Source: Nitrospirota bacterium (GTDB lineage Bacteria; Nitrospirota; Thermodesulfovibrionia; Thermodesulfovibrionales; UBA6898). Taken from it: 64,000 nucleotides of DNA. Under the pieces are notes generated by a model, which did not search any database, had not been told where the DNA came from, and was given only the letters and a program-made list of their open reading frames with translations. Positions 1 through 64,000 of this stretch are shown here, in pieces. Where the stretch lies: positions 124,001 through 188,000 of the forward strand of contig JACRMT010000012.1 in the NCBI GenBank assembly GCA_016214855.1. Reading direction: 5' to 3'. Position 1 is the first letter of the stretch, and each line of letters opens with the position of its first letter. Made by a program: the position numbers and the translations under genes.

Positions 1-167
1 AGCTTCGGCTCATGCGAGAGGTTCTCGATCTTGCCTATCCTGATCTCGGTGAACGGCAGGTCTGCCCTGCGATGAAGAGAATATCCGCAGCCCGCAGTCA
101 TAAGAACCGCAATGTATGCAAGCCCCAGGAAGACAGATACCGTTGTCAGTCGGCAGTGCGTCATCAT
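1..167 (-). CDS. lptE: LptE, LPS-assembly lipoprotein (partial, 3' end outside window)
   Basis: N-terminal 55 residues of an outer-membrane lipoprotein that plugs the LptD barrel and helps place lipopolysaccharide on the cell surface. The reading begins [15 protein letters not shown], passes a hydrophobic signal segment, reaches a lipobox-like LMTAGC with the acylated Cys, then [19 protein letters not shown], which matches the LptE start (CGY plus a short beta strand). The start ATG overlaps the leuS stop as ATGA, so translation is probably coupled; GGGGAG lies directly upstream. leuS-lptE is a common gene order. The rest of the gene lies beyond the left edge. Too short for any domain statement beyond the N-terminus. 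Confidence 0.8.
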
Positions 168-2653
168 CTCCCCACAACAATATTTACGAGTCGGCCTTTA
201 ATTACGATAACCTTTTTTATGTCCTGCCCGCCAATGAACTCAGCGACTTTGCTGTCCTTAAGCGCCCGTTCTTTCAGGTCATTATCAGTCAGCCCGGCAG
301 GGATCATGAGTTTGCCCCGCAGCTTGCCATTGACCTGGATCACGAGCTCGATCTCCTCATCTTTTGCAATCTCTGCATCCCATACAGGCCAGGGCATTTC
401 TGATGCGTTTTTGCTGTGATCCAGTTGAGACCAGAGCTCCTCGGCAATATGGGGCGTAAAAGGAGACAGAAGCAGGAGCAGGTTCTCTGCGGCAAACGTA
501 AGCACCTGCATCTCCTTCCCGTTATCAGGCTCGAAGCCGATCATCTCATTCACCAGTTCCATCATTGCAGCAATGGCGGTATTGAAATGATAGTCTTTTT
601 CAATATCTGCAGTAACTTTCCTGATCGTCTGGTGCGTCTTCCTGAGAACTGCCCGTGCACTGTCCGAAAGCTCCCCGTTATCTGTGGCTGAAGAAGCAGC
701 TCTATTCAAGGCATCACGATGCTTCTGGGCCACTGACCAGACCCTGTTCAGGAAGCGATAGGCCCCGTCAACGCCCTTGTCAGACCAGTCGAGATCTCTT
801 TCGGGCGGAGCGGCAAAAAGGGAGAAAAGTCTCGATGTATCAGAGCCGTAGCGGTTGATAAGATAATCAGGATCGATCACATTGCCCTTTGACTTGGACA
901 TCTTTGCGCCGTCCTTGATGACCATGCCCTGTGTCAGCAGGTTTATGAACGGCTCGCTCACATTAACTATGCCGAGGTCTCGTAATACGCGGGTAAAGAA
1001 CCGGGAATAGAGAAGATGAAGCACTGCATGCTCAACGCCGCCGACATACTGGTCGACAGGCATCCAGTACTTCAGTAATGGGTGATGAGTGATGGGTGAT
1101 GAGTCTTCCTTAAACTGGTCACGCACTACGGATAACCCATTACGGTCTTTGAGGCAGTAGGCAACAAAATACCAGGAAGAATCCACAAAGGTATCCATGG
1201 TATCTGTTTCGCGGCGGGCCTTGCCCCCGCACTTCGGACAGGTTGTGTGAAGGAACGCATCAGATTCCTGAAGCGGAGAGCCTCCGGTGCCGGTGAATTT
1301 CACATCTTCAGGAAGTATCACAGGCAGGTCCTTCTCAGGCACAGGCACAATGCCGCATCTGTCGCAGTATATAATAGGAATCGGGGTTCCCCAGTACCGC
1401 TGCCGCGATATGCCCCAGTCACGCAGTTTGTAATTAGTAACCTTCTTGCCAAGGCCCTTTTCTTCGAGATGATCAGCGATCTTCTGCTTAGCATCGGCGC
1501 TGTTCAGCCCGCTGAACTGCCCCGACTCAACAAGTATCCCTTCGTCCTCAAATGCTTCCTCTAATGCCGAATGCTGAATACTGAATGCTGAATGCAGTTT
1601 AATGACCTGCCTGATCGGGAGCCCGTATTTCTCCGCAAATTCAAAGTCCCGCTGATCATGGGCAGGGACCGACATAATTGCGCCGGTGCCGTATTCCATT
1701 AAAACAAAATTCGCGATGTACACAGGGATCTTCTCATTGTTCATGGGGTTGATGCAGTATGCTCCCGTGAAGAGGCCGACCTTTTCGTCAACCTTGCCGT
1801 AATGCGCCCTCACCTTCTCAAGTTCTTCCTTATCGGCAACAAGCCTTTCAGCAAGCGGATGTCCGGGAGAAAGGCAGAGAAAGGTCGCGCCAAAAAGCGT
1901 ATCAGGCCTTGTAGTGAATATCCTTATGTTCTGATCGATCCCCTCGACACGGAAATCAACCTCAGCGCCATGGCTCTTGCCGATCCAGTTCTTCTGCATA
2001 AGAACAACCTTCTCGGGCCAGCCTGACAGGGTATCGCAACCGCTCAGAAGCTCCTCTGCATAGTTGGTGATCCGAAGGAACCACTGCTCAAGCTTCTTCT
2101 GCACCACAACACTGTCGCAGCGCCAGCATTTTGTGTCGATCACCTGCTCGTTCGCAAGAACGGTTGCACAGGAATGGCACCAGTTCACGTACGAGGACTT
2201 CCTGTACGCCAGTCCCTTTTCGAGCATCTTGACAAAAAACCACTGGTTCCATCGGTAATACTCAGGACTGCAGGTTGCCACTTCCCTGTTCCAGTCATAG
2301 CTCAGGCCAAGCTTCTTGAGCTGGCCTTTCATATATTTGATGTTCTCATAAGTCCACTGCGAAGGGTGGACATTGTGCTTGATCGCGGCATTCTCAGCCG
2401 GCATGCCAAAGGAGTCCCAGCCCATGGGATGGAGGACATTAAATCCCTGCATCCTTTTATACCGGGCGATCACATCGCCGATCGCGTAGTTGCGCACATG
2501 GCCCATATGGATCTTTCCGGAGGGATAGGGGAACATTTCAAGACAGTAGAATTTCTTGCGCGAGTCGTCCTTCTCAGTTCTGAAAAGATCTTTCTCTTCC
2601 CAGTACTGCTGCCATTTGGGTTCGATAGCTGCTGGATCGTATCTCTCTTCCAC
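164..2653 (-). CDS. leuS: Leucyl-tRNA synthetase
   Basis: Class Ia synthetase that charges tRNA-Leu in the cytoplasm. Seen: the HIGH-type motif (HMGH, about residues 49-52), the first zinc knuckle (CHSC, CWRC), editing domain, a second zinc knuckle (CDRC, CPKC) and MSKSKGNV near the C-terminal third. I place the start at a GTG (protein begins [14 protein letters not shown], as in the family) because GGAGG lies 9 nt upstream; the frame stays open to a TTG at 2686 with no good ribosome site. About 829 aa, normal length. Odd: two inserts absent from the usual family alignment ([12 protein letters not shown], and the stretch around DSSPITHHP) are encoded by heptanucleotide tandem repeats. First gene of a leuS-lptE operon. 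Confidence 0.97.
1077..1157. repeat. Heptanucleotide tandem repeat inside leuS
   Basis: Variants of GTGATGA/GTGATGG repeat with a 7-nt period at 1079-1105, followed by degenerate units (CACGCAC, TACGGAT, AACCCAT) to about 1157. The tract is in frame and adds a short insert to LeuS. Resembles the short tandemly repeated (STRR) heptamers known in some bacteria. Confidence 0.7.
1563..1597. repeat. Heptanucleotide tandem repeat inside leuS (second tract)
   Basis: Four units of CTGAATG/CTGAATA with a 7-nt period. On the coding strand the tract encodes [11 protein letters not shown], an insert not found in typical LeuS proteins. The frame is kept. Confidence 0.75.
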
Positions 2654-2885
2654 AGACTCCTGCCTCCGGAAATGTTCAGGGAACAATAAGATTTATCAGG
2701 AATTACGTCAGCTATTATAGCAGGTTTACCCTTGCATATCATAACCACTCAGAATATGAGTCTTATTCTTTTGCCGCCACTGTTGTCTGAACGCTGGCAT
2801 GTACTTTTTCTTCACTTTTGCTGGGGGTCGAGGGGCAAGTATTGTTAAGGCTTGCGTATCTTGCGTCCCGGTGAATCACACAACA

Positions 2886-3161
2886 TCAGCCAAATAAGTC
2901 AGAATGAGTGCCTGTGCGGATAAAGATGATCTCCTCGGCATTACTGTCAACTTTATAGATCAGAAGCCAGTCCGGCTCAATATGACAATCCCTATGGCCT
3001 TTCCTGTTTCCGGTAAGCGGGTGGTCATGGCGCTTGATCTCAAGCGGCTCCTCACTTACGAGCTTGTTCATAATCCGCTTCAGCTTCGTAAGATCCTTGC
3101 CTTGCTTCACAATCAGTTTATAGTCGCGTTCAAACTGTTTTGTGGTCCTGAAGGTTAGCAT
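2886..3161 (-). CDS. YafQ-family mRNA interferase toxin
   Basis: 91-aa RelE/YafQ-fold toxin of a type II toxin-antitoxin pair; members cut mRNA in the ribosomal A site. The sequence has the family pattern: FRTTKQFERDYK at the N-terminus, HPLTGNRKGHRDCHIEPDWLLIYK in the middle (the H..L.G and RDCHI.PDWLLIY signature with catalytic His/Asp), and IIFIRTGTHSDLF at the end. Its ATG overlaps the antitoxin stop by one base (TAATG), so the two are translated together with the antitoxin first. Likely repressed by the antitoxin/toxin complex at the upstream repeat-containing promoter. Whether the toxin is active cannot be read from sequence, but no key residue is obviously missing. Confidence 0.9.
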   Translation of the reverse strand: MLTFRTTKQFERDYKLIVKQGKDLTKLKRIMNKLVSEEPLEIKRHDHPLTGNRKGHRDCHIEPDWLLIYKVDSNAEEIIFIRTGTHSDLFG

Positions 3162-3421
3162 TAGGCCTTCATCTTCAGAAAGAAATCATCAACACTGTCA
3201 TAGCTGCTCAGATTGCGGCCCTCCTCGGCATCCTTCATCGCCTTCAGAGTGGTCTTGTTCGGTATTTTCACATCAAAAGGCAGACCCTTGCGCAGCCTCA
3301 CCTGAGAAAGAAACAGGTTTATTGCCTCTGTTGTGCTGATCCCAAGCGCCTTCAAAACCTTCTCCGCATCAGTCTTCAGCTCTGGTTCAACTCGTGTCGT
3401 AATCATTGCTGTCTTTGCCAT
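3161..3421 (-). CDS. RelB/DinJ-family antitoxin
   Basis: 86-aa antitoxin partner of the YafQ-like toxin directly downstream. N-terminal ribbon-helix-helix DNA-binding segment (MAKTAMITTRVEPELKTDAEKVLKALGIS) followed by the DinJ/RelB motif TTEAINLFLSQVRLRKGLPFD, then a toxin-wrapping tail. Strong Shine-Dalgarno AGGAGG sits 7 nt before the ATG. Expected to bind its own promoter and to neutralise the toxin, being degraded faster than the toxin. Confidence 0.9.
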   Translation of the reverse strand: MAKTAMITTRVEPELKTDAEKVLKALGISTTEAINLFLSQVRLRKGLPFDVKIPNKTTLKAMKDAEEGRNLSSYDSVDDFFLKMKA

Positions 3422-3443
3422 ATGAAACCTCCTATGATAGTCA

Positions 3444-3470
3444 ATTGTATCACATTTGATAGACAGTCAA
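3444..3470 (-). promoter_or_regulatory. Promoter/operator of the YafQ antitoxin-toxin pair
   Basis: On the minus strand TTGACT and an extended -10 (TGA TACAAT) are 15 nt apart. TTGACTGTCTATCA and TTGACTATCA form a direct repeat around the -10, a plausible binding site for the ribbon-helix-helix antitoxin. Confidence 0.5.
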
Positions 3471-3587
3471 GCGATATTTTACAGCAACACAAATGCGGTC
3501 AGAATTTTACGCCAACCATTGCGCTGCCATATCAGAAAGTTTTTTGGTAAGAAAGAACGGTCAAGCCTGAAAAGCGGTGAGCACTTC

Positions 3588-4310
3588 TCAGAAATTGATA
3601 CCGAGATCAGGGAAAAGCGTTGTAAGCTGACGGACGTTGTTGGTAAGGAGCAGGACGCCAAAGGCAATAAGAACAATACCGCTTACCAGCATAATGACCT
3701 TCATATACTTGCGTATCCTGGCAGAATAGCTCAGGAACGAGTTGAACATAAGAGAAGAGATGAAGAACGGCACTGCAAGGCCAAGGGAGTAGACTGCAAG
3801 CAGTTTGAAGCCGTATTCAGCAGAACCCTTGGAACTCGCGTACAGCAGGATCGTGCCGAGGATCGGGCCAATACAGGGGGTCCAGGCAGCGGCAAAGGTC
3901 ATGCCAACGAGAAAGGTCCCGACATACCCGGCAGGTTTTCCGGACAGATGGAATTTCCGTTCCCGGGTCAAAAAATCCAGTCTGATAATACCTGAGACAA
4001 AAAGGCCGAAGAATATGACCAGCACACCGCCGATATTCCTGATCCAGTCCTGATACTGGAACATGAACTTTCCGACCGCTGAAGATGAAGCGCCAAGAGC
4101 TACAAAGATCGTTGAAAAACCTGCGATGAAGGCGAGCGAATTGGTTACCGTGAGAAAACGGATGCGCTTCCGGTCAGTCCCCTCTTTCAGGTCTTCGAAT
4201 GAAACACCGGTGATAAAGGTGATATAGGAAGGGACAAGTGGAAGCACGCAGGGAGAGAGAAAGGAAAGGATGCCGGCAAGAAACGCAAGGGAGAAGGAGA
4301 CATCCTTCAT
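3588..4310 (-). CDS. ccdA: CcdA-like thiol:disulfide transport protein
   Basis: 240-aa inner-membrane protein of the CcdA/DsbD family, which passes reducing power from cytoplasmic thioredoxin across the membrane, usually for cytochrome c maturation. About six membrane segments; the two redox-active cysteines are in LSPCVLPLVP (segment 1) and WTPCIGPILG (segment 4), each flanked by the family prolines. Start ATG overlaps the mogA stop as ATGA, so it is the last gene of a MOSC-mogA-ccdA operon. No cytochrome c or thioredoxin gene is next to it, so its partner is unknown. Confidence 0.9.
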   Translation of the reverse strand: MKDVSFSLAFLAGILSFLSPCVLPLVPSYITFITGVSFEDLKEGTDRKRIRFLTVTNSLAFIAGFSTIFVALGASSSAVGKFMFQYQDWIRNIGGVLVIFFGLFVSGIIRLDFLTRERKFHLSGKPAGYVGTFLVGMTFAAAWTPCIGPILGTILLYASSKGSAEYGFKLLAVYSLGLAVPFFISSLMFNSFLSYSARIRKYMKVIMLVSGIVLIAFGVLLLTNNVRQLTTLFPDLGINF

Positions 4311-4807
4311 ACGCGAGCCCCTTCGCTCAGAGCGCAGTCTTCAGTGCTGCCCTTGATCTTCTCTATTGCATGCGGTATCACATCCATGATCGCTTCCAGT
4401 CCCTCTTTCACTGCCTTGGGGCTTCCCGGCAGATTAATGATCAATGTCTTTCCCCTGACGCCTGCTACAGCGCGGGAAAGCATTGCCCTGTTCGTTTTCT
4501 TTAGCCCTGCCATCCTCATTGCCTCGGCAATACCGGGAATCTCCTTTTCGATAACCTGGAGTGTTGCATCCGGCGCCACATCTCTTGGAGAGAGACCGGT
4601 GCCGCCGGTCGTGATGATCAGATCCACGTTTCTACAGTACTCGATAAGTTTTTCTTTAATCAATTCTTTCTCATCAGGGATGATCTCGTAATAAGAGACG
4701 TCAGCATCTATGGCCTTGAGCATATCCCTGATCAGTGGGCCGCCAAGATCCTCACGTTCGTTGCGCGAGCCCTTGTCGCTGAGTGTAAGAATGGCTGCGG
4801 ATATCAT
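4307..4807 (-). CDS. mogA: Molybdopterin adenylyltransferase (MogA/MoaB family)
   Basis: 166-aa MoCF_biosynth-domain protein that adenylylates molybdopterin before metal insertion. Family motifs visible: ILTLSDKGSR at the N-terminus, DLIITTGGTGLSPRDVAPDA (TTGGTG nucleotide site plus the conserved D..PEA-like element) and LIINLPGSPKAVKE near the C-terminus. Linked by ATGA overlaps to the MOSC gene upstream and ccdA downstream. A MOSC-mogA pair is a frequent arrangement in anaerobes that use Mo or W enzymes. Could equally be called MoaB; the families are hard to separate by sequence. Confidence 0.9.
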   Translation of the reverse strand: MISAAILTLSDKGSRNEREDLGGPLIRDMLKAIDADVSYYEIIPDEKELIKEKLIEYCRNVDLIITTGGTGLSPRDVAPDATLQVIEKEIPGIAEAMRMAGLKKTNRAMLSRAVAGVRGKTLIINLPGSPKAVKEGLEAIMDVIPHAIEKIKGSTEDCALSEGARV

Positions 4808-5259
4808 AAACCGGAAGACGCTGCCATGACAGTGACTTTGTCACCATTTCTGACTGTGCCGCCATTGATGACTTTGATGAAGATGCCTTCCTTCGGCATG
4901 ACGCAGTCTCCGGCCTGGTAGTAGATGGCGCAGCGGGTATGACATTCCTTGCCGATCTGGCTCACCTCGCCGATGATCTCCTGCCCGATCTGCAGGCGTG
5001 TTCCGACTGGCAGGGAAACGAGGTCAATGCCTTCAGTAGTTATATTCTCTGCAAAATCTCCGGCCTTCACATCCAGGCCCATATCCTGCATCTTCTTAAT
5101 GCTTTCGACTGCAAGGAGACTGACCTGTCTGTGCCATTCTGATGATGAATGGGCATCGCCCTCGATACCGTAGTTTGTGCGGATCTCTGCCTCTGCGACT
5201 GGCTTCTTCCGCATCCCTTTTTTATCGCTGATATTGATCGAAACAACTTTGGCAGACAT
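4804..5259 (-). CDS. MOSC domain-containing protein
   Basis: About 151 aa starting MSAKVVSINISDKKG; MOSC domains bind sulfurated molybdenum cofactor and carry sulfur to Mo enzymes. Seen: KKPVAEAEIRTNYGIEGDAH (the metal/cofactor-binding GIEGDAH), AENITTEGIDLVSLPVGTRL, IGKECHTRCAIY with the conserved Cys, and a final KVINGGTVRNGD strand. I chose the ATG at 5259 because the family begins here; an upstream TTG would add 16 atypical residues. No good ribosome site is seen before either start. First gene of the MOSC-mogA-ccdA operon. Confidence 0.85.
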   Translation of the reverse strand: MSAKVVSINISDKKGMRKKPVAEAEIRTNYGIEGDAHSSSEWHRQVSLLAVESIKKMQDMGLDVKAGDFAENITTEGIDLVSLPVGTRLQIGQEIIGEVSQIGKECHTRCAIYYQAGDCVMPKEGIFIKVINGGTVRNGDKVTVMAASSGL

Positions 5260-5348
5260 GTTAAACGATACCACAATAAAACAGGGGGGAACAAGCTGAT
5301 ACTGCAAGATCGGATATCATTTTCATCCTAAGTAATATGACTTTTCTG

Positions 5349-5609
5349 CTACCTGAGTCTCTTATAAATTTCTCTTCGATGACCAACTCTGAGGATGACC
5401 ACATCATTGCCTTCAATATCAAAAACAACCCTGTAATCGCCAATCCTGTATTTGTAAGTCCCAAGCTCGGGGTTGCTCAGTTTTTCCGAATTTAACAGAG
5501 GATTATCCTGAAGTTTTAAAAGGGCTTTTCCGATATTGCCTTTTACCGAAGAATCCAGTTTCTTTATGTCTTTTTCAGCCCTGCGGGTATAAACAAGCTT
5601 GCAGCTCAT
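5349..5609 (-). CDS. relE: RelE/ParE-family toxin
   Basis: 86-aa toxin of a second type II pair. Signature: LVYTRRAEKDIKKLD at the N-terminus, then LSNPELGTYKYRIGDYRVVFDI and VILRVGHRREIYKR, the RelE core with its basic catalytic patch. Its ATG overlaps the stop of the small upstream gene as ATGA, marking that gene as the antitoxin. Likely acts on mRNA at the ribosome, like other RelE proteins. Unrelated in sequence to the YafQ toxin 2.2 kb away. Confidence 0.88.
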   Translation of the reverse strand: MSCKLVYTRRAEKDIKKLDSSVKGNIGKALLKLQDNPLLNSEKLSNPELGTYKYRIGDYRVVFDIEGNDVVILRVGHRREIYKRLR

Positions 5610-5803
5610 TCACCAAAAATCTCTTTATGAGATTTTGTCTTGCCTGCTTTGTACTCTGCCCTTGCCTCTTTAATGCTCAGCACATACTCAGGTGAAATTA
5701 TTGCCAGCAGATCCTCAACAAAAACTTCCCTATCGCTTTTCTTCATCTTTTTCACTGCTTCTATAATTTCGTCGGTTGGTATAGGCACTTTTAGCTCCAG
5801 CAT
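5606..5803 (-). CDS. Antitoxin of RelE-type pair
   Basis: 65-aa acidic protein (ends SHKEIFGE) in front of and overlapping relE, the usual place for an antitoxin. It begins MLELKVPIPTDEIIEAVKKM and holds EVFVEDLLAIISPEY; this small family commonly pairs with RelE toxins and I see no clear helix-turn-helix. Shine-Dalgarno AGGAGG precedes the ATG. Confidence 0.75.
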   Translation of the reverse strand: MLELKVPIPTDEIIEAVKKMKKSDREVFVEDLLAIISPEYVLSIKEARAEYKAGKTKSHKEIFGE

Positions 5804-5823
5804 TTGAACACCTCCTGTAAGAT

Positions 5824-5832
5824 ATTATATCA
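5824..5832 (-). promoter_or_regulatory. Extended -10 promoter of the RelE antitoxin-toxin pair
   Basis: Minus strand TGA TATAAT, a consensus -10 with extended TGn element, about 20 nt before the antitoxin ATG. No clear -35. Confidence 0.5.
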
Positions 5833-5918
5833 AGCAGCCTTTTTTACAGACATGCCCTTAGACTACCACAGAGGTTCTGAAGGGGACAAGACACGAATGG
5901 ACAAAGCTTCATTACAGT

Positions 5919-5958
5919 AAAGGCCGTATCCCTGTTCTTATGGGATACGGCCTTTTTT
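5919..5958. terminator. Intrinsic terminator downstream of ahcY
   Basis: Perfect 14-bp stem AAAGGCCGTATCCC / GGGATACGGCCTTT with a 9-nt loop. Longer T-run on the plus strand (TTTTTT), three T on the minus strand. On the minus strand it lies about 100 nt past the ahcY stop. 5804-6058 otherwise holds no gene that I can support. Confidence 0.75.
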
Positions 5959-6058
5959 AGATATTCGCTAAAAGCTCTTACGTGCCTTCCTGCCAGCTTG
6001 CGAGGCATTTCTTCTGCGCAGGAGTAGGAACATCGATCGTGATGCTGATAACTACCGG

Positions 6059-7480
6059 CTAATAGCGGTAGTGCTCGGTCTTGTACGGTCCGTTCAGCGG
6101 CACGCCGATATAGGCGGCCTGTGCATCGGTGAGCGTCGTCAGCTGAGCGTTAAGCTTCTTCAACTGCAAACGTGCCACCTTTTCGTCGAGGTGCTTGGGC
6201 AGCGTATGAACGCCGACCGGATATTTATTGGAGCCCTTCTGCGATTCTGTCCATAGCTCGATCTGCGCGATGGTCTGGTTGGCGAAGGAGGACGACATCA
6301 CGTAGGATGGATGACCCGTGGCGCAGCCGAGGTTCACCAGGCGGCCTTTGGCCAGCAGTATAATGCGGTTGCCGCTCGGCAGAATGATGTGATCGACCTG
6401 CGGCTTAATCTCCTCCCACGGGTATTTCTCCAGGGAGGCTACGTTGATCTCGGAGTCGAAGTGGCCGATGTTGCAGACGATCGCCTGATCCTTCATCTTC
6501 ACCAGGTGCTGGTGGTCGATGACATGAAAGTTCCCGGTTGCGGTGACGAAGATGTCAGCCTTGTCGCACGCGTAGTCCATGGTCACTACGCGATAGCCTT
6601 CCATCGCGGCCTGTAGCGCGCAGATCGGATCGATCTCGGTGACCCAGACCTGGGCCGAGAGCGCCCGCAGCGCCTGGGTCGAACCCTTGCCCACGTCGCC
6701 ATAGCCACAGACCACCGCGATCTTGCCAGCCACCATCACGTCGGTGGCGCGCTTGATGCCATCCACGAGCGACTCGCGGCAGCCGTAGAGGTTGTCGAAC
6801 TTGGACTTGGTGACCGAGTCGTTGACGTTGATCGCAGGGATCTTGAGCTCGCCCTTCTCGTGCATCTGGTAGAGGCGATGCACGCCCGTGGTGGTCTCTT
6901 CCGTGACGCCCTTGATCTGCGCCAGACGCGTCGAATACCACTTCGGATCCTGCTTGAGCTTCTCCTTGATGCTGGCGAACAGAACCGTGGCTTCCTCGCT
7001 GTCCGGTTTGTCGAGCACCTTGATGTCCTTCTCGGCGCGGGCGCCGAGGTGCAAGAGCAGTGTTGCGTCGCCCCCGTCGTCCAGAATCATGTTCGAGTAC
7101 CCGCCATCGGGCCATTCGAAGATGCGGTGTGTGTAGTCCCAGTATTCAGGCAGTGATTCACCCTTGACAGCGAACACTGGTGTGCCTCCTGCGGCGATGG
7201 CCGCGGCAGCGTGGTCCTGCGTCGAAAAAATGTTGCATGAGGCCCAGCGCACCTGCGCGCCGAGCGCGGTCAGTGTCTCGATCAGCACAGCGGTCTGGAT
7301 CGTCATGTGCAGCGAGCCGGTAATGCGCGCGCCTTTCAGGGGCTGGCTCTTGGCGTATTCCTCACGGATGGCCATGAGACCGGGCATCTCGGTCTCAGCG
7401 ATCTTGATCTCTTTTCGGCCCCAATCAGCCAGTTTGATGTCTGCGATAACGTAGTCTGTTGCTGCCATTGCCGTAGTCAT
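6059..7480 (-). CDS. ahcY: Adenosylhomocysteinase (S-adenosyl-L-homocysteine hydrolase)
   Basis: 473-aa cytoplasmic NAD+-dependent enzyme that splits S-adenosylhomocysteine into adenosine and homocysteine. Motifs: [57 protein letters not shown] (NAD-binding loop) and the C-terminal LDEKVA...YKTEHYRY. The length includes the roughly 40-residue insert of the long (proteobacterial/eukaryotic) type. GGGAGG precedes the ATG. Every arginine codon I checked is CGN, while neighbours use AGG/AGA heavily, and third positions are clearly richer in G/C: a sign of transfer. Controlled by the SAH riboswitch just upstream. Works with metK next door in the methyl cycle. Confidence 0.97.
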
Positions 7481-7489
7481 GGTATTCCT

Positions 7490-7511
7490 CCCATTCGGTT
7501 TTTTGAATGGG
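7490..7511 (-). promoter_or_regulatory. Ribosome-site-masking hairpin of the ahcY leader
   Basis: On the minus strand CCCATTC pairs with GAATGGG. The GGG of the second arm is part of the ahcY Shine-Dalgarno GGGAGG, and the CCC of the first arm is also the 3' end of riboswitch stem P1. The two structures exclude each other, so ligand binding should free the ribosome site (ON switch). Inferred from pairing only. Confidence 0.65.
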
Positions 7512-7582
7512 CGCCGTTTCTGTTAAACCACTCCTTCGAGCCTGACAGACGCACCTTCCGGTGACTGCTGCAGCGCCCCTCG
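7508..7582 (-). ncRNA. SAH riboswitch aptamer
   Basis: The ahcY leader matches the S-adenosylhomocysteine riboswitch consensus: GAGGGGCGCTGC at the 5' side, CAGGCTCG in the middle (7537-7544) and AACGGCGCCCA at the 3' side (7508-7518). GGGCGC and GCGCCC form stem P1. The gene it precedes, ahcY, is the known target of this class, which is described mainly from Proteobacteria and some Actinobacteria. A hairpin that would cover the ribosome site shares bases with P1. Confidence 0.9.
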
Positions 7583-7601
7583 ACGGAGTCACACAATATT
7601 G

Positions 7602-7625
7602 AGGGCAGCCCCGCAGGGCTGCCCT
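7602..7625. terminator. Hairpin between metK and ahcY
   Basis: Perfect 10-bp stem AGGGCAGCCC / GGGCTGCCCT with a CGCA loop, between the metK stop and the ahcY riboswitch. No T-run follows on either strand, so termination is plausible but unproven. Confidence 0.45.
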
Positions 7626-7642
7626 ATAATTTCAGACAGCAA

Positions 7643-7696
7643 TGCATCTCGGATTTCGGTTTTCATTTCGCGTACCGAAATCCGCATTCCGCATTA
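7643..7696. repeat. Heptamer-type repeat with inverted arms downstream of metK
   Basis: Contains ATGCGGA units with a 7-nt period and a perfect 11-bp inverted repeat CGGATTTCGGT (7650-7660) / ACCGAAATCCG (7674-7684). It abuts the metK stop codon. Same style as the tracts in leuS, bioF and prmC. Confidence 0.6.
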
Positions 7697-8848
7697 CTAT
7701 AGTCCTGCTTCTTTCTTCAGTGTCTCTGCCTTGTCTGTATTCTCCCAGGTGAAATCAGGATCGGTCTTGCCAAAGTGGCCGTACGCTGCGGTCTTCTTGT
7801 AGATCGGCCTTCTCAACTGCAGATGATCGATAATTCCCTTTGGCGTAAGATTGAAATTATTCCTGATCAGTTCTGCGATCTTCTCTTCTTCGATCTTGCC
7901 CGTCTCATGCGTATCAACAAGGATCGAGACCGGCTCAGGCACGCCGATAGCATAGGCAAGCTGCACCTCTACCCGGTCTGCAATGCCGGCGGCAACAATA
8001 TTCTTTGCAATGTACCGGGAGATATATGCGCCTGAACGATCTACCTTCGTCGGATCCTTGCCAGAGAATGCGCCGCCGCCATGGCTTCCCACGCCCCCGT
8101 AGCTGTCAACAATGATCTTCCTGCCTGTGAGGCCGGTATCGCCCATCGGGCCGCCCACAACAAAACGGCCGGTCGGGTTGATATAGTATTTCACCGTCTC
8201 TTCATCAAGCAGCTCATGCGGCACAACAGTCTTGATCACCTTTTCGATGATGTCCTCACGCATCTCTTTCATATGCACATCAGGACTGTGCTGTGATGAA
8301 ACCACGATAGTGTCAATGCGGAATGGTTTGCCGTCCCTATACTCGATGGTAACCTGTGACTTGCCGTCAGGCCTGAGATATCCGAGGAGATCCTGCTTCC
8401 TCACTTCAGACAGTTTCATCGCGATCTTGTGTGCAAGCATGATCGGCATGGGCATCAGCTCAGGTGTCTCGTTGCAGGCAAAACCGAACATAAGTCCCTG
8501 GTCTCCTGCTCCTCCGGTATCAACACCCATCGCAATGTCGCCTGACTGCTGATCAATGGAAGTAATGACCGAACAGGTTTCGTAGTCAAAACCGTATTTG
8601 GCGCGTGTATAACCGATATTTTTTATCGTCTCCCGGACGATATCCGGGATATGGACATAGCAGGATGTCGATATTTCGCCGGCAACAAAGGCAAGGCCGG
8701 TCGTTACCAGAGTCTCGCATGCAACCCTGGCTACCGGGTCCTGCGCGATGATCGCATCAAGGACAGAATCCGATATCTGATCAGCTATCTTGTCCGGATG
8801 GCCTTCAGTTACGGATTCTGATGTAAAGAAATAGTTTTTCTTTGGCAT
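7697..8848 (-). CDS. metK: S-adenosylmethionine synthetase
   Basis: 383-aa cytoplasmic enzyme that makes S-adenosylmethionine from methionine and ATP. Family motifs: [21 protein letters not shown] at the N-terminus, [12 protein letters not shown] (ATP-binding), and [20 protein letters not shown] (glycine-rich phosphate loop). The ATG at 8848 has AGGAG 7 nt upstream; longer starts would add an unrelated N-terminus. Reads toward ahcY, but a hairpin and the riboswitch lie between them. Its own promoter lies close upstream with a leader too short for a SAM riboswitch. Confidence 0.97.
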
Positions 8849-8880
8849 AAAAGCGCTCCTTTCCCAAGCTGTAATTGCAT

Positions 8881-8909
8881 ATTTTAATCTTTTTGTAAGG
8901 AAATTACAA
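8881..8909 (-). promoter_or_regulatory. Sigma-70-type promoter of metK
   Basis: Minus strand TTGTAA, 17 nt, TAAAAT. Predicted transcript start about 25 nt before the metK ATG. Confidence 0.6.
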
Positions 8910-9031
8910 AGAAGAATGCGCCCCAAATTACATTTTTCAGAAAATTAACATTACATTAGTGATATAGAAACTTCCGGGGACATAACAGGACAGAAGACGC
9001 TGCGAAAAAACAGAAACGATCCTGAAAATTG

Positions 9032-9916
9032 TTACGGCATGAACTCCTGCAGAGCATCGGCAAATTTCTTCGGCATGAAGCCAAAATGCCGCTCCACGGC
9101 ATCGAGGTCGCAGATATTGTCCTGTTCGAGGAGGCGCAGCTGATCAGAGGTGACCGGCGGCGAAGGTAAAAAGCGCTCAAGGATGGAGGTGCTGAGCTTC
9201 ATGAACCCCATCGGAATACTGAACGTCGGCCTCCTGTGGCCCATGGCCTTTGAGAGGTTCTCAACAATCTCGCGGTACGCAAGATGCTCAGGTCCGCCGA
9301 TATCAAAGGTCCCGGAATACCTGGCGGGGTCATCAATGACCCTGCCGATACAGGTGAGCCAGTCTTTTATATAGATCGGCTGAAATTTCGCCTTGCCTTC
9401 ACCGGGCAGCGGGACCACAGGGGAAAATTTCAGCATGTCCATGATCTTCTTCGTGAATCCGTCCCAGGGGCCGATGATCAGGGAGGGCCTGAATATGGTA
9501 TACGCTATGCCGCTCTGTTTGACGATCTCTTCAGCCTCTGCCTTTGTCTTCAGATACCCTGACCATGAAGATATGTCCGACCCCAATGCAGACTGATAAA
9601 AGAAATGCTTCACCCCTGCTCGTTGCGCCTCCTTCACGAGATTCTTTGTGCCCTCGACATGGATGGACTGGAACGTGGCATCACCCCTTTCCTCTATGAT
9701 GCCGACGAGGTGGATGACAATATCGTCAGAACGAAGAACTCCCTGCAGAGAGACGGCCTGCGTGATATCGCCGGGAATAACCTCAGCTCCTTTTTCTGCA
9801 AGAGCTGTTAGAGCTCTTTTTGAGCGGGCAAGGCACTTCAGCTTATGGCCTTTCGCAAGGAGAAAATCTGAGAGATGGCCGCCGGCAAACCCTGATGCGC
9901 CGGCTATGAAGATCAT
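9032..9916 (-). CDS. NAD(P)-binding atypical SDR protein, NDUFA9-like
   Basis: 294-aa Rossmann-fold protein of the complex I NDUFA9/atypical short-chain dehydrogenase group. The dinucleotide loop is GASGFAGGHLSDFL at residues 6-19; VIHLVGIIEE and SALGS follow; the usual active-site YxxxK is represented by SGYLKTKAEAE. Such proteins often act as quinone-, nucleotide-sugar- or assembly-linked reductases; the substrate cannot be told from sequence. Last gene of a fumarase operon: its ATG overlaps the stop of the fumarase beta subunit as ATGA. Confidence 0.8.
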   Translation of the reverse strand: MIFIAGASGFAGGHLSDFLLAKGHKLKCLARSKRALTALAEKGAEVIPGDITQAVSLQGVLRSDDIVIHLVGIIEERGDATFQSIHVEGTKNLVKEAQRAGVKHFFYQSALGSDISSWSGYLKTKAEAEEIVKQSGIAYTIFRPSLIIGPWDGFTKKIMDMLKFSPVVPLPGEGKAKFQPIYIKDWLTCIGRVIDDPARYSGTFDIGGPEHLAYREIVENLSKAMGHRRPTFSIPMGFMKLSTSILERFLPSPPVTSDQLRLLEQDNICDLDAVERHFGFMPKKFADALQEFMP

Positions 9917-10509
9917 TGCAGGTGGGCGAGTTCTCTGAACTTTTGAAAAGAAGCTGACTCTATTGCTCTATGGGTGCTATTGCCCAGACTGTCCATGGTA
10001 ACGATCGCCGGGAAATCCTTCACCTCAAATATCCACATCGCCTCAGTTGTGCCGAACTCTTCAAGCTTCCATGAGCCGATGGTCCTCACGATCCTGTCTG
10101 CCAGATACGCTGCTGCGCCGCCAATGGTCTGGAGGTACACGCACCCTGCTTCCTGAAGCGCTTTGAGCGTCTTCTCTCCCATACCGCCCTTGCCCATGAC
10201 GCCGCGCAACCCGTATTGCCTGATCACATCTGCCTCATACATCTCGACCCGCATGCTGGTCGTCGGGCCTGCAGCAATGACCTGATACCCGCTCTCTGTC
10301 TTTTTCATCACCGGTCCGCAGTGATAAAGGACAGTGCCTGCAAGATCAAAAGGCAGGTCTTCTTTTTTCGGCTTATTTTCAACAAGATATTTATGCACCC
10401 GGTCCCGGCCGGTCACGAGCTTCCCATTAAGCAAAACCATATCACCGGCCTTAAGACCTGCAACGTCGGCTGCGGATAACGGAAGATCCAATCTTTTCCC
10501 CTCTACCAT
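9913..10509 (-). CDS. fumB: Class I fumarate hydratase, beta (C-terminal) subunit
   Basis: 198-aa beta subunit of the two-subunit, oxygen-sensitive [4Fe-4S] fumarase that interconverts fumarate and malate. Markers: GDMVLLNGKLVTGRDRVHKYL, LYHCGPVM, AAGPTTSMRVEMYE, GKGGMGEKT and GCVYLQTIGGAA. Overlaps the alpha-subunit gene by 7 nt, giving a fixed alpha:beta ratio. The split form is typical of anaerobes. L-tartrate dehydratase is homologous; the fumarase call is favoured in a genome with no tartrate context. Confidence 0.92.
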   Translation of the reverse strand: MVEGKRLDLPLSAADVAGLKAGDMVLLNGKLVTGRDRVHKYLVENKPKKEDLPFDLAGTVLYHCGPVMKKTESGYQVIAAGPTTSMRVEMYEADVIRQYGLRGVMGKGGMGEKTLKALQEAGCVYLQTIGGAAAYLADRIVRTIGSWKLEEFGTTEAMWIFEVKDFPAIVTMDSLGNSTHRAIESASFQKFRELAHLQ

Positions 10510-11402
10510 ATCAGCCGGCCCCTTCTCATCGCCCAGCAGCCCAAAGAGACATCGACAAAATAGGAAGCAGGATGGCGATGGTTAACACCCACCTTGACGC
10601 CAAGCGCTGTGGTTCGTCCTCCGAGTCCCATGGTGCCGATGCCAAGCTGATTTATTTCCGTAAGAAGCTGCTTCTCGAGACTGGCAAGTTCATCTATCCT
10701 GTTCAGATCATTCAATTTTCTCATGAGCTGCTCTTTGGCGAGTCTTGCAACCTGGTCCTTGGCAGCGCCTATGCCGACACCTACGATATAAGGTGGGCAT
10801 CCCCTGCCCTGAGCCTTCTGGATCGCATCAAGCACGCACTTTCTAACGCCTTCGAGGCTGCGCTGCGCGCCCAGCTCTTCGAGGGGCAGTTTGTATGTCT
10901 GGCCTGCATTTTCACAACCGCCGCCCTTGAGCATTAGGTCGATGATCAGAGAACCGCTCGGCGTTTCTTCAAAATAGATGATCGGAAACCCCTCGCCGGT
11001 ATTATCCCCTGAGTTCTTATCCGTAATGATATCAACAGCATTGGGCCGCAAAGGGATCCTCTGAGTTGCTTCACGAGTTGCCTCAAGAATGGTCTGTTTT
11101 AGTTCATTCTGACTCAGCCCAAAGGGAACCTTAACGTAAAAGACCGGTACTCCCGTGTCCTGGCAGATAGGCCGTGAGGTCTCCCGGGCCCGTTTTATGT
11201 TCTCAAGAATGACCGAGAGCGATGAAGCAGCAGTAGAACCTTCCGATTCCCGGGGCAATGCTGATTTTATAGCCTCCTCGATATCAGGAGGCAGCGATGT
11301 AGCAACTTTTTTGTACAGCTCTACAATGCCGTCGAGGAGTTTGAGCACCTGTTGCTGCCTTTCTTTTCCTGAAATTTCTTCGCAAATTACAGTTGTTATC
11401 AT
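10503..11402 (-). CDS. fumA: Class I fumarate hydratase, alpha (N-terminal) subunit
   Basis: 299-aa catalytic subunit carrying the Fe-S cluster. Cluster and substrate motifs: RPICQDTGVPVFYV (first Cys), LMLKGGGCENAG (second Cys) and GRGCPPYIVGVGIG (third Cys). First gene of the operon fumA-fumB-NDUFA9-like. There is no strong ribosome site before the ATG. The mobile element's left end lies only 39 bp upstream of the start codon, so the native promoter has probably been displaced or replaced. Confidence 0.92.
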   Translation of the reverse strand: MITTVICEEISGKERQQQVLKLLDGIVELYKKVATSLPPDIEEAIKSALPRESEGSTAASSLSVILENIKRARETSRPICQDTGVPVFYVKVPFGLSQNELKQTILEATREATQRIPLRPNAVDIITDKNSGDNTGEGFPIIYFEETPSGSLIIDLMLKGGGCENAGQTYKLPLEELGAQRSLEGVRKCVLDAIQKAQGRGCPPYIVGVGIGAAKDQVARLAKEQLMRKLNDLNRIDELASLEKQLLTEINQLGIGTMGLGGRTTALGVKVGVNHRHPASYFVDVSLGCWAMRRGRLIW

Positions 11403-11433
11403 ACCAAATTAGGCGCAATATGTATGCATTCCG

Positions 11434-11441
11434 CAAATCTC
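11434..11441. repeat. Left 8-bp target-site duplication of the mobile element
   Basis: CAAATCTC directly outside the left inverted repeat; identical to 14498-14505 on the right side. Confidence 0.85.
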
Positions 11442-11462
11442 GGTAGTGGGTCAGTTTGATTT
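11442..11462 (+). repeat. Left terminal inverted repeat
   Basis: 21 bp, perfect inverse of 14477-14497. Followed by a tandem duplication of the 14-mer TGATTTTTCTGCAT (11457-11470 and 11471-11484). Confidence 0.9.
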
Positions 11463-11485
11463 TTCTGCATTGATTTTTCTGCATC

Positions 11486-11514
11486 TTGACCGCTCAAGGA
11501 AGCCATGTTAGACT
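11486..11514 (+). promoter_or_regulatory. Promoter of the 81-aa gene with palindromic operator
   Basis: TTGACC, 17 nt, TAGACT. The -35 lies in the palindrome CTTGACCGCTCAAG (11485-11498), a near copy of the palindrome in the transposase promoter. The predicted transcript start coincides with the ATG at 11521, so the mRNA would be leaderless. Confidence 0.5.
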
Positions 11515-11520
11515 ATTTGC

Positions 11521-11766
11521 ATGGAAAAGAAAAAGAAGAAAGTACCCACGGATATTAACCAGATCGCCTCTTATATCTGCGATGTCACAACGAATGAGAG
11601 CAAGCCCACTGACGTTATCGAATGCAAACCCGAAAAGAACCCTGCTGCCGTTGCCCTTGGTCGCCTTGGAGGGCTCAAGGGTGGAAAGGCAAGGGCAGAG
11701 AGCCTAACTGCCAAGAAGCGCAAAGAAATAGCTAAGAAGGCTGCTCAGGCTCGTTGGAAGAAGTAG
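11521..11766 (+). CDS. Small basic protein with Ala/Lys-rich tail (passenger gene)
   Basis: 81-aa, very lysine-rich protein (MEKKKKKVPTDINQ...). The C-terminal half, AAVALGRLGGLKGGKARA then SLTAKKRKEIAKKAAQARWKK, matches a motif seen in many short bacterial proteins of unknown function and resembles histone H1-like tails. The P63C gene product in the same element has a related N-terminal stretch (SPEERRERAKKAATARW). Its 3' end overlaps the 3' end of the convergent P63C gene by 35 nt. No ribosome site; the promoter position predicts a leaderless mRNA. Function unknown; DNA or RNA binding is a guess from its charge. Confidence 0.75.
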   Translation: MEKKKKKVPTDINQIASYICDVTTNESKPTDVIECKPEKNPAAVALGRLGGLKGGKARAESLTAKKRKEIAKKAAQARWKK

Positions 11767-12748
11767 CCCCGCTAAAATCAAACTTTGGTTGGTCTCCAAA
11801 GACATTATTCACGTGTGTTTCGTATTCATATTCGTCTTTTGATATTTGAGCAATACCAAGCAACTGTCCTAGATGCGTGCGAAGTGCTTTAACTCCTATT
11901 TCTGCTAAGAATTGATGCAGTCTTTTCCATCGCTCTCCACTTGCCGCCCTTTGAGCAACTGTCAATTCATGTATTTTGCCATTGCTTTTCGCTAGTGGAA
12001 CATAAACCTGATTGACTGTTAGGTGTTTAAATTTCCATGGATGATTTCTTTCAGGTTTTGGCAGTCTATACAGTCGATACCATTGTTCGTAAAGCTGATC
12101 CGGAAATTCTTTTTCGTATTCTCTGGCTTCTTCTCTTACATATAACTTGAATGCTGTAATTACTTCTTCTCTGGTAGCATCGTAACCCGAAAGGGCATAT
12201 ACAAGCCCCCTAATTCCAGCCTTTGCAGATGCATTTAGAATAATATGGGCCTGTTTAGCTATTGGTCGTTGCCGTGGTGTAAGACTTCCCTCTGCCTCAG
12301 CCGCTACAATTGCCTTGCAAACATCAATGAGCAAGGTAACATCAAAGCCATGAAGGGTTTTGCTTGATGGATCTCCTGAGACCGTATCAAGTCCTTGGAA
12401 AACAATAGGATTTTGAAGTTTTGCCATAAGTTCGAGACCAATGTAAGGAGCGATATTCTTACCGCTAATAAATCTTGGGAATCTACCACCACCCTGAGAA
12501 CTAAATCCAAGTGCTGCGCCCATACCTCGTTGATGGATCACCGCCGTCTTCTGTCCATCATCTAAGACATAGCATTCAACATCAAATCCAAAATCCTCTT
12601 TGAAATTGCCTTTGTGCGTTGCCTTGGACGGTTTAACTCCCCATCTTGCGGTAGCGGCTTTTTTTGCTCTTTCCCTTCTTTCTTCAGGCGACATCATTTC
12701 AGCCAACACCTTAGCACCCTTTGCTTTTCCTGATATACTCTCGCTCAT
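11732..12748 (-). CDS. P63C domain-containing protein (passenger gene)
   Basis: 338-aa protein. Residues about 20-40 carry the basic SPEERRERAKKAATARW segment shared with the 81-aa gene. The rest matches the P63C family found in phages and mobile elements: FEVECY-like FDVECYVLDDGQKTAVI, RGMGAALGF, FPRFISGKNIAPYI, GFDVTLLIDVCKAI and the C-terminal P63C block KPERNHPWKFKHLTVNQVYVPLA with LHQFLAEIG. The biochemical role of the family is unknown. The ATG at 12748 has GGAGG 7-8 nt upstream. Its promoter region carries four ATGCWWGCAT-type palindromes, one covering the start codon, so tight repression is likely. Convergent 35-nt overlap with the 81-aa gene. Confidence 0.8.
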   Translation of the reverse strand: MSESISGKAKGAKVLAEMMSPEERRERAKKAATARWGVKPSKATHKGNFKEDFGFDVECYVLDDGQKTAVIHQRGMGAALGFSSQGGGRFPRFISGKNIAPYIGLELMAKLQNPIVFQGLDTVSGDPSSKTLHGFDVTLLIDVCKAIVAAEAEGSLTPRQRPIAKQAHIILNASAKAGIRGLVYALSGYDATREEVITAFKLYVREEAREYEKEFPDQLYEQWYRLYRLPKPERNHPWKFKHLTVNQVYVPLAKSNGKIHELTVAQRAASGERWKRLHQFLAEIGVKALRTHLGQLLGIAQISKDEYEYETHVNNVFGDQPKFDFSGATSSNEPEQPS

Positions 12749-12835
12749 GCTAGCATCCTCCTTCAATAATATGCTTGCATTTTACTCCAAAGCAAATATA
12801 TAATGCAAGCATAAAATAACATTCGATGCTAGCAA
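12747..12835. promoter_or_regulatory. Four-site operator array between P63C and transposase genes
   Basis: Four related 10-mers: ATGCTAGCAT (12747-12756, perfect palindrome over the P63C start), ATGCTTGCAT (12771-12780), ATGCAAGCAT (12803-12812) and ATGCTAGCAA (12826-12835). Centres are 24, 32 and 23 bp apart. A P63C promoter (minus strand TTGCAT, 18 nt, TAAAAT) runs through sites two and three. Confidence 0.7.
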
Positions 12836-12842
12836 ATAACTC

Positions 12843-12871
12843 TTGACAATGCTTGATCGGTCAAGTATAAT
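12843..12871 (+). promoter_or_regulatory. Consensus sigma-70 promoter of the transposase
   Basis: TTGACA, exactly 17 nt, TATAAT: a full match to consensus. The palindrome CTTGATCGGTCAAG (12852-12865) fills the spacer. The ATG at 12878 lies 7 nt after the -10, predicting a leaderless transcript; no Shine-Dalgarno is present. Confidence 0.75.
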
Positions 12872-12877
12872 TTAATC

Positions 12878-13584
12878 ATGAACAAGTTAAGCATAACCAA
12901 ACAAAAGCAGGTAATTGCCTCTCTGGTAGAAGGTAACTCTATCCGCGCCACTGTCCGTATGACCGGCGTGGCGAAGAATACTGTGGTAAAGCTCCTTGCG
13001 GATGTCGGCAAGGCATGTGGTATGGTGATGTCTATACATGGACTTCGATAGATGCAGACACAAAGCTTGTTCCTTCTTGGTATGTCGGCAGGCGTGATTA
13101 TCATTCTGCCCGCGTTTTCATACAGGATTTAGCTGATCGCCTTGCAAACAGGGTTCAGCTTACCACAGACGGCCACAGGCCATACTTACAGGCAGTTGAA
13201 GAGGCTTTCGGTAGAAATATAGACTATGCAATGCTGGTAAAGCTCTATGGCAATGAAGGCGATAGGGGAGCTACAGCTAAATACAGCCCCGCACAATGCA
13301 CAGGAGAGATCAAGGAGAGGATACAGGGCAAACCCGATATGGAGCATGTCTCCACGAGCTACGTCGAAAGACAGAACCTTACAATGCGTATGAGCATGAG
13401 AAGGTTTACCAGACTTACAAACGCTTTCTCAAAGAAGGTCGAGAACCTTGAACATGCTGTTGCCCTTCACTTCATGTATTACAACTTCTGCCGGATACAT
13501 CAGACATTGAGAGTAACACCGGCAATGGAGGCAGGGGTTACGGATCATGTGTGGGATATCGAGGATATTCTTTCTCTGTTATAA
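12878..13584 (+). pseudogene. IS1-family transposase, internally deleted and frameshifted
   Basis: N-terminal helix-turn-helix part (MNKLSITKQKQVIASLVEG ... TGVAKNTVVKLLADVGKAC) runs 12878-13051 in one frame. The catalytic part (WYGDVYTWTSIDADTKLVP ... to 13584) is in another frame from about 13015. Compared with intact relatives, the stretch between KAC and GYGDVYTWT, which holds the CDEIW first catalytic Asp, is missing. The second Asp (TTDGHRPYL) and the Glu (YVERQNLTMRMSMRR) remain. IS1 uses a programmed frameshift, but that cannot restore the missing Asp, so I call it broken. It still has a perfect consensus promoter. Confidence 0.85.
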
Positions 13585-13586
13585 AT

Positions 13587-13844
13587 CTATTTAATTAATT
13601 TCAACTTTTTCATGTCTTCGATTGACCAACCAATAACGTCGAGCAAGCCCTTTAAGAGGTTTGGCCCATAGGTTTTTCTGGGATGATAGTGAATCGTGAC
13701 TCGATTTCTTGTTTGGGGATGAAGATACACGTGGACTGCACCAGAACTTTCGTCTTTAACATATCCATATTTTTTTAAGGCTCTTACAATATCATCAGCA
13801 GTTAAGTTTTTTAATTGATCCCAATACTTGGGTTCGTAATTCAT
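13587..13844 (-). CDS. hicA: HicA/YcfA-family toxin (passenger gene)
   Basis: 85-aa double-stranded-RNA-binding-fold mRNA interferase. Family features: TADDIVRALKKYGYVKDESSGAVHVYLHP, with the Ser/His loop normally reading GSHxxY here as SGAVHVYLH, then RVTIHYHPRKTYGPNLLKGLLDVIGW. The altered GS(S/H)H motif still contains a His. The gene lies 12 nt after hicB, with AAAGGG as ribosome site. The HicB-first order gives the antitoxin priority. As a passenger of a transposable element it may stabilise the insertion in the population. Confidence 0.82.
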   Translation of the reverse strand: MNYEPKYWDQLKNLTADDIVRALKKYGYVKDESSGAVHVYLHPQTRNRVTIHYHPRKTYGPNLLKGLLDVIGWSIEDMKKLKLIK

Positions 13845-13856
13845 CCCTTTGTGGGA

Positions 13857-14144
13857 TTAAACTGTAACCAAGATATTTTGGGTATGTTGAGGAGGACAAA
13901 AATATCGCGTAGAAGGCTGTTGTTCCTTTTCTTCTACACATATTTGTAATGGAATGGGTTCGCCATGCTTCATAAGAGACTTTATATAGAGAGTTATGGC
14001 TGTTTGAACATTCTCTAATGCTTCTTGTTCTGTCTCTCCATCAACATGAACACCTCTAAGTGCAGGACAAAATGCATGATAACTTGCACCATCCCTCTCG
14101 ATGCAAATATCTACCGAAATTATTACTTTTTTCTTTTTAAACAT
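13857..14144 (-). CDS. hicB: HicB-family antitoxin (passenger gene)
   Basis: About 95 aa with the HicB partial RNase H fold: KKKVIISVDICIERDGASYHAFCPALRGVHVDGETEQEALENVQTAITLYI. It lacks an obvious C-terminal DNA-binding domain; the tail is short and ends LVTV. I chose the ATG at 14144; a GTG at 14156 in the same frame would add four residues, and neither has a clear ribosome site. Expected to bind and silence HicA. Promoter identified upstream. Confidence 0.8.
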   Translation of the reverse strand: MFKKKKVIISVDICIERDGASYHAFCPALRGVHVDGETEQEALENVQTAITLYIKSLMKHGEPIPLQICVEEKEQQPSTRYFCPPQHTQNILVTV

Positions 14145-14194
14145 TTGTTTAATCACAGTTTCATAAATTTCTTAATGTTGCTGTGCTTGACTAA

Positions 14195-14222
14195 ATTATA
14201 GTATGGGTATTGTATTTGTCAA
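14195..14222 (-). promoter_or_regulatory. Sigma-70 promoter of hicBA
   Basis: Minus strand TTGACA, 16 nt, TATAAT: both hexamers match consensus. Confidence 0.7.
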
Positions 14223-14301
14223 TGAGGTTTATAGACCTATAAGATCATTTAATAATATATTATATATTATCGCTTGCTTATGCAATAAAAAGGAGGCATT
14301 T

Positions 14302-14478
14302 ATGCAGATGGATAAAGCTCAGAAAATCAGGAAGGCATGGGGAAATAAGCCATGTCCTCATCCAACTTTTGACAAGGAATATTGTCTTGGCTCAGACACA
14401 GGGGACTACATTTGCATCCAATGTGGGAGATCATTCACAAAGGAAGAAAAGAATCAGATTGAAGCCAGTAAAAAATAA
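14302..14478 (+). CDS. 58-aa zinc-ribbon-like protein (passenger gene)
   Basis: Small protein MQMDKAQKIRKAWGNKPCPH... with potential metal ligands CPHP, EYCLG and YICIQCGRSFTKEEK; the CxxC plus upstream Cys/His resembles a treble-clef or zinc-ribbon. Strong AGGAGG 5 nt before the ATG. Its stop codon TAA (14476-14478) overlaps the first bases of the right inverted repeat, so the gene reaches the very end of the element. Function unknown. Confidence 0.7.
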   Translation: MQMDKAQKIRKAWGNKPCPHPTFDKEYCLGSDTGDYICIQCGRSFTKEEKNQIEASKK

Positions 14479-14497
14479 ATCAAACTGACCCACTACC
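14477..14497 (-). repeat. Right terminal inverted repeat
   Basis: 21 bp, perfect inverse of 11442-11462. Confidence 0.9.
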
Positions 14498-14505
14498 CAA
14501 ATCTC
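14498..14505. repeat. Right 8-bp target-site duplication
   Basis: CAAATCTC, identical to the left flank at 11434-11441. Confidence 0.85.
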
Positions 14506-14583
14506 TTATTCACAGCGGATGGCTTTTCTACAGGACTTGGATTATAAAGAATAAAGATAGTTATTTACAGAAATAGTATTTTT

Positions 14584-15231
14584 ATGCTATTTTGTCAAAT
14601 GCTTGTTAAAGTTGATGAAAATCCAACGCGGCAAAATATCATAACGCTCCTGAAAAAAAACGGGGGCATGACCATCGAGGAGCTGAGCAAGAAGATAAGC
14701 ATTACCCCCATGGGCATCAGGCAGCATCTTCTTTCCCTTGAAAAAAAAGGACTTGTCAGCTATACCGCAAAAAAACACGGCATCGGAAGACCTGGTTTTG
14801 TCTATACGCTCACGGAATCGGCGGATGAACTTTTCCCAAAAACATACGACCGGTTAGCTCTCGATATTCTTAAGCAGGTCAAGAAAAACGAAGGACAGGA
14901 AAAAATCAACAAAATCTTCGTCTGGCGGCGGGACAAAGTTCTCCGGCAGAAAAAAGAGGCTCTGTCCGGGCTCACCGGGATCGATGAGCTCATGCACGGC
15001 CTGAAGGATCTCCTTATATCAGAGGGATATGTCGCTGATCTTGAAAAAGAGGCTGACCGCTACATTCTCAAGTCCTACAACTGTCCTATCAGAAAAGTAG
15101 CTGCCGAGTTCAATGAAGCCTGCCTGGAGGAACTTCAGCTTTTCAGAGAGCTCTTGAACCGCAATGTATCAATGGAGCAGTGCATGGGCCAGGGAGGCCC
15201 GTCCTGCGTCTTTTCAATCCCCAGCGCTTAA
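14584..15231 (+). CDS. SufR-like iron-sulfur transcriptional regulator
   Basis: 215-aa winged-helix regulator. The N-terminal DNA-binding part reads MTIEELSKKISITPMGIRQHLLSLEKKGLVSY and a GRPGFVYTLTE wing. The C-terminal part carries four cysteines arranged as in SufR: YNCPIRKVA, NEACLEEL, MEQCMGQ and PSCVFS, which in that family hold a redox-sensitive Fe-S cluster and govern Fe-S assembly or stress genes. The start is uncertain (ATG at 14584 or 14599); no clear ribosome site. It lies just right of the mobile element, which inserted into the space it shares with fumA, itself an Fe-S enzyme. No suf gene is in the window, so its target is unknown. Confidence 0.78.
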   Translation: MLFCQMLVKVDENPTRQNIITLLKKNGGMTIEELSKKISITPMGIRQHLLSLEKKGLVSYTAKKHGIGRPGFVYTLTESADELFPKTYDRLALDILKQVKKNEGQEKINKIFVWRRDKVLRQKKEALSGLTGIDELMHGLKDLLISEGYVADLEKEADRYILKSYNCPIRKVAAEFNEACLEELQLFRELLNRNVSMEQCMGQGGPSCVFSIPSA

Positions 15232-15243
15232 TCTGCCTTTCTA

Positions 15244-16413
15244 TTACTCTTTTTTTGCCTGCTTCAACAGCGAGACCAGTCTTTTCATCTGCGTTTTCTC
15301 ATGGGCTGCCGTCACAACGATCCTTATCCTCGGCTCTTTAACCGTAGGCGGCCGGATAGCAGGCACATAAACTCCGTGCCCGAAAAGGAACTGCGAAATC
15401 CTGACAGCCTCCTTAATTGAAGCGGTCCTGATCGGGATAATGGGTGTCTCACTCAACAGATTGTCGTACCCGATGGCATGAAGGGCTTTTATAAGATATT
15501 CCCTGTTTGACCAGAGTTTCTGTACACAGCCCCGGTCATTTCTGGTCATCGAAACGGCAACATTGGCAGCGGCAATGACCGCAGGCGGGAGAGCGGTTGA
15601 AAAGAGCAGACTGCGTGCCCTGTTAGAGATCCATTGCATGACAGTATCGCTCCCGGCAGCAAAGGCGCCGAAAGCACCCAATGCCTTTGAAAAGGTGCCT
15701 ATCTGTATGATCCACGGTTCCGGTCTTATGCTGAAGTGTGCAAGCGCGCCTCTGCCCCTGCCGAGCACGCCCGTGCCGTGAGCATCATCAAGATAGAGAA
15801 GCAATGAGTGATTCGTGCTGATGCGTGACGAGTTAACAGAATTACAAAGATCATAAAGATCTCTTAAGGGGGCGATATCTCCATCCATACTGAAGACCGT
15901 GTCAGTGGCAATGATCTTCCTGCCCGCAGTCTTGCAGTTCTTCATGAGTGTTTGAAGATGTCTGACATCCTTGTGCCTGTACACAACGGTCTTTGCCCTG
16001 CTCAGCCTGCAGCCGTCTATGATGCTGGCGTGGTTCAGCGCATCGCTGAAGATCACATCTCCCTCATCGGCAAGGGCCGGTATAATGCCGGTATTTGCAG
16101 CATATCCTGAGTTGAAAATAACCGCAGCCTCCACTCTCTTCCACGCTGCAATGCTCTTTTCGAGCTTATCATGCAGAAGCGTTCCGCCGGCAAGAAGCCG
16201 GGAGGCACCGGCACCAAACCCGTATTGTTGCATTGCCAGAGCTGCCGCCCTGACAAGATCAGGATGATCCGCAAGGCCGAGGTAGTCATTTGAAGCGAAA
16301 TTGACGAACTTCTTTCTGCCGATGGCTATTACCGGCCCCTGGCCGGATGCCCTTGCAAGTATCTGCCGGAAAAGCCCCTGCTCCTTCAATGCCTTGATAT
16401 CTTCCTCGAACAT
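15244..16413 (-). CDS. bioF: 8-amino-7-oxononanoate synthase
   Basis: 389-aa PLP-dependent enzyme of biotin synthesis joining pimeloyl-ACP (or -CoA) with alanine. Motifs: FASNDYLGLADHP, GAGASRLLAGG, NSGYAANTGIIPAL, SDALNHASIIDG, DDAHGTGVLG and the PLP lysine in IGTFSKALGAFGAF. About a dozen residues (NSSRISTNHS) are inserted just before LYLDDAHG, encoded by a heptamer-like repeat tract. Alone, convergent with the SufR-like gene; no other bio genes are nearby. 2-amino-3-ketobutyrate CoA ligase is a relative, but motifs and length fit BioF better. Confidence 0.88.
   Translation of the reverse strand: MFEEDIKALKEQGLFRQILARASGQGPVIAIGRKKFVNFASNDYLGLADHPDLVRAAALAMQQYGFGAGASRLLAGGTLLHDKLEKSIAAWKRVEAAVIFNSGYAANTGIIPALADEGDVIFSDALNHASIIDGCRLSRAKTVVYRHKDVRHLQTLMKNCKTAGRKIIATDTVFSMDGDIAPLRDLYDLCNSVNSSRISTNHSLLLYLDDAHGTGVLGRGRGALAHFSIRPEPWIIQIGTFSKALGAFGAFAAGSDTVMQWISNRARSLLFSTALPPAVIAAANVAVSMTRNDRGCVQKLWSNREYLIKALHAIGYDNLLSETPIIPIRTASIKEAVRISQFLFGHGVYVPAIRPPTVKEPRIRIVVTAAHEKTQMKRLVSLLKQAKKE
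15803..15837. repeat. Heptamer-like repeat tract inside bioF
   Basis: Degenerate 7-nt units on the coding strand: ACTCGTC, ACGCATC, AGCACGA, ATCACTC. In frame, forming an insert in a loop before the conserved Asp-Asp. Confidence 0.6.
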
Positions 16414-16542
16414 GGCCTGATAGTATCACACATTCGATACAGGGGATTAAAGTCTTTCATCTGCCGCTGCTGTCAGGAACGGAGATGACGTCTAACCTGT
16501 TACAAATAATACTTTTTTATAGCGCAGTATCCATTCTTGCGA

Positions 16543-16548
16543 TATAAT
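16543..16548 (+). promoter_or_regulatory. Possible -10 of the pilus operon promoter
   Basis: TATAAT about 66 nt before the pilB start; no good -35 at the right distance. Confidence 0.35.
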
Positions 16549-16614
16549 GGGTTCACATCTTCAACCATGCATATTCACGGGAGAGGGGTCTGTGTATCTC
16601 CTGAAAGGACAAGG

Positions 16615-18108
16615 ATGACCATGCAACCAAAACGTATTGGTGAGCGTCTTATCGAAGCAGGTCTCATCACTGAGGCTCAACTGAAGATCGCACTTGAAGA
16701 GCAGAAGAAAACAGGAGAACTGCTCGGCGCCATCTGCTTCGGGCTCGGCTTTATAAGCCAGACGGACCTGTTCACCGTACTCTCAATGGTGCACGGAAGC
16801 GACCAGCAGAAGAAAGAGCCCGGTGACAGTGCCAATATTCCCGACGATCTCGACGATATAGTCAAACAGAGCACCTCAGCGCTCAGGACCTTCGAGCGGG
16901 AAGCCAACAGGCCTGGCGATGTTTCCATAGCACCGGTTGTCAGACTGGTTGACAGGATCATCACTACCGCGCTGCAGAAGGGAGCAACCGACATCCATAT
17001 CGGGCCTGATGCCAAGGGCACACGCGTTCGCTTCAGAGTAGACGGTCTGCTGCAGCATGGCATGTATCTGCCAAAGGAAATTCTGGCAGCCCTTGTTTCG
17101 AGAATAAAGATCCTGGGAGCCATGAACATTGCGGAAAACAGGGTGCCCCAGGACGGAGCAACAGAATTCGCCTGGAAATCAAAGGTGCTCGATCTCAGAA
17201 TTTCAACCTTTCCTATTCTGGGCGGCGAGAACATCGTGATCAGGATACTCGACAAATCCCGCCTTCTCCTGGGCCTTGAGAACCTCGGGTTCATGAAAGA
17301 AGACATCGAGTTGCTGAACAGGTCGCTTGTCATGCCCTATGGTCTGATCCTCGTGACCGGACCGACAGGCTCAGGAAAGACCACAACGCTCTATTCGCTC
17401 CTCTCTATCATCAACAGCGTGTACAAAAATATCTTCACCATAGAGGACCCTATCGAATATCAGCTGCCTCTTGTGCGGCAGTCACAGGTGAACATCAAGG
17501 CAGGACTCACCTTTGCTACCGGCCTGCGGTCCATACTGAGGCAGGACCCTGACGTTATCCTGGTTGGCGAGATGCGTGATGTAGAGACCGCAGAACTTGC
17601 GATCCGGTCTTCGCTGACCGGCCACCTGGTCTTCAGCACACTCCATACGAATGATGCAGCATCAAGCCTTCCCAGGATCATTGACATGGGCATTGAGCCC
17701 TTCCTGCTTGCATCCACGGTTGATACGATCATTGCCCAGCGGCTCGTCCGCCTTCTCTGCGAGAAATGCAGGGAAGCATATACCCCTCCGCCCGAGATGG
17801 TGAAGCGGTTTATCCCCCCCAGTGGGGGACTTGAACCCTCGATCACCAAAGATACAGTGCTGTACCGGGCTAAAGGCTGTCCTGAATGCAGCGACACCGG
17901 ATACCGCGGCAGAACCGTTATTTACGAAATATTCAAGATGAACGAAGAACTCAGAAAGCTTGTACTCTCCAAAAAAGGGTCGGATGAGCTTTTTGAAACA
18001 GCTATTCGAACAGGTCTCAAGACCATGTATGCGGTCGGCATCCAGAAAGCCGCAGAAGGCCTCACTTCTCTGGAAGAAGTCCACAGTGCTACGAGGACTG
18101 CATTCTGA
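16615..18108 (+). CDS. pilB: Type IV pilus/type II secretion assembly ATPase (PilB/GspE family)
   Basis: 497-aa cytoplasmic hexameric ATPase that powers pilus extension or pseudopilus assembly. N-terminal T2SSE_N-like domain (IGERLIEAGLITEAQLKIALEEQ), then Walker A GPTGSGKTTT (about residue 249), Asp box, Walker-B region ILVGEMRDVETAE, His box HTNDAASSLPR, and the zinc tetracysteine CEKC ... CPEC typical of PilB/GspE. The ATG at 16615 has AAAGGA 5 nt upstream; earlier in-frame starts look spurious. Its stop overlaps the pilC start (TGATG). First gene of a seven-gene operon. MshE of MSHA pili is the closest type by context. Confidence 0.93.
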   Translation: MTMQPKRIGERLIEAGLITEAQLKIALEEQKKTGELLGAICFGLGFISQTDLFTVLSMVHGSDQQKKEPGDSANIPDDLDDIVKQSTSALRTFEREANRPGDVSIAPVVRLVDRIITTALQKGATDIHIGPDAKGTRVRFRVDGLLQHGMYLPKEILAALVSRIKILGAMNIAENRVPQDGATEFAWKSKVLDLRISTFPILGGENIVIRILDKSRLLLGLENLGFMKEDIELLNRSLVMPYGLILVTGPTGSGKTTTLYSLLSIINSVYKNIFTIEDPIEYQLPLVRQSQVNIKAGLTFATGLRSILRQDPDVILVGEMRDVETAELAIRSSLTGHLVFSTLHTNDAASSLPRIIDMGIEPFLLASTVDTIIAQRLVRLLCEKCREAYTPPPEMVKRFIPPSGGLEPSITKDTVLYRAKGCPECSDTGYRGRTVIYEIFKMNEELRKLVLSKKGSDELFETAIRTGLKTMYAVGIQKAAEGLTSLEEVHSATRTAF

Positions 18109-19307
18109 TGGCGTTTTACAATTACCGCGCTGTTGATGATGAGGCAAAAGTCATTGCAGGAAAACTGGAAGCCTCAAACGAGGGAGAGCTCGAAAACCTG
18201 CTTAATGCAAAAGGCCTCACGCTTATAGAAGCCTCACGCGCAGGCTTTGGATTCCAGGCGCCATTCAGGCTGCACGACAAAGAGCTCATGGATTTTACCT
18301 ATTTCCTTCAGCTTATTCTTTCCTCAGGCGTGCCGCTTATGAGCGGTCTGGGCGATCTTGCCAACCAGACTGCAAACAGAAAAATATCGAGAACAGCATC
18401 CATGCTCTACACAAAGCTCGAATCAGGCAAGTCTATTTCAGAATCGATGTTCGATTATCCTGACATCTTCCCGGGCTATTACGCGAGTATGGTGAGGGCA
18501 GGTGAGGCAGCCGGCAGTCTCGAACAGATACTGAACGATCTTATGGTCTATATGGAATGGCAGATCAAGCTGAAGAAAGATGTAAAGTCGGCACTGGCGT
18601 ATCCCGCCATAGTCCTCACCGCGGTGTTCGGCCTTATCATGATCCTCTTTGTCTTTGTGATGCCCAAGTTCGTGAAGATCCTGACCGACCTGAAGGTTGC
18701 ACTTCCGCTGCCGACACAGATCATGATCGGGACCGTGGAATTTCTGAAGGTTTACTGGCCGCTTATCATCCTGCTCTTCTTCTCCCTTCCCTTCATATAC
18801 CGCCAGCTCGACAGGCACCTGGCCTCAAAGCGGATCATTGACCGTATCATGCTTAAGCTCCCTCTTATCGGAGACCTCACAAAAAAGCTAAATCATTCAC
18901 GCTATTTCAGGACCTTTGCAATACTGTACCGTTCAGGCCTGAGTATGCACGAGACCCTGCGCGTTTCTGCAGACGTCATCAGAAATACGGTCATTGCCGA
19001 GTCCTTCAACCGTGTTGCCAATGCCGTGCTCAGTGGCGAACAGATCAATAAGGCTCTCAGGATGACCGGTGATTTCGGACCTCTGCTTCTGAATATGGTC
19101 GAGATCGGGGAAAAGACCGGCACGCTGGACAATACGGTCATGAAGATAAGCACCATGTATGACAAGGAAATCCCGGAGACCTTGAAGAAGGTCTTCACGG
19201 TCATCGAGCCGCTCATCCTTCTCCTTCTCGGCGGGATCGTCCTCCTGACGCTTGCGTCATTCTTTCTGCCTCTGTACAAGATCGTTGGAGGACTCCGGGT
19301 CCGATGA
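18108..19307 (+). CDS. pilC: Pilus/secretion inner-membrane platform protein (PilC/GspF family)
   Basis: 399-aa polytopic protein with two T2SSF domains. First domain: FTYFLQLILSSGVPLMSGL and FPGYYASMVRAGEAAGSLEQIL. Second domain: FRTFAILYRSGLSMHETL and PLLLNMVEIGEKTGTLDNTV. Three membrane segments, one around ALAYPAIVLTAVFGLIMILF, one around VYWPLIILLFFSLPFIY and the last near LILLLLGGIVLLTLASFFLP. It connects the ATPase to the pilin-handling machinery. Overlaps pilB by one base and the pseudopilin gene by four. Confidence 0.93.
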   Translation: MAFYNYRAVDDEAKVIAGKLEASNEGELENLLNAKGLTLIEASRAGFGFQAPFRLHDKELMDFTYFLQLILSSGVPLMSGLGDLANQTANRKISRTASMLYTKLESGKSISESMFDYPDIFPGYYASMVRAGEAAGSLEQILNDLMVYMEWQIKLKKDVKSALAYPAIVLTAVFGLIMILFVFVMPKFVKILTDLKVALPLPTQIMIGTVEFLKVYWPLIILLFFSLPFIYRQLDRHLASKRIIDRIMLKLPLIGDLTKKLNHSRYFRTFAILYRSGLSMHETLRVSADVIRNTVIAESFNRVANAVLSGEQINKALRMTGDFGPLLLNMVEIGEKTGTLDNTVMKISTMYDKEIPETLKKVFTVIEPLILLLLGGIVLLTLASFFLPLYKIVGGLRVR

Positions 19308-20227
19308 ACAATTATCATCTGATAGACAGAAAATACTCCGCAGGGGTTATCGCTCCTTGTGGGGGAAAGTATAAATGCCCCGTTAGGGGGTTTACGTTGA
19401 TCGAGGTCGTCGTGGTGATGGCGATCATCGCAACGCTCACCGGCATTATGATCCCGTTCATCTACCGGGTTTGGGAAAGCACTGAGATCGATACGACCAG
19501 GGAGCGCATGACTGATCTCAAGAAGGCGATGGTCGGTGATCCAAAGCTGATCCAGAACGGGGTAAGGACACATTACGGGTATATTGGTGATGTTGGACAG
19601 CTTCCGTCATCTCTTGAAAACCTTGTGACAAATACAGATGGCGTTTCGAACTGGAAGGGCCCGTATCTCCCGTCTGGATTTGACATCTCGAAATATAATA
19701 AAGACACATGGGGCACGGCGATACAATATTCTCCAGCCACTGTAGCAGGAAGAAGGGTATCAGCGACATTGATAAGTTACGGGCCAAACGGTGCAAACAA
19801 TGGAGGTAGTGGAGACGACATAGCAGACAGTATATTTCAGATCAGTCCATTAGAGGTAGCCCCGGTCAGTTTAATTCAGGGGAACGTGAATGTGACGTTC
19901 CAATCAGCACCGCTCGCAAACAGAATCTTCTCTATAGGGGTTTCTGCCCGCTACCGCAACGGCACCGGTGTTTTAGTCACGGATACTTGCTGCGACAGCG
20001 CTATTAAAACAATATCAGGAACTGCCGGAAATACGCAGGTCAACTACACACAGAACTTTAGCTGCGCACCGCCTAATAACCTGCCAGTCGGCACAGCGTA
20101 CCTCTATCCGGGTCTTTATTCCGATAGCAGCTGTGCAACCAGTTTGGGCGGGTCACCGCTTGAAGTGGCGATTAATGTTCATGGCAGTACAATTTTTTCC
20201 ACTATGCAGATCCAGGCAGTCCCGTGA
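19304..20227 (+). CDS. Type IV pilin/pseudopilin-like protein with large C-terminal domain
   Basis: 307-aa prepilin. The class III signal is RG before FTLIEVVVVMAIIATLTGIMIPF: cleavage after Gly leaves N-terminal Phe with Glu at position 5. The leader of about 29 residues is long and contains PCGGKYKCPVRG, encoded by a CCCC...GGGG palindrome. After the alpha-1 helix a GspG-like region (LKKAMVGDP, GQLPSSLENL) is followed by a beta-rich domain from about residue 180 with Cys pairs (TDTCCDSA, NFSCAPP, SSCATS) that may form disulfides. It may be the major or a minor subunit; only one pilin-like gene is in this operon. The ATG overlaps the pilC stop. Confidence 0.82.
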   Translation: MNNYHLIDRKYSAGVIAPCGGKYKCPVRGFTLIEVVVVMAIIATLTGIMIPFIYRVWESTEIDTTRERMTDLKKAMVGDPKLIQNGVRTHYGYIGDVGQLPSSLENLVTNTDGVSNWKGPYLPSGFDISKYNKDTWGTAIQYSPATVAGRRVSATLISYGPNGANNGGSGDDIADSIFQISPLEVAPVSLIQGNVNVTFQSAPLANRIFSIGVSARYRNGTGVLVTDTCCDSAIKTISGTAGNTQVNYTQNFSCAPPNNLPVGTAYLYPGLYSDSSCATSLGGSPLEVAINVHGSTIFSTMQIQAVP

Positions 20228-20240
20228 GGAAGGATAAATT

Positions 20241-21707
20241 ATGAACTCATTGAACATCGACTTCAGAGGGGAGAACCTGAGGGTTCTGTCGGCTAAGGAT
20301 GGGGTCTTAAAACATGTTCTCATTTCGAGGAATTTCTCGATCTCTGACCTGAAGAATGCACAACAACAGTTGACCGCAGCCATTAAGGAAGCAGGGGGCA
20401 AAAAAGGAAATGTGCATGTTATCCTGCCCCACAAAATTCTGAAGTTCGGCATCTTCCAGGTGCCGGCTATGGATATCGCTGATGCGGAGAAGGTGGTCAG
20501 AAGAGATATAGCAAAAGAACTCGGCAGTCAGGACTTTGTCCTGGGTATCAGAAGGATCATGAACAATAGACCAGGTAAGCAGGACATCCTTGCTGAATAT
20601 GCGCTTACATCGGACATACAAATCTATCTGACGCTCCTGAAGCAATGCGGCATCAAACCCGCACTTATCACAACAAGCCTTGAGGGCATAATCAGCGCCT
20701 TCAAGAAGGTCCGGCCCGAGACCGAAGGCAATGAGGCTGTTCTTGAGATCGGCCAGAGCTTTATGGAGATCCTCGTCTTTAATGACAGCAGGCTCATTAA
20801 TTACAAGAAAGTTCAGATGCCTGCAGTCGACGATGCGAAGCTCTCCAGCAAGGACAAGGAGCCGGAGCAAGTCTTCAAAATGAAGATGTATACGATCGTT
20901 GATGCACTTTACAACTTCATCATGGCAGCCGGGAGCGGCGCAGCTGAGGATAAGATCTCCCGCCTCTGGATCAGCGGCCTCGGTTCAGTCGAAAAGGGTA
21001 TGCCTGAGGTCTTGTCCGAAAGCCTCAGCCTCAGCAGCATGCTCATTAACCCCTTTGTTTCTACCCCATTACGGGGCACAAGCGCCCCAGAGGGTGATGC
21101 GGACGTGGAAGATGCGAGTATATACACTGCTATTGCCGGTCTTTCGATGCTCACACCTGGGGACCCGGTTGTCAATCTCATACCTGCGGCTGATAGGGAT
21201 AAGGGCAGACAGGTTCTGGAAAAGACAGGCCTTATCGTTGCTCTTGCCTTTTATGCGATCCTGATCGGAGGCGGGTACACAGTCCTGAGCAGGACGGAAA
21301 AAGATCTCAGGACCCTGAAGGACAGATCTGACACAGAAACCAAGGCATCTCAAAAGTCAGGGGTCCAGGATAAAAGTCAGCAGGATGCACTGAGAAAGAT
21401 CATGAACAACAACAAGAGCCTCTATCCCCTGTTCAGAGATATTGCCAATTTGACACCTCCTGTCATCAGCCTGACCAGTCTCGATGTCGAAAAGACGGCT
21501 GAGGCCACCTTTATCAAACTGGGGACAAATCTGCAGTCCGCAGATGAAGGTCTCAGAAAGTCGGCACTTTCAAAATTCCTTAATGCTCTTGAAACCACAG
21601 GCCGGTTCGCTCTGGCAGCGCCGCCGGAGATCACCACGACCACTGCAGCACCCAACACAAAGAAGCAGGAATTTACGGTCAAGGCAAAGTTCGAGGTGCT
21701 GCAATGA
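20241..21707 (+). CDS. PilM-PilN-type fusion protein of the pilus alignment complex
   Basis: 488-aa protein joining two functions usually encoded separately. Residues about 1-300 are a divergent PilM/GspL-like actin-fold cytoplasmic domain (VHVILPHKILKFGIFQVPAMD; AVLEIGQSFMEILVF). At about 308 the PilN N-terminal motif DPVVNLIP appears, followed by a single membrane helix (about 329-349, TGLIVALAFYAILIGGGYTV) and a periplasmic PilN-like part. GspL has the same overall layout. A CCCC-ATTA-CGGGG palindrome lies in the linker region (VSTPLRGTS). It should couple the ATPase to PilO/PilP. Overlaps pilO as ATGA. Confidence 0.8.
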   Translation: MNSLNIDFRGENLRVLSAKDGVLKHVLISRNFSISDLKNAQQQLTAAIKEAGGKKGNVHVILPHKILKFGIFQVPAMDIADAEKVVRRDIAKELGSQDFVLGIRRIMNNRPGKQDILAEYALTSDIQIYLTLLKQCGIKPALITTSLEGIISAFKKVRPETEGNEAVLEIGQSFMEILVFNDSRLINYKKVQMPAVDDAKLSSKDKEPEQVFKMKMYTIVDALYNFIMAAGSGAAEDKISRLWISGLGSVEKGMPEVLSESLSLSSMLINPFVSTPLRGTSAPEGDADVEDASIYTAIAGLSMLTPGDPVVNLIPAADRDKGRQVLEKTGLIVALAFYAILIGGGYTVLSRTEKDLRTLKDRSDTETKASQKSGVQDKSQQDALRKIMNNNKSLYPLFRDIANLTPPVISLTSLDVEKTAEATFIKLGTNLQSADEGLRKSALSKFLNALETTGRFALAAPPEITTTTAAPNTKKQEFTVKAKFEVLQ

Positions 21708-22234
21708 ACAGCCGGAAAAAGGCCTTTTACACTATTCTCGCTGTGGTCATAAGCACAGGGCTGATCTTTTCCCTGTACGCCGTTTCAAAGATCAGATCGA
21801 TCCATGAACTTCGGGCGGCTGTTGAAAAAACCGCAACAGAGCGCTTACAGGCGATCAGGAAAGATTCCGACAGCAGCACCGATGCCGGAAAGTCCGCCCC
21901 CAAGGGTGCAATCGTACCCCCTAAGATGTGGACAACAGAATTCATCGAAACAGCATATAACGCATCGCAAAAATATGGCATCAGAAACCTGACGTTTGAG
22001 CAAAAATCATCGGACAGTTCCCGCAGGCAAACCCCGGGCAATAGCCGGCTCTCACTTCAGGCCTATCCTGTCAAAATGACCTTCCATGCGGGGTACCGGG
22101 AAATGGCAGAGTTCCTTCGCGAACTGCAGGATCTTGACAGACTGGTGACAATAGACAATCTCAGGGTAAAGAGCGAAAAGAGCTATCTTGCGGCAGAGGT
22201 GACTATAAGCACATATGCCATGGAGGGGAAATAA
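21704..22234 (+). CDS. pilO: PilO-like pilus assembly protein
   Basis: 176-aa bitopic inner-membrane protein: short cytoplasmic start MNSRKKAF, one helix (YTILAVVISTGLIFSLYAV), coiled coil (IHELRAAVEKTATERLQAI) and a C-terminal ferredoxin-like PilO domain (LQAYPVKMTFHAGYREMAEFLRELQDLDRLVTIDNLRVK). PilO pairs with PilN in the periplasm. Position between the PilM-N fusion and PilP supports the call more than sequence identity does; GspM is the equivalent in type II secretion. Confidence 0.82.
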   Translation: MNSRKKAFYTILAVVISTGLIFSLYAVSKIRSIHELRAAVEKTATERLQAIRKDSDSSTDAGKSAPKGAIVPPKMWTTEFIETAYNASQKYGIRNLTFEQKSSDSSRRQTPGNSRLSLQAYPVKMTFHAGYREMAEFLRELQDLDRLVTIDNLRVKSEKSYLAAEVTISTYAMEGK

Positions 22235-22731
22235 TGCTTATGCCCCAGGGAGTATTTGGGAACAAATATGTTGCAATCACCGTGGCTATTATCCTGGCTT
22301 TGGTGATCGCATATAATGTGCAATTCTTCATGACCAAGGACAGGCCGGCAGTTCCGGCCGAAACGGCCAATCGTCTGATACGATCGAAGCAGGAACCTGC
22401 TGCACAGTCAGCAAAGACCCGCTCCGCCGATCTCTCCCGGCCCGTTGACAATGGCGCCGATAAAACCCCATGGAAACGGGACCCCTTCTCGCTTAGGCCG
22501 CCCGTGACCGGCGACAAGTCAGATGATGTCAATGTCAGGCTCATGGGTATCATAAAAAGGACTGATAACAGCCTTGCACTCATCAATGGCAAGGTCTACA
22601 GGATCAATGACCGTATTGGTACTGCAGTTATCAGGGAGATAAAACAGCACAGTATCGTGGTTCAGGTAAAAAACAAAAAACAGGAAATATCTTTTGATGA
22701 TTATAAAGTGATCGAGGAGAAGAAGAAATGA
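22234..22731 (+). CDS. pilP: PilP/GspC-like pilus assembly protein
   Basis: 165-aa protein with an N-terminal membrane anchor (KYVAITVAIILALVIAYNVQFF), a disordered linker, and a C-terminal PilP/GspC HR domain: WKRDPFSLRP, VNVRLMGIIKRTDNSLALINGKVYRINDRIG, IKQHSIVVQVKNKKQEISF. It links the inner-membrane complex to the secretin N-domains. Unlike classical PilP it has no lipobox; the uncleaved helix is closer to GspC or MshK-like proteins. Its stop overlaps the secretin start. Confidence 0.8.
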   Translation: MLMPQGVFGNKYVAITVAIILALVIAYNVQFFMTKDRPAVPAETANRLIRSKQEPAAQSAKTRSADLSRPVDNGADKTPWKRDPFSLRPPVTGDKSDDVNVRLMGIIKRTDNSLALINGKVYRINDRIGTAVIREIKQHSIVVQVKNKKQEISFDDYKVIEEKKK

Positions 22732-24356
22732 AGACCTTACATGTGATAGTAATTGTTCTCGCCTTTGTTGCCCTGGGATGTGCAACACCCAGGATGACCG
22801 AAGTCCCTGAGACCATGGCACTAAAGCAGCCGCCTCAGGTGCCTGCGCCAGGCATGCGGCCGGAACCTCCGAAGACAGAAGAGCTGCCGCCGGCAAAAGA
22901 CAGGAGCAGGTTTTCTCTGAGCGTAAGGGATGCTGATGTGCGCGACGTGTTCCTTCTCCTTTCAAAAGACAGCGGGATGAACATAATAGCTGACAAAGAT
23001 ATAACAGGGAAGGTCTCCATTGATTTTACCAACCTTGAACTGAACAGCGCACTGTACGCCATAACGCGTCAGCTTGGCTATACCTTCAGGATGGACAAGG
23101 GATTCATTAGGATAACAAGGCCGGTCCTTGAGACAAAGACCCTCAGGGTCAACTACATTACGGGAAAACGGACATCAACCAGCACCATGAATGCGGCAAT
23201 ATCAACAGGGAACAGTTCAGGCAGCGGTTCCGGCGGAGGGACAAATATAAATATCTCCTCCGGAGCCACAACATCATCAGGCTCTTCTTCATCCGGAAGC
23301 CAGGGCAGCGTCAACGTAACCACTTCCGGCACTTCGGATTTTTGGAAAGAAACCCGGAGAGGGCTTGAGGTGCTCATCTTCGGTGACACAAAGGGGGGCG
23401 GAGACAGTGAAGGAGGCTTCAGCAGAGGTGATGAAAAGACAGGAAAGAAACTTATCATAAGCGAAATTGCAGGTATTGTTTTGGTCACCGACTATTCAGA
23501 CAATATGGAGAGAGTTGAGGATTTTCTTAAGGATGTTGAACTGTCGGCTAGAAGACAGGTGATGATCCAGGCACATATAATTGAAGTAGCACTTAACGAT
23601 GGATACAGGTTCGGCATTGACTGGACTGCAATAGAACGCTTCAATGGGGTTAAGTTAAACATTGCCCAGAACCTGTCAACCAACTCTGGCGTATTTACGG
23701 TTGACCTCGCCAATAATAAAATTAGTGCTTTTCTTGACGCGATGAAAGAACAGGGGCAGGTAAATGTGCTGTCGAGTCCCAAGGTCTCGACCATGAATAA
23801 TCAGCGGGCGGTGATCAAATTGACCACAAAAGAGGTTTCCTGGGTGACCAATTCCTTTACAAGCGGGACCACAGGCGAGATAGTCGTCTCCAACACAACA
23901 CCTCAGATAGACGAGATAGGCCTTTTTCTTGACGTTACCCCGCAGGTAGATGAGGCAGGCATTATAACCATGCAGATACATCCGAGCATTTCCGAGAAGC
24001 TGAAAGATCTGGTTTCGCCAGACGGGAAAAACACGAAACCACTTATCAATACAAGAGAAGCAGACACTATGATCAAGACGCGAAATGGACAGACCATCGT
24101 TATTGCGGGTCTTATCACCGATAAGGTTAATGATACGACCAAAAGAGTCCCTCTGCTCGGCGATATACCCTTTGTCGGTGCGGCCTTCAATCAGGTCATT
24201 CAGGAAAAGAGAAAATCCGAGCTCGTAATTCTGCTGACTCCCTATGTTTTGACTGATCAGTCCATAGAGGACATCAGGAAAGAGCATGAGGAAAGGTTCA
24301 GGAAGGCCGGCAGAGCATTTGAAGCATCACCCGTTCTTCCTTTCAGCGGGAAATAA
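22728..24356 (+). CDS. mshL: Secretin (PilQ/MshL/GspD family)
   Basis: 542-aa outer-membrane ring protein through which the pilus or pseudopilus passes. Lipoprotein signal ending LVALGC-type (FVALGCATP). Secretin N-domain (FSLSVRDADVRDVFLLLSKDSGMNIIADKDITGKVSIDF), a Ser/Gly-rich insert of about 60 residues, then a second N-domain (ISEIAGIVLVTDYSDNMERVEDFLKDVE) and the secretin core VNVLSSPKVSTMNNQ, with TRNGQTIVIAGLITD and VPLLGDIPFVGAAF. Ser/Gly inserts and this domain order are typical of MshL. Last gene of the operon; a hairpin terminator follows. Confidence 0.9.
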   Translation: MKTLHVIVIVLAFVALGCATPRMTEVPETMALKQPPQVPAPGMRPEPPKTEELPPAKDRSRFSLSVRDADVRDVFLLLSKDSGMNIIADKDITGKVSIDFTNLELNSALYAITRQLGYTFRMDKGFIRITRPVLETKTLRVNYITGKRTSTSTMNAAISTGNSSGSGSGGGTNINISSGATTSSGSSSSGSQGSVNVTTSGTSDFWKETRRGLEVLIFGDTKGGGDSEGGFSRGDEKTGKKLIISEIAGIVLVTDYSDNMERVEDFLKDVELSARRQVMIQAHIIEVALNDGYRFGIDWTAIERFNGVKLNIAQNLSTNSGVFTVDLANNKISAFLDAMKEQGQVNVLSSPKVSTMNNQRAVIKLTTKEVSWVTNSFTSGTTGEIVVSNTTPQIDEIGLFLDVTPQVDEAGIITMQIHPSISEKLKDLVSPDGKNTKPLINTREADTMIKTRNGQTIVIAGLITDKVNDTTKRVPLLGDIPFVGAAFNQVIQEKRKSELVILLTPYVLTDQSIEDIRKEHEERFRKAGRAFEASPVLPFSGK

Positions 24357-24392
24357 CAGATAGCTGCCGCTGGCTGCATTGCCTTTCACAGC

Positions 24393-24428
24393 AAGAAGGG
24401 ATGACAGAGTGCCATCCCTTCTTGTTTC
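24393..24428. terminator. Intrinsic terminator after the pilus operon
   Basis: 11-bp stem AAGAAGGGATG / CATCCCTTCTT, 9-nt loop, followed by TGTTT on the plus strand. Also lies just past the stop of the convergent 27-aa gene. Confidence 0.7.
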
Positions 24429-24443
24429 CTGAGCAAGCGAGTT

Positions 24444-24527
24444 CTATTTCTTCTTCTTTGCCGGTGCCTTCTTCGCTGTGGCTTTCTTTGCTGTCCCACA
24501 GGCGCCGCCCTTTGATTTGCAGGCCAT
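24444..24527 (-). CDS. 27-aa Lys/Ala-rich small protein
   Basis: Short gene preceded by a very strong ribosome site (AAAGGAGG, 6 nt before the ATG). The product starts MACKSKGGACGTAKK and continues with AKK/KAPAKKKK repeats to its end; 11 of 27 residues are Lys and two are Cys. It resembles the lysine-rich tails of histone H1-like or AlgP-like proteins and may bind nucleic acid. Convergent with the secretin gene with a terminator hairpin between them. No known family that I can name. Confidence 0.6.
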   Translation of the reverse strand: MACKSKGGACGTAKKATAKKAPAKKKK

Positions 24528-24655
24528 GGTTACCTCCTTTATTAAGGGTATATGTAAAACCTATCACAGCATCAACTCTCTGTCAATACGCGTTGATGCC
24601 GGATATGCATGAGAAGTATAATGATGCTGATTGTTGGAAGAACGGGAGGCGGTTC

Positions 24656-24940
24656 ATGAAGGTCTGCAGTAATTGCAAAAAGGAAATAGAGACCGATAAG
24701 TTTTTTTCGAGGAAATCCGTCTGTCCGAAATGCGGCAGTGACCTGCATGCCTGTCTGAACTGCCGGTTCTATGCAGAGTCTGCCCACAACAAATGCTCTG
24801 AACCAAAGGCCGAGTTCCAGAGGACCAGAGATAAGGCAAATTTCTGTGATTACTTCGTCTTCAGGGAGGGGACTGCGGCTTCGTCATCTTCCGGCAAGGA
24901 TGATGCACTGAAAAAATTGAACGATCTCTTCAAAAAATAG
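24656..24940 (+). CDS. Zinc-ribbon protein of unknown function
   Basis: 94-aa protein starting MKVCSNCKKEIETDKFFSRKSVCPKCGSDLHACLNCRFY. Two CxxC pairs (CSNC, CPKC) form a zinc ribbon; a third group (CLNC, NKCSEP, FCDYF) may bind a second metal. A Ser-rich linker leads to DALKKLNDLFKK, which looks like an amphipathic C-terminal peptide. GGGAGG 7 nt before the ATG decides the start. Similar small proteins occur in many anaerobes without known role. Confidence 0.75.
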   Translation: MKVCSNCKKEIETDKFFSRKSVCPKCGSDLHACLNCRFYAESAHNKCSEPKAEFQRTRDKANFCDYFVFREGTAASSSSGKDDALKKLNDLFKK

Positions 24941-24943
24941 GTC

Positions 24944-25963
24944 TTACCTGAATATAAGCACACCGGCATAGACAAGATAAAGAACCCCTCCAAAGAGCAT
25001 CACAAAAGGGGAAATACGCTTTGTCACCGTAATGACACCAAGGACAGCGGCAGCAGAGATGATCGCAAGCACTGCCGAAAAGAGCGCCATGCCGGTTATG
25101 TTCCAGTCGGTGTAGAGCAGTCCCACTGAAACAGGAAATGTTGACTGAAAGACCATGGCGCCGCTGATATTGCCAAGGGCAAGCGTATCCCTCCCCTTCC
25201 ATGTCCAGGTAACGCTGTTGAACTTCTCCGGCAGCTCTGTCGCAACCGGGGCAAGAAGAAGAGAAAAGATCAGCGGATCCATGCCGAATGTTACTGAGAT
25301 CACCTCAAGGCTCTGCACAAAGGTATGTGCCCCCTTTATCATCACTGCGAGGGCTAACATAATTTGCACGAGAATAACAAATAGGGGGGGCCTTGGCCTC
25401 AAAAGCAGGGGTTTGAGACTCTGTATGATCCGCCAAAGATACATACCCTCTGAATGCTCCATTTCAGCGCTTTCACTCCTGAAGGTCAAATACGCATAAA
25501 ATACATAGCCGGCAACAAGGGCAAAAGAGATCGGGACTAACAGGGTCTTCCCGCCGATTATCGGCAGAACAATAGCCGATGCATACATCACAAGAAAGAA
25601 GACAAGGTCCCGTCTGATGGAATGCGCCTCGACCTTGAGCTCAAAAGTGCGTTTTTTGCTGAGTGCTGAAATGGTCACAGTCAATCCGACAAGGAAAAAG
25701 GCCAGGGTCGAGAGCATGAAGGGAGCGCCGAGAATTGCGCCCACGCCGATCTCCTTTGCAGAAGCTCCGCCATACATAAAGATCGCAACAACCGGCAAAA
25801 TCGTTTCGGGCAGCGCAGTGCCTACTGCGGCAAATATGCTGCCAACAACTGCCTGGGAAAAAGAAAAGTGGCGTCCAAACTCCTCAATGCCGTTTGTAAA
25901 GAACTCAGCAGCGATCAGGATCAGAACAAGGCCGGATATCAGGAAGAGAAAGGAGATCAGCAT
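24944..25963 (-). CDS. Sodium/calcium exchanger-family membrane protein
   Basis: 339-aa CaCA-superfamily antiporter with about ten membrane segments in two inverted halves. The alpha-repeat motifs are visible as GSIFAAVGTALPETILPVVAI in the first half and LLLAPVATELPEKFNSVTWTWKGRDTLALGNISGA in the second, each with the acidic residue used for cation binding. Probably exports Ca2+ or another cation against Na+ or H+; the ion is not decidable from sequence. The ATG overlaps the stop of the universal-stress gene upstream by one base, so the two form an operon. Confidence 0.85.
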   Translation of the reverse strand: MLISFLFLISGLVLILIAAEFFTNGIEEFGRHFSFSQAVVGSIFAAVGTALPETILPVVAIFMYGGASAKEIGVGAILGAPFMLSTLAFFLVGLTVTISALSKKRTFELKVEAHSIRRDLVFFLVMYASAIVLPIIGGKTLLVPISFALVAGYVFYAYLTFRSESAEMEHSEGMYLWRIIQSLKPLLLRPRPPLFVILVQIMLALAVMIKGAHTFVQSLEVISVTFGMDPLIFSLLLAPVATELPEKFNSVTWTWKGRDTLALGNISGAMVFQSTFPVSVGLLYTDWNITGMALFSAVLAIISAAAVLGVITVTKRISPFVMLFGGVLYLVYAGVLIFR

Positions 25964-26856
25964 CAGTGGACAATGAGGACCGGACAGGGAGAGGACCTGA
26001 GGACTGATTCTGTAGTGCTGCCGATGAGCAACCCCTGAATATAGGAGAGCCCGCGGGCGCCCATAACGACAAGGTCATATCCGCCTTCCTCCGCGACAGA
26101 ACAGATGGTTTCAGCCGGATTGCCGTGGAGCACCTCGCCTGCATGCTGACCGCCTGATCTCTTGATCATCCTCGACAGTTCTGCTTCAGCTTCTGCCTGC
26201 ATCTGCGTATCGAACTGTTCCTTGTCTGCCTCTCCAAACGTCTCCCAGACTGCCCATCGGCTCTTGATGGTGTGCGAAGGGATGCTATGGACAATATGAA
26301 GGTCTGCGGAAAATACCTGGGCATAATCAGATGCCTTCGCAACTGCCTTTTGAGCGTTCTCGGAAAAATCTACAGCACAGAGGATCTTTTTGACAGCCCG
26401 GGAGCCCGGCCTGTCTGCTCTGGCCCCGCGCACAACAAGCATAGGCATCTCCAGGGATTTTATGAGCCGTTCTGAACTGCTTGGCCTGAAGGCGTGGGAC
26501 TGATACCCGATGACCAGGAGGTCAGGTGAAAACTCCTCTATTGCCTTCACAAAGGATTCATGGAGCCTCCCCATCATAATGCGCGCATCGGAAGAGATAT
26601 CCTGCTTCTCAAGAACAGCTTTCCAGCGCTGAAGTTCTTCCTCATCGCGCTTCTGCTCTTCAGCAATATAGGGCATGAGATATGTCGGAGGTGTCAGCAG
26701 GTAGTCAATGACATACAGCAACCTGATCGCTGAGCTCATCCCTGCAGAAAAACATGCTGCATAGGAAATGATCTTTTCCGTATCAGGGCCCAGATCTATA
26801 CCTGCAAGAATACAATGCGATCTCATTTTTTCAGTGACATCCCTCTCTTTTTCCAC
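25963..26856 (-). CDS. Tandem universal stress protein
   Basis: 297-aa protein with two UspA domains. Domain 1 (ILAGIDLGPDTEKIISYAACFS ... DLLVIGYQSH) has lost the usual glycine-rich loop in part. Domain 2 (KKILCAVDFSENAQKAVAKASDYA ... DLVVMGARGLSYIQGLLIGSTTESVLRSSPCPVLIVH) keeps the ATP-binding GxxG-9x-GS(S/T) pattern. Such proteins bind ATP and act in stress or energy-limitation survival. Linked to a cation antiporter, which it may regulate; Usp domains next to transporters are common. Confidence 0.88.
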   Translation of the reverse strand: MEKERDVTEKMRSHCILAGIDLGPDTEKIISYAACFSAGMSSAIRLLYVIDYLLTPPTYLMPYIAEEQKRDEEELQRWKAVLEKQDISSDARIMMGRLHESFVKAIEEFSPDLLVIGYQSHAFRPSSSERLIKSLEMPMLVVRGARADRPGSRAVKKILCAVDFSENAQKAVAKASDYAQVFSADLHIVHSIPSHTIKSRWAVWETFGEADKEQFDTQMQAEAEAELSRMIKRSGGQHAGEVLHGNPAETICSVAEEGGYDLVVMGARGLSYIQGLLIGSTTESVLRSSPCPVLIVH

Positions 26857-26916
26857 AGATCGAGCCTTTCCCCTTTTCTGTTATTATGATCCTCTGCAAC
26901 TGAGTTCCCGATACAC

Positions 26917-26951
26917 GAAAAAGAAAAGGGACAAATTCCTTTGTCCCTTTT
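26917..26951 (-). terminator. Intrinsic terminator of hup
   Basis: 12-bp stem AAAAGGGACAAA / TTTGTCCCTTTT with a TTCC loop, followed on the minus strand by TCTTTTTCG. About 23 nt after the hup stop. Confidence 0.85.
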
Positions 26952-26973
26952 CCGAACCTGTTCAGAAAAAGTG

Positions 26974-27249
26974 CTATTTCCTTATTGCATCCTTCAGTGC
27001 CTTGCCGGCAGTGAACTTAGGCGTCTTTGCAGCCGCGATCTTTATCTCCTGGCCGGTTCTCGGGTTGCGGCCCATCCGTGCCTTTCTCTTGGTAACACTG
27101 AACGTGCCGAAGCCGACAAGTGTCACCTTCTGCCCTTTCTTCAAGGCACCCTTGACCGCATCAAGTGATGCATCAAGCGCCCTCGATGCATCCGCCTTGC
27201 TGAGACCTGCGCCTGCAGCAATCTTTTCAATCAGTTCTGCTTTTGTCAT
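26974..27249 (-). CDS. hup: HU-family DNA-binding protein
   Basis: 91-aa nucleoid protein that bends and packs DNA as a dimer. Full-length match: [62 protein letters not shown] (DNA-gripping arm with the RNPRTG tip) and [15 protein letters not shown]. The ATG at 27249 has a GGGGGAAG ribosome site; an upstream in-frame start adds 27 unrelated residues. Monocistronic, with its own terminator. Confidence 0.96.
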
Positions 27250-27492
27250 TATCTTCCCCCCTTTCTGTAGTGATTGTTCTATGAAAAATATGGCTGTGAT
27301 AACACTATCAAGAACATGCTTTTTTGTCAAGCGTTTACCCTATGTTCAGCCCTATAAATAAAGGCTTTAGGGCGCCTCATGCCCTGCAATGCAGGCTGCC
27401 TCATGCCTGAAGTTCCTGCCCCCTGCTGACGGCAGATATGCCTCTCGACTATTTGGACGTTTTAGGGTAGCCTAATAACAAGGAGAACTATT

Positions 27493-27693
27493 ATGAACCA
27501 TATCCATAAATATGAATCAGTCTCCCACCATGGCATATCTACGGAACTCATGGAGTTCGGGATCGAAGCGGCTGAGATACGCAGGTGCAAGAAGTGCGGC
27601 AAAGAAATGCCATTTCTGCTTACCAGGAGAGGGGACTGGATCTCCCTGTTCGCAGAAGAAAAAACAGATAAGCAGGATATTCTTCTTGCCTAG
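27493..27693 (+). CDS. 66-aa hypothetical protein with CxxC
   Basis: Small protein MNHIHKYESVSHHGISTELMEFG with His-rich start and RRCKKCGKEMPFLLTRRGDW, one CxxC that with the histidines could bind a metal. AAGGAGA 7 nt before the ATG. The 243 nt upstream (27250-27492) hold a repeated GCCTCATGCC (27374-27383 and 27398-27407) around a CCTGCAATGCAGG palindrome, but no gene. Not recognised. Confidence 0.6.
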   Translation: MNHIHKYESVSHHGISTELMEFGIEAAEIRRCKKCGKEMPFLLTRRGDWISLFAEEKTDKQDILLA

Positions 27694-27834
27694 CTGACAG
27701 TTTTCCCGGGGCTCCTTCATCAGTGCCTGTTAACGCCGCCGGGCTGTCATGCCACCACAGCGTTACTGCTGCAGAGCGTGATACATGCTTCTGCAGTATC
27801 CGCCTGTTTGCTATCAAGAAAGGAGTTTGACCCG

Positions 27835-28677
27835 ATGACCTATATCGAGATCATAGTAACGGCAGCTGAAGAATCGCGCGATGCACTTATCAGCAGAATG
27901 TCCGAAATGGGGGCATTAGGTTTTGTTGAGCAGAACGGCGGACTGATCGGCTATTTTGAACCTAACCAATCGCCGGCTGAACTATGCGACGAACTGGGCA
28001 GGTTCAGGCCAGTGCTGAAAGCTTCAGGCCTCGATGCCGCTTTTTCTCTCGCCAGTAATGTCCTGCCGGAAAGAGACTGGAACGAGACATGGAAAAAGAG
28101 CTTCGTCCCTATTGATGTCGGAGACAATCTGACTATTATCCCGTCCTGGCTTCAGTCGGAGACCGATCGGACACCGATCATTATAGACCCTGGCATGGTC
28201 TTTGGTACCGGACATCACGAGACCACGCGGACCTGCCTCAGTATGATAGAAAGGATAGCCCGCGTCAGCAGCAGGAAGAGATTCCTGGACATCGGCACGG
28301 GTACCGGCATCCTTGCGATCGGTGCTTCAAGGCTGGGGTTCGAACAGGTAACTGCAGTGGATATCGATCCTCTTGCTGTTGACGCTGCTCAAAGGAATGC
28401 AGAAGCGAACGGTCTCACCAATATCAAGGTCCTTGAAGGCACTGTTCAGGCGGTCAGCTTCAAATTCGATCTTATTGCCGCAAACCTGCTGGTTGAAATA
28501 CTGATCGGGATAGCACCTGAACTGTCGGACAGGCTCGAATCCGGCGGCCGGGCGATCCTCTCCGGCCTGCTTCTTGGCCAGGAGGACAGTGTCATAGAGG
28601 CAATGGTCTCAGCAGGCCTCATCTTGCAGGAAAAGATCATTGACAACAATTGGGTTACGCTGGTCATGGCAAAGTGA
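27835..28677 (+). CDS. prmA: Ribosomal protein L11 methyltransferase
   Basis: 280-aa SAM-dependent enzyme that methylates ribosomal protein L11 after synthesis. N-terminal substrate domain (TYIEIIVTAAEESRDALISRM), family signature WKKSFVPIDVGDNLTI and DPGMVFGTGHHETTRTCL, then the SAM-binding FLDIGTGTGILAIGASRLG and IAANLLVEIL (the NPPF-like catalytic position reads ANLL as in PrmA). AGGAG before the ATG at 27835 sets the start. Confidence 0.95.
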   Translation: MTYIEIIVTAAEESRDALISRMSEMGALGFVEQNGGLIGYFEPNQSPAELCDELGRFRPVLKASGLDAAFSLASNVLPERDWNETWKKSFVPIDVGDNLTIIPSWLQSETDRTPIIIDPGMVFGTGHHETTRTCLSMIERIARVSSRKRFLDIGTGTGILAIGASRLGFEQVTAVDIDPLAVDAAQRNAEANGLTNIKVLEGTVQAVSFKFDLIAANLLVEILIGIAPELSDRLESGGRAILSGLLLGQEDSVIEAMVSAGLILQEKIIDNNWVTLVMAK

Positions 28678-28738
28678 AAACCTTTTCTCACCGCCTGAAG
28701 AATCGAAAAACTGATTACCGGGTGGCGCTCCCTGAAGG

Positions 28739-31426
28739 TTATCTGTCGATCAACTCCCTGATCCGGGGCAAAAGTTCTTTTGATGAAACCGGTTTTAAGA
28801 TAACATTGACCCCTTCCTCTATATCCCCCTCTTTACTTATGAGATCAGGAGCATACCCGCTCATAAAAAGGACTTTTATATCTGGCTTCATATCCCGGAT
28901 CTCCCTATATGCCATCATGCCGCTTTTCTTCGGCATGATGACATCGAACAGAAGGAACTGGATCTCGTCGCGGCTGTCTTTGAATCTGTTCACTGCTTCC
29001 TCTCCGTTTTCAGCAACGATAACCCGGTATCCTGTCTTTTCGAGTGTATCCTGAACAAGTTTCCTTACCGTGGCATCGTCTTCAGCGACTAATATCGTCT
29101 CTGCTCCGCGCTGAACCGGCAGCGTACTTGCCGGCTCGGTTTCTTCGGTCACTGCATTGGCAAGAGGCAGATATATTGAAAACAATGTTCCTTTCCCGGC
29201 TGAGCTATCAGCGGTGATATACCCCTTATGCTGTTTGATGATCCCATATACCACGGCAAGGCCGAGCCCGGTCCCCTTTCCCGGTTCCTTGGTCGTAAAG
29301 AACGGCTCAAAGATCCTCTCGATCGTCTTTTCGTCCATGCCGATGCCGGTATCGGAAACAGATATCAGCGCATAGGTCCCGGGTTTCCCATAATGATGCC
29401 TGCTTATGAATGCCTCACCCAGCTCCACACACCCGGTCGCTATGGTGAGAGACCCTCCGTGGGGCATGGCATCCCTGGCATTTGTGGCAAGATTCATCAG
29501 GACCTGCTCAAGCTGACCGGGATCGGCCATGATTATGACGTCTTCATCCGGCACAATGCTTTTCAGTTCAATGCTCTCGCGGATGAGCCGTGAAAGAAGC
29601 TTCGTTACGTTCCTCACAATCTCGTTCAACCTGACCGGCCTTGGTTTCAGCACCTGTTTTCTGCTGTACGCGAGCAGGCCCTGCGTCAGGCTGGCTGCAC
29701 GAAGCGCAGAGGACTGGATCATATCTGCATAGACACGGAGAGGACTGTCCTTGTCTATGCCCTCCTGCAGGAACTCACCGTAGCCTATGATCGCGGTCAG
29801 GATATTATTGAACTCATGAGAGATACCGGCAGTCAGCGTGCCGACAGCCTCTATCTTCTGGGCATGACGGAGCTGATGCTCCAGCCTTGCCTTTTCTTCC
29901 TCAGTCCTCTTCCGTTCAGTGACATCGCGGAATATCCCCTGAGTGGCTATCACCTTCCCATCGACATACCGCACATTCACATTCCCCTCAACATAAACCT
30001 TTCTCTTGTCCTTTGCAATGAAGACAGCCTCGATATTGTCCTCCACCTCGCCGGCCATGACCCTCTGAAAGGTACTCAGGCAATGGTCCAGGCATGCGGG
30101 ATCCAGGATATCGAACATGGTGATTGTCCTGATGTCCTCAACTGTATAGCCAAGGGTTTCCATCCACGCCTTGTTCACAAAGACGAACCGTCCTTCAGGG
30201 CTCACGCTCTGTATCAGATCGTGGGCGTTCTCGAAAAGGTCACGATAACGCTCCTCGCTTTCCTTCAGGGCAATCTCACCCAGCTTGCGCGTTGTTATAT
30301 CTCTGGTAACTTCGATCCCGCCGATGACCCTGCCGTTTGCGTCCTTTATCGGTGACGCCGTGATCTCCAGATGCAGGGTCCTCGCGTCATTGCTTCTTTC
30401 CACGATATGGACATTGCCGTCTGCAAAGGACAGGGCAACCGGGCATTGATAACAGACCCGGTCCCTTTTTTCATACACCTCATAGCAGTATTCTCCGACA
30501 TGAGTTCCAAGCATGTCACGGGCGGTCTTATTCTGATAGAGGAGCCTGTAATTCGTATCCAGAATGCTCAGCCCGTCTCCGATAGCTTCAATGACAGCCT
30601 CTGTTTTGGCCTTCTCTTCCATCGCTTTTTCAAGCGCCTGCCGCATCTCCTCCGCAGCCAGTCTCTGGTCCGTAATGCTGCGGATGACAAGGACAACACC
30701 GATCGTATTCCCTTTATCATCTTTAATAGGCGCAGCGCTCGTCTCCACCGGTAATCTTTGCCCGCCTCTTGCTATGAGCACGGAATGATTGGCAGGGACC
30801 ACCACTTCGCCCCCTCTGAGGGCCGCTGTCACAGGATTTTCAGCAGGAAGAAGCGTCTGCTCATGAATGAGGACGAGTATCTCGGGCACGGTCTTGCCCA
30901 CGACATCATGCTGCCGCCAGCCTGTCAGCAGTTCTGCGGCCGGATTCATGAACGTCACCCCACCATTCCCATCCGTGGCGATCACCGCATCGCCTATGGA
31001 GCTGAGCGCTGCCGCAAACCAGCGCTGACTCTCCCGTAAGGTCGTTTCCATCTGATGACGGTACAGGGCAATTTCAATGTTCGTATGCAGCTCTCTCTTG
31101 TCTACAGGCTTAAGGATATAGGCATAGGGCTCTGTTATCTTCGCATGCTGCAGCGTCTTTTCATCGATATAGCCCGAAACATACACAACAGGGATATTGA
31201 AACACGCCCTTATCTGCTCGGCAGCCCTGACGCCGTCGAGCGCCCCCTTCAATACAATGTCCATAAGCACAAGATCAGGTTTTGTCTTCATGGCCTGCCT
31301 GACCGCATCCTCTCCTGATGAAGAGATGCCGGCCACGTTGTATCCGAGGTCCAGGAGCATATCCTGCATCTGTCCGGCCATGAGCGGATCGTCTTCAACA
31401 ACAAGTATCTGCGCAGGAGAAGTCAT
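28739..31426 (-). CDS. Hybrid sensor histidine kinase (REC-PAS-PAS-PAS-HisKA-HATPase-REC)
   Basis: 895-aa cytoplasmic signalling protein without membrane segments. N-terminal receiver (ILVVEDDPLM, phospho-Asp in LVLMDIVL). Three PAS domains; the second carries CYEVYEKRDRVCYQCP, a Cys cluster that may bind a metal or Fe-S centre. Then HisKA with H-box GISHEFNNILTAI, HATPase boxes NLATNARDAMP, DTGIGMD and GTGLGLAVVYGI, and a C-terminal receiver (VAEDDATVRKLV, LLFDVIMPKKSG). Such proteins belong to multi-step phosphorelays; no partner gene is adjacent. The ATG at 31426 overlaps the stop of a 41-codon upstream frame. Confidence 0.9.
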   Translation of the reverse strand: MTSPAQILVVEDDPLMAGQMQDMLLDLGYNVAGISSSGEDAVRQAMKTKPDLVLMDIVLKGALDGVRAAEQIRACFNIPVVYVSGYIDEKTLQHAKITEPYAYILKPVDKRELHTNIEIALYRHQMETTLRESQRWFAAALSSIGDAVIATDGNGGVTFMNPAAELLTGWRQHDVVGKTVPEILVLIHEQTLLPAENPVTAALRGGEVVVPANHSVLIARGGQRLPVETSAAPIKDDKGNTIGVVLVIRSITDQRLAAEEMRQALEKAMEEKAKTEAVIEAIGDGLSILDTNYRLLYQNKTARDMLGTHVGEYCYEVYEKRDRVCYQCPVALSFADGNVHIVERSNDARTLHLEITASPIKDANGRVIGGIEVTRDITTRKLGEIALKESEERYRDLFENAHDLIQSVSPEGRFVFVNKAWMETLGYTVEDIRTITMFDILDPACLDHCLSTFQRVMAGEVEDNIEAVFIAKDKRKVYVEGNVNVRYVDGKVIATQGIFRDVTERKRTEEEKARLEHQLRHAQKIEAVGTLTAGISHEFNNILTAIIGYGEFLQEGIDKDSPLRVYADMIQSSALRAASLTQGLLAYSRKQVLKPRPVRLNEIVRNVTKLLSRLIRESIELKSIVPDEDVIIMADPGQLEQVLMNLATNARDAMPHGGSLTIATGCVELGEAFISRHHYGKPGTYALISVSDTGIGMDEKTIERIFEPFFTTKEPGKGTGLGLAVVYGIIKQHKGYITADSSAGKGTLFSIYLPLANAVTEETEPASTLPVQRGAETILVAEDDATVRKLVQDTLEKTGYRVIVAENGEEAVNRFKDSRDEIQFLLFDVIMPKKSGMMAYREIRDMKPDIKVLFMSGYAPDLISKEGDIEEGVNVILKPVSSKELLPRIRELIDR

Positions 31427-31548
31427 ATCAGTGCCTCTGCAGCAGCATATAGCAACTGCAGATCCGGCTGATCGGTTTTGGACCACAGGAAGGTTCTCTG
31501 CATTGTGAAACGTAAGCCTGTTTTTGATTCCATGTCAGTCACGATCAT
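31423..31548 (-). CDS. Possible 41-aa leader gene coupled to the hybrid kinase
   Basis: A small frame starts MIVTDMESKTGLRFTMQR and ends AAAEALI; its TGA overlaps the kinase ATG as ATGA. A ribosome-site-like GAGGAAGCAGG precedes its ATG. The overlap and spacing are those of real genes here, but composition gives no further support and no family is recognised. It could be a regulatory leader peptide or chance. Confidence 0.4.
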   Translation of the reverse strand: MIVTDMESKTGLRFTMQRTFLWSKTDQPDLQLLYAAAEALI

Positions 31549-31755
31549 CCTGCTTCCTCAAGTAATAGAGCTGATGATTTGCTGCAGCAGAGTCAATATT
31601 GAGAATGCCGGTTCTTTAGTTTTGCCTCGTTGTTTCATGATAACCAATACGTGAAATCACAGTAAAGCGAAAAACCTTGACTGCTGATCATAACAGCAGG
31701 CATCAATTGTGCCGGGCAATGCAATGTGCAGTTGACAGAGAAACCTGCTGCTCTT
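31549..31755. other. Intergenic stretch upstream of the hybrid kinase
   Basis: No protein gene seen. Contains a possible minus-strand promoter (TTTACT, 18 nt, TATCAT; 31637-31666) and a short inverted repeat CTGCTG/CAGCAG near 31680-31700. Confidence 0.4.
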
Positions 31756-32700
31756 TCACCTCTTCTGATCTTTGCCGGAACTTCCCTGCGGCCCACGCAG
31801 ACCTGTAATGCGGAGCTTTTCTAACGGAAGGAGCAGGATCGCTCCGATGACCGTTCCGGCGCCGATCAGCTGCGGCAACTCCATGACCTCGCCAAGAAAG
31901 GCGTACGCGAAGATGCCTGCCATCACCGGCTCAAGCGTTGCCGTAATGCCTGCATGCGTGGAGCGGATACGTTTAACCCCCTCGTTATAAAGACCAAAAG
32001 GCGCTATTGTGCCAAAAAGGCTTATAAAGACTATCCATCCCCAGGCAGAAGCGCTATAGTGTGCCGCAAAAGCTGCGAAGGGTGGGATTATAACATTCCA
32101 GATGATTGCTGCGACCAGGAGAGCGTAGGACAGGACCGTCCAGGCTGAATAGGTACGCATGCCATATTCGCTCCGGACAGAATAGAGCGCCAGGGCAACG
32201 GCAGAGGCCAGGCCGGACAGGATGCCGGCTTTATTCATATCAAGCAAATTGAGGTTATAGGCTCCGACCATAAGATAGCAGCCGCTGATCGCACCAACAA
32301 TCGCCACAACCGTAAATGCTGACAGTTTTTTTTGCTGAAAGAAAAAGGAATAGAGTGCTATCAGTGCAGGAGCCTGGTACTGAAGCAGGACAGCCGCAGC
32401 AACATGTATCCTGCTGATCGCATAAAGATAGGCAAACAACATTACGGCCAGAACGATACCAAGAACGATGAAATATGCCGCATCTTTTCGCGCTATCTTC
32501 AGCAGGTCACTCCTTCGAACCAGCAGAAAGAGAAAAAGCAGGGTTGCGGCTATTGTTGTCCTGAGTTGGACCAGTTGAAACGGGGTAACCTCGCTCTGCA
32601 GAACGAACTTCGATGCATTGCCTGATGCTGCCCAGAGCAGTGCGGCAACACATACTGCGATATAGCCGGGCCTGACAGACGGGCTATCGTGCTGAAGCAC
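31756..32700 (-). CDS. EamA/DMT-family transporter
   Basis: 314-aa membrane protein with ten predicted helices in two EamA repeats (first: YIAVCVAALLWAASGNASKF; second: LYSVRSEYGMRTYSAWTVLSYALLVAA to AYAFLGEVMELPQLIGAGTVIGAILLL). The motif GxxxWxxxxxxxK near the start and FLGE in the last repeat are typical. Family members export amino acids, nucleobases or other metabolites; substrate unknown. Lies 6 nt after ettA on the same strand, so probably co-transcribed. Confidence 0.85.
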   Translation of the reverse strand: MLQHDSPSVRPGYIAVCVAALLWAASGNASKFVLQSEVTPFQLVQLRTTIAATLLFLFLLVRRSDLLKIARKDAAYFIVLGIVLAVMLFAYLYAISRIHVAAAVLLQYQAPALIALYSFFFQQKKLSAFTVVAIVGAISGCYLMVGAYNLNLLDMNKAGILSGLASAVALALYSVRSEYGMRTYSAWTVLSYALLVAAIIWNVIIPPFAAFAAHYSASAWGWIVFISLFGTIAPFGLYNEGVKRIRSTHAGITATLEPVMAGIFAYAFLGEVMELPQLIGAGTVIGAILLLPLEKLRITGLRGPQGSSGKDQKR

Positions 32701-32706
32701 GAGGCG

Positions 32707-34389
32707 CTACCTCGTGAGGCTGCGGTATTTGATCCTGTGCGGCTGATCAGCAGCAGAGCCTAAACGTGCCTTACGGTCAGCCTCATATTCGGAATAGTTG
32801 CCGTCAAACCAGACAACTTTACTGTCCCCTTCAAAGGCAAGGATATGGGTCGCGATCCGGTCAAGGAACCACCGGTCATGACTGATCACTACAGCACATC
32901 CGGCAAAGGTCTCAAGCGCCTCTTCCAGCGCCCTCATGGTGTTGACATCAAGATCATTCGTCGGCTCATCAAGGAGAAGAACGTTAGCACCTTCCTTCAG
33001 CATTCTGGCAAGATGCACACGGTTGCGCTCTCCGCCGGAGAGCAGACTCACTTTCTTCTGCTGGTCCTGGCCGGAAAAATTGAATTTCCCCACGTAGGCG
33101 CGGGAATTCACTTCTCTGTTGCCTATCTGAACCGTGTCCTGGCCGTCAGAGATCGCTTCCCATATGGACTTGTTCGGGTCGAGCGAATCCCTGCTCTGGT
33201 CAACGTACGCAAGCTTCACAGTATCGCCTATCCTGATCTCGCCTGCATCAGGCTTTTCCTTGCCGGTGATCATGCGAAAAAGGGTCGTCTTTCCTGCACC
33301 GTTTGGGCCGATAACGCCGATGATGCCGCCGGGCGGAAGCGAAAAGGTCATGTCCTCAACCAGAATATTCTCACCATAGGCCTTGGTCACATTCTCGGCC
33401 TCTATGACAACATTCCCGAGCCTCGGGCCGGGCGGAATAAATATCTCCATCTCCTTTGCCTGTTTTTCCATGTCCTGCTGAAGAAGCATTTCATAGGAGG
33501 TGATGCGGGCCTTGGACTTTGCATGTCTGCCTTTAGGCGACATCCGGATCCACTCAAGTTCCCGCTGCAGGGTCTTCTGCCGTTCGCTCTCGGACTTCTC
33601 CTCCTGCTTAAGCCTGTTCTGCTTTTGATCAAGCCAGGACGAATAATTGCCTTTCCAGGGGATGCCCTGCCCCCTGTCGAGCTCCAGTATCCAGCCTGCC
33701 ACATTATCAAGGAAATACCGGTCATGGGTAACGGCAATAATGGTGCCGGCATAGCTCTGAAGGTGATGCTCAAGCCATGCAACTGATTCAGCATCAAGGT
33801 GGTTGGTCGGCTCATCAAGAAGGAGGATATCCGGCTTCTGAAGAAGAAGTCTGCAGAGCGCCACCCTCCTCTTCTCTCCTCCGGACAGCACTGTTATCGG
33901 CGTATCCGCAGCAGGGCAGCGGAGTGCATCCATCGCCATATCAAGACGGCTGTCAAGGTCCCAGGCATCAAGGTGATCAAGCTTTTCCTGCACCTTGCCC
34001 TGACGCTCGATCAGCTTGTTCATCTCATCATCAGACATCGGCTCAGCAAACTTCTCATTGATCTGGTTGTACTCGTTCAGAAGATCGGCCGTCTCCTGCA
34101 CACCCTGCTCAACGATCTGCCGCACCGTCTTTGTGTCATCAAGAACAGGCTCCTGCTCAAGGAATCCGATCGTATGGCCGGGGGAAAGCACGGTCTCGCC
34201 GACGAATTCCTTGTCAACGCCTGCCAGAATGCGAAGCAGAGAGCTCTTGCCTGATCCGTTGAGGCCGAGCACACCAATCTTCGCGCCGTAGAAATAGGAG
34301 AGGTAGATGTCTTTCAGCACCTGCTTCTTGTTGTGGAACTTGCTGACCCCAACCATTGAGTAGATCACTTTATTCTGTTCGTTTGCCAT
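32707..34389 (-). CDS. ettA: Energy-dependent translational throttle protein EttA (ABC-F)
   Basis: 560-aa cytoplasmic ABC-F ATPase that binds the ribosomal E site and gates the first elongation steps according to ATP/ADP. Two ABC domains: Walker A GLNGSGKSS (about residues 42-50) and GPNGAGKTT; signatures LSGGEKRRVALCRLL and LSGGERNRVHLARML; Walker B ILLLDEPTNHLD and VLLLDEPTNDLD. The linker and arm (WIRMSPKGRHAKSKARI) are those of EttA. The ATG at 34389 has no ribosome site, and an extended -10 ends 7 nt before it, so the mRNA looks leaderless. Confidence 0.95.
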   Translation of the reverse strand: MANEQNKVIYSMVGVSKFHNKKQVLKDIYLSYFYGAKIGVLGLNGSGKSSLLRILAGVDKEFVGETVLSPGHTIGFLEQEPVLDDTKTVRQIVEQGVQETADLLNEYNQINEKFAEPMSDDEMNKLIERQGKVQEKLDHLDAWDLDSRLDMAMDALRCPAADTPITVLSGGEKRRVALCRLLLQKPDILLLDEPTNHLDAESVAWLEHHLQSYAGTIIAVTHDRYFLDNVAGWILELDRGQGIPWKGNYSSWLDQKQNRLKQEEKSESERQKTLQRELEWIRMSPKGRHAKSKARITSYEMLLQQDMEKQAKEMEIFIPPGPRLGNVVIEAENVTKAYGENILVEDMTFSLPPGGIIGVIGPNGAGKTTLFRMITGKEKPDAGEIRIGDTVKLAYVDQSRDSLDPNKSIWEAISDGQDTVQIGNREVNSRAYVGKFNFSGQDQQKKVSLLSGGERNRVHLARMLKEGANVLLLDEPTNDLDVNTMRALEEALETFAGCAVVISHDRWFLDRIATHILAFEGDSKVVWFDGNYSEYEADRKARLGSAADQPHRIKYRSLTR

Positions 34390-34396
34390 AGGGGAG

Positions 34397-34405
34397 ATTA
34401 TACCA
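34397..34405 (-). promoter_or_regulatory. Extended -10 promoter of ettA
   Basis: Minus strand TGG TATAAT, ending 7 nt before the ATG. Predicted start lies at, or one base before, the start codon. Confidence 0.55.
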
Positions 34406-34578
34406 TTTTTTGCATAATAGCTTACTGACAATAACTGATCGACAGTCAAGCCCGTTTAGCCGAAAACACTGCGGGCAGTGTGCCTTATCAGTTCACCACT
34501 ACGTCTTGATAAATTTAACACGGGGATGTAATCTTAATTTTGTGGCAGACTTTGCAGAGACCTCTATGGCGGTTAATT

Positions 34579-36027
34579 ATGAATCTTAATGCAAAAACTC
34601 GCTATGTCCTTCTCTTCCTGCTTGTTCTTCTTTCTTTTAGTGTCTATATCAGCACGCTTTCCAACGATTTCGTCTGGGACGACAAGTATGAGGTGCTGTC
34701 AAATGAATGGATCAAAGACTTTGCCTATCTGCCTGACATCTTCTTTTCGCACTCATTAGGATGGTTAAAGCCTGAACAATCCTCAACAAAATATGGGCCG
34801 CTGAAGTTACTGGTGAGATTGTTACAGTACCATATATCAGGGACTGATCCATGGGCGTACCAGGTTACCAACGTCCTGGTGCACGCACTCACCTCCGTAA
34901 TGGTCTTTCTCGTCTGCGCAAGGCTTTTTCTTGCTCTCCATGGAGAAAATTCAGTCATGTATCCATTTGCCGCCTCATTGTTGTTTGCAGTCCATCCTAT
35001 TCATACAGAGCCGGTGAACTGGGCTATCGGATTATCTGAATTATCCATGACTTTTTTCTGCCTGTTATCGTTTTACCTTTTCATGAAATCAACCGGCAAT
35101 ACTATCAGGGCTCATGTCTTGCCCGGTCTTCTGATGTTTATTGCAATTCTTTTCAAGGTCACCGCAGTCTTCTTTTTGCCTGTTTTTGTGGCGTATACCT
35201 ATGCTCTATCACGAAGCAGCATCCAGCCGCATCCAAACTCAACCGTTCCCCGGGGCATATTGCTCAAACGCTATATGCCGATTGCACTTGCCCTGGTCGC
35301 ATATTTCTCTCTCTTCTTCCTGGTAACTGCAGGGGAGTCGGATCCGGTGAAAACAAACCATATCCGTCTCGATACGTATAACCTGATGCTGAATATGCCT
35401 CTGCTTCTGTTTCAATATATGGAAAAACTGGTTTTGCCCCTGCAGCTGAATGTCCTGTATGTCTTTCACCCTGTCTCGTCCATCGCTGAAACGACGTTTC
35501 TCTTACCCTTATGTTTTATGATTATCTATTTCTTCATTATGATGTTCACCATGAAAAAAAATATTATGCTGTCTCTCTGCTCCGTATGGATCATTGCGCC
35601 CTTACTGCCATGTCTCTATCTGCCGGCGACCGGATACAGCTATTACGTCTTTGCTGAAAGGTACCTCTATCTGCCCTCCGCAGGATATGTCATTTTAATC
35701 GCCGCACTGTCAAGAATTGCAGTAAAGAGGAGCTTTTTCAACAGACAGACCATCCCTGTTATTGTGTCCCTGTTCGCAATAACGGGAATGTATTTCGGCA
35801 TACTGACCGTTCAGAGGAATCAGGCATGGAAAAGTGATTTCATACTCTGGTCCGATACCGTAGAAAAATCCCCTGACAGCGATGTGGCACATAATAATCT
35901 GGGGGTAGCATATGAACATAAAGGGCTATTCGATGACGCCCTGCGTGAATATGAAACGGCGATCTCACTTAATCCGACATACATGGAAGCCTATGATAAC
36001 CGTTTCAGGGTAATGAGGCTGAAATAG
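34579..36027 (+). CDS. TMTC-like multi-pass membrane protein with TPR tail
   Basis: 482-aa protein with ten or more membrane helices and a GT-C glycosyltransferase-like start: ISTLSNDFVWDDKYEVLSN has the DD motif of the first loop; GPLKLLVRLLQYHISGTDPWAYQVTNVLVHALTSVMVF and FAVHPIHTEPVNWAIGLSELSM follow, as in TMTC/O-mannosyltransferase relatives. The last 50 residues hold one TPR repeat (AHNNLGVAYEHKGLFDDALREYETAISLNPTYMEAYD). Probably moves a sugar from a lipid carrier to a protein or glycan. The ATG at 34579 is preferred over a TTG 39 nt earlier; the ribosome site is weak. Confidence 0.75.
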   Translation: MNLNAKTRYVLLFLLVLLSFSVYISTLSNDFVWDDKYEVLSNEWIKDFAYLPDIFFSHSLGWLKPEQSSTKYGPLKLLVRLLQYHISGTDPWAYQVTNVLVHALTSVMVFLVCARLFLALHGENSVMYPFAASLLFAVHPIHTEPVNWAIGLSELSMTFFCLLSFYLFMKSTGNTIRAHVLPGLLMFIAILFKVTAVFFLPVFVAYTYALSRSSIQPHPNSTVPRGILLKRYMPIALALVAYFSLFFLVTAGESDPVKTNHIRLDTYNLMLNMPLLLFQYMEKLVLPLQLNVLYVFHPVSSIAETTFLLPLCFMIIYFFIMMFTMKKNIMLSLCSVWIIAPLLPCLYLPATGYSYYVFAERYLYLPSAGYVILIAALSRIAVKRSFFNRQTIPVIVSLFAITGMYFGILTVQRNQAWKSDFILWSDTVEKSPDSDVAHNNLGVAYEHKGLFDDALREYETAISLNPTYMEAYDNRFRVMRLK

Positions 36028-36134
36028 AGACTTGCTGATAACAGACGCAATACCACCGCTTCAGGGAAAAATTCAGCTGCATTTCTCTCAACAGGATATA
36101 TTGCTGCGTACCTGTCCGGAAAAGAAGCCTTGTC

Positions 36135-36479
36135 TCACCCCGGCGGCCAGTGCATGGGCCTGCCGCCTAACAGGTGCAGATGAATATGAAATACGGTCTG
36201 GCCGCCGTCAGCGTTCGTATTCATGACCAGCCTGAAGCCTTTCCCGTCGATGCCTTTGTCTCTTGCGATCCTTGCTGCTGCACGGACAAGATGGCCGATC
36301 AGGGCGCTGTCTTCCTCAGAGACCTCAAGGGTAGTTGAAATATGTTTCTTCGGAATGATCAGGGTGTGTACCGGTGCCTGGGGCGTAATGTCCTCAAAGG
36401 CAAGACAGAGATCATCTTCAAAGGTGATCTTTGCCGGTATCTTCTTCTCTGCTATCTTGCAGAAGACGCAGTCACTCAT
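36135..36479 (-). CDS. hinT: Histidine triad (HIT) nucleotide hydrolase
   Basis: 114-aa HINT-branch protein that cleaves AMP-N bonds (purine nucleoside phosphoramidates). CVFCKIAEKKIPAKI holds the zinc-binding CxxC typical of bacterial HINT; the catalytic triad is FHIHLHLLGG. AAGGAGG sits 6 nt before the ATG, inside the end of hisE, which it overlaps by 8 nt. Distal gene of the adenosine-kinase-like/hisI/hisE/hinT operon. Confidence 0.93.
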   Translation of the reverse strand: MSDCVFCKIAEKKIPAKITFEDDLCLAFEDITPQAPVHTLIIPKKHISTTLEVSEEDSALIGHLVRAAARIARDKGIDGKGFRLVMNTNADGGQTVFHIHLHLLGGRPMHWPPG

Positions 36480-36768
36480 TACGGTCCTCCTTTTTGTTAA
36501 ATCTTCTTTCAAGTTCCCTGAATACATCATTCAGACTCACCCTGTCTTCAGGCATGAGCACCATACAATGGAACCAGAGATCAGCCAACTCATGGATGAC
36601 CTGCTGTCTGTCTCCGCTCTTTGAGGCAACGATAACCTCGACCGCCTCTTCGCCGATCTTTTTCAGGATCTCATCCCTGCCTTTTGCAAACAGAGATGAT
36701 ACATAGGATTCAGTCCGAGGATGGTCTTTCCGGTCAATAATAACGGCCTGAAGGTCATCGAGGATCAT
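36472..36768 (-). CDS. hisE: Phosphoribosyl-ATP diphosphatase
   Basis: 98-aa MazG-like hydrolase of the second step of histidine synthesis. Motif: [52 protein letters not shown] with the metal-binding EExxE and ExxD. The ATG at 36768 overlaps the hisI stop as ATGA. hisI and hisE are separate genes here rather than fused, as in deltaproteobacteria and Nitrospirota. Other his genes are not in the window. Confidence 0.93.
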
Positions 36769-37139
36769 GGTTTGCCGTATACGTCTTCTTCGGAAAATAC
36801 CTTGCCGGAGATCTCGCTGCCGCTGATGTCTGTATAAAAACATGACCTATGGCCCGTGTGGCAGGCCCCAGGTCCCTTCTGGATGACCCTGATGAGGACA
36901 GTATCCTTATCGCAGTCATAGAGGATCTGCTCCACTTCCTGGACGTGGCCGGAGGATTCACCTTTTTTCCAGAACTTCTGGCGGGACCGGGACCAGAAAT
37001 GCGTATATCCTGTTTCGATAGTCTTCTGCAGCGAGGTTTCGTTCATGTATGCCATCATCAGAACCTCATTGTTCCGGGCATCCTGAATGATCGCCGGTAT
37101 GAGCCCATGCTTGTCGTATTTCAGTTCAGGTAGATTCAT
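36765..37139 (-). CDS. hisI: Phosphoribosyl-AMP cyclohydrolase
   Basis: 124-aa zinc enzyme of the third step of histidine synthesis. Signatures: [65 protein letters not shown] and [12 protein letters not shown], where the Cys residues bind zinc. The ATG at 37139 with GGAG upstream gives the standard N-terminus. 13 nt after the adenosine-kinase-like gene. Confidence 0.95.
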
Positions 37140-37152
37140 CTCTTCTCCATAC

Positions 37153-37635
37153 CTATAGTTTGTAGCCGATCTTTCTGAGAAATTCATGCCTATGCGCCTT
37201 ATCCTCAGGGGTTTCAATGCCGCGGGGAGAAAATCCGTCAATGACGCCGAGAACGCCTTTCCCCTGCGATGACCCTGCCGTTATCACTTCAACGGGGTTG
37301 GCTGTTGCGCAGAATATCCTGCAGACTTCAGGGCAGTTCTTTATCTGGTTCAGGACATTGATCGGGAATGCGTTCTTCAGGAGTATGCAGAAGACGTGGC
37401 CTGCGCCGACAGCCTGCAGGTTCTTTACGCAGACGTCTGTCAGTCTGCGGTCATTGCCTTCGGTCCTGATAAGGCAGGGTCCTGATGCCTCGCTGAAGGC
37501 TATGCCGAACTGTGCCTGGGGAACTGTTGTGGCAATGATCTCATACAGGTCTTCGGCAGTCTTGATGAAATGCGTCTGGCCAAGTATGACATTGCAGTCT
37601 TCCGGTATCTCGAGTTGTACGGTTGTTATCTCCAT
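37153..37635 (-). CDS. Adenosine-specific kinase family protein
   Basis: 160-aa protein of the small family PF04008 (adenosine-specific kinase, first described in Archaea). Characteristic blocks: [52 protein letters not shown] and [12 protein letters not shown] then GRGVLGV-like [11 protein letters not shown]. Putatively phosphorylates adenosine to AMP, which would fit the purine-derived his intermediates downstream and the adenosine released by AhcY elsewhere. First gene of the operon. Confidence 0.85.
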
Positions 37636-37687
37636 AGGACCCCCTATTCTTCAGCCCTGGAACCCTTTTGGATTTACAAGGTTATGC

Positions 37688-37693
37688 TATAAT
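37688..37693 (+). promoter_or_regulatory. Extended -10 promoter of DUF4390-ntrYX
   Basis: TGC TATAAT 31 nt before the DUF4390 ATG; no matching -35. Confidence 0.45.
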
Positions 37694-37724
37694 GGAAATA
37701 TTTTTCAGGAGATGTCAAGCCAAA

Positions 37725-38282
37725 ATGTCCCGTATTTTCAGCATAGTTATATTCGTTATCGCCCTGTTACATCCCCTTGTGTCGGAAAGCCAAACCCTTT
37801 CCGGACCTGAGGTAAAGAGGGTCAATAGCGATCTCTTCGTATCCTTCAGCCTGAGTCTCGACGAAAAGGGGCTGGATGCGATCAGGGGCGGTGTGGATAA
37901 AGAACTCAAGTTTTATGTCGACCTCTTCAGAATATGGAAGATCTGGCCTGATGAGTTCGTGCTTGGCAAAGCCTATGTCAAGACCTTGAAGGTCGATCCT
38001 ATCAAGAAGGAATATGTGGCGACTTCAAGCGACGGCAGTCTGCTTATAGAAAAGCGGTTTAAATCATTTGAGTCCATGATGGCATGGGTTGTCGTATTCA
38101 AGGACCTGAAGCTTACCAATATCAGGGAACTTGAGCCCGGCCAGTATTTTGTGCGGATCACTGTTGAGTCGAAGATCCGCAATCTCCCTCCTGTCATAGG
38201 ATACCTGTTCATCTTTGTTTCAGAAAATGAGTTCAGGATCATGAAAGACTCGACCGTATTTGCGATCGACGGCAGCCGATGA
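37725..38282 (+). CDS. DUF4390 domain-containing exported protein
   Basis: 185-aa protein with an N-terminal signal peptide (MSRIFSIVIFVIALLHPLVSESQ) and a DUF4390 domain (VNSDLFVSFSLSLDEKGLDAIRGGVDKELKFYVDLFR; ITVESKIRNLPPVIGYLFIF). DUF4390 genes are almost always located directly before ntrY-like kinases, as here, suggesting an envelope partner of the sensor. The stop overlaps the ntrY start as ATGA. AGGAG lies 13 nt before the ATG, rather far. Function unknown. Confidence 0.82.
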   Translation: MSRIFSIVIFVIALLHPLVSESQTLSGPEVKRVNSDLFVSFSLSLDEKGLDAIRGGVDKELKFYVDLFRIWKIWPDEFVLGKAYVKTLKVDPIKKEYVATSSDGSLLIEKRFKSFESMMAWVVVFKDLKLTNIRELEPGQYFVRITVESKIRNLPPVIGYLFIFVSENEFRIMKDSTVFAIDGSR

Positions 38283-40315
38283 AAAACCTCAGGTTCCCGC
38301 TCTTTATTTCCCTTATAATACTTTTCATCATTACGGTCTTTTCCATAGAATTCCATTATATCGGGCTCAAAGATGTTCCTGTACTTACGAAAGTCCTTCT
38401 TTTCGTCCTCTTGAACCTCAATCTTGTTGCCCTTCTGACGCTGATGTTCTTTGTCGGAAAAAGCCTGATCAGGCTCTACTTTGAGCGCAAGCAGAAGGTG
38501 CTGGGGTATAAACTTAAGACAAGGTTTGTCGTGGTCCTTGTTGTCATGACCCTTATTCCGTCAGCCTTTCTTTTTGTTGTCTCGAGCGGTGTTGTAACGA
38601 ACTATCTGGACCGATGGTTCGATCCCCAGATAAAACAGCCCCTGGACCTCGCTGTCGAGGTTGCAAAGTCTGCTTATGAGATGCAGCGTCAGCAGACCCT
38701 CGTGTTTGCAAGGGCCGCAACTGCGGGACTGACCCTGCCGGAAGGGTTAAAAGCTTACACGCTGCGTACAATTCCTGCTGATGCATCAGATATCATTAAG
38801 GCCGGGTTTGAGGGCAAGGAAGATGTCGAGATCATTTCCACGAAAACAGGGGATATAGTCCGTGCCGTGGTACCGAGGAACAGACAGAACCCGCATGATG
38901 GAATTGTGGTCGTAGAATCCGTCATGGACAGCAGCATCACCAGAAATGCGGGGATGATCCAGGCAGCATACAAGAACTATCTTACCCTTGATTCCTGGAA
39001 AATGCCGATGAAGACGAATTATCTCCTGATACTCGGCTTCTCCACCCTGCTGATGGTCTTTATGGCGCTCTGGACCGCGCTCAGAATTTCGCGCGGTATT
39101 ACAGACCCAATCCAGGCCCTTGCGCAGGCAACCGCTGAGGTTGCGAAGGGGAATCTTGACATGTCGGTCAATATCGAACGGGATGACGAGATTGGGCTCC
39201 TGATCAGCTCCTTCAATAACATGGTCAGGGATCTGAAGGAGAACAAGGAGTCGCTCCAGCATGCCTCACAGGTATCGGACAGACGCAGGCTTGTTATCGA
39301 GAAGATCCTTGAAAACGTGAACTCAGGCGTCATATCCCTGGATGCCGAGGGAAATATCCTTATCATTAATAATGCAGCCTGCAGAATACTGAACATAGAC
39401 CCTTCTGATGTGATGAACAAAAAATATGATACCCTCCTTTCCCTCATTGACTCGGATGAACTGAGAGAAACCGTCAAAGGCATTATCATCAGGGATTTCA
39501 AAGGCGTGGAAAAAGAGATCAGGATCATGGTCGGTGAGAAGCGCATTCTGCTCAGACTCTTTATCACGAGCCTGAGAGATACCGGAAATTTTATGGGAAC
39601 ACTGGTTGTCTTTGATGACCTGACCGAGATCACCAGGGCGCAGAAGGCCATAGCCTGGCAGGAAGTCGCCAGAAGGATAGCCCATGAGATCAAGAACCCG
39701 CTCACCCCGATAAAGCTGTCGACTGACCATATGGTGAAGAAGTGGCAGAACAAAGACGAGGACTTCGGCAAGGTTTTCGAGCGGTCAACAAAGACGATCA
39801 TCAGGGAGGTAGAGAGCCTTAAGCGGCTGGTCGATGAGTTTTCGCGCTTTGGCAAAATGCCTGAGATCCGCAAGGCCCCTGCGATGCTCTCCTCGATCAT
39901 CGAGAGCGTGATCAACCTTTATAAAGACTACAAAGACATTGAGATGCATCTTTCCCTAAAAGGCAGCGAAACGCCCATTGAGCTTGACGCTGAACAGTTC
40001 AAAAGGGTCATCATCAATATCGTAAATAATGCTATTCAGGCAATGCAGAATCAGGGACGGCTTGATATAATGATTCACCAGGATGCTCTCTCTAACCGGG
40101 TGTATGTTGATATCGCCGATAACGGACCAGGGATTCGTGAAGAGGACAAAGAGAAGCTCTTCCTGCCCTACTTCTCTACCAGGAAGGACGGCACAGGGCT
40201 TGGTCTTGCGATCGCCAGCAGGGTCGTGACTGAACACAGAGGTTATATCAGGGTAAGGGACAACAAGCCTCACGGAACGATTTTCAGCATAGAACTGCCG
40301 ATAAAGGAAGGCTAA
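38279..40315 (+). CDS. ntrY: NtrY-family membrane sensor histidine kinase
   Basis: 678-aa kinase. Three N-terminal helices (LFISLIILFIITVF; VLLFVLLNLNLVALLTLMFFV; FVVVLVVMTLIPSAFLFVVS), a periplasmic sensor loop, a fourth helix (YLLILGFSTLLMVFMALW), HAMP (RISRGITDPIQALAQA), PAS (ILENVNSGVISLDAEGNI), HisKA H-box RRIAHEIKNPLTPIKLS and HATPase boxes (IVNNAIQAMQNQG, DNGPGI, GTGLGLAIASRV). The architecture is that of NtrY, which with NtrX tunes nitrogen, redox or envelope responses. Next gene is its regulator. Confidence 0.92.
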   Translation: MKNLRFPLFISLIILFIITVFSIEFHYIGLKDVPVLTKVLLFVLLNLNLVALLTLMFFVGKSLIRLYFERKQKVLGYKLKTRFVVVLVVMTLIPSAFLFVVSSGVVTNYLDRWFDPQIKQPLDLAVEVAKSAYEMQRQQTLVFARAATAGLTLPEGLKAYTLRTIPADASDIIKAGFEGKEDVEIISTKTGDIVRAVVPRNRQNPHDGIVVVESVMDSSITRNAGMIQAAYKNYLTLDSWKMPMKTNYLLILGFSTLLMVFMALWTALRISRGITDPIQALAQATAEVAKGNLDMSVNIERDDEIGLLISSFNNMVRDLKENKESLQHASQVSDRRRLVIEKILENVNSGVISLDAEGNILIINNAACRILNIDPSDVMNKKYDTLLSLIDSDELRETVKGIIIRDFKGVEKEIRIMVGEKRILLRLFITSLRDTGNFMGTLVVFDDLTEITRAQKAIAWQEVARRIAHEIKNPLTPIKLSTDHMVKKWQNKDEDFGKVFERSTKTIIREVESLKRLVDEFSRFGKMPEIRKAPAMLSSIIESVINLYKDYKDIEMHLSLKGSETPIELDAEQFKRVIINIVNNAIQAMQNQGRLDIMIHQDALSNRVYVDIADNGPGIREEDKEKLFLPYFSTRKDGTGLGLAIASRVVTEHRGYIRVRDNKPHGTIFSIELPIKEG

Positions 40316-41656
40316 ATGGCAAAAGCTCTTGTAATGATTGTTGATGACGAAGAAGGCATACGGGAAAGCCTGTCTCAGATCATAGAGGATGACTATGACG
40401 CTGTTACTGCGTCGTCAGGCGAGGAAGCGCTCAGGATCTCAAAGGAGACAGCTCCTGACCTTGTGCTGTTGGACATCTGGATGGACGGCATGGACGGCAT
40501 CCAGACACTGCAGGAACTCAAAGAGGCATATCCTGACCTCCCCGTTATTATGATCTCCGGTCATGCAAATATAGAGAATGCGATCAAGGCAACACGCATG
40601 GGGGCCTATGATCTCCTCGAAAAACCTCTCTCTCTGGAGAAGGTTCTTCTTACCGTGCAGCGGGCACTTGAAAAGAAAAACCTTGAGGTCGAGAACAGGG
40701 CGCTCAGGGAGAACTTTTCAAAACAATGGAGGCTTATCGGGAATTCTGTAAAAATAAAGCAGGTAATCGAGCAGATACAGATGGCTGGTGCCAGCAATGG
40801 CAGGGTGCTCATATTGGGAGAAAGCGGCGCTGGCAAGGAGCTTGTTGCTCATCTTCTGCACCAGAACAGCCCCCGGCATAGCGGCCCCTTTGTTGAGGTA
40901 AACTGCGCTGCCATTCCCCAGGAACTGATCGAAAGCGAACTCTTTGGCCACGAAAAGGGCTCCTTTACCGGCGCGTTTGAGCGGAAGCAGGGGAAGTTCG
41001 AACTTGCCGACAGGGGTGCGCTCTTCCTTGACGAGATCGGTGACATGTCGCTCCAGACGCAGGCAAAGGTCCTGCGGGTGATCGAGACCCAGGAGTTCCA
41101 GCGCGTCGGCGGCAGCAAGAACATCAAGGTTGACGTGAGGATCATCTCTGCTACGAACAAGGACCTTGCAGAAGAGGTGAAAAAAGGGGCCTTCAGGGAA
41201 GACCTTTTTTTCCGGCTTAACGTGATCCCGATCAGGGTGCCCGGACTCAGGGAGCGGGCAGAGGATATCCCAGCGCTGGTGGATCATTTTCTGGATCTCT
41301 TTGCTGCCGAGTATGGACAGCAGAAAAAGGAGGTTTCCCCTGAGGCGATCAGGGCTCTTCAGAATTATTCCTGGCCCGGCAATATCCGTGAACTGAAGAA
41401 TGTGCTCGAGAGACTCGTGATCATGACGCCGTCAAGGACCATCAGCAAGGTTGACATTATTGCGGCAGGGTCACCCCGTTCCGATTACTTATCATTATCT
41501 TCGCTGAAAGATGCCCGGGAGGCTTTTGAGAAGGACTTTATCTTCAGGAAACTTGAAGAGAATTCCTGGAATGTTTCAAAAACTGCTGAACTGCTTGACA
41601 TCGAACGGAGCAACCTTCACCGGAAGATCAAGGCCTACGATATCAAAATGCCATAA
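40316..41656 (+). CDS. ntrX: NtrX-family sigma-54-dependent response regulator
   Basis: 446-aa regulator. Receiver (MIVDDEEGIRES; phospho-Asp in LVLLDIWMDGMDG), AAA+ domain with Walker A GESGAGKELVAH, the sigma-54-contacting loop GSFTGA, Walker B GALFLDEIGDM and arginine-finger region, and a Fis-type helix-turn-helix (VSKTAELLDIERSNLHRKIK). The GSFTGA form (Ser for Ala) is a known functional variant. Starts one nt after the ntrY stop. Its last about 20 codons are repeated downstream of the Fic gene. Confidence 0.93.
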   Translation: MAKALVMIVDDEEGIRESLSQIIEDDYDAVTASSGEEALRISKETAPDLVLLDIWMDGMDGIQTLQELKEAYPDLPVIMISGHANIENAIKATRMGAYDLLEKPLSLEKVLLTVQRALEKKNLEVENRALRENFSKQWRLIGNSVKIKQVIEQIQMAGASNGRVLILGESGAGKELVAHLLHQNSPRHSGPFVEVNCAAIPQELIESELFGHEKGSFTGAFERKQGKFELADRGALFLDEIGDMSLQTQAKVLRVIETQEFQRVGGSKNIKVDVRIISATNKDLAEEVKKGAFREDLFFRLNVIPIRVPGLRERAEDIPALVDHFLDLFAAEYGQQKKEVSPEAIRALQNYSWPGNIRELKNVLERLVIMTPSRTISKVDIIAAGSPRSDYLSLSSLKDAREAFEKDFIFRKLEENSWNVSKTAELLDIERSNLHRKIKAYDIKMP

Positions 41657-41665
41657 GAGGCTTGC
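41594..41665 (+). repeat. ntrX 3' end, copy 1 of a direct repeat
   Basis: 72 bp covering the last codons of ntrX, its stop and 12 bp after. About 64 of 72 positions match 42932-43003. Confidence 0.85.
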
Positions 41666-41720
41666 GAATTAAGACAGCGTAGAAATTAGTTGGGCAAAAT
41701 AAGTGAATGTTGCATATAGA

Positions 41721-41771
41721 TTGACATATGTAACGATAGTGTATAATCTTTACATATGAAGAAACATATGT
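41721..41771 (+). promoter_or_regulatory. Promoter and ACATATG operator repeats of fic
   Basis: TTGACA (41721-41726), 15 nt, TATAAT (41742-41747). ACATATG occurs at 41724, 41752 and 41764, twice as the palindrome ACATATGT, covering the -35 and the leader. Suggests self-repression, perhaps through the winged helix at the end of Fic. Confidence 0.6.
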
Positions 41772-41786
41772 AAAGAAACTGGTGAC

Positions 41787-42920
41787 ATGACAAAACAGCA
41801 CTATAAATCGGGTAGTTACAAGCAGCAATATGAATACAAAAGCTTCTCTCCGAGCTTCATAAACGCGCCGCTTGACTGGCATGATGGCGACATTGCCATA
41901 TTACTGGAAAATGCAACGAGGCTACTCGGTGAATTAAACGCATATTCAACCTTGGTGCCGGACGTCGACTTTTTCATCCAGATGCATGTGATAAAAGAAG
42001 CGGCCACTTCGAGCAGAATAGAGGGAACTCAGACAGGTATTGATGAAGCTGTCATGCCTGAAGAAGAGATAAAGCCAGAACGCAAGAATGACTGGATCGA
42101 GGTACAGAATTACACAAATGCCATGAATCTTGCTATAAGTAGATTGAAAGAGTTGCCTCTTTCAATGCGGCTTCTTAATGAGGCACATAAAACCTTGCTT
42201 GAGGGGGCAAGAGGTGAACATAAAAGTCCCGGCGAGGTAAGGACAAGTCAGAACTGGATTGGCGGGGCGACACTGAAAGACGCTTTTTTTATCCCACCGC
42301 ATCAGAGTGAGCTGCCTGACCTGCTGAGCGATCTTGAAAAATTCTGGCATAACGACAATCTCAAAATACCCCATCTCATAAAAAATGCTATTAGCCATTA
42401 TCAATTTGAAACGATCCATCCATTTCAGGACGGCAACGGACGTATCGGCCGCCTGCTTATAACTCTCTATCTCATAGACAAAGGAATATTGAGCAAGCCG
42501 ACTCTTTACGTGTCCGATTTTTTTGAGCGCAACAAAGGCGCTTATTATGATGCCTTAACCATGGTCAGGGCGACCAGCAATATCGGGCAATGGATAAGAT
42601 TCTTCCTGGTTGGGGTTGCTGAAACCGCAGAAAAAAGCAAAAAGACCTTTGAAAGTATCATTGTCCTTCGTCATAGACTTGAAGCGGAAATCCTTACCCT
42701 CGGCAAAAGGGCAAAAACAGGTCAGCAGTTACTTAAGTTTCTTTATTCCCGGCCGATAGTAACCGCCAAGATTGTCGGGAAACAAATGTCTATCACGCAC
42801 CCTGCCGCAAACCAGCTATTAAAGAATTTCCAGAAAATCGGAATCTTACAGGAACTAACCGGGTTCAAACGGAACAGGCTTTTTGCCTTTAAAGAATACC
42901 TGGATCTGTTTGGAAAGTAG
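41787..42920 (+). CDS. Fic-family AMPylase with N-terminal inhibitory motif and C-terminal winged helix
   Basis: 377-aa protein. The Fic core [12 protein letters not shown] has the catalytic His, the phosphate-binding loop and Arg intact. N-terminal to it SSRIEGT fits the inhibitory (S/T)xxxE(G/N) helix, so this is a class II Fic that keeps itself inactive until relieved. The last about 70 residues ([45 protein letters not shown]) read as a winged-helix domain. Fic enzymes usually add AMP to a target protein. The gene stands alone between two copies of the ntrX end, suggesting arrival as a small insertion. Confidence 0.9.
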
Positions 42921-42931
42921 AAAACATGAAG

Positions 42932-43024
42932 CTCGATATTGAACGGAGCAAGCTTCACCAGAGGATCAAGGCCTACGATATCAAAATGCCGTAAGGGGCT
43001 TGCTGAATTAATGCATTGTAGAAA
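42932..43024 (+). pseudogene. Fragment of ntrX 3' end, copy 2
   Basis: Encodes LDIERSKLHQRIKAYDIKMP and a stop, matching the ntrX C-terminus with three amino-acid changes; similarity continues weakly to about 43024. No upstream ntrX sequence accompanies it. Most differences in the coding part are silent or conservative, so the copy seems to have diverged as part of a working gene before landing here. Confidence 0.8.
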
Positions 43025-43048
43025 AGCAGGATAAGTGCATGACATAAA

Positions 43049-43067
43049 CTCGCACCGTTGGTGCGAG
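43049..43067 (-). terminator. Hairpin after pyk
   Basis: 8-bp stem CTCGCACC / GGTGCGAG with a 3-nt loop, followed on the minus strand by TTTATG. Probable weak terminator for nadB-pyk. Confidence 0.5.
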
Positions 43068-43103
43068 AAATCAGCTATCCCAAGTCTGATCGAAAGCTGT
43101 CCC

Positions 43104-44513
43104 CTACTCCCCTATTTCGTGTATCTTCATGAAATTCGTCTTGGCCTGTGTAGAAAGCGGCGAGGCGGAGATGAGCACAATATGATCGCCTTTTTTTACG
43201 ATCTTCTCTGCAAGCAGCGCTCTTTCGACTTCGCGAAGCATCTGGTCTATGCCGCTGAGCTGCTTCATGAATTTGGGAAGCACGCCCCAGCTGAGCGCAA
43301 GCCGGGCAAGGACCGCCTTGTCGGGCGTAAAAGCGATGATCGGCAGTTCCGGTCTGAACTTCGACACGAGTCTTGCCGTGAACCCTGACTCGGTAAATGC
43401 CACAAGCACCGTCGCCCGGATGTCTTCCGCTGCCATGCAGGCTGCATCAGCAAGGGCTTCTGCATAGGAGTTCCCCCGCTTGTAACCGGAATCTGCTGCC
43501 CTGGCCTGTTCGGTAAAGGTGATGATCCTGTCCATCATGGTGAATGCTTCAAGCGGATAGGCACCCGCTGAGGTCTCGACAGAGAGCATCAAGGCGTCCG
43601 TGCCGTCAAGCACGGCATTGGCAACATCCGTAGTCTCGGCACGGGTAGGTCTCAGGTGTTCTTTCATGGATTCGAGCATCTGCGTTGCCGTGATCACCAG
43701 CTTTCCCTTATTGTTCGCCCTGTTGATAAGGTCTTTTTGTATGAGCGGAACCCTCTCGGGGAATACTTCAACGCCAAGGTCTCCTCTGGCGATCATGATG
43801 CCGTCAGCAGCATCAAGGATCGCATCGATATTGTCGAGCGCTTCGGGCTTCTCGATCTTGGCTATGATCGGGATATTCTTCCCCTTTTTCTTCATCCAGC
43901 TTCGGATCTGGCGGATCTCCTCTGCCTCCCGGACAAAGGAAACAGCAATATAATCCACATTCATGCTGAGGCCAAAGGTAAGATCTCTCCTGTCTTTTTC
44001 CGTAAAAGATCTGAGGGATATCTTCATGCCGGGAAGATTCACGCCTTTTCTGTCCTTAAGCATGCCCCCTTCAATAACCTTTGCGGTAAGAGATCTGCCG
44101 GATCTTTTTTCTATCCTCAACTGGATCAGCCCGTCATCGAGCAGTATCCTGTCGCCTTTCTTTGCATCTCTCAGAAGATGCGGATACGATACAAAGATAT
44201 TTTTTTCATCGCCTAATCCTTCGCCGGGGAAGATGTCTATTGCCGAACCTTTTTTAATTTCTGCGCCGCCGTTTTTCATCAGACCGACACGGATCTTGAT
44301 CCCCTGCAGATCCTGAAGAATTGCAACGGGTCTGCGATATTTTTCTGCAAGCTGCCTGATCTCCCTTATGGTATTACGATGAAAGGTATGATCCCCGTGA
44401 GAAAAATTCAGCCTCGCCACGTCCATGCCCTCGCGGACAAGAGCAGAAAGGACCTGCGGCCTGATGGATGCAGGCCCCATGGTGCAGACGATCTTTGCTC
44501 TTCTCTGTTTCAT
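43104..44513 (-). CDS. pyk: Pyruvate kinase
   Basis: 469-aa glycolytic enzyme making pyruvate and ATP from phosphoenolpyruvate. Motifs: KIVCTMGPAS at the start, MDVARLNFSHGDH, ILQDLQGIKIRVG, and the active-site block IPIIAKIEKPEALDNIDAIL followed by DGIMIARGDLGVEV and ATQMLESM. The C-terminal domain is shortish but complete to KTNFMKIHEIGE. Its ATG overlaps the nadB stop as ATGA. Co-transcription with nadB is unusual, and its purpose cannot be read from the sequence. Confidence 0.96.
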   Translation of the reverse strand: MKQRRAKIVCTMGPASIRPQVLSALVREGMDVARLNFSHGDHTFHRNTIREIRQLAEKYRRPVAILQDLQGIKIRVGLMKNGGAEIKKGSAIDIFPGEGLGDEKNIFVSYPHLLRDAKKGDRILLDDGLIQLRIEKRSGRSLTAKVIEGGMLKDRKGVNLPGMKISLRSFTEKDRRDLTFGLSMNVDYIAVSFVREAEEIRQIRSWMKKKGKNIPIIAKIEKPEALDNIDAILDAADGIMIARGDLGVEVFPERVPLIQKDLINRANNKGKLVITATQMLESMKEHLRPTRAETTDVANAVLDGTDALMLSVETSAGAYPLEAFTMMDRIITFTEQARAADSGYKRGNSYAEALADAACMAAEDIRATVLVAFTESGFTARLVSKFRPELPIIAFTPDKAVLARLALSWGVLPKFMKQLSGIDQMLREVERALLAEKIVKKGDHIVLISASPLSTQAKTNFMKIHEIGE

Positions 44514-46090
44514 CGGCTATCCTTTTTTTGGTCCGGCAACTGACTGTGCGCCGACAGCTTAATACGATCTCTGTCCCATACAAAATGCTGATGCCAGTCT
44601 TCTCCGCGATCCTTGAAGTCAGAACGAAAATGTGCCCCGACGCTTCCTTTTCTTGCAAGCGCCGCCTGAACAATGATCCCCGCGACCGTCAGCATATTCT
44701 TGAGTTCGAGTTCCCGACGGGTGCTGTAGTCCCGTTGTGTTATTATGCCCCATTCACGCAGCCTGGAAGCCGCTTCAGTAAGGGACATGGCGCATCGGAT
44801 TATGCCGACCCTCTCCCACATCAATTTCCGGAGCGCATGACGTATCTCATCATGGTCCCTGATAGAGGCAGGACTGAATACCGTTGCACCCGTTTCCGAC
44901 GGATCGATCGGCGCGGAAAGCGCTGCATTTCCTGTTCGTGCGCCGAAGACCAGACCTTCAAGCAGGCTGTTTGAGGCAAGCCTGTTTGCACCATGAACAC
45001 CGGTGCAGGCGACCTCCCCTGCGGCGAAGAGACCTTTTAAAGAGGTCCTGCCGTCAGCATCTGTTTTTACTCCTCCCATGATGTAATGGGCAGCCGGTGA
45101 TATCGGGATCAGGTCTCCTGTGATATCGAAGCCATATTGAAGGCAGGTTGCGTGGATGTTCGGAAAACGGCTCCTTACAAAATCTTTGCGAAGATGCCTG
45201 AGATCAAGATACGCATAGTTGCTGCTCGTCTTGACCATTTCGGATATGATAGCGCGGGATACGATATCCCTGGGCGCAAGCTCAGCAAGCGTATGATAAG
45301 ACTGCATGAACCGCTGCCCGTTGCTGTTGAGAAGCAGGGCGCCTTCGCCGCGCATTGCCTCGCTCAGAAGGAACTGGGGTGCTGTCGGAGAATAGAGGCT
45401 TGTGGGATGGAACTGGATGAACTCCATATCCTCAAGTTCTGCTCCTGCCCTGAAGGCGATCGCCATGCCGTCACCGGTTGCAACCTGAGGATTGGTCGTG
45501 CGGGAGTAGAGCTGTCCCCCTCCGCCGGTAGCGAGAATGGTCGCCCGGGCATACAGGGCGGTCATTTCACGGTCGCGCAGCACATAGGCCCCATGGCATT
45601 CATTGTCCTTAATAATAAGGTCAACGGTTATTGCAAACGGATATCTGCGGACCGAGGGGAAAGACCGTGCTTTGTTCAGAAGTACGCGGGTCAGTTCTTT
45701 GCCGGTAGAGTCGCCCTGAGCATGCAGCACGCGCCTGCGTGAGTGAGCGGCTTCAAGGGTAAGGTCCAGTTTGGAACCTTCTTTGTCGAATTCAGCCCCC
45801 CAGGAGATAAGCTCAGCGATCCGCTTCGGCCCCTCTTCTACCAGGGTCCTTACCGTGTCTTCATTGCAGAGGCCATCTCCTGCCCTGAGCGTATCTTCGA
45901 GATGGATGCCCACCTCGTCCTCATCGCTCATGACCGCAGCTATGCCGCCCTGCGCATATTCAGTATTGCTCTCTGTAGGCTTGTCCTTGGTGACGACAAG
46001 GACGCTGCCGTAAGGAGCGAGCTCAATGGCTGCCCGAAGACCTGCCACACCGCTTCCAATAATGAGGAAATCGACGATCTCCTGTTGCAT
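44510..46090 (-). CDS. nadB: L-aspartate oxidase
   Basis: 526-aa FAD enzyme that oxidises aspartate to iminoaspartate, first step of de novo NAD synthesis; uses O2 or fumarate as acceptor. Motifs: FLIIGSGVAGLRAAIELA (FAD), NTEYAQGGIAAV, LTLEAAHSRRRVLHAQGD, ATGGGGQLYSRTTNP, FIQFHPTSLY and AAHYIMGGVKTDADGRTSLKGLFAAGE. HPTSLY and EAAHSRRR separate it from succinate dehydrogenase. In this anaerobe fumarate is the likely acceptor. The ATG at 46090 gives the standard N-terminus (MQQEIVDFLIIGSG). Confidence 0.93.
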   Translation of the reverse strand: MQQEIVDFLIIGSGVAGLRAAIELAPYGSVLVVTKDKPTESNTEYAQGGIAAVMSDEDEVGIHLEDTLRAGDGLCNEDTVRTLVEEGPKRIAELISWGAEFDKEGSKLDLTLEAAHSRRRVLHAQGDSTGKELTRVLLNKARSFPSVRRYPFAITVDLIIKDNECHGAYVLRDREMTALYARATILATGGGGQLYSRTTNPQVATGDGMAIAFRAGAELEDMEFIQFHPTSLYSPTAPQFLLSEAMRGEGALLLNSNGQRFMQSYHTLAELAPRDIVSRAIISEMVKTSSNYAYLDLRHLRKDFVRSRFPNIHATCLQYGFDITGDLIPISPAAHYIMGGVKTDADGRTSLKGLFAAGEVACTGVHGANRLASNSLLEGLVFGARTGNAALSAPIDPSETGATVFSPASIRDHDEIRHALRKLMWERVGIIRCAMSLTEAASRLREWGIITQRDYSTRRELELKNMLTVAGIIVQAALARKGSVGAHFRSDFKDRGEDWHQHFVWDRDRIKLSAHSQLPDQKKDSR

Positions 46091-46126
46091 ACAGCAAGAA
46101 TACAGGATGGGGTAGAGGAAATCAAG

Positions 46127-46150
46127 GCAACATCCCGGCCGGGATGTTGC
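46127..46150. promoter_or_regulatory. Perfect 24-bp palindrome between nadB and rpmE
   Basis: GCAACATCCCGG followed at once by its inverse, no loop. It lies in the divergent space of nadB and rpmE, and its right edge overlaps a possible rpmE -35 (TTGCTA, 18 nt, TAGAAT; 46147-46176). Reads like an operator; regulator unknown. Confidence 0.55.
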
Positions 46151-46203
46151 TAAAAAATAGGAATATTTATTAGAATACAAGACCAAATTTCAGGAGGCAG
46201 ACA

Positions 46204-46404
46204 GTGAAAGCAGATATTCACCCGGATTATCAGGAAGTCAATGTGGTTTGCGCCTGTGGCGAGACCTTCACCACACGTTCAACCCGTAAGGACATTCGCC
46301 TCGACATCTGCTCCAAGTGTCATCCGTTCTTCACCGGCAAGCAGAAGATCATGGACACTGAGGGAAGAGTCGAGAAGTTCAAGAAAAAATACGCCAAGAA
46401 GTAG
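46204..46404 (+). CDS. rpmE: 50S ribosomal protein L31
   Basis: 66-aa zinc-containing (C+) form: [48 protein letters not shown] with CxC and CxxC ligands. The start is a GTG, supported by AGGAGG 7 nt upstream. Followed by a strong terminator, then the DUF1385-prfA-prmC genes, the standard neighbourhood of rpmE. Confidence 0.96.
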
Positions 46405-46424
46405 TTAGGCTGAGAATTTATAAA

Positions 46425-46458
46425 AAACAGGAAGCCGTCATGGCTTCCTGTTTTTTTC
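46425..46458 (+). terminator. Intrinsic terminator of rpmE
   Basis: AACAGGAAGCC / GGCTTCCTGTT stem with a GTCAT loop and a run of seven T. Confidence 0.9.
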
Positions 46459-46468
46459 TTGCATACCT

Positions 46469-47383
46469 ATGAGCACACACCAGAAGATAAAAAGTGTAGG
46501 TGGACAGGCTGTTATTGAGGGTGTCATGATGCGCTCACCCAAAAACTGGACTGTTGCCGTGCGCGACCCGAAGGGCACGATCCATCTCCTCAAAGAGAAG
46601 CTGACCGAAATGCCCCGTTTTTTCAAGGTTCCGATGATCAGGGGTGTTGTCGCCCTCTTTCATGCATTATCATTGGGGATCAGGGCCATAGAGTTTTCTG
46701 CCGGCAAGGCCTACGAGGAGGAGGGCGAAGAGAGCCTGAGCAAGTTCTCGCTTGTGATGACCATGATCGTGGCATTCGGCCTCGCCATCGGTCTTTTCAT
46801 CCTGCTTCCCCTGTACGCCACAAAGCTCGTCGGCCTGGTCATTCAGGGCGTTGAAAAAAGCTCGTTCCTGTTTAACTTTGTTGACGGCATCATCCGGGTC
46901 TTTATCTTCCTCTGTTATGTTCTGATCATCGGCATGTGGAAGGATATGGCAAGGATCTTCATGTATCATGGAGCAGAACATAAGGTGATCCACGCCTACG
47001 AAAAAGGCCTCGAGCTTACCCTTGAAAACGTCAAGCAGTACAGTCCGCTTCATCCCCGCTGCGGCACGAGCTTCCTTATGATCGTTATGGTGGTCAGTAT
47101 CCTTGTCTTCTCATTCATTCCGCAGAGCTGGCCTTTTATATATAAGTTCCTTTCACGGATCGTCTTCATGCCGATCATCGCAGGAACGTCCTTTGAACTC
47201 CTGAAACTTTCGGCGAAATGGGACCATCATCCGCTGATGCACCTTATCATCACTCCGGGCCTTATGCTTCAGCGTCTTACAACACGCGAGCCTGACGACG
47301 CGCAGCTTGAGGTCGCACTGAGCGCTTTGATAGAAGTGCTCAAAATGGAGGAAGCAGATGCTGCAGAAGCTCCAGGCGCTTGA
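46469..47383 (+). CDS. DUF1385 membrane protein
   Basis: 304-aa protein of the DUF1385 family (formerly predicted metal-dependent enzyme). N-terminal signature [16 protein letters not shown], then four membrane helices ([52 protein letters not shown]) and [20 protein letters not shown] with [12 protein letters not shown], whose His/Glu/Cys may bind metal. Nearly always located between rpmE and prfA, as here. Function unknown. Its end overlaps the prfA start by 26 nt. Confidence 0.88.
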
Positions 47384-48419
47384 GCACAAATACGAGGAGC
47401 TGAACAATCTCCTCAGCGACCCCAAAGTGCTTTCAACACCGACCGATTATCAGAAGTATTCCCGCGAACATTCAGAGCTCCTGCCTATTGTTGAAAAAAT
47501 ACGCGAGTATAAGAAACTTATTGTTGACATTGAGAGCACCGAAGAACTTTTGGGCGGAAATGATGCCGAGATGAAGGAACTGGCAAAGGCTGAGCTTGAA
47601 GACCTGAAGAAGAGAGCCCCGCTTTTTGAAGAAGAGCTGAAGTTCATGCTGCTGCCGGTCGATCCGCGCGATGCAAAAAGCGTTATCCTTGAGATACGTG
47701 CAGGGACCGGCGGTGACGAAGCTGCCCTGTTCGGCGCGAATCTCTTCAGGATGTATACCAAGTATGCCGAGTCAAAGAGATGGAAGGTTGAGCTCATCAG
47801 CATGAACGCGACCGGCATCGGGGGCATAAAGGAAGTGGTCGCTTCTATCGAAGGAAAAGGTGCCTACAGCAGACTGAAATACGAAAGCGGCGTACATAGG
47901 GTACAGAGAGTTCCGAGCACTGAAGCATCAGGCAGGATACATACCTCGGCTGCAACAGTTGCTGTGCTTCCTGAAGCTGAGGAGGTGGACGTCAAGATAG
48001 ACCAGAAAGACCTCCGGATAGACACCTTCTGTTCATCCGGCGCAGGCGGCCAGAGCGTCAACACGACCTATTCTGCGGTCAGGATCGTGCATATCCCGAC
48101 CAATACTGTTGTTCAGTGCCAGGATGAGCGCTCCCAGACAAAGAACCGGGACAAGGCCATGAAGGTGCTGCGCTCACGGCTTTATGAGATACAGATCGAA
48201 GAAAAGGATAAGGAACGGGCGCAGGAGAGGAAGTCGCAGGTCGGCTCAGGCGACAGGTCCGAGAGGATCAGGACCTATAACTATCCGCAGAACCGCATCA
48301 CGGACCACAGGACCGGCCTGACACTGCATAAGCTCGAACAGGTGCTCGAAGGCAACCTTGATGAGATGATCGATAACCTCACTACCCATTTTAACGCCGA
48401 ACGTCTTAAATACTTGTAA
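47358..48419 (+). CDS. prfA: Peptide chain release factor 1
   Basis: 353-aa factor that ends translation at UAA/UAG. The codon-reading tripeptide is PST in [14 protein letters not shown] (RF1 type, P-x-T), and the catalytic GGQ is in [17 protein letters not shown]; PrmC, encoded next, methylates this Gln. GGAGG before the ATG lies within the DUF1385 end. Confidence 0.97.
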
Positions 48420-48453
48420 CATCTCCATCGAAAAAAGAGGTCTGGATGTCGCT

Positions 48454-48585
48454 CAAACTCCATGAATTGACTGCATCTTTAAGTGGCATATCTCTTCTTG
48501 ATATTAAACGTCTGAGGTTTCATATTGTTAACTGTTTTATGGATGCCCTGTGGTGCCTGTTTTCAAGGTGTCACCATGGAGTTTG
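48454..48585. repeat. 132-bp segment bounded by 11-bp inverted repeats (prfA-prmC gap)
   Basis: CAAACTCCATG (48454-48464) and CATGGAGTTTG (48575-48585) are exact inverses. The 210-bp gap has no gene that I trust; a 65-codon frame from 48446 has no family match or clear coding signal. Could be a small MITE-like remnant or chance. Confidence 0.35.
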
Positions 48586-48629
48586 CTTGCCACCCAGCCC
48601 TCTTTTTCTTACCCAAGAACAGGTAACCT

Positions 48630-49523
48630 ATGAGACTGCTTGAGCTGTTAAGAAAATCGACTGAGTATCTTGAAGCTGCAGGCATTGACGATGCCTTGTC
48701 TGAGGCGGAGATGCTTGTCTTCCATGCAGTGAACAGGGACAGACTCGATGCGTATATCGAAAATCCTGAAGTAAAGAGTGCCGATTCCGCAAAGGTCAGA
48801 AGGCTGCTTCAGCGAAGGATAAAAGGCGAACCTGTACAATATATCATCGGTCATATCGAATTCCTCGGTCTGATCATAAAGGTCGGAAAGGGAGTGCTCA
48901 TCCCAAGACCTGAAACAGAACTGCTTGTCGAAGAAGTCACTAAGACCGTGAAAGGTGAAACGTTAAGTATGGACAGTTCAGAAAAAAACAGTCCACGCAT
49001 TACGCATTACGCATCACGGATGTTTTTGGATATCTGCACGGGTACCGGCTGCATTGCCCTGGCTCTTGCCAGGCAGTTTCCTGATGCAGAGGTGTATGGG
49101 ACGGATCTTTCAAGGGAGGCCCTTACCTATGCAAAGAAGAATGCAATGGCAAATGGCATCAAGAATGTTACGTTTCTGCAGGGATCGGTCTTCGATCCTG
49201 TGAAGGGAAAAAAGTTCGATATTATCACTGCCAATCCGCCGTATATAAGAAGAGACGAGATCGAAACCCTGCAGCGCGAAGTTCGGGACTGGGAACCGGT
49301 TGCTGCGCTCGATGGCGGCATGGACGGCATGGATTTCTATAGGGCCATTCTTTCTTCAGCAGGCGATCACCTCAACCCTGATGGATATATATTTCTCGAG
49401 CTCGGATACGACCAGTCAGAAGACGTGCAGAAAATCGCACGCGCTGAAGGGTTCAGAGAAGTAGCTATTATCAATGATTACGCCGGAATCGGAAGAATTC
49501 TGGTAGCTACTCAGATTGGTTAG
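48630..49523 (+). CDS. prmC: Release-factor glutamine methyltransferase
   Basis: 297-aa SAM-dependent enzyme that methylates the GGQ glutamine of release factors. Motifs: GEPVQYIIGHIEFLGL, GVLIPRPETELLVE, DICTGTGCIALALARQFP (SAM site) and the catalytic NPPYIRRDE in ITANPPYI. A segment of about 20 residues (MDSSEKNSPRITHYASRM) before FLDICTG is absent from relatives and is encoded in part by ACGCATT heptamer repeats. Follows prfA at 210 nt. Confidence 0.94.
   Translation: MRLLELLRKSTEYLEAAGIDDALSEAEMLVFHAVNRDRLDAYIENPEVKSADSAKVRRLLQRRIKGEPVQYIIGHIEFLGLIIKVGKGVLIPRPETELLVEEVTKTVKGETLSMDSSEKNSPRITHYASRMFLDICTGTGCIALALARQFPDAEVYGTDLSREALTYAKKNAMANGIKNVTFLQGSVFDPVKGKKFDIITANPPYIRRDEIETLQREVRDWEPVAALDGGMDGMDFYRAILSSAGDHLNPDGYIFLELGYDQSEDVQKIARAEGFREVAIINDYAGIGRILVATQIG
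48993..49019. repeat. Heptanucleotide tandem repeat inside prmC
   Basis: ACGCATT, ACGCATT, ACGCATC with a 7-nt period. In frame, encoding PRITHYAS, just before the SAM-binding motif. Confidence 0.75.
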
Positions 49524-49663
49524 ACGGTAGCTTGTCAGATAATCAGGCTAAGGTCTGTTAATAAAAAATGGTCGAAATTAAGAGGCCAAAGCGGGTCGCA
49601 TCTGGCGCCTAAAGCGCCTACTGTTGGTCATTTTTCATTCCCGATAGACTAAACTTCTACAGA

Positions 49664-51211
49664 CTATCCACCTTGAGAATTACTCTCCACAATATGCAGG
49701 GCAGCCCTAATTCCGTCAGCTCCGCTTGATATAATGCCTCCGGAGCATCCGCTGCCTTCGCCTGCCAGATAGAGATTTTCAATACCGGCGCAGTACCGCT
49801 CTTTTTCCCGCAAGACCTGAATTGGGGCCGAAGTCTTGCTTTCAAGCCCCATGATCATACCTGTTTCAAATCCCTTTATTTTATTGCTGAAATCCCTAAG
49901 CCCTTCCCTGATAGCGCTGCTTATCTCAGCAGGCAGGAGATCCCATAGCGCTGCGGGCTTTAATCCAAGCGGATAACTTGATTCCACGATATCGGTCTGC
50001 TCCTTCTGATCAATAAAATTCTGTATGCTGCAGAACGGGGCTGCAAAGCCGTTTGAATATTGGTGAAAACGCTCTTCAAGGGCTTGCACCCAATCAAGGG
50101 CCTCTTCTGGCGATGCCTCCCTGCCGATCAGTCTGTCAGGATGAATGCCGGCTACACATGCGGCATTCGCAAACTTTTCGTTCCGCTGATATCGGCTCAT
50201 GCCGTTTACGATGTTGGTATTATGGTACGCAGCTGCAGGGACAACAATGCCGCCGGGGCACATGCAGAAGGTATACACCGGAAGTCTGTTGTCTCCGGGG
50301 GAAGTGAGGCGGTATTCGGCAGCCTTTACACCCGGCAGGCTTTCACGGCCCCACTGTGCCTTGTTAATGATCCTTTGGGGATGCTCCACTCTGCTGCCCA
50401 GGGCAAAATTCTTTGTGCGGAACTGAACTCCCTTCCTGATCAGCATCCGGTACGTCTCGTACGCAGAATGGCCAGGTGCAATAATAAAATAGTCAGCCTC
50501 CATTGCACCTGATGACGTGATCGCTTCAGTGACTTTCCCGTTTATGATCTTCAGATCTTCAAGGAGTGTTTCAAATGCCATGCGGCCGCCAATGGCTATG
50601 AATGCATCTCTGAGATTCCTGACGATCTTCCTGAGATTATCGCTCCCCAGATGAGGATGTGCCATGTACCCTATTTCTTCCGGGGCTCCGGCGCTGATGT
50701 AGCTCTCCAAGATGAACTGCCGTTCTTTTGATATATGCTTGGACCGTGAGGTGAGTTTTCCGTCTGAAAATGTTCCGGCACCGCCTTCACCAAAGGCATA
50801 ATTGCTGATAGAATCAAAAACACCGGTCTTCTCAAACTCCCTGATCCCTTCAGTCCGTTTATGAACATCCGCGCCCCTTTCAATAAGCGTGGTATCAAAG
50901 CCTGCCTTCTGCAGAACAAACGCTGAAAAGAACCCGGCAGGACCGCTGCCGACAACGACGGCATTTTTTCCTCTCTTTTGATATGGGATATCCAATGACG
51001 GGGAAAAAAGTGGCGCGCCTCCGTCAATTTCGTCCGATAAGACTACGACCCTGACGAGCCAGTGGATATTCCCTTTCTTTCTTGCATCAAGGCTCTTGTT
51101 CTCTATCTGACAGGAGAATTCCCGTATGCCCAGCTGTTTCGTAATGCCTTCCTTCAGTTCGTCTTCATGGTAATCAGTCGGCAGTTGCAATGAAATTTCC
51201 CGGTATCCCAT
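49664..51211 (-). CDS. FAD-dependent oxidoreductase-like protein (COG2509 type)
   Basis: 515-aa protein. N-terminal domain of about 85 residues unlike FAD folds (REISLQLPTDYHEDELKEGITKQLG), then the dinucleotide motif VVVGSGPAGFFSAFVLQKAG, ISNYAFGEGGAGTFSDGKLTSR, VYTFCMCPGGIVVPAA and the C-terminal NLYLAGEGSGCSGGIISSGADGIRAAL. These blocks define a family labelled FAD-dependent dehydrogenase with unknown substrate. Possibly binds FAD tightly and acts on a large substrate such as tRNA or a lipid. Convergent with prmC. The gap 49524-49663 holds no gene. Confidence 0.85.
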   Translation of the reverse strand: MGYREISLQLPTDYHEDELKEGITKQLGIREFSCQIENKSLDARKKGNIHWLVRVVVLSDEIDGGAPLFSPSLDIPYQKRGKNAVVVGSGPAGFFSAFVLQKAGFDTTLIERGADVHKRTEGIREFEKTGVFDSISNYAFGEGGAGTFSDGKLTSRSKHISKERQFILESYISAGAPEEIGYMAHPHLGSDNLRKIVRNLRDAFIAIGGRMAFETLLEDLKIINGKVTEAITSSGAMEADYFIIAPGHSAYETYRMLIRKGVQFRTKNFALGSRVEHPQRIINKAQWGRESLPGVKAAEYRLTSPGDNRLPVYTFCMCPGGIVVPAAAYHNTNIVNGMSRYQRNEKFANAACVAGIHPDRLIGREASPEEALDWVQALEERFHQYSNGFAAPFCSIQNFIDQKEQTDIVESSYPLGLKPAALWDLLPAEISSAIREGLRDFSNKIKGFETGMIMGLESKTSAPIQVLREKERYCAGIENLYLAGEGSGCSGGIISSGADGIRAALHIVESNSQGG

Positions 51212-51280
51212 GGCAGTATTCTACCTTATATAAAACAATTGACACCTACTGAACAGGCGCGGAGCGGCAGCTGATGCCAT

Positions 51281-51318
51281 AAAAAAAGGGCCTGCACTAT
51301 GATAAGTGCAGGCCCTTT
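51281..51318 (-). terminator. Intrinsic terminator of the TPR/DUF5684 gene
   Basis: 14-bp stem AAAGGGCCTGCACT / AGTGCAGGCCCTTT followed on the minus strand by TTTT. Confidence 0.85.
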
Positions 51319-51338
51319 CGCAGCTCATGTTCGAGGAG

Positions 51339-52397
51339 TTATTCTGCCAAGGTCTCCTCAGGGGGCGTATACCCGCCCGAACTTTCCGTCTTGGAAAAGG
51401 CAAGCCACCCCGGATAGAAAATGCCTACAAGCGGAACAAGAATGAGAAGTCCAAGCCACTTGTTCTTGCCCAGGTTCTCTGTGATGCACATCCAGAGATA
51501 TATTCCTACAAACAAATTGACAATAGGAACCAAGAACAGAAGGACCCACCATCCGGGCTTTCCGGCTGAGACGACAAAGGTCCAGGCCTGAACGATCGGT
51601 ATCCAGGCGGTCCAGGGAGCCGGCACATCCAGCTTTTTTGCAATAAGAAACAGACAGAGGCTGTAATACAGGTAAACCGCGAGCCCGATAAAAACCAATA
51701 TCATGCCAAAGGCGGCAATAATTGCAATAAGGGCAGCTGGTCCCGCAGCATCGGGCATCTGCTTTGGCATAGGCATGGGAACAACAGGTGCCGGCGGTGT
51801 CGGAACTGCCTGAGGAGACTTGGGCGGCTCAGCCTGCTGAGGAACTGACTGTGCGGGAGCTGATTTTTGAGCAGTGGTCGGGGCTGGAACAGTCTCTGCT
51901 GCCTTTGCTTTCTGCTCTGCAGGGGCTGCCAGGCCAGACTTCCCTTCCTTTGCATCAGATGATGCCGGCAGTGGTGTTTTTGCGGAGGGCTCAGGCACTT
52001 TTACGGTCTGGTCCGGTTTTGCCTCTCTCTTCTCAACAGCAGATTCAGACTTCTTCGTTATGGCAGATCTGATAGCCGCAACTTCACCTGAGGCCCTTCT
52101 TATAAGACCAACCTTCTCAAGCGAATACTCGGGATCGATGAGGTATGCATCTCTGAAATACTCATCAGCCTCGCTGAACTTGCCCAGTTCATACAGGGAA
52201 TAGCCGATCAGGTAATATGCAGTAGGGTCAGGTTTCTTATTGATGTACTCCTTGAAATACTGGACCGCAGCTCTAAAATTCCTTGTATTGTACGACTTGA
52301 GCCCTGCCCTGAAATCCTTGTCATCATTTGAGACAGCAGCACCTGCTATCGCTGCAAACAGCACTAACAATGCTATGACCAGTGCTACCTTTTTCAT
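51339..52397 (-). CDS. TPR and DUF5684 membrane protein
   Basis: 352-aa protein: signal peptide (MKKVALVIALLVLFAAIAGAA), two TPR-like repeats (FRAGLKSYNTRNFRAAVQYFKEYI; YYLIGYSLYELGKFSEADEYFRDAYLIDPEYS), a long Ala/Pro/Lys linker (about residues 120-215), then four membrane helices with the DUF5684 pattern (KLDVPAPWTAWIPIVQAWTFVVSAGKPGWWVLLFLVPIVNLFVGIYLWM). TPRs in the periplasm imply protein binding. GGAGG before the ATG at 52397. Function unknown. Confidence 0.8.
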   Translation of the reverse strand: MKKVALVIALLVLFAAIAGAAVSNDDKDFRAGLKSYNTRNFRAAVQYFKEYINKKPDPTAYYLIGYSLYELGKFSEADEYFRDAYLIDPEYSLEKVGLIRRASGEVAAIRSAITKKSESAVEKREAKPDQTVKVPEPSAKTPLPASSDAKEGKSGLAAPAEQKAKAAETVPAPTTAQKSAPAQSVPQQAEPPKSPQAVPTPPAPVVPMPMPKQMPDAAGPAALIAIIAAFGMILVFIGLAVYLYYSLCLFLIAKKLDVPAPWTAWIPIVQAWTFVVSAGKPGWWVLLFLVPIVNLFVGIYLWMCITENLGKNKWLGLLILVPLVGIFYPGWLAFSKTESSGGYTPPEETLAE

Positions 52398-52586
52398 GCC
52401 CTCCTCCTTGAATAAAAAAACCTCATTCTGAAGATAATATGCAATCATTATAGCAAATCCCGTTTCCGTTTATACCTTTTTGTATCATTTATCAATATAT
52501 CAATTAGTTTATTCACTTTGAACGTTGTTAAAAATAGGATTTCATTATAGGATGTACCTGTAGCTTGACTATCGCGAGGGAAGGCA

Positions 52587-53630
52587 ATGCTTTTTAGAAT
52601 TCTGAAACATGAAGACCTGAAAAAGCTGTATGATCTGCTGTCCAGGGGGAATCGGGTTATCGGACCGGTCAGGAAAGGGGCTGACAAAGACGGCAACCCC
52701 ATATATGCCTTTGAAGAGATAGGTGATTTCATCAATATTCATCTGGATTACACCACAACAAAAATACCTGCAAAGAAGTTCTTTATGCCTTTTAGAGAAG
52801 TTATGGCTGACTTCCGGATCAAAGGGAAAGACTGGGAGAAGAAGATCGGATTCAATATCGGCAGCCCCTTCATTGTCTTCGGTATGCATGCCTGTGACAT
52901 AAATGCCCTGAACAAGCTCGACAAAGTTCTGCTCGGGAGCCACTATCCCATGCCGTATTATGCGGCAAAACGGAAGAACATGTTCATCGTGGGTATTGAC
53001 TGCATACCCCAGCCATATTGTTTCTGCCGCTCCATGGGCTCAGATACGGCACTGCATGGATTCGACATGTTCCTGACAGACCTTGGTGACCACTACTTTG
53101 TCGAAATACTTTCTGATACTGCATACAATTTTCTCCGGCAGATCACTAATGCGGAGCCTACAGAAAGCGATCATGCCCGCTATATGAAGGCCGCATCGGA
53201 AAAGAACAGGAAGTTTACTGCTCATGTAGATACAACTGACCTTACCAAAATTCTGGATATGGAATTCCAGGCAGATGTCTGGAAGAAATGGGGCGATCAG
53301 TGCCTGTCCTGCGGCACCTGTGCGAATGTCTGCCCGACCTGCTACTGCTATGGCGTAGATGAGTCTGTGGCACTTGATCTCTCACGGGCGCAAAAGATCA
53401 AATCCCTCTACTCCTGCAATCTGATCGATTTCGCTGAGGTTGCCGGCGGACATAATTTCAGACCTGAGAGTCACACACGGCTCAAATACCGTTACTACCA
53501 CAAGCACCGCGGTTTTGTTGAAGCGTATGAGGAATCTCTCTGCGTTGGCTGCGGCAGATGCGGAGAATCCTGCCTTGCAGGCATTACGGTCCCGGAAGTC
53601 ATTGCGAGCGTCAGGGGCGGGGAAAACTGA
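52587..53630 (+). CDS. hydB: [NiFe] hydrogenase (group 3b type) beta subunit, Fe-S protein
   Basis: 347-aa electron-transfer subunit, homologous to sulfhydrogenase beta and anaerobic sulfite reductase A. Two [4Fe-4S] motifs near the C-terminus: CLSCGTCANVCPTCYC and CVGCGRCGESC. Upstream of them FIVFGMHACDINALNKLDKV with an extra Cys. GAGGGAAGG precedes the ATG. First of four genes in the order beta-gamma-delta-alpha, the layout of NAD(P)-linked cytoplasmic group 3b hydrogenases, which may evolve or oxidise H2 and in some species reduce sulfur. Confidence 0.9.
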   Translation: MLFRILKHEDLKKLYDLLSRGNRVIGPVRKGADKDGNPIYAFEEIGDFINIHLDYTTTKIPAKKFFMPFREVMADFRIKGKDWEKKIGFNIGSPFIVFGMHACDINALNKLDKVLLGSHYPMPYYAAKRKNMFIVGIDCIPQPYCFCRSMGSDTALHGFDMFLTDLGDHYFVEILSDTAYNFLRQITNAEPTESDHARYMKAASEKNRKFTAHVDTTDLTKILDMEFQADVWKKWGDQCLSCGTCANVCPTCYCYGVDESVALDLSRAQKIKSLYSCNLIDFAEVAGGHNFRPESHTRLKYRYYHKHRGFVEAYEESLCVGCGRCGESCLAGITVPEVIASVRGGEN

Positions 53631-53631
53631 T

Positions 53632-54540
53632 ATGAGCAGCCAGATCAAATTCACGGATATTACAGCCGGTCAGCAGCGGCGGCATTTTCGCGAGAACGAC
53701 CTTGGAGCCTTTGAGAACACCTATAAGGCCGAGATCACTGCAGTACACAGACTTACCGCAATCGAGAATCTCTTCAGGATCCAGATCGTCGACCCGACAG
53801 ACAGAAAGAAGTTTGTTTTCCAGCCGGGCCAATTCGTAATGCTGGAACTGCCGGGTATCGGTGAGGCGCCCTTCTCGATCTCCTCCTCTGCCTCACGGCA
53901 TGGAGATCTTGAACTCTGCATACGCAGGGTCGGAAGCCTGACCAATTTTCTTTTCAGGCTTGACCGCGGCACGCACGTTGGCATACGCGGCCCTTTCGGC
54001 ACCGGTTTCCCGATGGATCAGATGCATGGAGAAAATATTCTCCTCATAGCCGGAGGCCTCGGTCTTGCTCCTCTGCGTTCGCCGATAGCCTATGTGCAGG
54101 AAAACAGGAACCTGTTCGATAATGTTGATATTATTTATGGAACAAAGGAACCCTCCCAGCTCCTGTTCACCTATCAGTATGATATGTGGCGTGCTGATGA
54201 CGTGAACCTTCATATTATTGTCGAAAAAGGCGATCCAGCCTGGAAAGGGCCTGTCGGCATGATAACCAAAGTACTCCAGGATATTTTCATGCATAGGCAT
54301 GCAGACTACTTTCAGAAGACCTATGCTATTGTCTGCGGCCCTCCGGTCATGTTCAAATTTGTCTGCACCATGCTGAATGAGCGGAGTATCCCTATGGAGA
54401 AGATGTTCGTTTCCCTTGAGCGGAGGATGCACTGCGGCATGGCAAAATGCTGCCGCTGCAATATCGGCTCAACGTACATCTGCCTTAAGGGCCCTGTCTT
54501 TGACTACTGGTCGGTCATGAACATGAAGGAGGCCATCTGA
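53632..54540 (+). CDS. hydG: [NiFe] hydrogenase (group 3b type) gamma subunit, FAD/NAD(P)-binding
   Basis: 302-aa flavoprotein linking the enzyme to NAD(P)H. FAD-binding domain (FVFQPGQFVMLELPGIGEAPFSISSS), NAD(P)-binding LLIAGGLGLAPLRSPI and CGPPVMFKFVC, and a C-terminal [2Fe-2S] site CGMAKCCRCNIGSTYIC. The ATG at 53632 begins one base after the hydB stop. Its stop overlaps hydD (TGATG). NAD versus NADP preference is not clear. Confidence 0.92.
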   Translation: MSSQIKFTDITAGQQRRHFRENDLGAFENTYKAEITAVHRLTAIENLFRIQIVDPTDRKKFVFQPGQFVMLELPGIGEAPFSISSSASRHGDLELCIRRVGSLTNFLFRLDRGTHVGIRGPFGTGFPMDQMHGENILLIAGGLGLAPLRSPIAYVQENRNLFDNVDIIYGTKEPSQLLFTYQYDMWRADDVNLHIIVEKGDPAWKGPVGMITKVLQDIFMHRHADYFQKTYAIVCGPPVMFKFVCTMLNERSIPMEKMFVSLERRMHCGMAKCCRCNIGSTYICLKGPVFDYWSVMNMKEAI

Positions 54541-55340
54541 TGGCCGGGACAACTCACAACCAGAAGAATTTTCTTGGCGTTCCGGTTGCAAAGCCACGGG
54601 TCGCCTTCTTCGAGCTCTCTTCCTGCGAAGGCTGCCAGCTCCAGATATTAAACAACGAGGCAACGCTCCTCGATTTCCTTTCCCTGGTGCAGGTGGTCAA
54701 TTTCCGCGAGGCAATGACAGAAAAGTCCGACGACTATGATATTGCCTTTGTCGAGGGAAGCATAACAAGAAAGGATGAGGTGGAGAGGCTCAGAAATATC
54801 AGGCAGAATGCCAGGGTCCTTGTTGCGCTTGGGTCCTGCGCATGTTTTGGGGGTATAAACCAGCTCAAGAACCGTTTTGATCCTGACTGGGTAAAGCGTA
54901 AGGTGTACGGAAACTCACCTGTCGATACTGACAAGGCCCAACCCCTTGAGGAGTTCGTGCATATAAACCTCAGGATCTATGGCTGTCCTGTCAGAAAAGA
55001 AGAAGTCGAAAGGATCGTGACGAATCTGGTCATCGGCAAGGAGATTCATCATCCGCGGTACCCGGTATGCATGGAATGCAAGGCTAACGAAAATGTCTGC
55101 CTTTTTGACCTTGGTGAGCCCTGCCTGGGGCCTGTCACCAGGGCTGGCTGTGATTCGTGGTGTCCGAACAGCAGGGCCGGCTGCTGGGGCTGCCGCGGAC
55201 CTGCAGATGAAGCCAATATGGAACAGATGAGGAAGATTATGGCAGAGAAGGGATTCTCTGAGGAAACCCTGATCGACCGCCTTGAATGCTTTGGCGGGTT
55301 CAAAGACAGTGTTGATAGGATCAGGAAAGGTCAACCATGA
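54540..55340 (+). CDS. hydD: [NiFe] hydrogenase (group 3b type) small (delta) subunit
   Basis: 266-aa subunit with three Fe-S clusters that carries electrons between the Ni-Fe site and the beta/gamma subunits. Proximal cluster: ELSSCEGCQLQ, ALGSCACFGGI and IYGCPV. Other clusters: PVCMECKANENVCL, GEPCLGPVTRAGCDSWCPN and AGCWGCRGP. No Tat signal, so cytoplasmic, as expected for group 3. Overlaps hydG by one base and hydA by four. Confidence 0.93.
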   Translation: MAGTTHNQKNFLGVPVAKPRVAFFELSSCEGCQLQILNNEATLLDFLSLVQVVNFREAMTEKSDDYDIAFVEGSITRKDEVERLRNIRQNARVLVALGSCACFGGINQLKNRFDPDWVKRKVYGNSPVDTDKAQPLEEFVHINLRIYGCPVRKEEVERIVTNLVIGKEIHHPRYPVCMECKANENVCLFDLGEPCLGPVTRAGCDSWCPNSRAGCWGCRGPADEANMEQMRKIMAEKGFSEETLIDRLECFGGFKDSVDRIRKGQP

Positions 55341-56611
55341 AGCTCACCTGCAAGGTGGATGTGCATCACCTTTCCCGGGTCGAGGGGCACGGGAATATAA
55401 CGATACGCATACAGGATGGAAAACTTGAGGAAGCGCGATGGGAGGTCGTTGAGACGCCCCGCTTCTTCGAAGCCTTCCTCATCGGCAAGAAGTGGGACAA
55501 TGCGCCCTGGATCTGCGGAAGGATCTGCGGCATCTGCTCAATAGGCCACACGCTTGCGAGCATACGGGCCGTTGAAAATGCCTTTGGCATAGAGCCGACA
55601 GAGCAGACGCGAAAATTGCGGCTGCTGCTCAAACATATGGAAACCCTTCAGAGCCATATCCTTCACCTCTATTTTCTCGCAGCGCCTGATTTTGCAAATG
55701 TGGGAAGCGTATTTCCGCTTATTGAGACAGCACCTGATATCGTGGCAAGGGCGGCAAGGATCAAGCTCCTCGCAAACGATATCTGTGACTGTATCGGCGG
55801 ACGCCGCATGCATCCTACCAGGACGATCGTCGGAGGGTTCACCCTGCTGCCGACAAAGGATGAACTCCGCGGCCACAGGGACCGCCTGAAAGAAGTGATG
55901 GATGATCTGGTAAAGACAGCTGACCTCTTCAGGTCGTTCACCCTGCCGGATTTTATACGAGAGACGGAGTTTGTGTCGCTCAAGGGTAGCGGGCAGTACC
56001 CCTTTATCGGCGGCGACCTTGTTTCGACCGACGGTGTCCAGAAAAGGGAGCAGGACTATCGTGAGATGACCAATGAATACATTGTAGAACAGTCAACATC
56101 AAAGTGGTCGCGACTGTCCCGCAAATCCTTTGCCGTGGGGGCACTGGCGCGACTGAACAATAACTTCGAGCTTCTTCACGAATGGGCGAGAGAGATCTCG
56201 CTCAGTTTCGGGCTCCAGCCTGTGAACCACAATCCGTACATGAACAATATGGCCCAGCTTGTTGAGGCCGTTCATGTAGCTGCGGAATCGATCGATATGA
56301 TCGATGAGCTTCTTGATTCGGAATTCTCGGAGCCGAGACAGCCTGTCGCGGCAAGGGCAGGTATTGGCGTTGGCGCTGTTGAGGTCCCAAGAGGGATCCT
56401 CTATCACAGCTACGAATTCGATGACACAGGGCATATTATCAATTGCGACTGCGTCATCCCTACCAGCCAGAATCATGCGAACATTCAGCACGATCTTCAG
56501 GAACTTGCGGAGCATTATGCAAAAAAAGGGAGGAAGGACCGGGATATTGAACTGCTGGCCCAGATGCTCGTCAGGGCCTATGACCCCTGCATCTCCTGCT
56601 CAGTACACTGA
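55337..56611 (+). CDS. hydA: [NiFe] hydrogenase (group 3b type) large (alpha) subunit
   Basis: 424-aa catalytic subunit. Nickel/iron ligands: RICGICSIGHT near residue 55-65 and DPCISCSVH at the extreme C-terminus. L1-type signature RVEGHGNITIRI at the start. Odd: the coding region stops directly after the His of DPCxxCxxH. Most large subunits carry a few more residues (VVRL in the Pyrococcus enzyme, as I recall) that a specific protease removes after nickel insertion. Here no such peptide exists, and no hydrogenase protease gene is nearby. The frame and stop TGA are clear. Confidence 0.93.
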   Translation: MKLTCKVDVHHLSRVEGHGNITIRIQDGKLEEARWEVVETPRFFEAFLIGKKWDNAPWICGRICGICSIGHTLASIRAVENAFGIEPTEQTRKLRLLLKHMETLQSHILHLYFLAAPDFANVGSVFPLIETAPDIVARAARIKLLANDICDCIGGRRMHPTRTIVGGFTLLPTKDELRGHRDRLKEVMDDLVKTADLFRSFTLPDFIRETEFVSLKGSGQYPFIGGDLVSTDGVQKREQDYREMTNEYIVEQSTSKWSRLSRKSFAVGALARLNNNFELLHEWAREISLSFGLQPVNHNPYMNNMAQLVEAVHVAAESIDMIDELLDSEFSEPRQPVAARAGIGVGAVEVPRGILYHSYEFDDTGHIINCDCVIPTSQNHANIQHDLQELAEHYAKKGRKDRDIELLAQMLVRAYDPCISCSVH

Positions 56612-56616
56612 AAAGG

Positions 56617-57537
56617 CTATTGTTTTTCCGGTTGAGCCTGTGCAGCCTGTTCTTTCATCTGCTTTTCTCTTTCAGCAAGCACTTTCTCTTTGGCCTTCTT
56701 CCTGGCGTCTTCCCGCACCTTGAAGTCACCTTCCCCATAAAGGGTGAATCTGAGCCATGAGAGAGAGAATTTCAGCAGTTCCAGTTCATCCTGCTTCAAC
56801 TTTTCTATCACTTCAGGCTCTATTTCGTAGGCATCGAGGAACCTGCTTTCAAAAACAAATTTCCTGAAGGCATCAAGGTTGGTGCTTACCATGAAAAACA
56901 GGTCCAGAGACTTCTGGCTGAACTCTACCATGCCGAGGGTCTTTGCCTTCAGAACGATCTCCATCCAGTCATCATTTACCGCGTCGTAAACATCAGAACC
57001 CTGGTCAGCCCGCCATTCGTCGATCGTCCATTCCTTGTCTTCGTTATGTCCGAGGCAATGATCTTCCCTGATCTTTATGAAAAAATTGGTGCCTGTATTC
57101 TTATCGAAGTGCTTCATTATCCCCATGCCTATCGGATAATAACGGCAGGTAAGAGGACGGTCCTCATAAACCGTGCAGCCCTCTGCTGTCACAAAGGGAC
57201 ATGACCTGTTTTCGTCGTCCTTCAGCCTCATGATCGCAACAGGGAGTTGAGACCTGTCGATCACTGTCTGATGCGTATGGGTGAGGAGAAACTCGTCGTA
57301 CGTCATCCCGAGCCGTTTTTTCAGTCTGTAGATATCATAGGGAGACAGGAATATCTTTATCCCGCTGCAGCATTTGGTAAAACATCCGATGCCAGGATAG
57401 CAACGAAACCTTATTTTTGATTCACCGGTCAGATATTCCGGCACAATGACGCTTTTTTCGATCCGGCCCTCAATCTCACGCTTGATCTCGTTAACCGCAC
57501 TATTATCAGTATTACTGGAACTGTCGTTGTTTGCCAT
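56617..57537 (-). CDS. YkgJ-family cysteine cluster protein
   Basis: 306-aa protein with the zinc- or iron-binding PF03692 domain: YPGIGCFTKCCSGIKIFLSPYDIYRLKK, then SCPFVTAEGCTVYEDRPLTCRYYPIGMGI. The Cys pattern CxxxCC ... C ... C ... C is complete. Long variant with about 120 extra residues on the C-terminal side ending in a Lys/Glu/Gln-rich coil (KAKEKVLAEREKQMKEQAAQ). YkgJ proteins are often near flagella or methylation genes; role unknown. Convergent, 5 nt after hydA. Confidence 0.82.
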   Translation of the reverse strand: MANNDSSSNTDNSAVNEIKREIEGRIEKSVIVPEYLTGESKIRFRCYPGIGCFTKCCSGIKIFLSPYDIYRLKKRLGMTYDEFLLTHTHQTVIDRSQLPVAIMRLKDDENRSCPFVTAEGCTVYEDRPLTCRYYPIGMGIMKHFDKNTGTNFFIKIREDHCLGHNEDKEWTIDEWRADQGSDVYDAVNDDWMEIVLKAKTLGMVEFSQKSLDLFFMVSTNLDAFRKFVFESRFLDAYEIEPEVIEKLKQDELELLKFSLSWLRFTLYGEGDFKVREDARKKAKEKVLAEREKQMKEQAAQAQPEKQ

Positions 57538-57732
57538 GGATACTCCCTTGATTGTTATTATGCATCAATGAAATTATATTGCCGGCAAAACAAAGGTAGA
57601 GGGAAAAATGTATGCTATGTTCGCGCCGCTTTGTATCCACTGAATGCGAGATGATGCTATTATACTATATTGCAGATGCTTATAGCACATATTGAAAGCC
57701 TTAAAATAGGATGCATATGAGGAGATTGCCGT

Positions 57733-58125
57733 ATGACCGGAAATGAACTTGATGATATGAACATTTATGACGTACTCTGTCTTGATGCACTAAAGGTACG
57801 GCCCGACATCCTCTCTGAGATTAAATTGGACGTGACCCCGCAGATGATGATGGAGCCGAGGTTCCAGTCCCGCCCTGAAGACCTCGAAAAGCTCAAGGAG
57901 ATTTCGGGTTATATATTCTACATAGAGACCGAGACAGAGCCACCCAGCGTCATGCTGCTTAAGATCGGCAGGACGGACATAACCACAACGGTCGGACATG
58001 TCGCTGAGGTCCCTGCCGAAATGGTCCGCAGGGCGGTTGACAAGCCTTTGCTGCCCCCTGTAAATGGCATGTGTGCAATCACGGATGAGATCAGGGACTG
58101 GTTGAGGCAGGCACTGTCTCTCTAA
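57733..58125 (+). CDS. Hypothetical protein, 130 aa
   Basis: Not recognised. Acidic, soluble-looking, begins MTGNELDDMNIYDVLCLDALKVRPD and has a beta-rich middle (GYIFYIETETEPPSVMLLKIGRTDITTTVGHVAEVPAEMVRRAV). No Cys cluster or membrane segment. AGGAG 8 nt before the ATG supports translation. Divergent from ykgJ, convergent with hppA, with a shared terminator after it. Confidence 0.65.
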   Translation: MTGNELDDMNIYDVLCLDALKVRPDILSEIKLDVTPQMMMEPRFQSRPEDLEKLKEISGYIFYIETETEPPSVMLLKIGRTDITTTVGHVAEVPAEMVRRAVDKPLLPPVNGMCAITDEIRDWLRQALSL

Positions 58126-58143
58126 CCGTTCTTTTTCTGCAAA

Positions 58144-58183
58144 AAAAGAGGCCGATCCTTGATTTCAAGGACCGGCCTCTTTT
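58144..58183. terminator. Bidirectional intrinsic terminator
   Basis: 18-bp stem with one mismatch (AAAAGAGGCCGATCCTTG / CAAGGACCGGCCTCTTTT), ATTT loop. T-runs on both sides: seven T on the minus strand (hppA), four on the plus strand. Confidence 0.88.
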
Positions 58184-58203
58184 GATATTGTTCTAAACTG
58201 CTA

Positions 58204-60285
58204 TTACAGCATCGGTACGATCAGAAGCGCTACGATGTTGATAACCTTGATCATCGGGTTGATCGCAGGTCCTGCAGTATCCTTGTAAGGATCTCCGACC
58301 GTGTCACCGGTAACAGAGGCCTTGTGACCATCGCTGCCCTTCTTGTGGACGACACCCTTGGAGTCAGTGACGCCGTCTTCAAAGGCCTTCTTGGCATTGT
58401 CCCATGCACCGCCGCCGCTTGTCATGGCAATGGCCTGGAACAGTCCGGTCAGGATGCTGCCGATAAGAACGCCGCCGAGTGCCTCTTTACCAAGAAGCAG
58501 TCCAACTGCGATAGGCGCTACAACCGGGATTAGTGCAGGAACCATCATCTGCTTGATGGCTGACTGGGTAACGATATCAACGCACTTGCCATATTCAGGC
58601 TTTGCCTTGTATTCCATAATGCCCGGTATCTCCCTGAACTGTCTCCTGACTTCATCAACAATGCTGCCTGCTGCCTTGCCGACCGCTTCCATAAGCAGTG
58701 AGCCGTAATAATAGGGAAGAAGACCGCCGATGAAAAGACCGGCCAGAACCATCGGGTTCGACAGGTCAAAGAGAACGGGAGAAGAGAAAGACCGTGAGTA
58801 TTCAGCAAAGAGAACAAGTGCAGCAAGTCCTGCCGAGCCGATAGCATAACCCTTGGTAACAGCCTTTGTAGTGTTGCCGACTGCGTCAAGCGGATCGGTT
58901 ATATTACGGATCTCTTCAGGCAGTCCAGACATCTCTGCGATGCCGCCCGCATTATCCGTGATCGGACCGTATGAGTCGATGGCAACAACAATACCGGTCA
59001 TCGAAAGCATCGAAACCGCTGAAAGGGCAATAGCGAAGAGACCGCCGGTCATATCAGGGTTGGCTGCAAATCCTCCGCCCAAGTGATATGCACCAAGGAT
59101 GGAAGCAACGATAACCAGAACTGGGGCTGCGGTTGACTTCATGCTGACCGCAAGACCTGCGATGACGTTCGTGCCATGACCGGTCAGGCTTGCCTGTGCA
59201 ATGTGCTTAACAGGGGCATACTCTTTGGCAGTGAAATACTCAGTTATGACAACGATCAGTCCTGTCAGTGCAAGGCCGATCAGCGACATAAGAAAGACGT
59301 TCATCTGGGTAAAAGACGGATGTGCGGCCATTGAAACAGCATCAACACCCTTCAGAAATTCACCAGTAACTATATAGAAGGTTATTGCAGCAAGAATACC
59401 TGCAACAGCCAGCCCCTTGTAAAGAGCACCCATAATGTAGTTGCTCTTGCCGAGCCTTACTGCAAATGTGCCGATAATGGAAGCAATAATCGATATTCCG
59501 CCCAACATCATCGGGAATTCAACCCATGGGCTTTCGGCGCCAAAGACAGTCTTGGCAAGAAGCATTGCGGCCACAAGAGTAACCGTGTAGGTTTCATAAA
59601 GGTCGGCAGCCATGCCTGCACAGTCGCCAACGTTGTCACCAACGTTGTCTGCGATAACTGCAGGGTTCCGGGGATCATCTTCAGGGATTCCTGCCTCGAC
59701 TTTTCCGACAAGGTCAGCGCCAACGTCAGCAGCCTTTGTATAGATACCGCCTGCAATACGGGCAAACACGCTCATAAGCGAGCAGCCGAAGCCAAGGCCG
59801 ATCAATGCATGGAAGGCCTGTTCAGGAGCAGCCTGCTTTGCAATGAAATAAAAGCCCGCAAGTCCTATGATACCTGTACCAACAACCATAACGCCGGTAA
59901 CCGAGCCGCCCTTGAAGGCAAGGCCCAGTGCAGCCTGAAGGCCCTTGCTGGCAGCCGCTGTAGTGCGGACGTTTGCACGGACCGTGACCCACATGCCGAC
60001 AAAGCCCGCAAATGCAGAGCCGACCGTTCCAATTATGAAACCGATCGCTGCCCACATGCCGAGCTGCGGTATGGCGGCAATAGCAATAACGAGAACAACA
60101 GCAACCATGGCAACCGTTTTATATTCGCGTGCAAGAAAGGCATATGCACCCTCTTTCACGGCGTTTGAAATTTCCTGCATCTTGGCATTCCCTGCGTCCT
60201 GCTTTGAGACCCACATTGCGGTCATGACTGCGTATATAACGCCTAATACGCCGCAACCTAAAGCAAATAAAATAGTCGAACTCAT
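58204..60285 (-). CDS. hppA: Membrane-bound proton-pumping pyrophosphatase, K+-independent type
   Basis: 693-aa integral membrane enzyme with about 16 helices; it hydrolyses PPi and pumps H+ outward or into a compartment. Catalytic block: [39 protein letters not shown] (Mg-PPi site with the DxxxD pairs). The residue that sorts K+ dependence reads Lys in [17 protein letters not shown], which marks the K+-independent class. PPi released by sulfate activation or biosynthesis would be its fuel. AAAGGAGGAG precedes the ATG; a TATAAT is present about 80 nt upstream on the minus strand. Confidence 0.95.
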
Positions 60286-60413
60286 TAAAACTCCTCCTTT
60301 GATTTGGGGTTTAGTATCTGGTGTTTCGAAAATCGTGTTAGTATTTACAATCCAAGCGAATAATGCAAATTATAAATATTTATGAAAAAGCAAGAAAATC
60401 TTATTAGTAAAAT

Positions 60414-60854
60414 TTATCCAGGGTATTTGTCAGATATATAGTCTTTTAGATAATGGTTCTCTGCCCTGAGATCCGATACCTGGGCCTTTACCACATCTCT
60501 GATGGACAGCATGGCAACGATCTTCGTATTTTCGACAATGGGCAGATGCCTGATCCTGTTTTTGATCATAATAGTTGTTACATAACAGAGATCGTCTTCG
60601 ATCTCGCAGATGATGAGGTTCGTGGTCATGACCTCGCTCACCTTTATGTCCTTGAAAAGGATATTTCCCTTTCTGGTCCAGGACTTCAGCACATCTCTTT
60701 CTGTAAACATCCCGACCGGCTTTTCGTTATCAACAACGATCAGCGCTCCTACCTCGTTCTCCACCATCTGGTAGATCGCATCTGCGACCGACTTGTCCCT
60801 GTCAATCGAGATGATGTTCGAATTAATCGGCCCTAAAATCTGCTTTACCATCAT
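60414..60854 (-). CDS. Two-CBS-domain protein
   Basis: 146-aa stand-alone pair of CBS domains (ADAIYQMVENEVGALIVVDNEKPVGMFTERDVLKSW and CYVTTIMIKNRIRHLPIVENTKIVAMLSIRDVVKAQ). Such pairs bind adenine nucleotides and sense energy state. The positions next to hppA and qmoC suggest a role in energy metabolism, by association only. Confidence 0.9.
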   Translation of the reverse strand: MMVKQILGPINSNIISIDRDKSVADAIYQMVENEVGALIVVDNEKPVGMFTERDVLKSWTRKGNILFKDIKVSEVMTTNLIICEIEDDLCYVTTIMIKNRIRHLPIVENTKIVAMLSIRDVVKAQVSDLRAENHYLKDYISDKYPG

Positions 60855-60890
60855 AGCGCTTTACCTGCCCTTTCGTTTGGACGTTTAAGT

Positions 60891-62063
60891 CTATTTAACC
60901 TCTCTGCCCGAATATTTTGCAAATACCAGGGCAGTTGTCCTGTATACCATATGAGCCATCTTTGAAAAAGGCGCATACGCAAAAAGGAAGAAGACCGAAA
61001 CAAGGTGGATAAAATAGACCGGATAAGCGACCATGCGGACGTGCACCAGTCTCAGGACTTCAGACAAAATACCGGTCACGACAATGGACGTTATCACGCT
61101 GATAAAGAGCCAGTCATAATAGCTGCCTGAACCGGCTTTTTCCGCGTTCTTCCGCCTGTTGGTAATCACCTGAAGGATGCCTGCAAGCAGAAGCACGGCA
61201 CTTACGTTGCCGACAATCTTCATCGGGTCATACAGCGGGTAGGGTGATTCACCAAAGTTCAGCCAGAACGTTCTCTGGATATGGAAAAACTCATGACCGT
61301 ACAGATAGGCGATCGCCCAGGTCGTTGTTATGGCCAGACCGACAAAACCGAAGAATACGAACATGTGGGTCTTTGATCTGTCATTCGTCACATCGCATTT
61401 TTCAAACCGTTTATGGGTCATGAATTCAAATACCGTTTCAAGGATCATGGCGATCATCGGGCCCTTCACCTTTTTCTGCCAGGGGTTTGAACTCACCTCG
61501 ATATTTTTTGTGAGATCCTTCCAGTATCTTGTCACTCCCATGAAGAATCCAAAGGCGGCGAAAAGCGCTGCTGCACTGAAAATAACATCAATGTACGGCA
61601 CCTTCATAAATTTCTCGGCATACACGATCTCGCCTTCAGGAAAGAAGGAGTTTCCCTGTATCATGATCGCTGCAATAAAGATAATGACCGGAACAGCGAG
61701 GAGACCGAGCAGTGCCTTTGGACTGCCGACAGCTTTTGCAAGGAAACCCGGCGTGGCATAATGCTCTATGCTCAGCTTTCTGATCGCGCCTAATACTTCG
61801 CCGGGTTTCGCACCTCTCGGGCAGTACGCAGTGCAGTCGCTGCACTGGTGGCAGAGCCAGACGTCGGGGTTGCTGATGAGGCGGTCCTTAAGCCCCCACT
61901 GCGCATGGATCATCTCTTTTCTGGGAAATGGATTATCTTCCGGAGTAACATTGCATACTACGGAGCAGGTTGCGCACTGGAAGCACTTTTTTACTGACTC
62001 ACCGCCTGCGGCAATGATATCGTTTATGAAATTGACATCAGGTTTAATGATCTGCTCTGCCAT
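60891..62063 (-). CDS. qmoC: Quinone-interacting membrane-bound oxidoreductase subunit C
   Basis: 390-aa HdrE/HdrC-like subunit of the Qmo complex, which links the quinone pool to APS reductase in sulfate reducers or sulfur oxidisers. N-terminal half: two [4Fe-4S] motifs (CFQCATCSVVCNVTP; CHQCSDCTAYCPRG). C-terminal half: five or six membrane helices with paired His for haem b (YLYGHEFFHIQRTF; RLVHVRMVAYPVYFIHLVSVFFLFAY). Length and fusion order are exactly QmoC. Follows qmoB by 91 nt. Confidence 0.94.
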   Translation of the reverse strand: MAEQIIKPDVNFINDIIAAGGESVKKCFQCATCSVVCNVTPEDNPFPRKEMIHAQWGLKDRLISNPDVWLCHQCSDCTAYCPRGAKPGEVLGAIRKLSIEHYATPGFLAKAVGSPKALLGLLAVPVIIFIAAIMIQGNSFFPEGEIVYAEKFMKVPYIDVIFSAAALFAAFGFFMGVTRYWKDLTKNIEVSSNPWQKKVKGPMIAMILETVFEFMTHKRFEKCDVTNDRSKTHMFVFFGFVGLAITTTWAIAYLYGHEFFHIQRTFWLNFGESPYPLYDPMKIVGNVSAVLLLAGILQVITNRRKNAEKAGSGSYYDWLFISVITSIVVTGILSEVLRLVHVRMVAYPVYFIHLVSVFFLFAYAPFSKMAHMVYRTTALVFAKYSGREVK

Positions 62064-62089
62064 ATATTTCTTCCTCCTGTAAATACGTT

Positions 62090-62140
62090 AGGTTGAGGCT
62101 TAGGTCGAGGTCGAGTTTTTCTCAGCCTTAACCTTAACCT
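62090..62140. repeat. Hexamer-type repeat hairpin between qmoB and qmoC
   Basis: On the minus strand AGGTTA repeats (AGGTTAAGGTTAAGGCTGAG), a short AAAAA gap, then an inverted, degenerate copy (CTCGACCTCGACCTAAGCC). The arms can form a long hairpin before qmoC. Belongs to the same repeat style as the heptamer tracts. Confidence 0.6.
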
Positions 62141-62154
62141 GTAGTCTCTGTCTT

Positions 62155-64000
62155 TTAGAAGCCCTTGAACGGATTAGGGCCTACTTCGTCGATCCTCTTC
62201 ATAAAATCATCGATCATTGCAGGCAGTTTATCATAGTCGGAAATCGACACCTGCATGAGCTGGCACCGGTCTGCCTCAAGCTGCAGTTTGCTGAGCGTCT
62301 CCTGGAGTTTGCTGAAGCGATAATTTGCAAGTTCGCTGCCTTTGACGAAATGGCACTGATAGTTCTCGCCGTATTTACAGCCAAGAAGGATCATGCCGTC
62401 AATGCCTTTTGAAAGGGCGTCTGTTACCCAGACAAGGTTTGTGGAACCCAGACACCTGACCGGGACGATCCTCACGGCCGGATGGAGCTTCATCTTCTTT
62501 ATGGCTGCGCTGTCGAGCGCGGGGTACGCATCGTTCTCACATGCCAGAACAATGACCCGGTACCCTTCATCAGGGACATCGATACCTTTTATCATGGATC
62601 CGACAATATCAACGCTAAAGTCCTTGAAGGATACGATCCTTTCAGGGCAGGCTCCCATGCAGGTACCGCAGCGCCTGCAGCGGTTGAGCCTGTAGAACGG
62701 AATACCCTTTTCATCCTCGTCAATGGCGCCAAAAGGACACTCTTCAGTGCACCGCTTGCATGCCGTACACTTTATCAGCATGGGATCAGGATACGTAGTA
62801 TCCCATGCCCTTGGGTGAACAGCCATGCCTTTTGCCACATGCTCAACGCACTGGATTGCCTTAAGCGCAGCGCCTGCAGCATCATCAGCAGCGTCTGACA
62901 TGGTCATCGGCTGCTTAACACATCCCGCAGTATAGATACCTGTTCTTCTGGTCTCATACTGGAAGCAGATGAAGTTTGAATCTGCAAAACCATAGGCTCC
63001 TTCAAGTGTCGGAATTTCCGGGCCCTGGCGATAGTTAAGGTTCAATATCGAATCAGGCTTCGGCGTTTCCTCAAGAAAAGCTTTTTTTGCATCATCACCC
63101 TTCTTGCCTGCTTCAGTAAGTCCGTCAAAATATTCCTGGGTGGCCCTGGTTGCAGGCACAATACCGGTTGCCAGCACGACGAGGTCAGCCTCAACCTTTA
63201 TTTTTTCGCCAAGGAGCGTATTCTCTGCCTCAACATAGAGGTTGCCGTTTCCGGCATCTGTGATTGCCGTGACATCGCCTTTGGTCAGGAGCACACCGGG
63301 GTCATTCTGCATATTCTTATAGAAGAGCTCGGTCTGGCCAGGGGTTCTGATATCCTTATAGAAGATCATGGCAACAGCATCGCTGCTCTTTTCCCGTACA
63401 TATTTTGCCTGCTTGAGAGACGTGCCGCAGCAGAAGGAGGAACAGTAGGGCAGATGGTTTGCATCCCGGGACCCCGCACACTGAATAAAAGCTACGTTCT
63501 TGGCCTCTTTGCCGTCAGAAGGCCTGACAATCTTGCCTTTCTTTGCAATCTCTTCCATCTGTACGTTGGTGATAACGTTCGGATGGCCGTATCCCAGATG
63601 TCCAAGCTTTGTCGCATCATACGGCTTCCAGCCTGCTGCCATGACAAATGCGCCGACCTTGATCGTCTGGCTGGTACCGTTCGTGTTCAACGTCACATCA
63701 AAGAGGCCGGGCTGGCCGTCCGTGTTTTCCACTATTGTTGACTTATATATCGTAACGTCAGGGTGTGCTTCCACTTCCCTGATCTTGTCGAAGATCCTCG
63801 GCTCATCAAGTTTTTCATAGGGATAGACTCGCGGCGTTTCCTTGTAAAGCTTTGCTGACCAGCCTCCGAGCTCTGCCTCTTTTTCTACGAGAATGACCTT
63901 GTATCCGGCATTGGCAGCCTCAAGTGCCGAGGTGATACCGGTAATGCCGCCACCGACGACCATGATCGTATTGCTCAGGTCCTCAAGAATGTTCGGCGTC
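62155..64000 (-). CDS. qmoB: Quinone-interacting membrane-bound oxidoreductase subunit B (5' end outside window)
   Basis: At least 614 residues of an HdrA-like flavoprotein with a MvhD-like tail. The reading frame is open through the right edge (TPNILEDLSNTIMVVGGGITG), so the start is not in view; family length suggests 100-150 residues missing. FAD motif VVGGGITGITSALEAANAG, internal CAGSRDANHLPYCSSFCC, two [4Fe-4S] motifs (CTACKRCTEECPFG; CRRCGTCMGACPE), and a C-terminal MvhD/FlpD domain (VLACENDAYPAL; PVRCLGSTN; LLGCKYGENYQCHF). The MvhD tail separates QmoB from QmoA. qmoA should lie further right. Confidence 0.92.
   Translation of the reverse strand, partial: TPNILEDLSNTIMVVGGGITGITSALEAANAGYKVILVEKEAELGGWSAKLYKETPRVYPYEKLDEPRIFDKIREVEAHPDVTIYKSTIVENTDGQPGLFDVTLNTNGTSQTIKVGAFVMAAGWKPYDATKLGHLGYGHPNVITNVQMEEIAKKGKIVRPSDGKEAKNVAFIQCAGSRDANHLPYCSSFCCGTSLKQAKYVREKSSDAVAMIFYKDIRTPGQTELFYKNMQNDPGVLLTKGDVTAITDAGNGNLYVEAENTLLGEKIKVEADLVVLATGIVPATRATQEYFDGLTEAGKKGDDAKKAFLEETPKPDSILNLNYRQGPEIPTLEGAYGFADSNFICFQYETRRTGIYTAGCVKQPMTMSDAADDAAGAALKAIQCVEHVAKGMAVHPRAWDTTYPDPMLIKCTACKRCTEECPFGAIDEDEKGIPFYRLNRCRRCGTCMGACPERIVSFKDFSVDIVGSMIKGIDVPDEGYRVIVLACENDAYPALDSAAIKKMKLHPAVRIVPVRCLGSTNLVWVTDALSKGIDGMILLGCKYGENYQCHFVKGSELANYRFSKLQETLSKLQLEADRCQLMQVSISDYDKLPAMIDDFMKRIDEVGPNPFKGF

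Follow-up and report, generated by a model that had tools for sequence, protein, structure and literature searches.

A group 3b-type [NiFe] hydrogenase large subunit without a C-terminal tail and its probable maturation without a protease

The window (the whole analysed stretch of 64,000 nucleotides from a Nitrospirota bacterium) encodes a [NiFe] hydrogenase whose large (alpha) subunit stops at the histidine behind which its tailed relatives carry a C-terminal peptide. All readable members of its clade, here called clade A, end at the same residue. From the sequence comparisons given below, clade A very probably undergoes Hyp-dependent maturation without a proteolytic step, its C-terminal assembly peptide having been lost. 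The maturation protease families are HycI, HyaD, HybD and FrxA.

Results and Discussion

The operon and its class

The subunit is encoded by the last gene of a four-gene operon of the sulfhydrogenase type, beta-gamma-delta-alpha, at 52587-56611 on the + strand:

52587..53630, + strand: beta subunit, HydB/ShyB/AsrA-like 4Fe-4S protein (NCBIfam ShyB 264 bits and HydB 230 bits, both below cut-off; Pfam Fer4_22)
53632..54540, + strand: gamma subunit, FAD/NAD(P)-binding, HydG/ShyC/AsrB-like (NCBIfam PRK08345 273 bits, ShyC 225 bits; Pfam NAD_binding_1, FAD_binding_6)
54540..55340, + strand: delta (small) subunit, HydD/ShyD-like (NCBIfam HydD 185 bits; Pfam Oxidored_q6)
55337..56611, + strand: alpha (large) subunit, 424 residues, tail-less (frame; NCBIfam, Pfam and structure matches)
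55520..55537, + strand: first metal-binding motif of alpha, RICGIC, residues 62-67, with Cys64 and Cys67 as ligands by family (invariant in alignments A1 and A2)
56582..56608, + strand: second metal-binding motif and C-terminus, DPCISCSVH, with Cys418 and Cys421 as ligands and His424 as the final residue (all three invariant)
56609..56611, + strand: TGA stop where a tail would be (sequence; variety of stops in the clade; tails of relatives)

The gamma start at 53632 is the first ATG after beta; the family scans ran from 53623. The beta, gamma and delta genes recur as neighbours of alpha in the loci of its relatives. The gene after alpha (56617-57537, opposite strand) encodes a CxxCxxCC-domain protein and no protease.

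In a phmmer search against solved structures, alpha matched 5yxy with 271 bits and 9e15 with 255 bits, the next match being a methyl-viologen-reducing hydrogenase with 181 bits. The AlphaFold2 model of alpha (pLDDT 92) is nearest to the alpha chain of P. furiosus SHI (Z 51.5, rmsd 2.1, 413 residues), and ranks 1-3 of the structure comparison are all SHI. Alpha falls under the NCBIfam equivalog cut-offs for HydA and ShyA (278.8 versus 880 and 249.4 versus 700 bits); since two tailed relatives, L056 and L097, fall under them as well, these models are narrower than group 3b. Read from its nearest structures, alpha would belong to a cytosolic, NAD(P)-linked [NiFe] hydrogenase of the group 3b type and would be its catalytic subunit. 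Its nearest solved relatives do not belong to the H2-sensing group 2b, and its partners are beta, gamma and delta, not a histidine kinase. The likeness to regulatory hydrogenases drawn in the earlier note on this DNA therefore extends to the absence of a tail but not to the operon, which is a full beta-gamma-delta-alpha set of the NAD(P) type.

The C-terminus of alpha

The earlier note had read the end of alpha as DPCISCSVH with no removable peptide, and the frame bears this out: positions 56582-56611 of the + strand read GAC CCC TGC ATC TCC TGC TCA GTA CAC TGA. The cleavable tail after DPCxxCxxH, which is a usual but not a defining trait of group 3b, is absent, and the reading frame terminates with the His that follows the last CxxC, as in naturally tail-less large subunits. 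The match to the NCBIfam sulfhydrogenase alpha models ends four positions early (422 of 426 and 411 of 415), and the solved alpha chains of T. kodakarensis and P. furiosus (428 residues) align to the same His and continue for four residues beyond it; these four residues are thus the tail. Most tailed relatives carry tails of 4-15 residues. All four Cys ligands of alpha are invariant in alignments A1 and A2, as are many of the Arg, Asp, Glu and His residues around them. A separately encoded second motif, as in VhuU, was rejected, alpha itself containing both CxxC motifs.

The tail of HyhL, the group 3b enzyme of T. kodakarensis, pushes the N-terminus out of place, which then extends to HypA (PMC7294309, excerpt). 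In structural alignment, the model of alpha starts at residue 4 against mature SHI and at residue 18 against HypA-bound HyhL, and these starts fit a mature-like N-terminus. Structure prediction tends toward the mature state. Little weight was given to the modelled N-terminus because of this tendency and because residues 422-424 have a pLDDT below 50. In most rows of clade A the Met nearest upstream of the RVEG motif is found 13 residues ahead of it, and the clade would appear to keep a normal N-terminus.

Two clades of tail-less large subunits

A scan of the phylum found a relative of alpha at E <= 1e-60 in 184 of 395 genomes. From these genomes 108 homologues were fetched, many more distant ones being left out, and the C-termini of 106 were readable. 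All 42 readable members of clade A (66-100% identity) end at the same His, all 14 of a second group, clade B (35-40% identity), end in DPCFSCSVH or DPCLSCSVH, and the remaining 50 are tailed. The earlier statement that other group 3b enzymes carry a short tail is correct. Among the best 80 of 553 relatives in named genomes, 36 end at the His, 43 are tailed and one is frameshifted; the clade A loci among them number 37, of which the 36 end at the His and the 37th is the frameshifted one. Altogether, 73 of 73 non-duplicate clade A rows (50-100% identity) end at His424. Their records are labelled Nitrospirota, Desulfobulbia, Myxococcota, Acidobacteriota, Planctomycetota, Chlorobiaceae and, for one MAG, Spirochaetia; since most are MAGs, single records may be misbinned. 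These C-terminal calls rest on in-frame reading. The tail-less end is not an oddity of one protein: it is the norm of its clade, an outcome that the earlier note had named as refuting its reading, and a clade-defining trait across several phyla.

One of the tailed homologues, L162 (Anaerolineales), has Gln instead of His at the cleavage site (CSVQ followed by VMDIEDIE), with a protease-like gene downstream.

Trees were built with the tail and the motif excluded from the data. The 178-row tree, which left out L012 and L084 (both truncated at contig ends), L140 (frameshifted), L118 (another family) and seven duplicate-genome loci, has clade A (73 rows) and clade B (14 rows) each as one clade, and parsimony on it gives two changes of tail state. 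In a 51-row tree, both clades receive 100/100 support; clade A lies within a tailed clade C, and clade B beside a tailed clade D. A single tail-less clade of A and B is rejected on this tree (p-AU 0.0008), so the tail was lost at least twice. Tail and protease are widespread among other hydrogenase groups, and for this reason, with an unrooted tree whose only distant outgroup has a very long branch, the changes are read as losses and not as gains.

Four alignment columns are common to clades A and B and rare in both tailed clades; the remaining discordant pairings give 0, 1 and 1 such columns. A looser cut gives 7 against 1, 4 and 2. The thresholds were chosen by us, and L112 was also left out of this count. 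Substitutions common to A and B and mostly absent in their nearest tailed relatives are Arg77, Leu111, Glu238 and the Val before the last His (Val423). Such convergent columns are suggestive only. They touch on a wider idea that we put forward tentatively and hold to be possible, though short of probable: two group 3b lineages may have dropped peptide and protease independently, the closing of the fold and the proofreading having moved into the protein itself, and some hosts may since have lost HycI entirely. If true, tail-free and protease-free maturation would be an evolvable route in catalytic hydrogenases and not a peculiarity of sensors.

Distribution of the HycI-type protease

The earlier note had suggested a search of the genome for proteases of a HycI or HypD type. 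HypD is a cofactor-assembly protein; two HycI-type (PF01750) genes are present, each adjoining another, tailed hydrogenase. That on contig C4 accompanies a NiFeSe-type hydrogenase with the tail VLDKNRNEIVKVKAV, and that on C15 a hydrogenase with a tail of 26 residues. No PF01750 gene was found on C12, the contig of the tail-less operon. At the C4 locus (G000:C4:771608-773146; L001, L266), the family match of the NiFeSe-type hydrogenase spans an in-frame TGA, and the protease gene and a hypC-like gene follow.

Immediately downstream of alpha, 49 of 91 tailed loci have a protease-like ORF. None of the 66 clade A loci has one there, a count that still takes in as many as five loci from duplicate genomes, nor does any of the 14 clade B loci. 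The Fisher test, with relatedness ignored, gives 1e-15 for tailed loci versus A and 7e-5 for tailed loci versus B. Genome-wide, PF01750 is present in 61 of 75 clade A genomes and absent in 14, absence meaning that no family match was obtained and most of these genomes being fragmented MAGs. It is likewise absent in 4 of 15 clade B genomes, a set in which G329, with one subunit of clade B and one that is tailed, was counted, and in 1 of the 49 genomes that carry tailed relatives.

The protease-less clade A genomes include G251, G138 (100% complete), G186 (99%), G180 (96%) and the single-chromosome G413. Every large-subunit C-terminus read in the 14 is tail-less. Clade A provides the sole large subunit above the PF00374 cut-off in 11 of them; G398 and G399 have further large subunits, which are tail-less too, and G084 has one further borderline match, whose C-terminus was unread. 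Among the protease-less clade B genomes, a tail-less subunit is the only one in G124 (100% complete), in G213 and in G379, where the copy is cut by the contig end. In G104, a clade B congener, there is a tailed hydrogenase in addition, and the protease is present.

Tail and detectable protease do not coincide in every case. In genus g65, both genomes (G313, 95% complete, and G389, 80%; both fragmented) have tailed large subunits, one type of which ends in CIKM, and gave no PF01750 match; either assembly gaps or an unrecognised protease would account for this. A protease unrelated to PF01750 could also exist in the protease-less genomes. Protease-independent maturation, which the earlier note had proposed, is nonetheless the reading that the 14 clade A genomes without HycI appear to favour.

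Hyp machinery and proposed maturation

Of the 14 protease-less clade A genomes, 11 have HypD and 10 have HypA; the four with a completeness of 90% or more have both. G180 has hypC-A-B-F-D-E in one cluster, with hypA shortened by a TAG near its end; G413 has hypF-D-E at one place and hypA-hypB at another, hypB being named by eye. Cofactor synthesis and nickel delivery are thus kept where the protease is not. The case for protease-free maturation is built from genomic counts, namely those of downstream ORFs, of PF01750 across genomes and of Hyp genes.

We propose that alpha would receive Fe(CN)2CO from HypCDEF and nickel from HypA and HypB by the ordinary route, HypA docking to its N-terminus. 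Once nickel is in, the C-terminus, already mature, would close by itself around the metal; no cleavage would be needed, because the translated end is already the processed end. The closed alpha would then bind the delta subunit. Proofreading, which is normally the task of the nickel-gated protease, would have to come from elsewhere, for example from a small subunit that accepts only a loaded large subunit, as has been proposed for tail-less regulatory hydrogenases (PMC7294309, excerpt). In E. coli Hyd-2 and R. eutropha SH, maturation suffered when the tail was removed by engineering (PMC7294309, excerpts), so that losing it carries a cost in at least some enzymes.

Alternative explanations

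A tail might be hidden behind the stop if the TGA of alpha were read through or recoded as selenocysteine. The stop is indeed TGA, and the genome makes a selenoprotein-type hydrogenase, that of C4 with its in-frame TGA. However, the 73 clade A rows end at this point by TGA in 37 cases, TAG in 18 and TAA in 18, and the in-frame sequence past the stop differs even between relatives of the same genus. The variety of stops, with nothing conserved behind them, rules out selenocysteine and read-through, and a hidden tail, being already contradicted, has next to no chance of being correct. The same variety rules out a local sequencing error as well, the possibility that the earlier note had attached to this stop; the identical end throughout the clade speaks against such an error too.

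The tail-less clade might instead still depend on a protease of the HycI type, one that acts as a chaperone or checkpoint and is borrowed from the other hydrogenases of the cell. This would suit the 61 clade A genomes with a PF01750 gene, and binding of a protease to a large subunit lacking the peptide has been reported (PMC7654741, excerpt); it is unlikely in view of the 14 genomes in which no such gene was matched, among them the near-complete ones named above. In G299 and G421, clade A is seemingly the sole hydrogenase and yet HycI is present; there it lies near a contig start, and its own partner has probably been cut off. Less likely still is that the clade A enzyme is a sensor or scaffold, not a working hydrogenase, for which full maturation would be unneeded. 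Many known tail-less large subunits are sensors (PMC7294309, excerpt), and a protein of about 350 residues that looks GAF-like by eye is often encoded upstream in the operons of clade B. Against this stand the invariance of the four Cys ligands and of many residues near them, the Fe-S and FAD/NAD(P) subunits kept in the operon, and the Hyp genes kept in the best-assembled genomes where clade A is the sole large subunit. Hyp-dependent maturation of a catalytic enzyme without cleavage is therefore the reading preferred here.

The upstream protein of clade B (L082:9838-10896, - strand; L096:2380-3423, + strand; similar in other clade B loci) lies directly upstream of beta, and it may regulate or sense.

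Comparison with known systems

The closest known enzymes are P. furiosus SHI (alpha chain in 9nez, 9e15 and 9nf0) and T. kodakarensis HyhL (5yxy and 5yy0, Z 45.5). They share with alpha the fold, a full-length sequence match and the four-gene operon plan. They differ from it in the four-residue tail after the His and in the first motif, which is RICSFC in both and RICGIC here. The T. kodakarensis enzyme is matured by a protease (PMC7654741, excerpt), whereas alpha has no tail.

Natural tail-less large subunits were listed by Hartmann et al. for groups 2b, 2d, 4c, 4e and 4g, and the part of that article consulted names no group 3 enzyme among them (PMC7294309). Tail-less sensory and Ech enzymes are also given by Pinske et al. 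(PMC6769069, excerpt), and CODH-linked ones are added in an excerpt of PMC7654741. In those groups, as in clade A, the translated end equals the processed end and the Hyp machinery is presumably normal; they are sensors, CODH-linked or Ech enzymes, in contrast to the cytosolic NAD(P)-type operon described here. R. eutropha MBH with its tail removed by engineering likewise has a NiFe site without a C-terminal extension and is active, with a lower yield (PMC7294309, excerpt); here the loss is natural, occurs in two clades and is accompanied in some genomes by loss of the protease. No report of a tail-less group 3 hydrogenase was found in the literature searched, partly in excerpts and with subscription papers mostly outside the search, which makes this weak evidence of novelty.

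The role of the C-terminal extension and a possible function of the protease beyond cleavage are questions raised in PMC6769069, PMC7294309 and PMC7654741 (excerpts). Two natural losses in one enzyme class, with close tailed relatives and HycI-free hosts, offer ready-made comparisons for them. A tail-less NAD(P)-linked hydrogenase would also lend itself to expression in foreign hosts, as its maturation would take one gene fewer.

Two records of Desulfobulbia/Deltaproteobacteria contain a different tail-less large subunit of 503 residues, ending in DPCLACAVH or DPCIACAVH (L254:1895-5972 in G399; L255:2878-6475 in G398). In the HydDB table, a chemotactic class stands only among the [FeFe] enzymes (C2; PMC5037454, excerpt). 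At both loci the large-subunit gene is followed first by that of a small subunit, whose start is twin-arginine-like, and next by a gene for a methyl-accepting chemotaxis protein (PF00015); the set is possibly an H2 chemoreceptor built on a [NiFe] hydrogenase.
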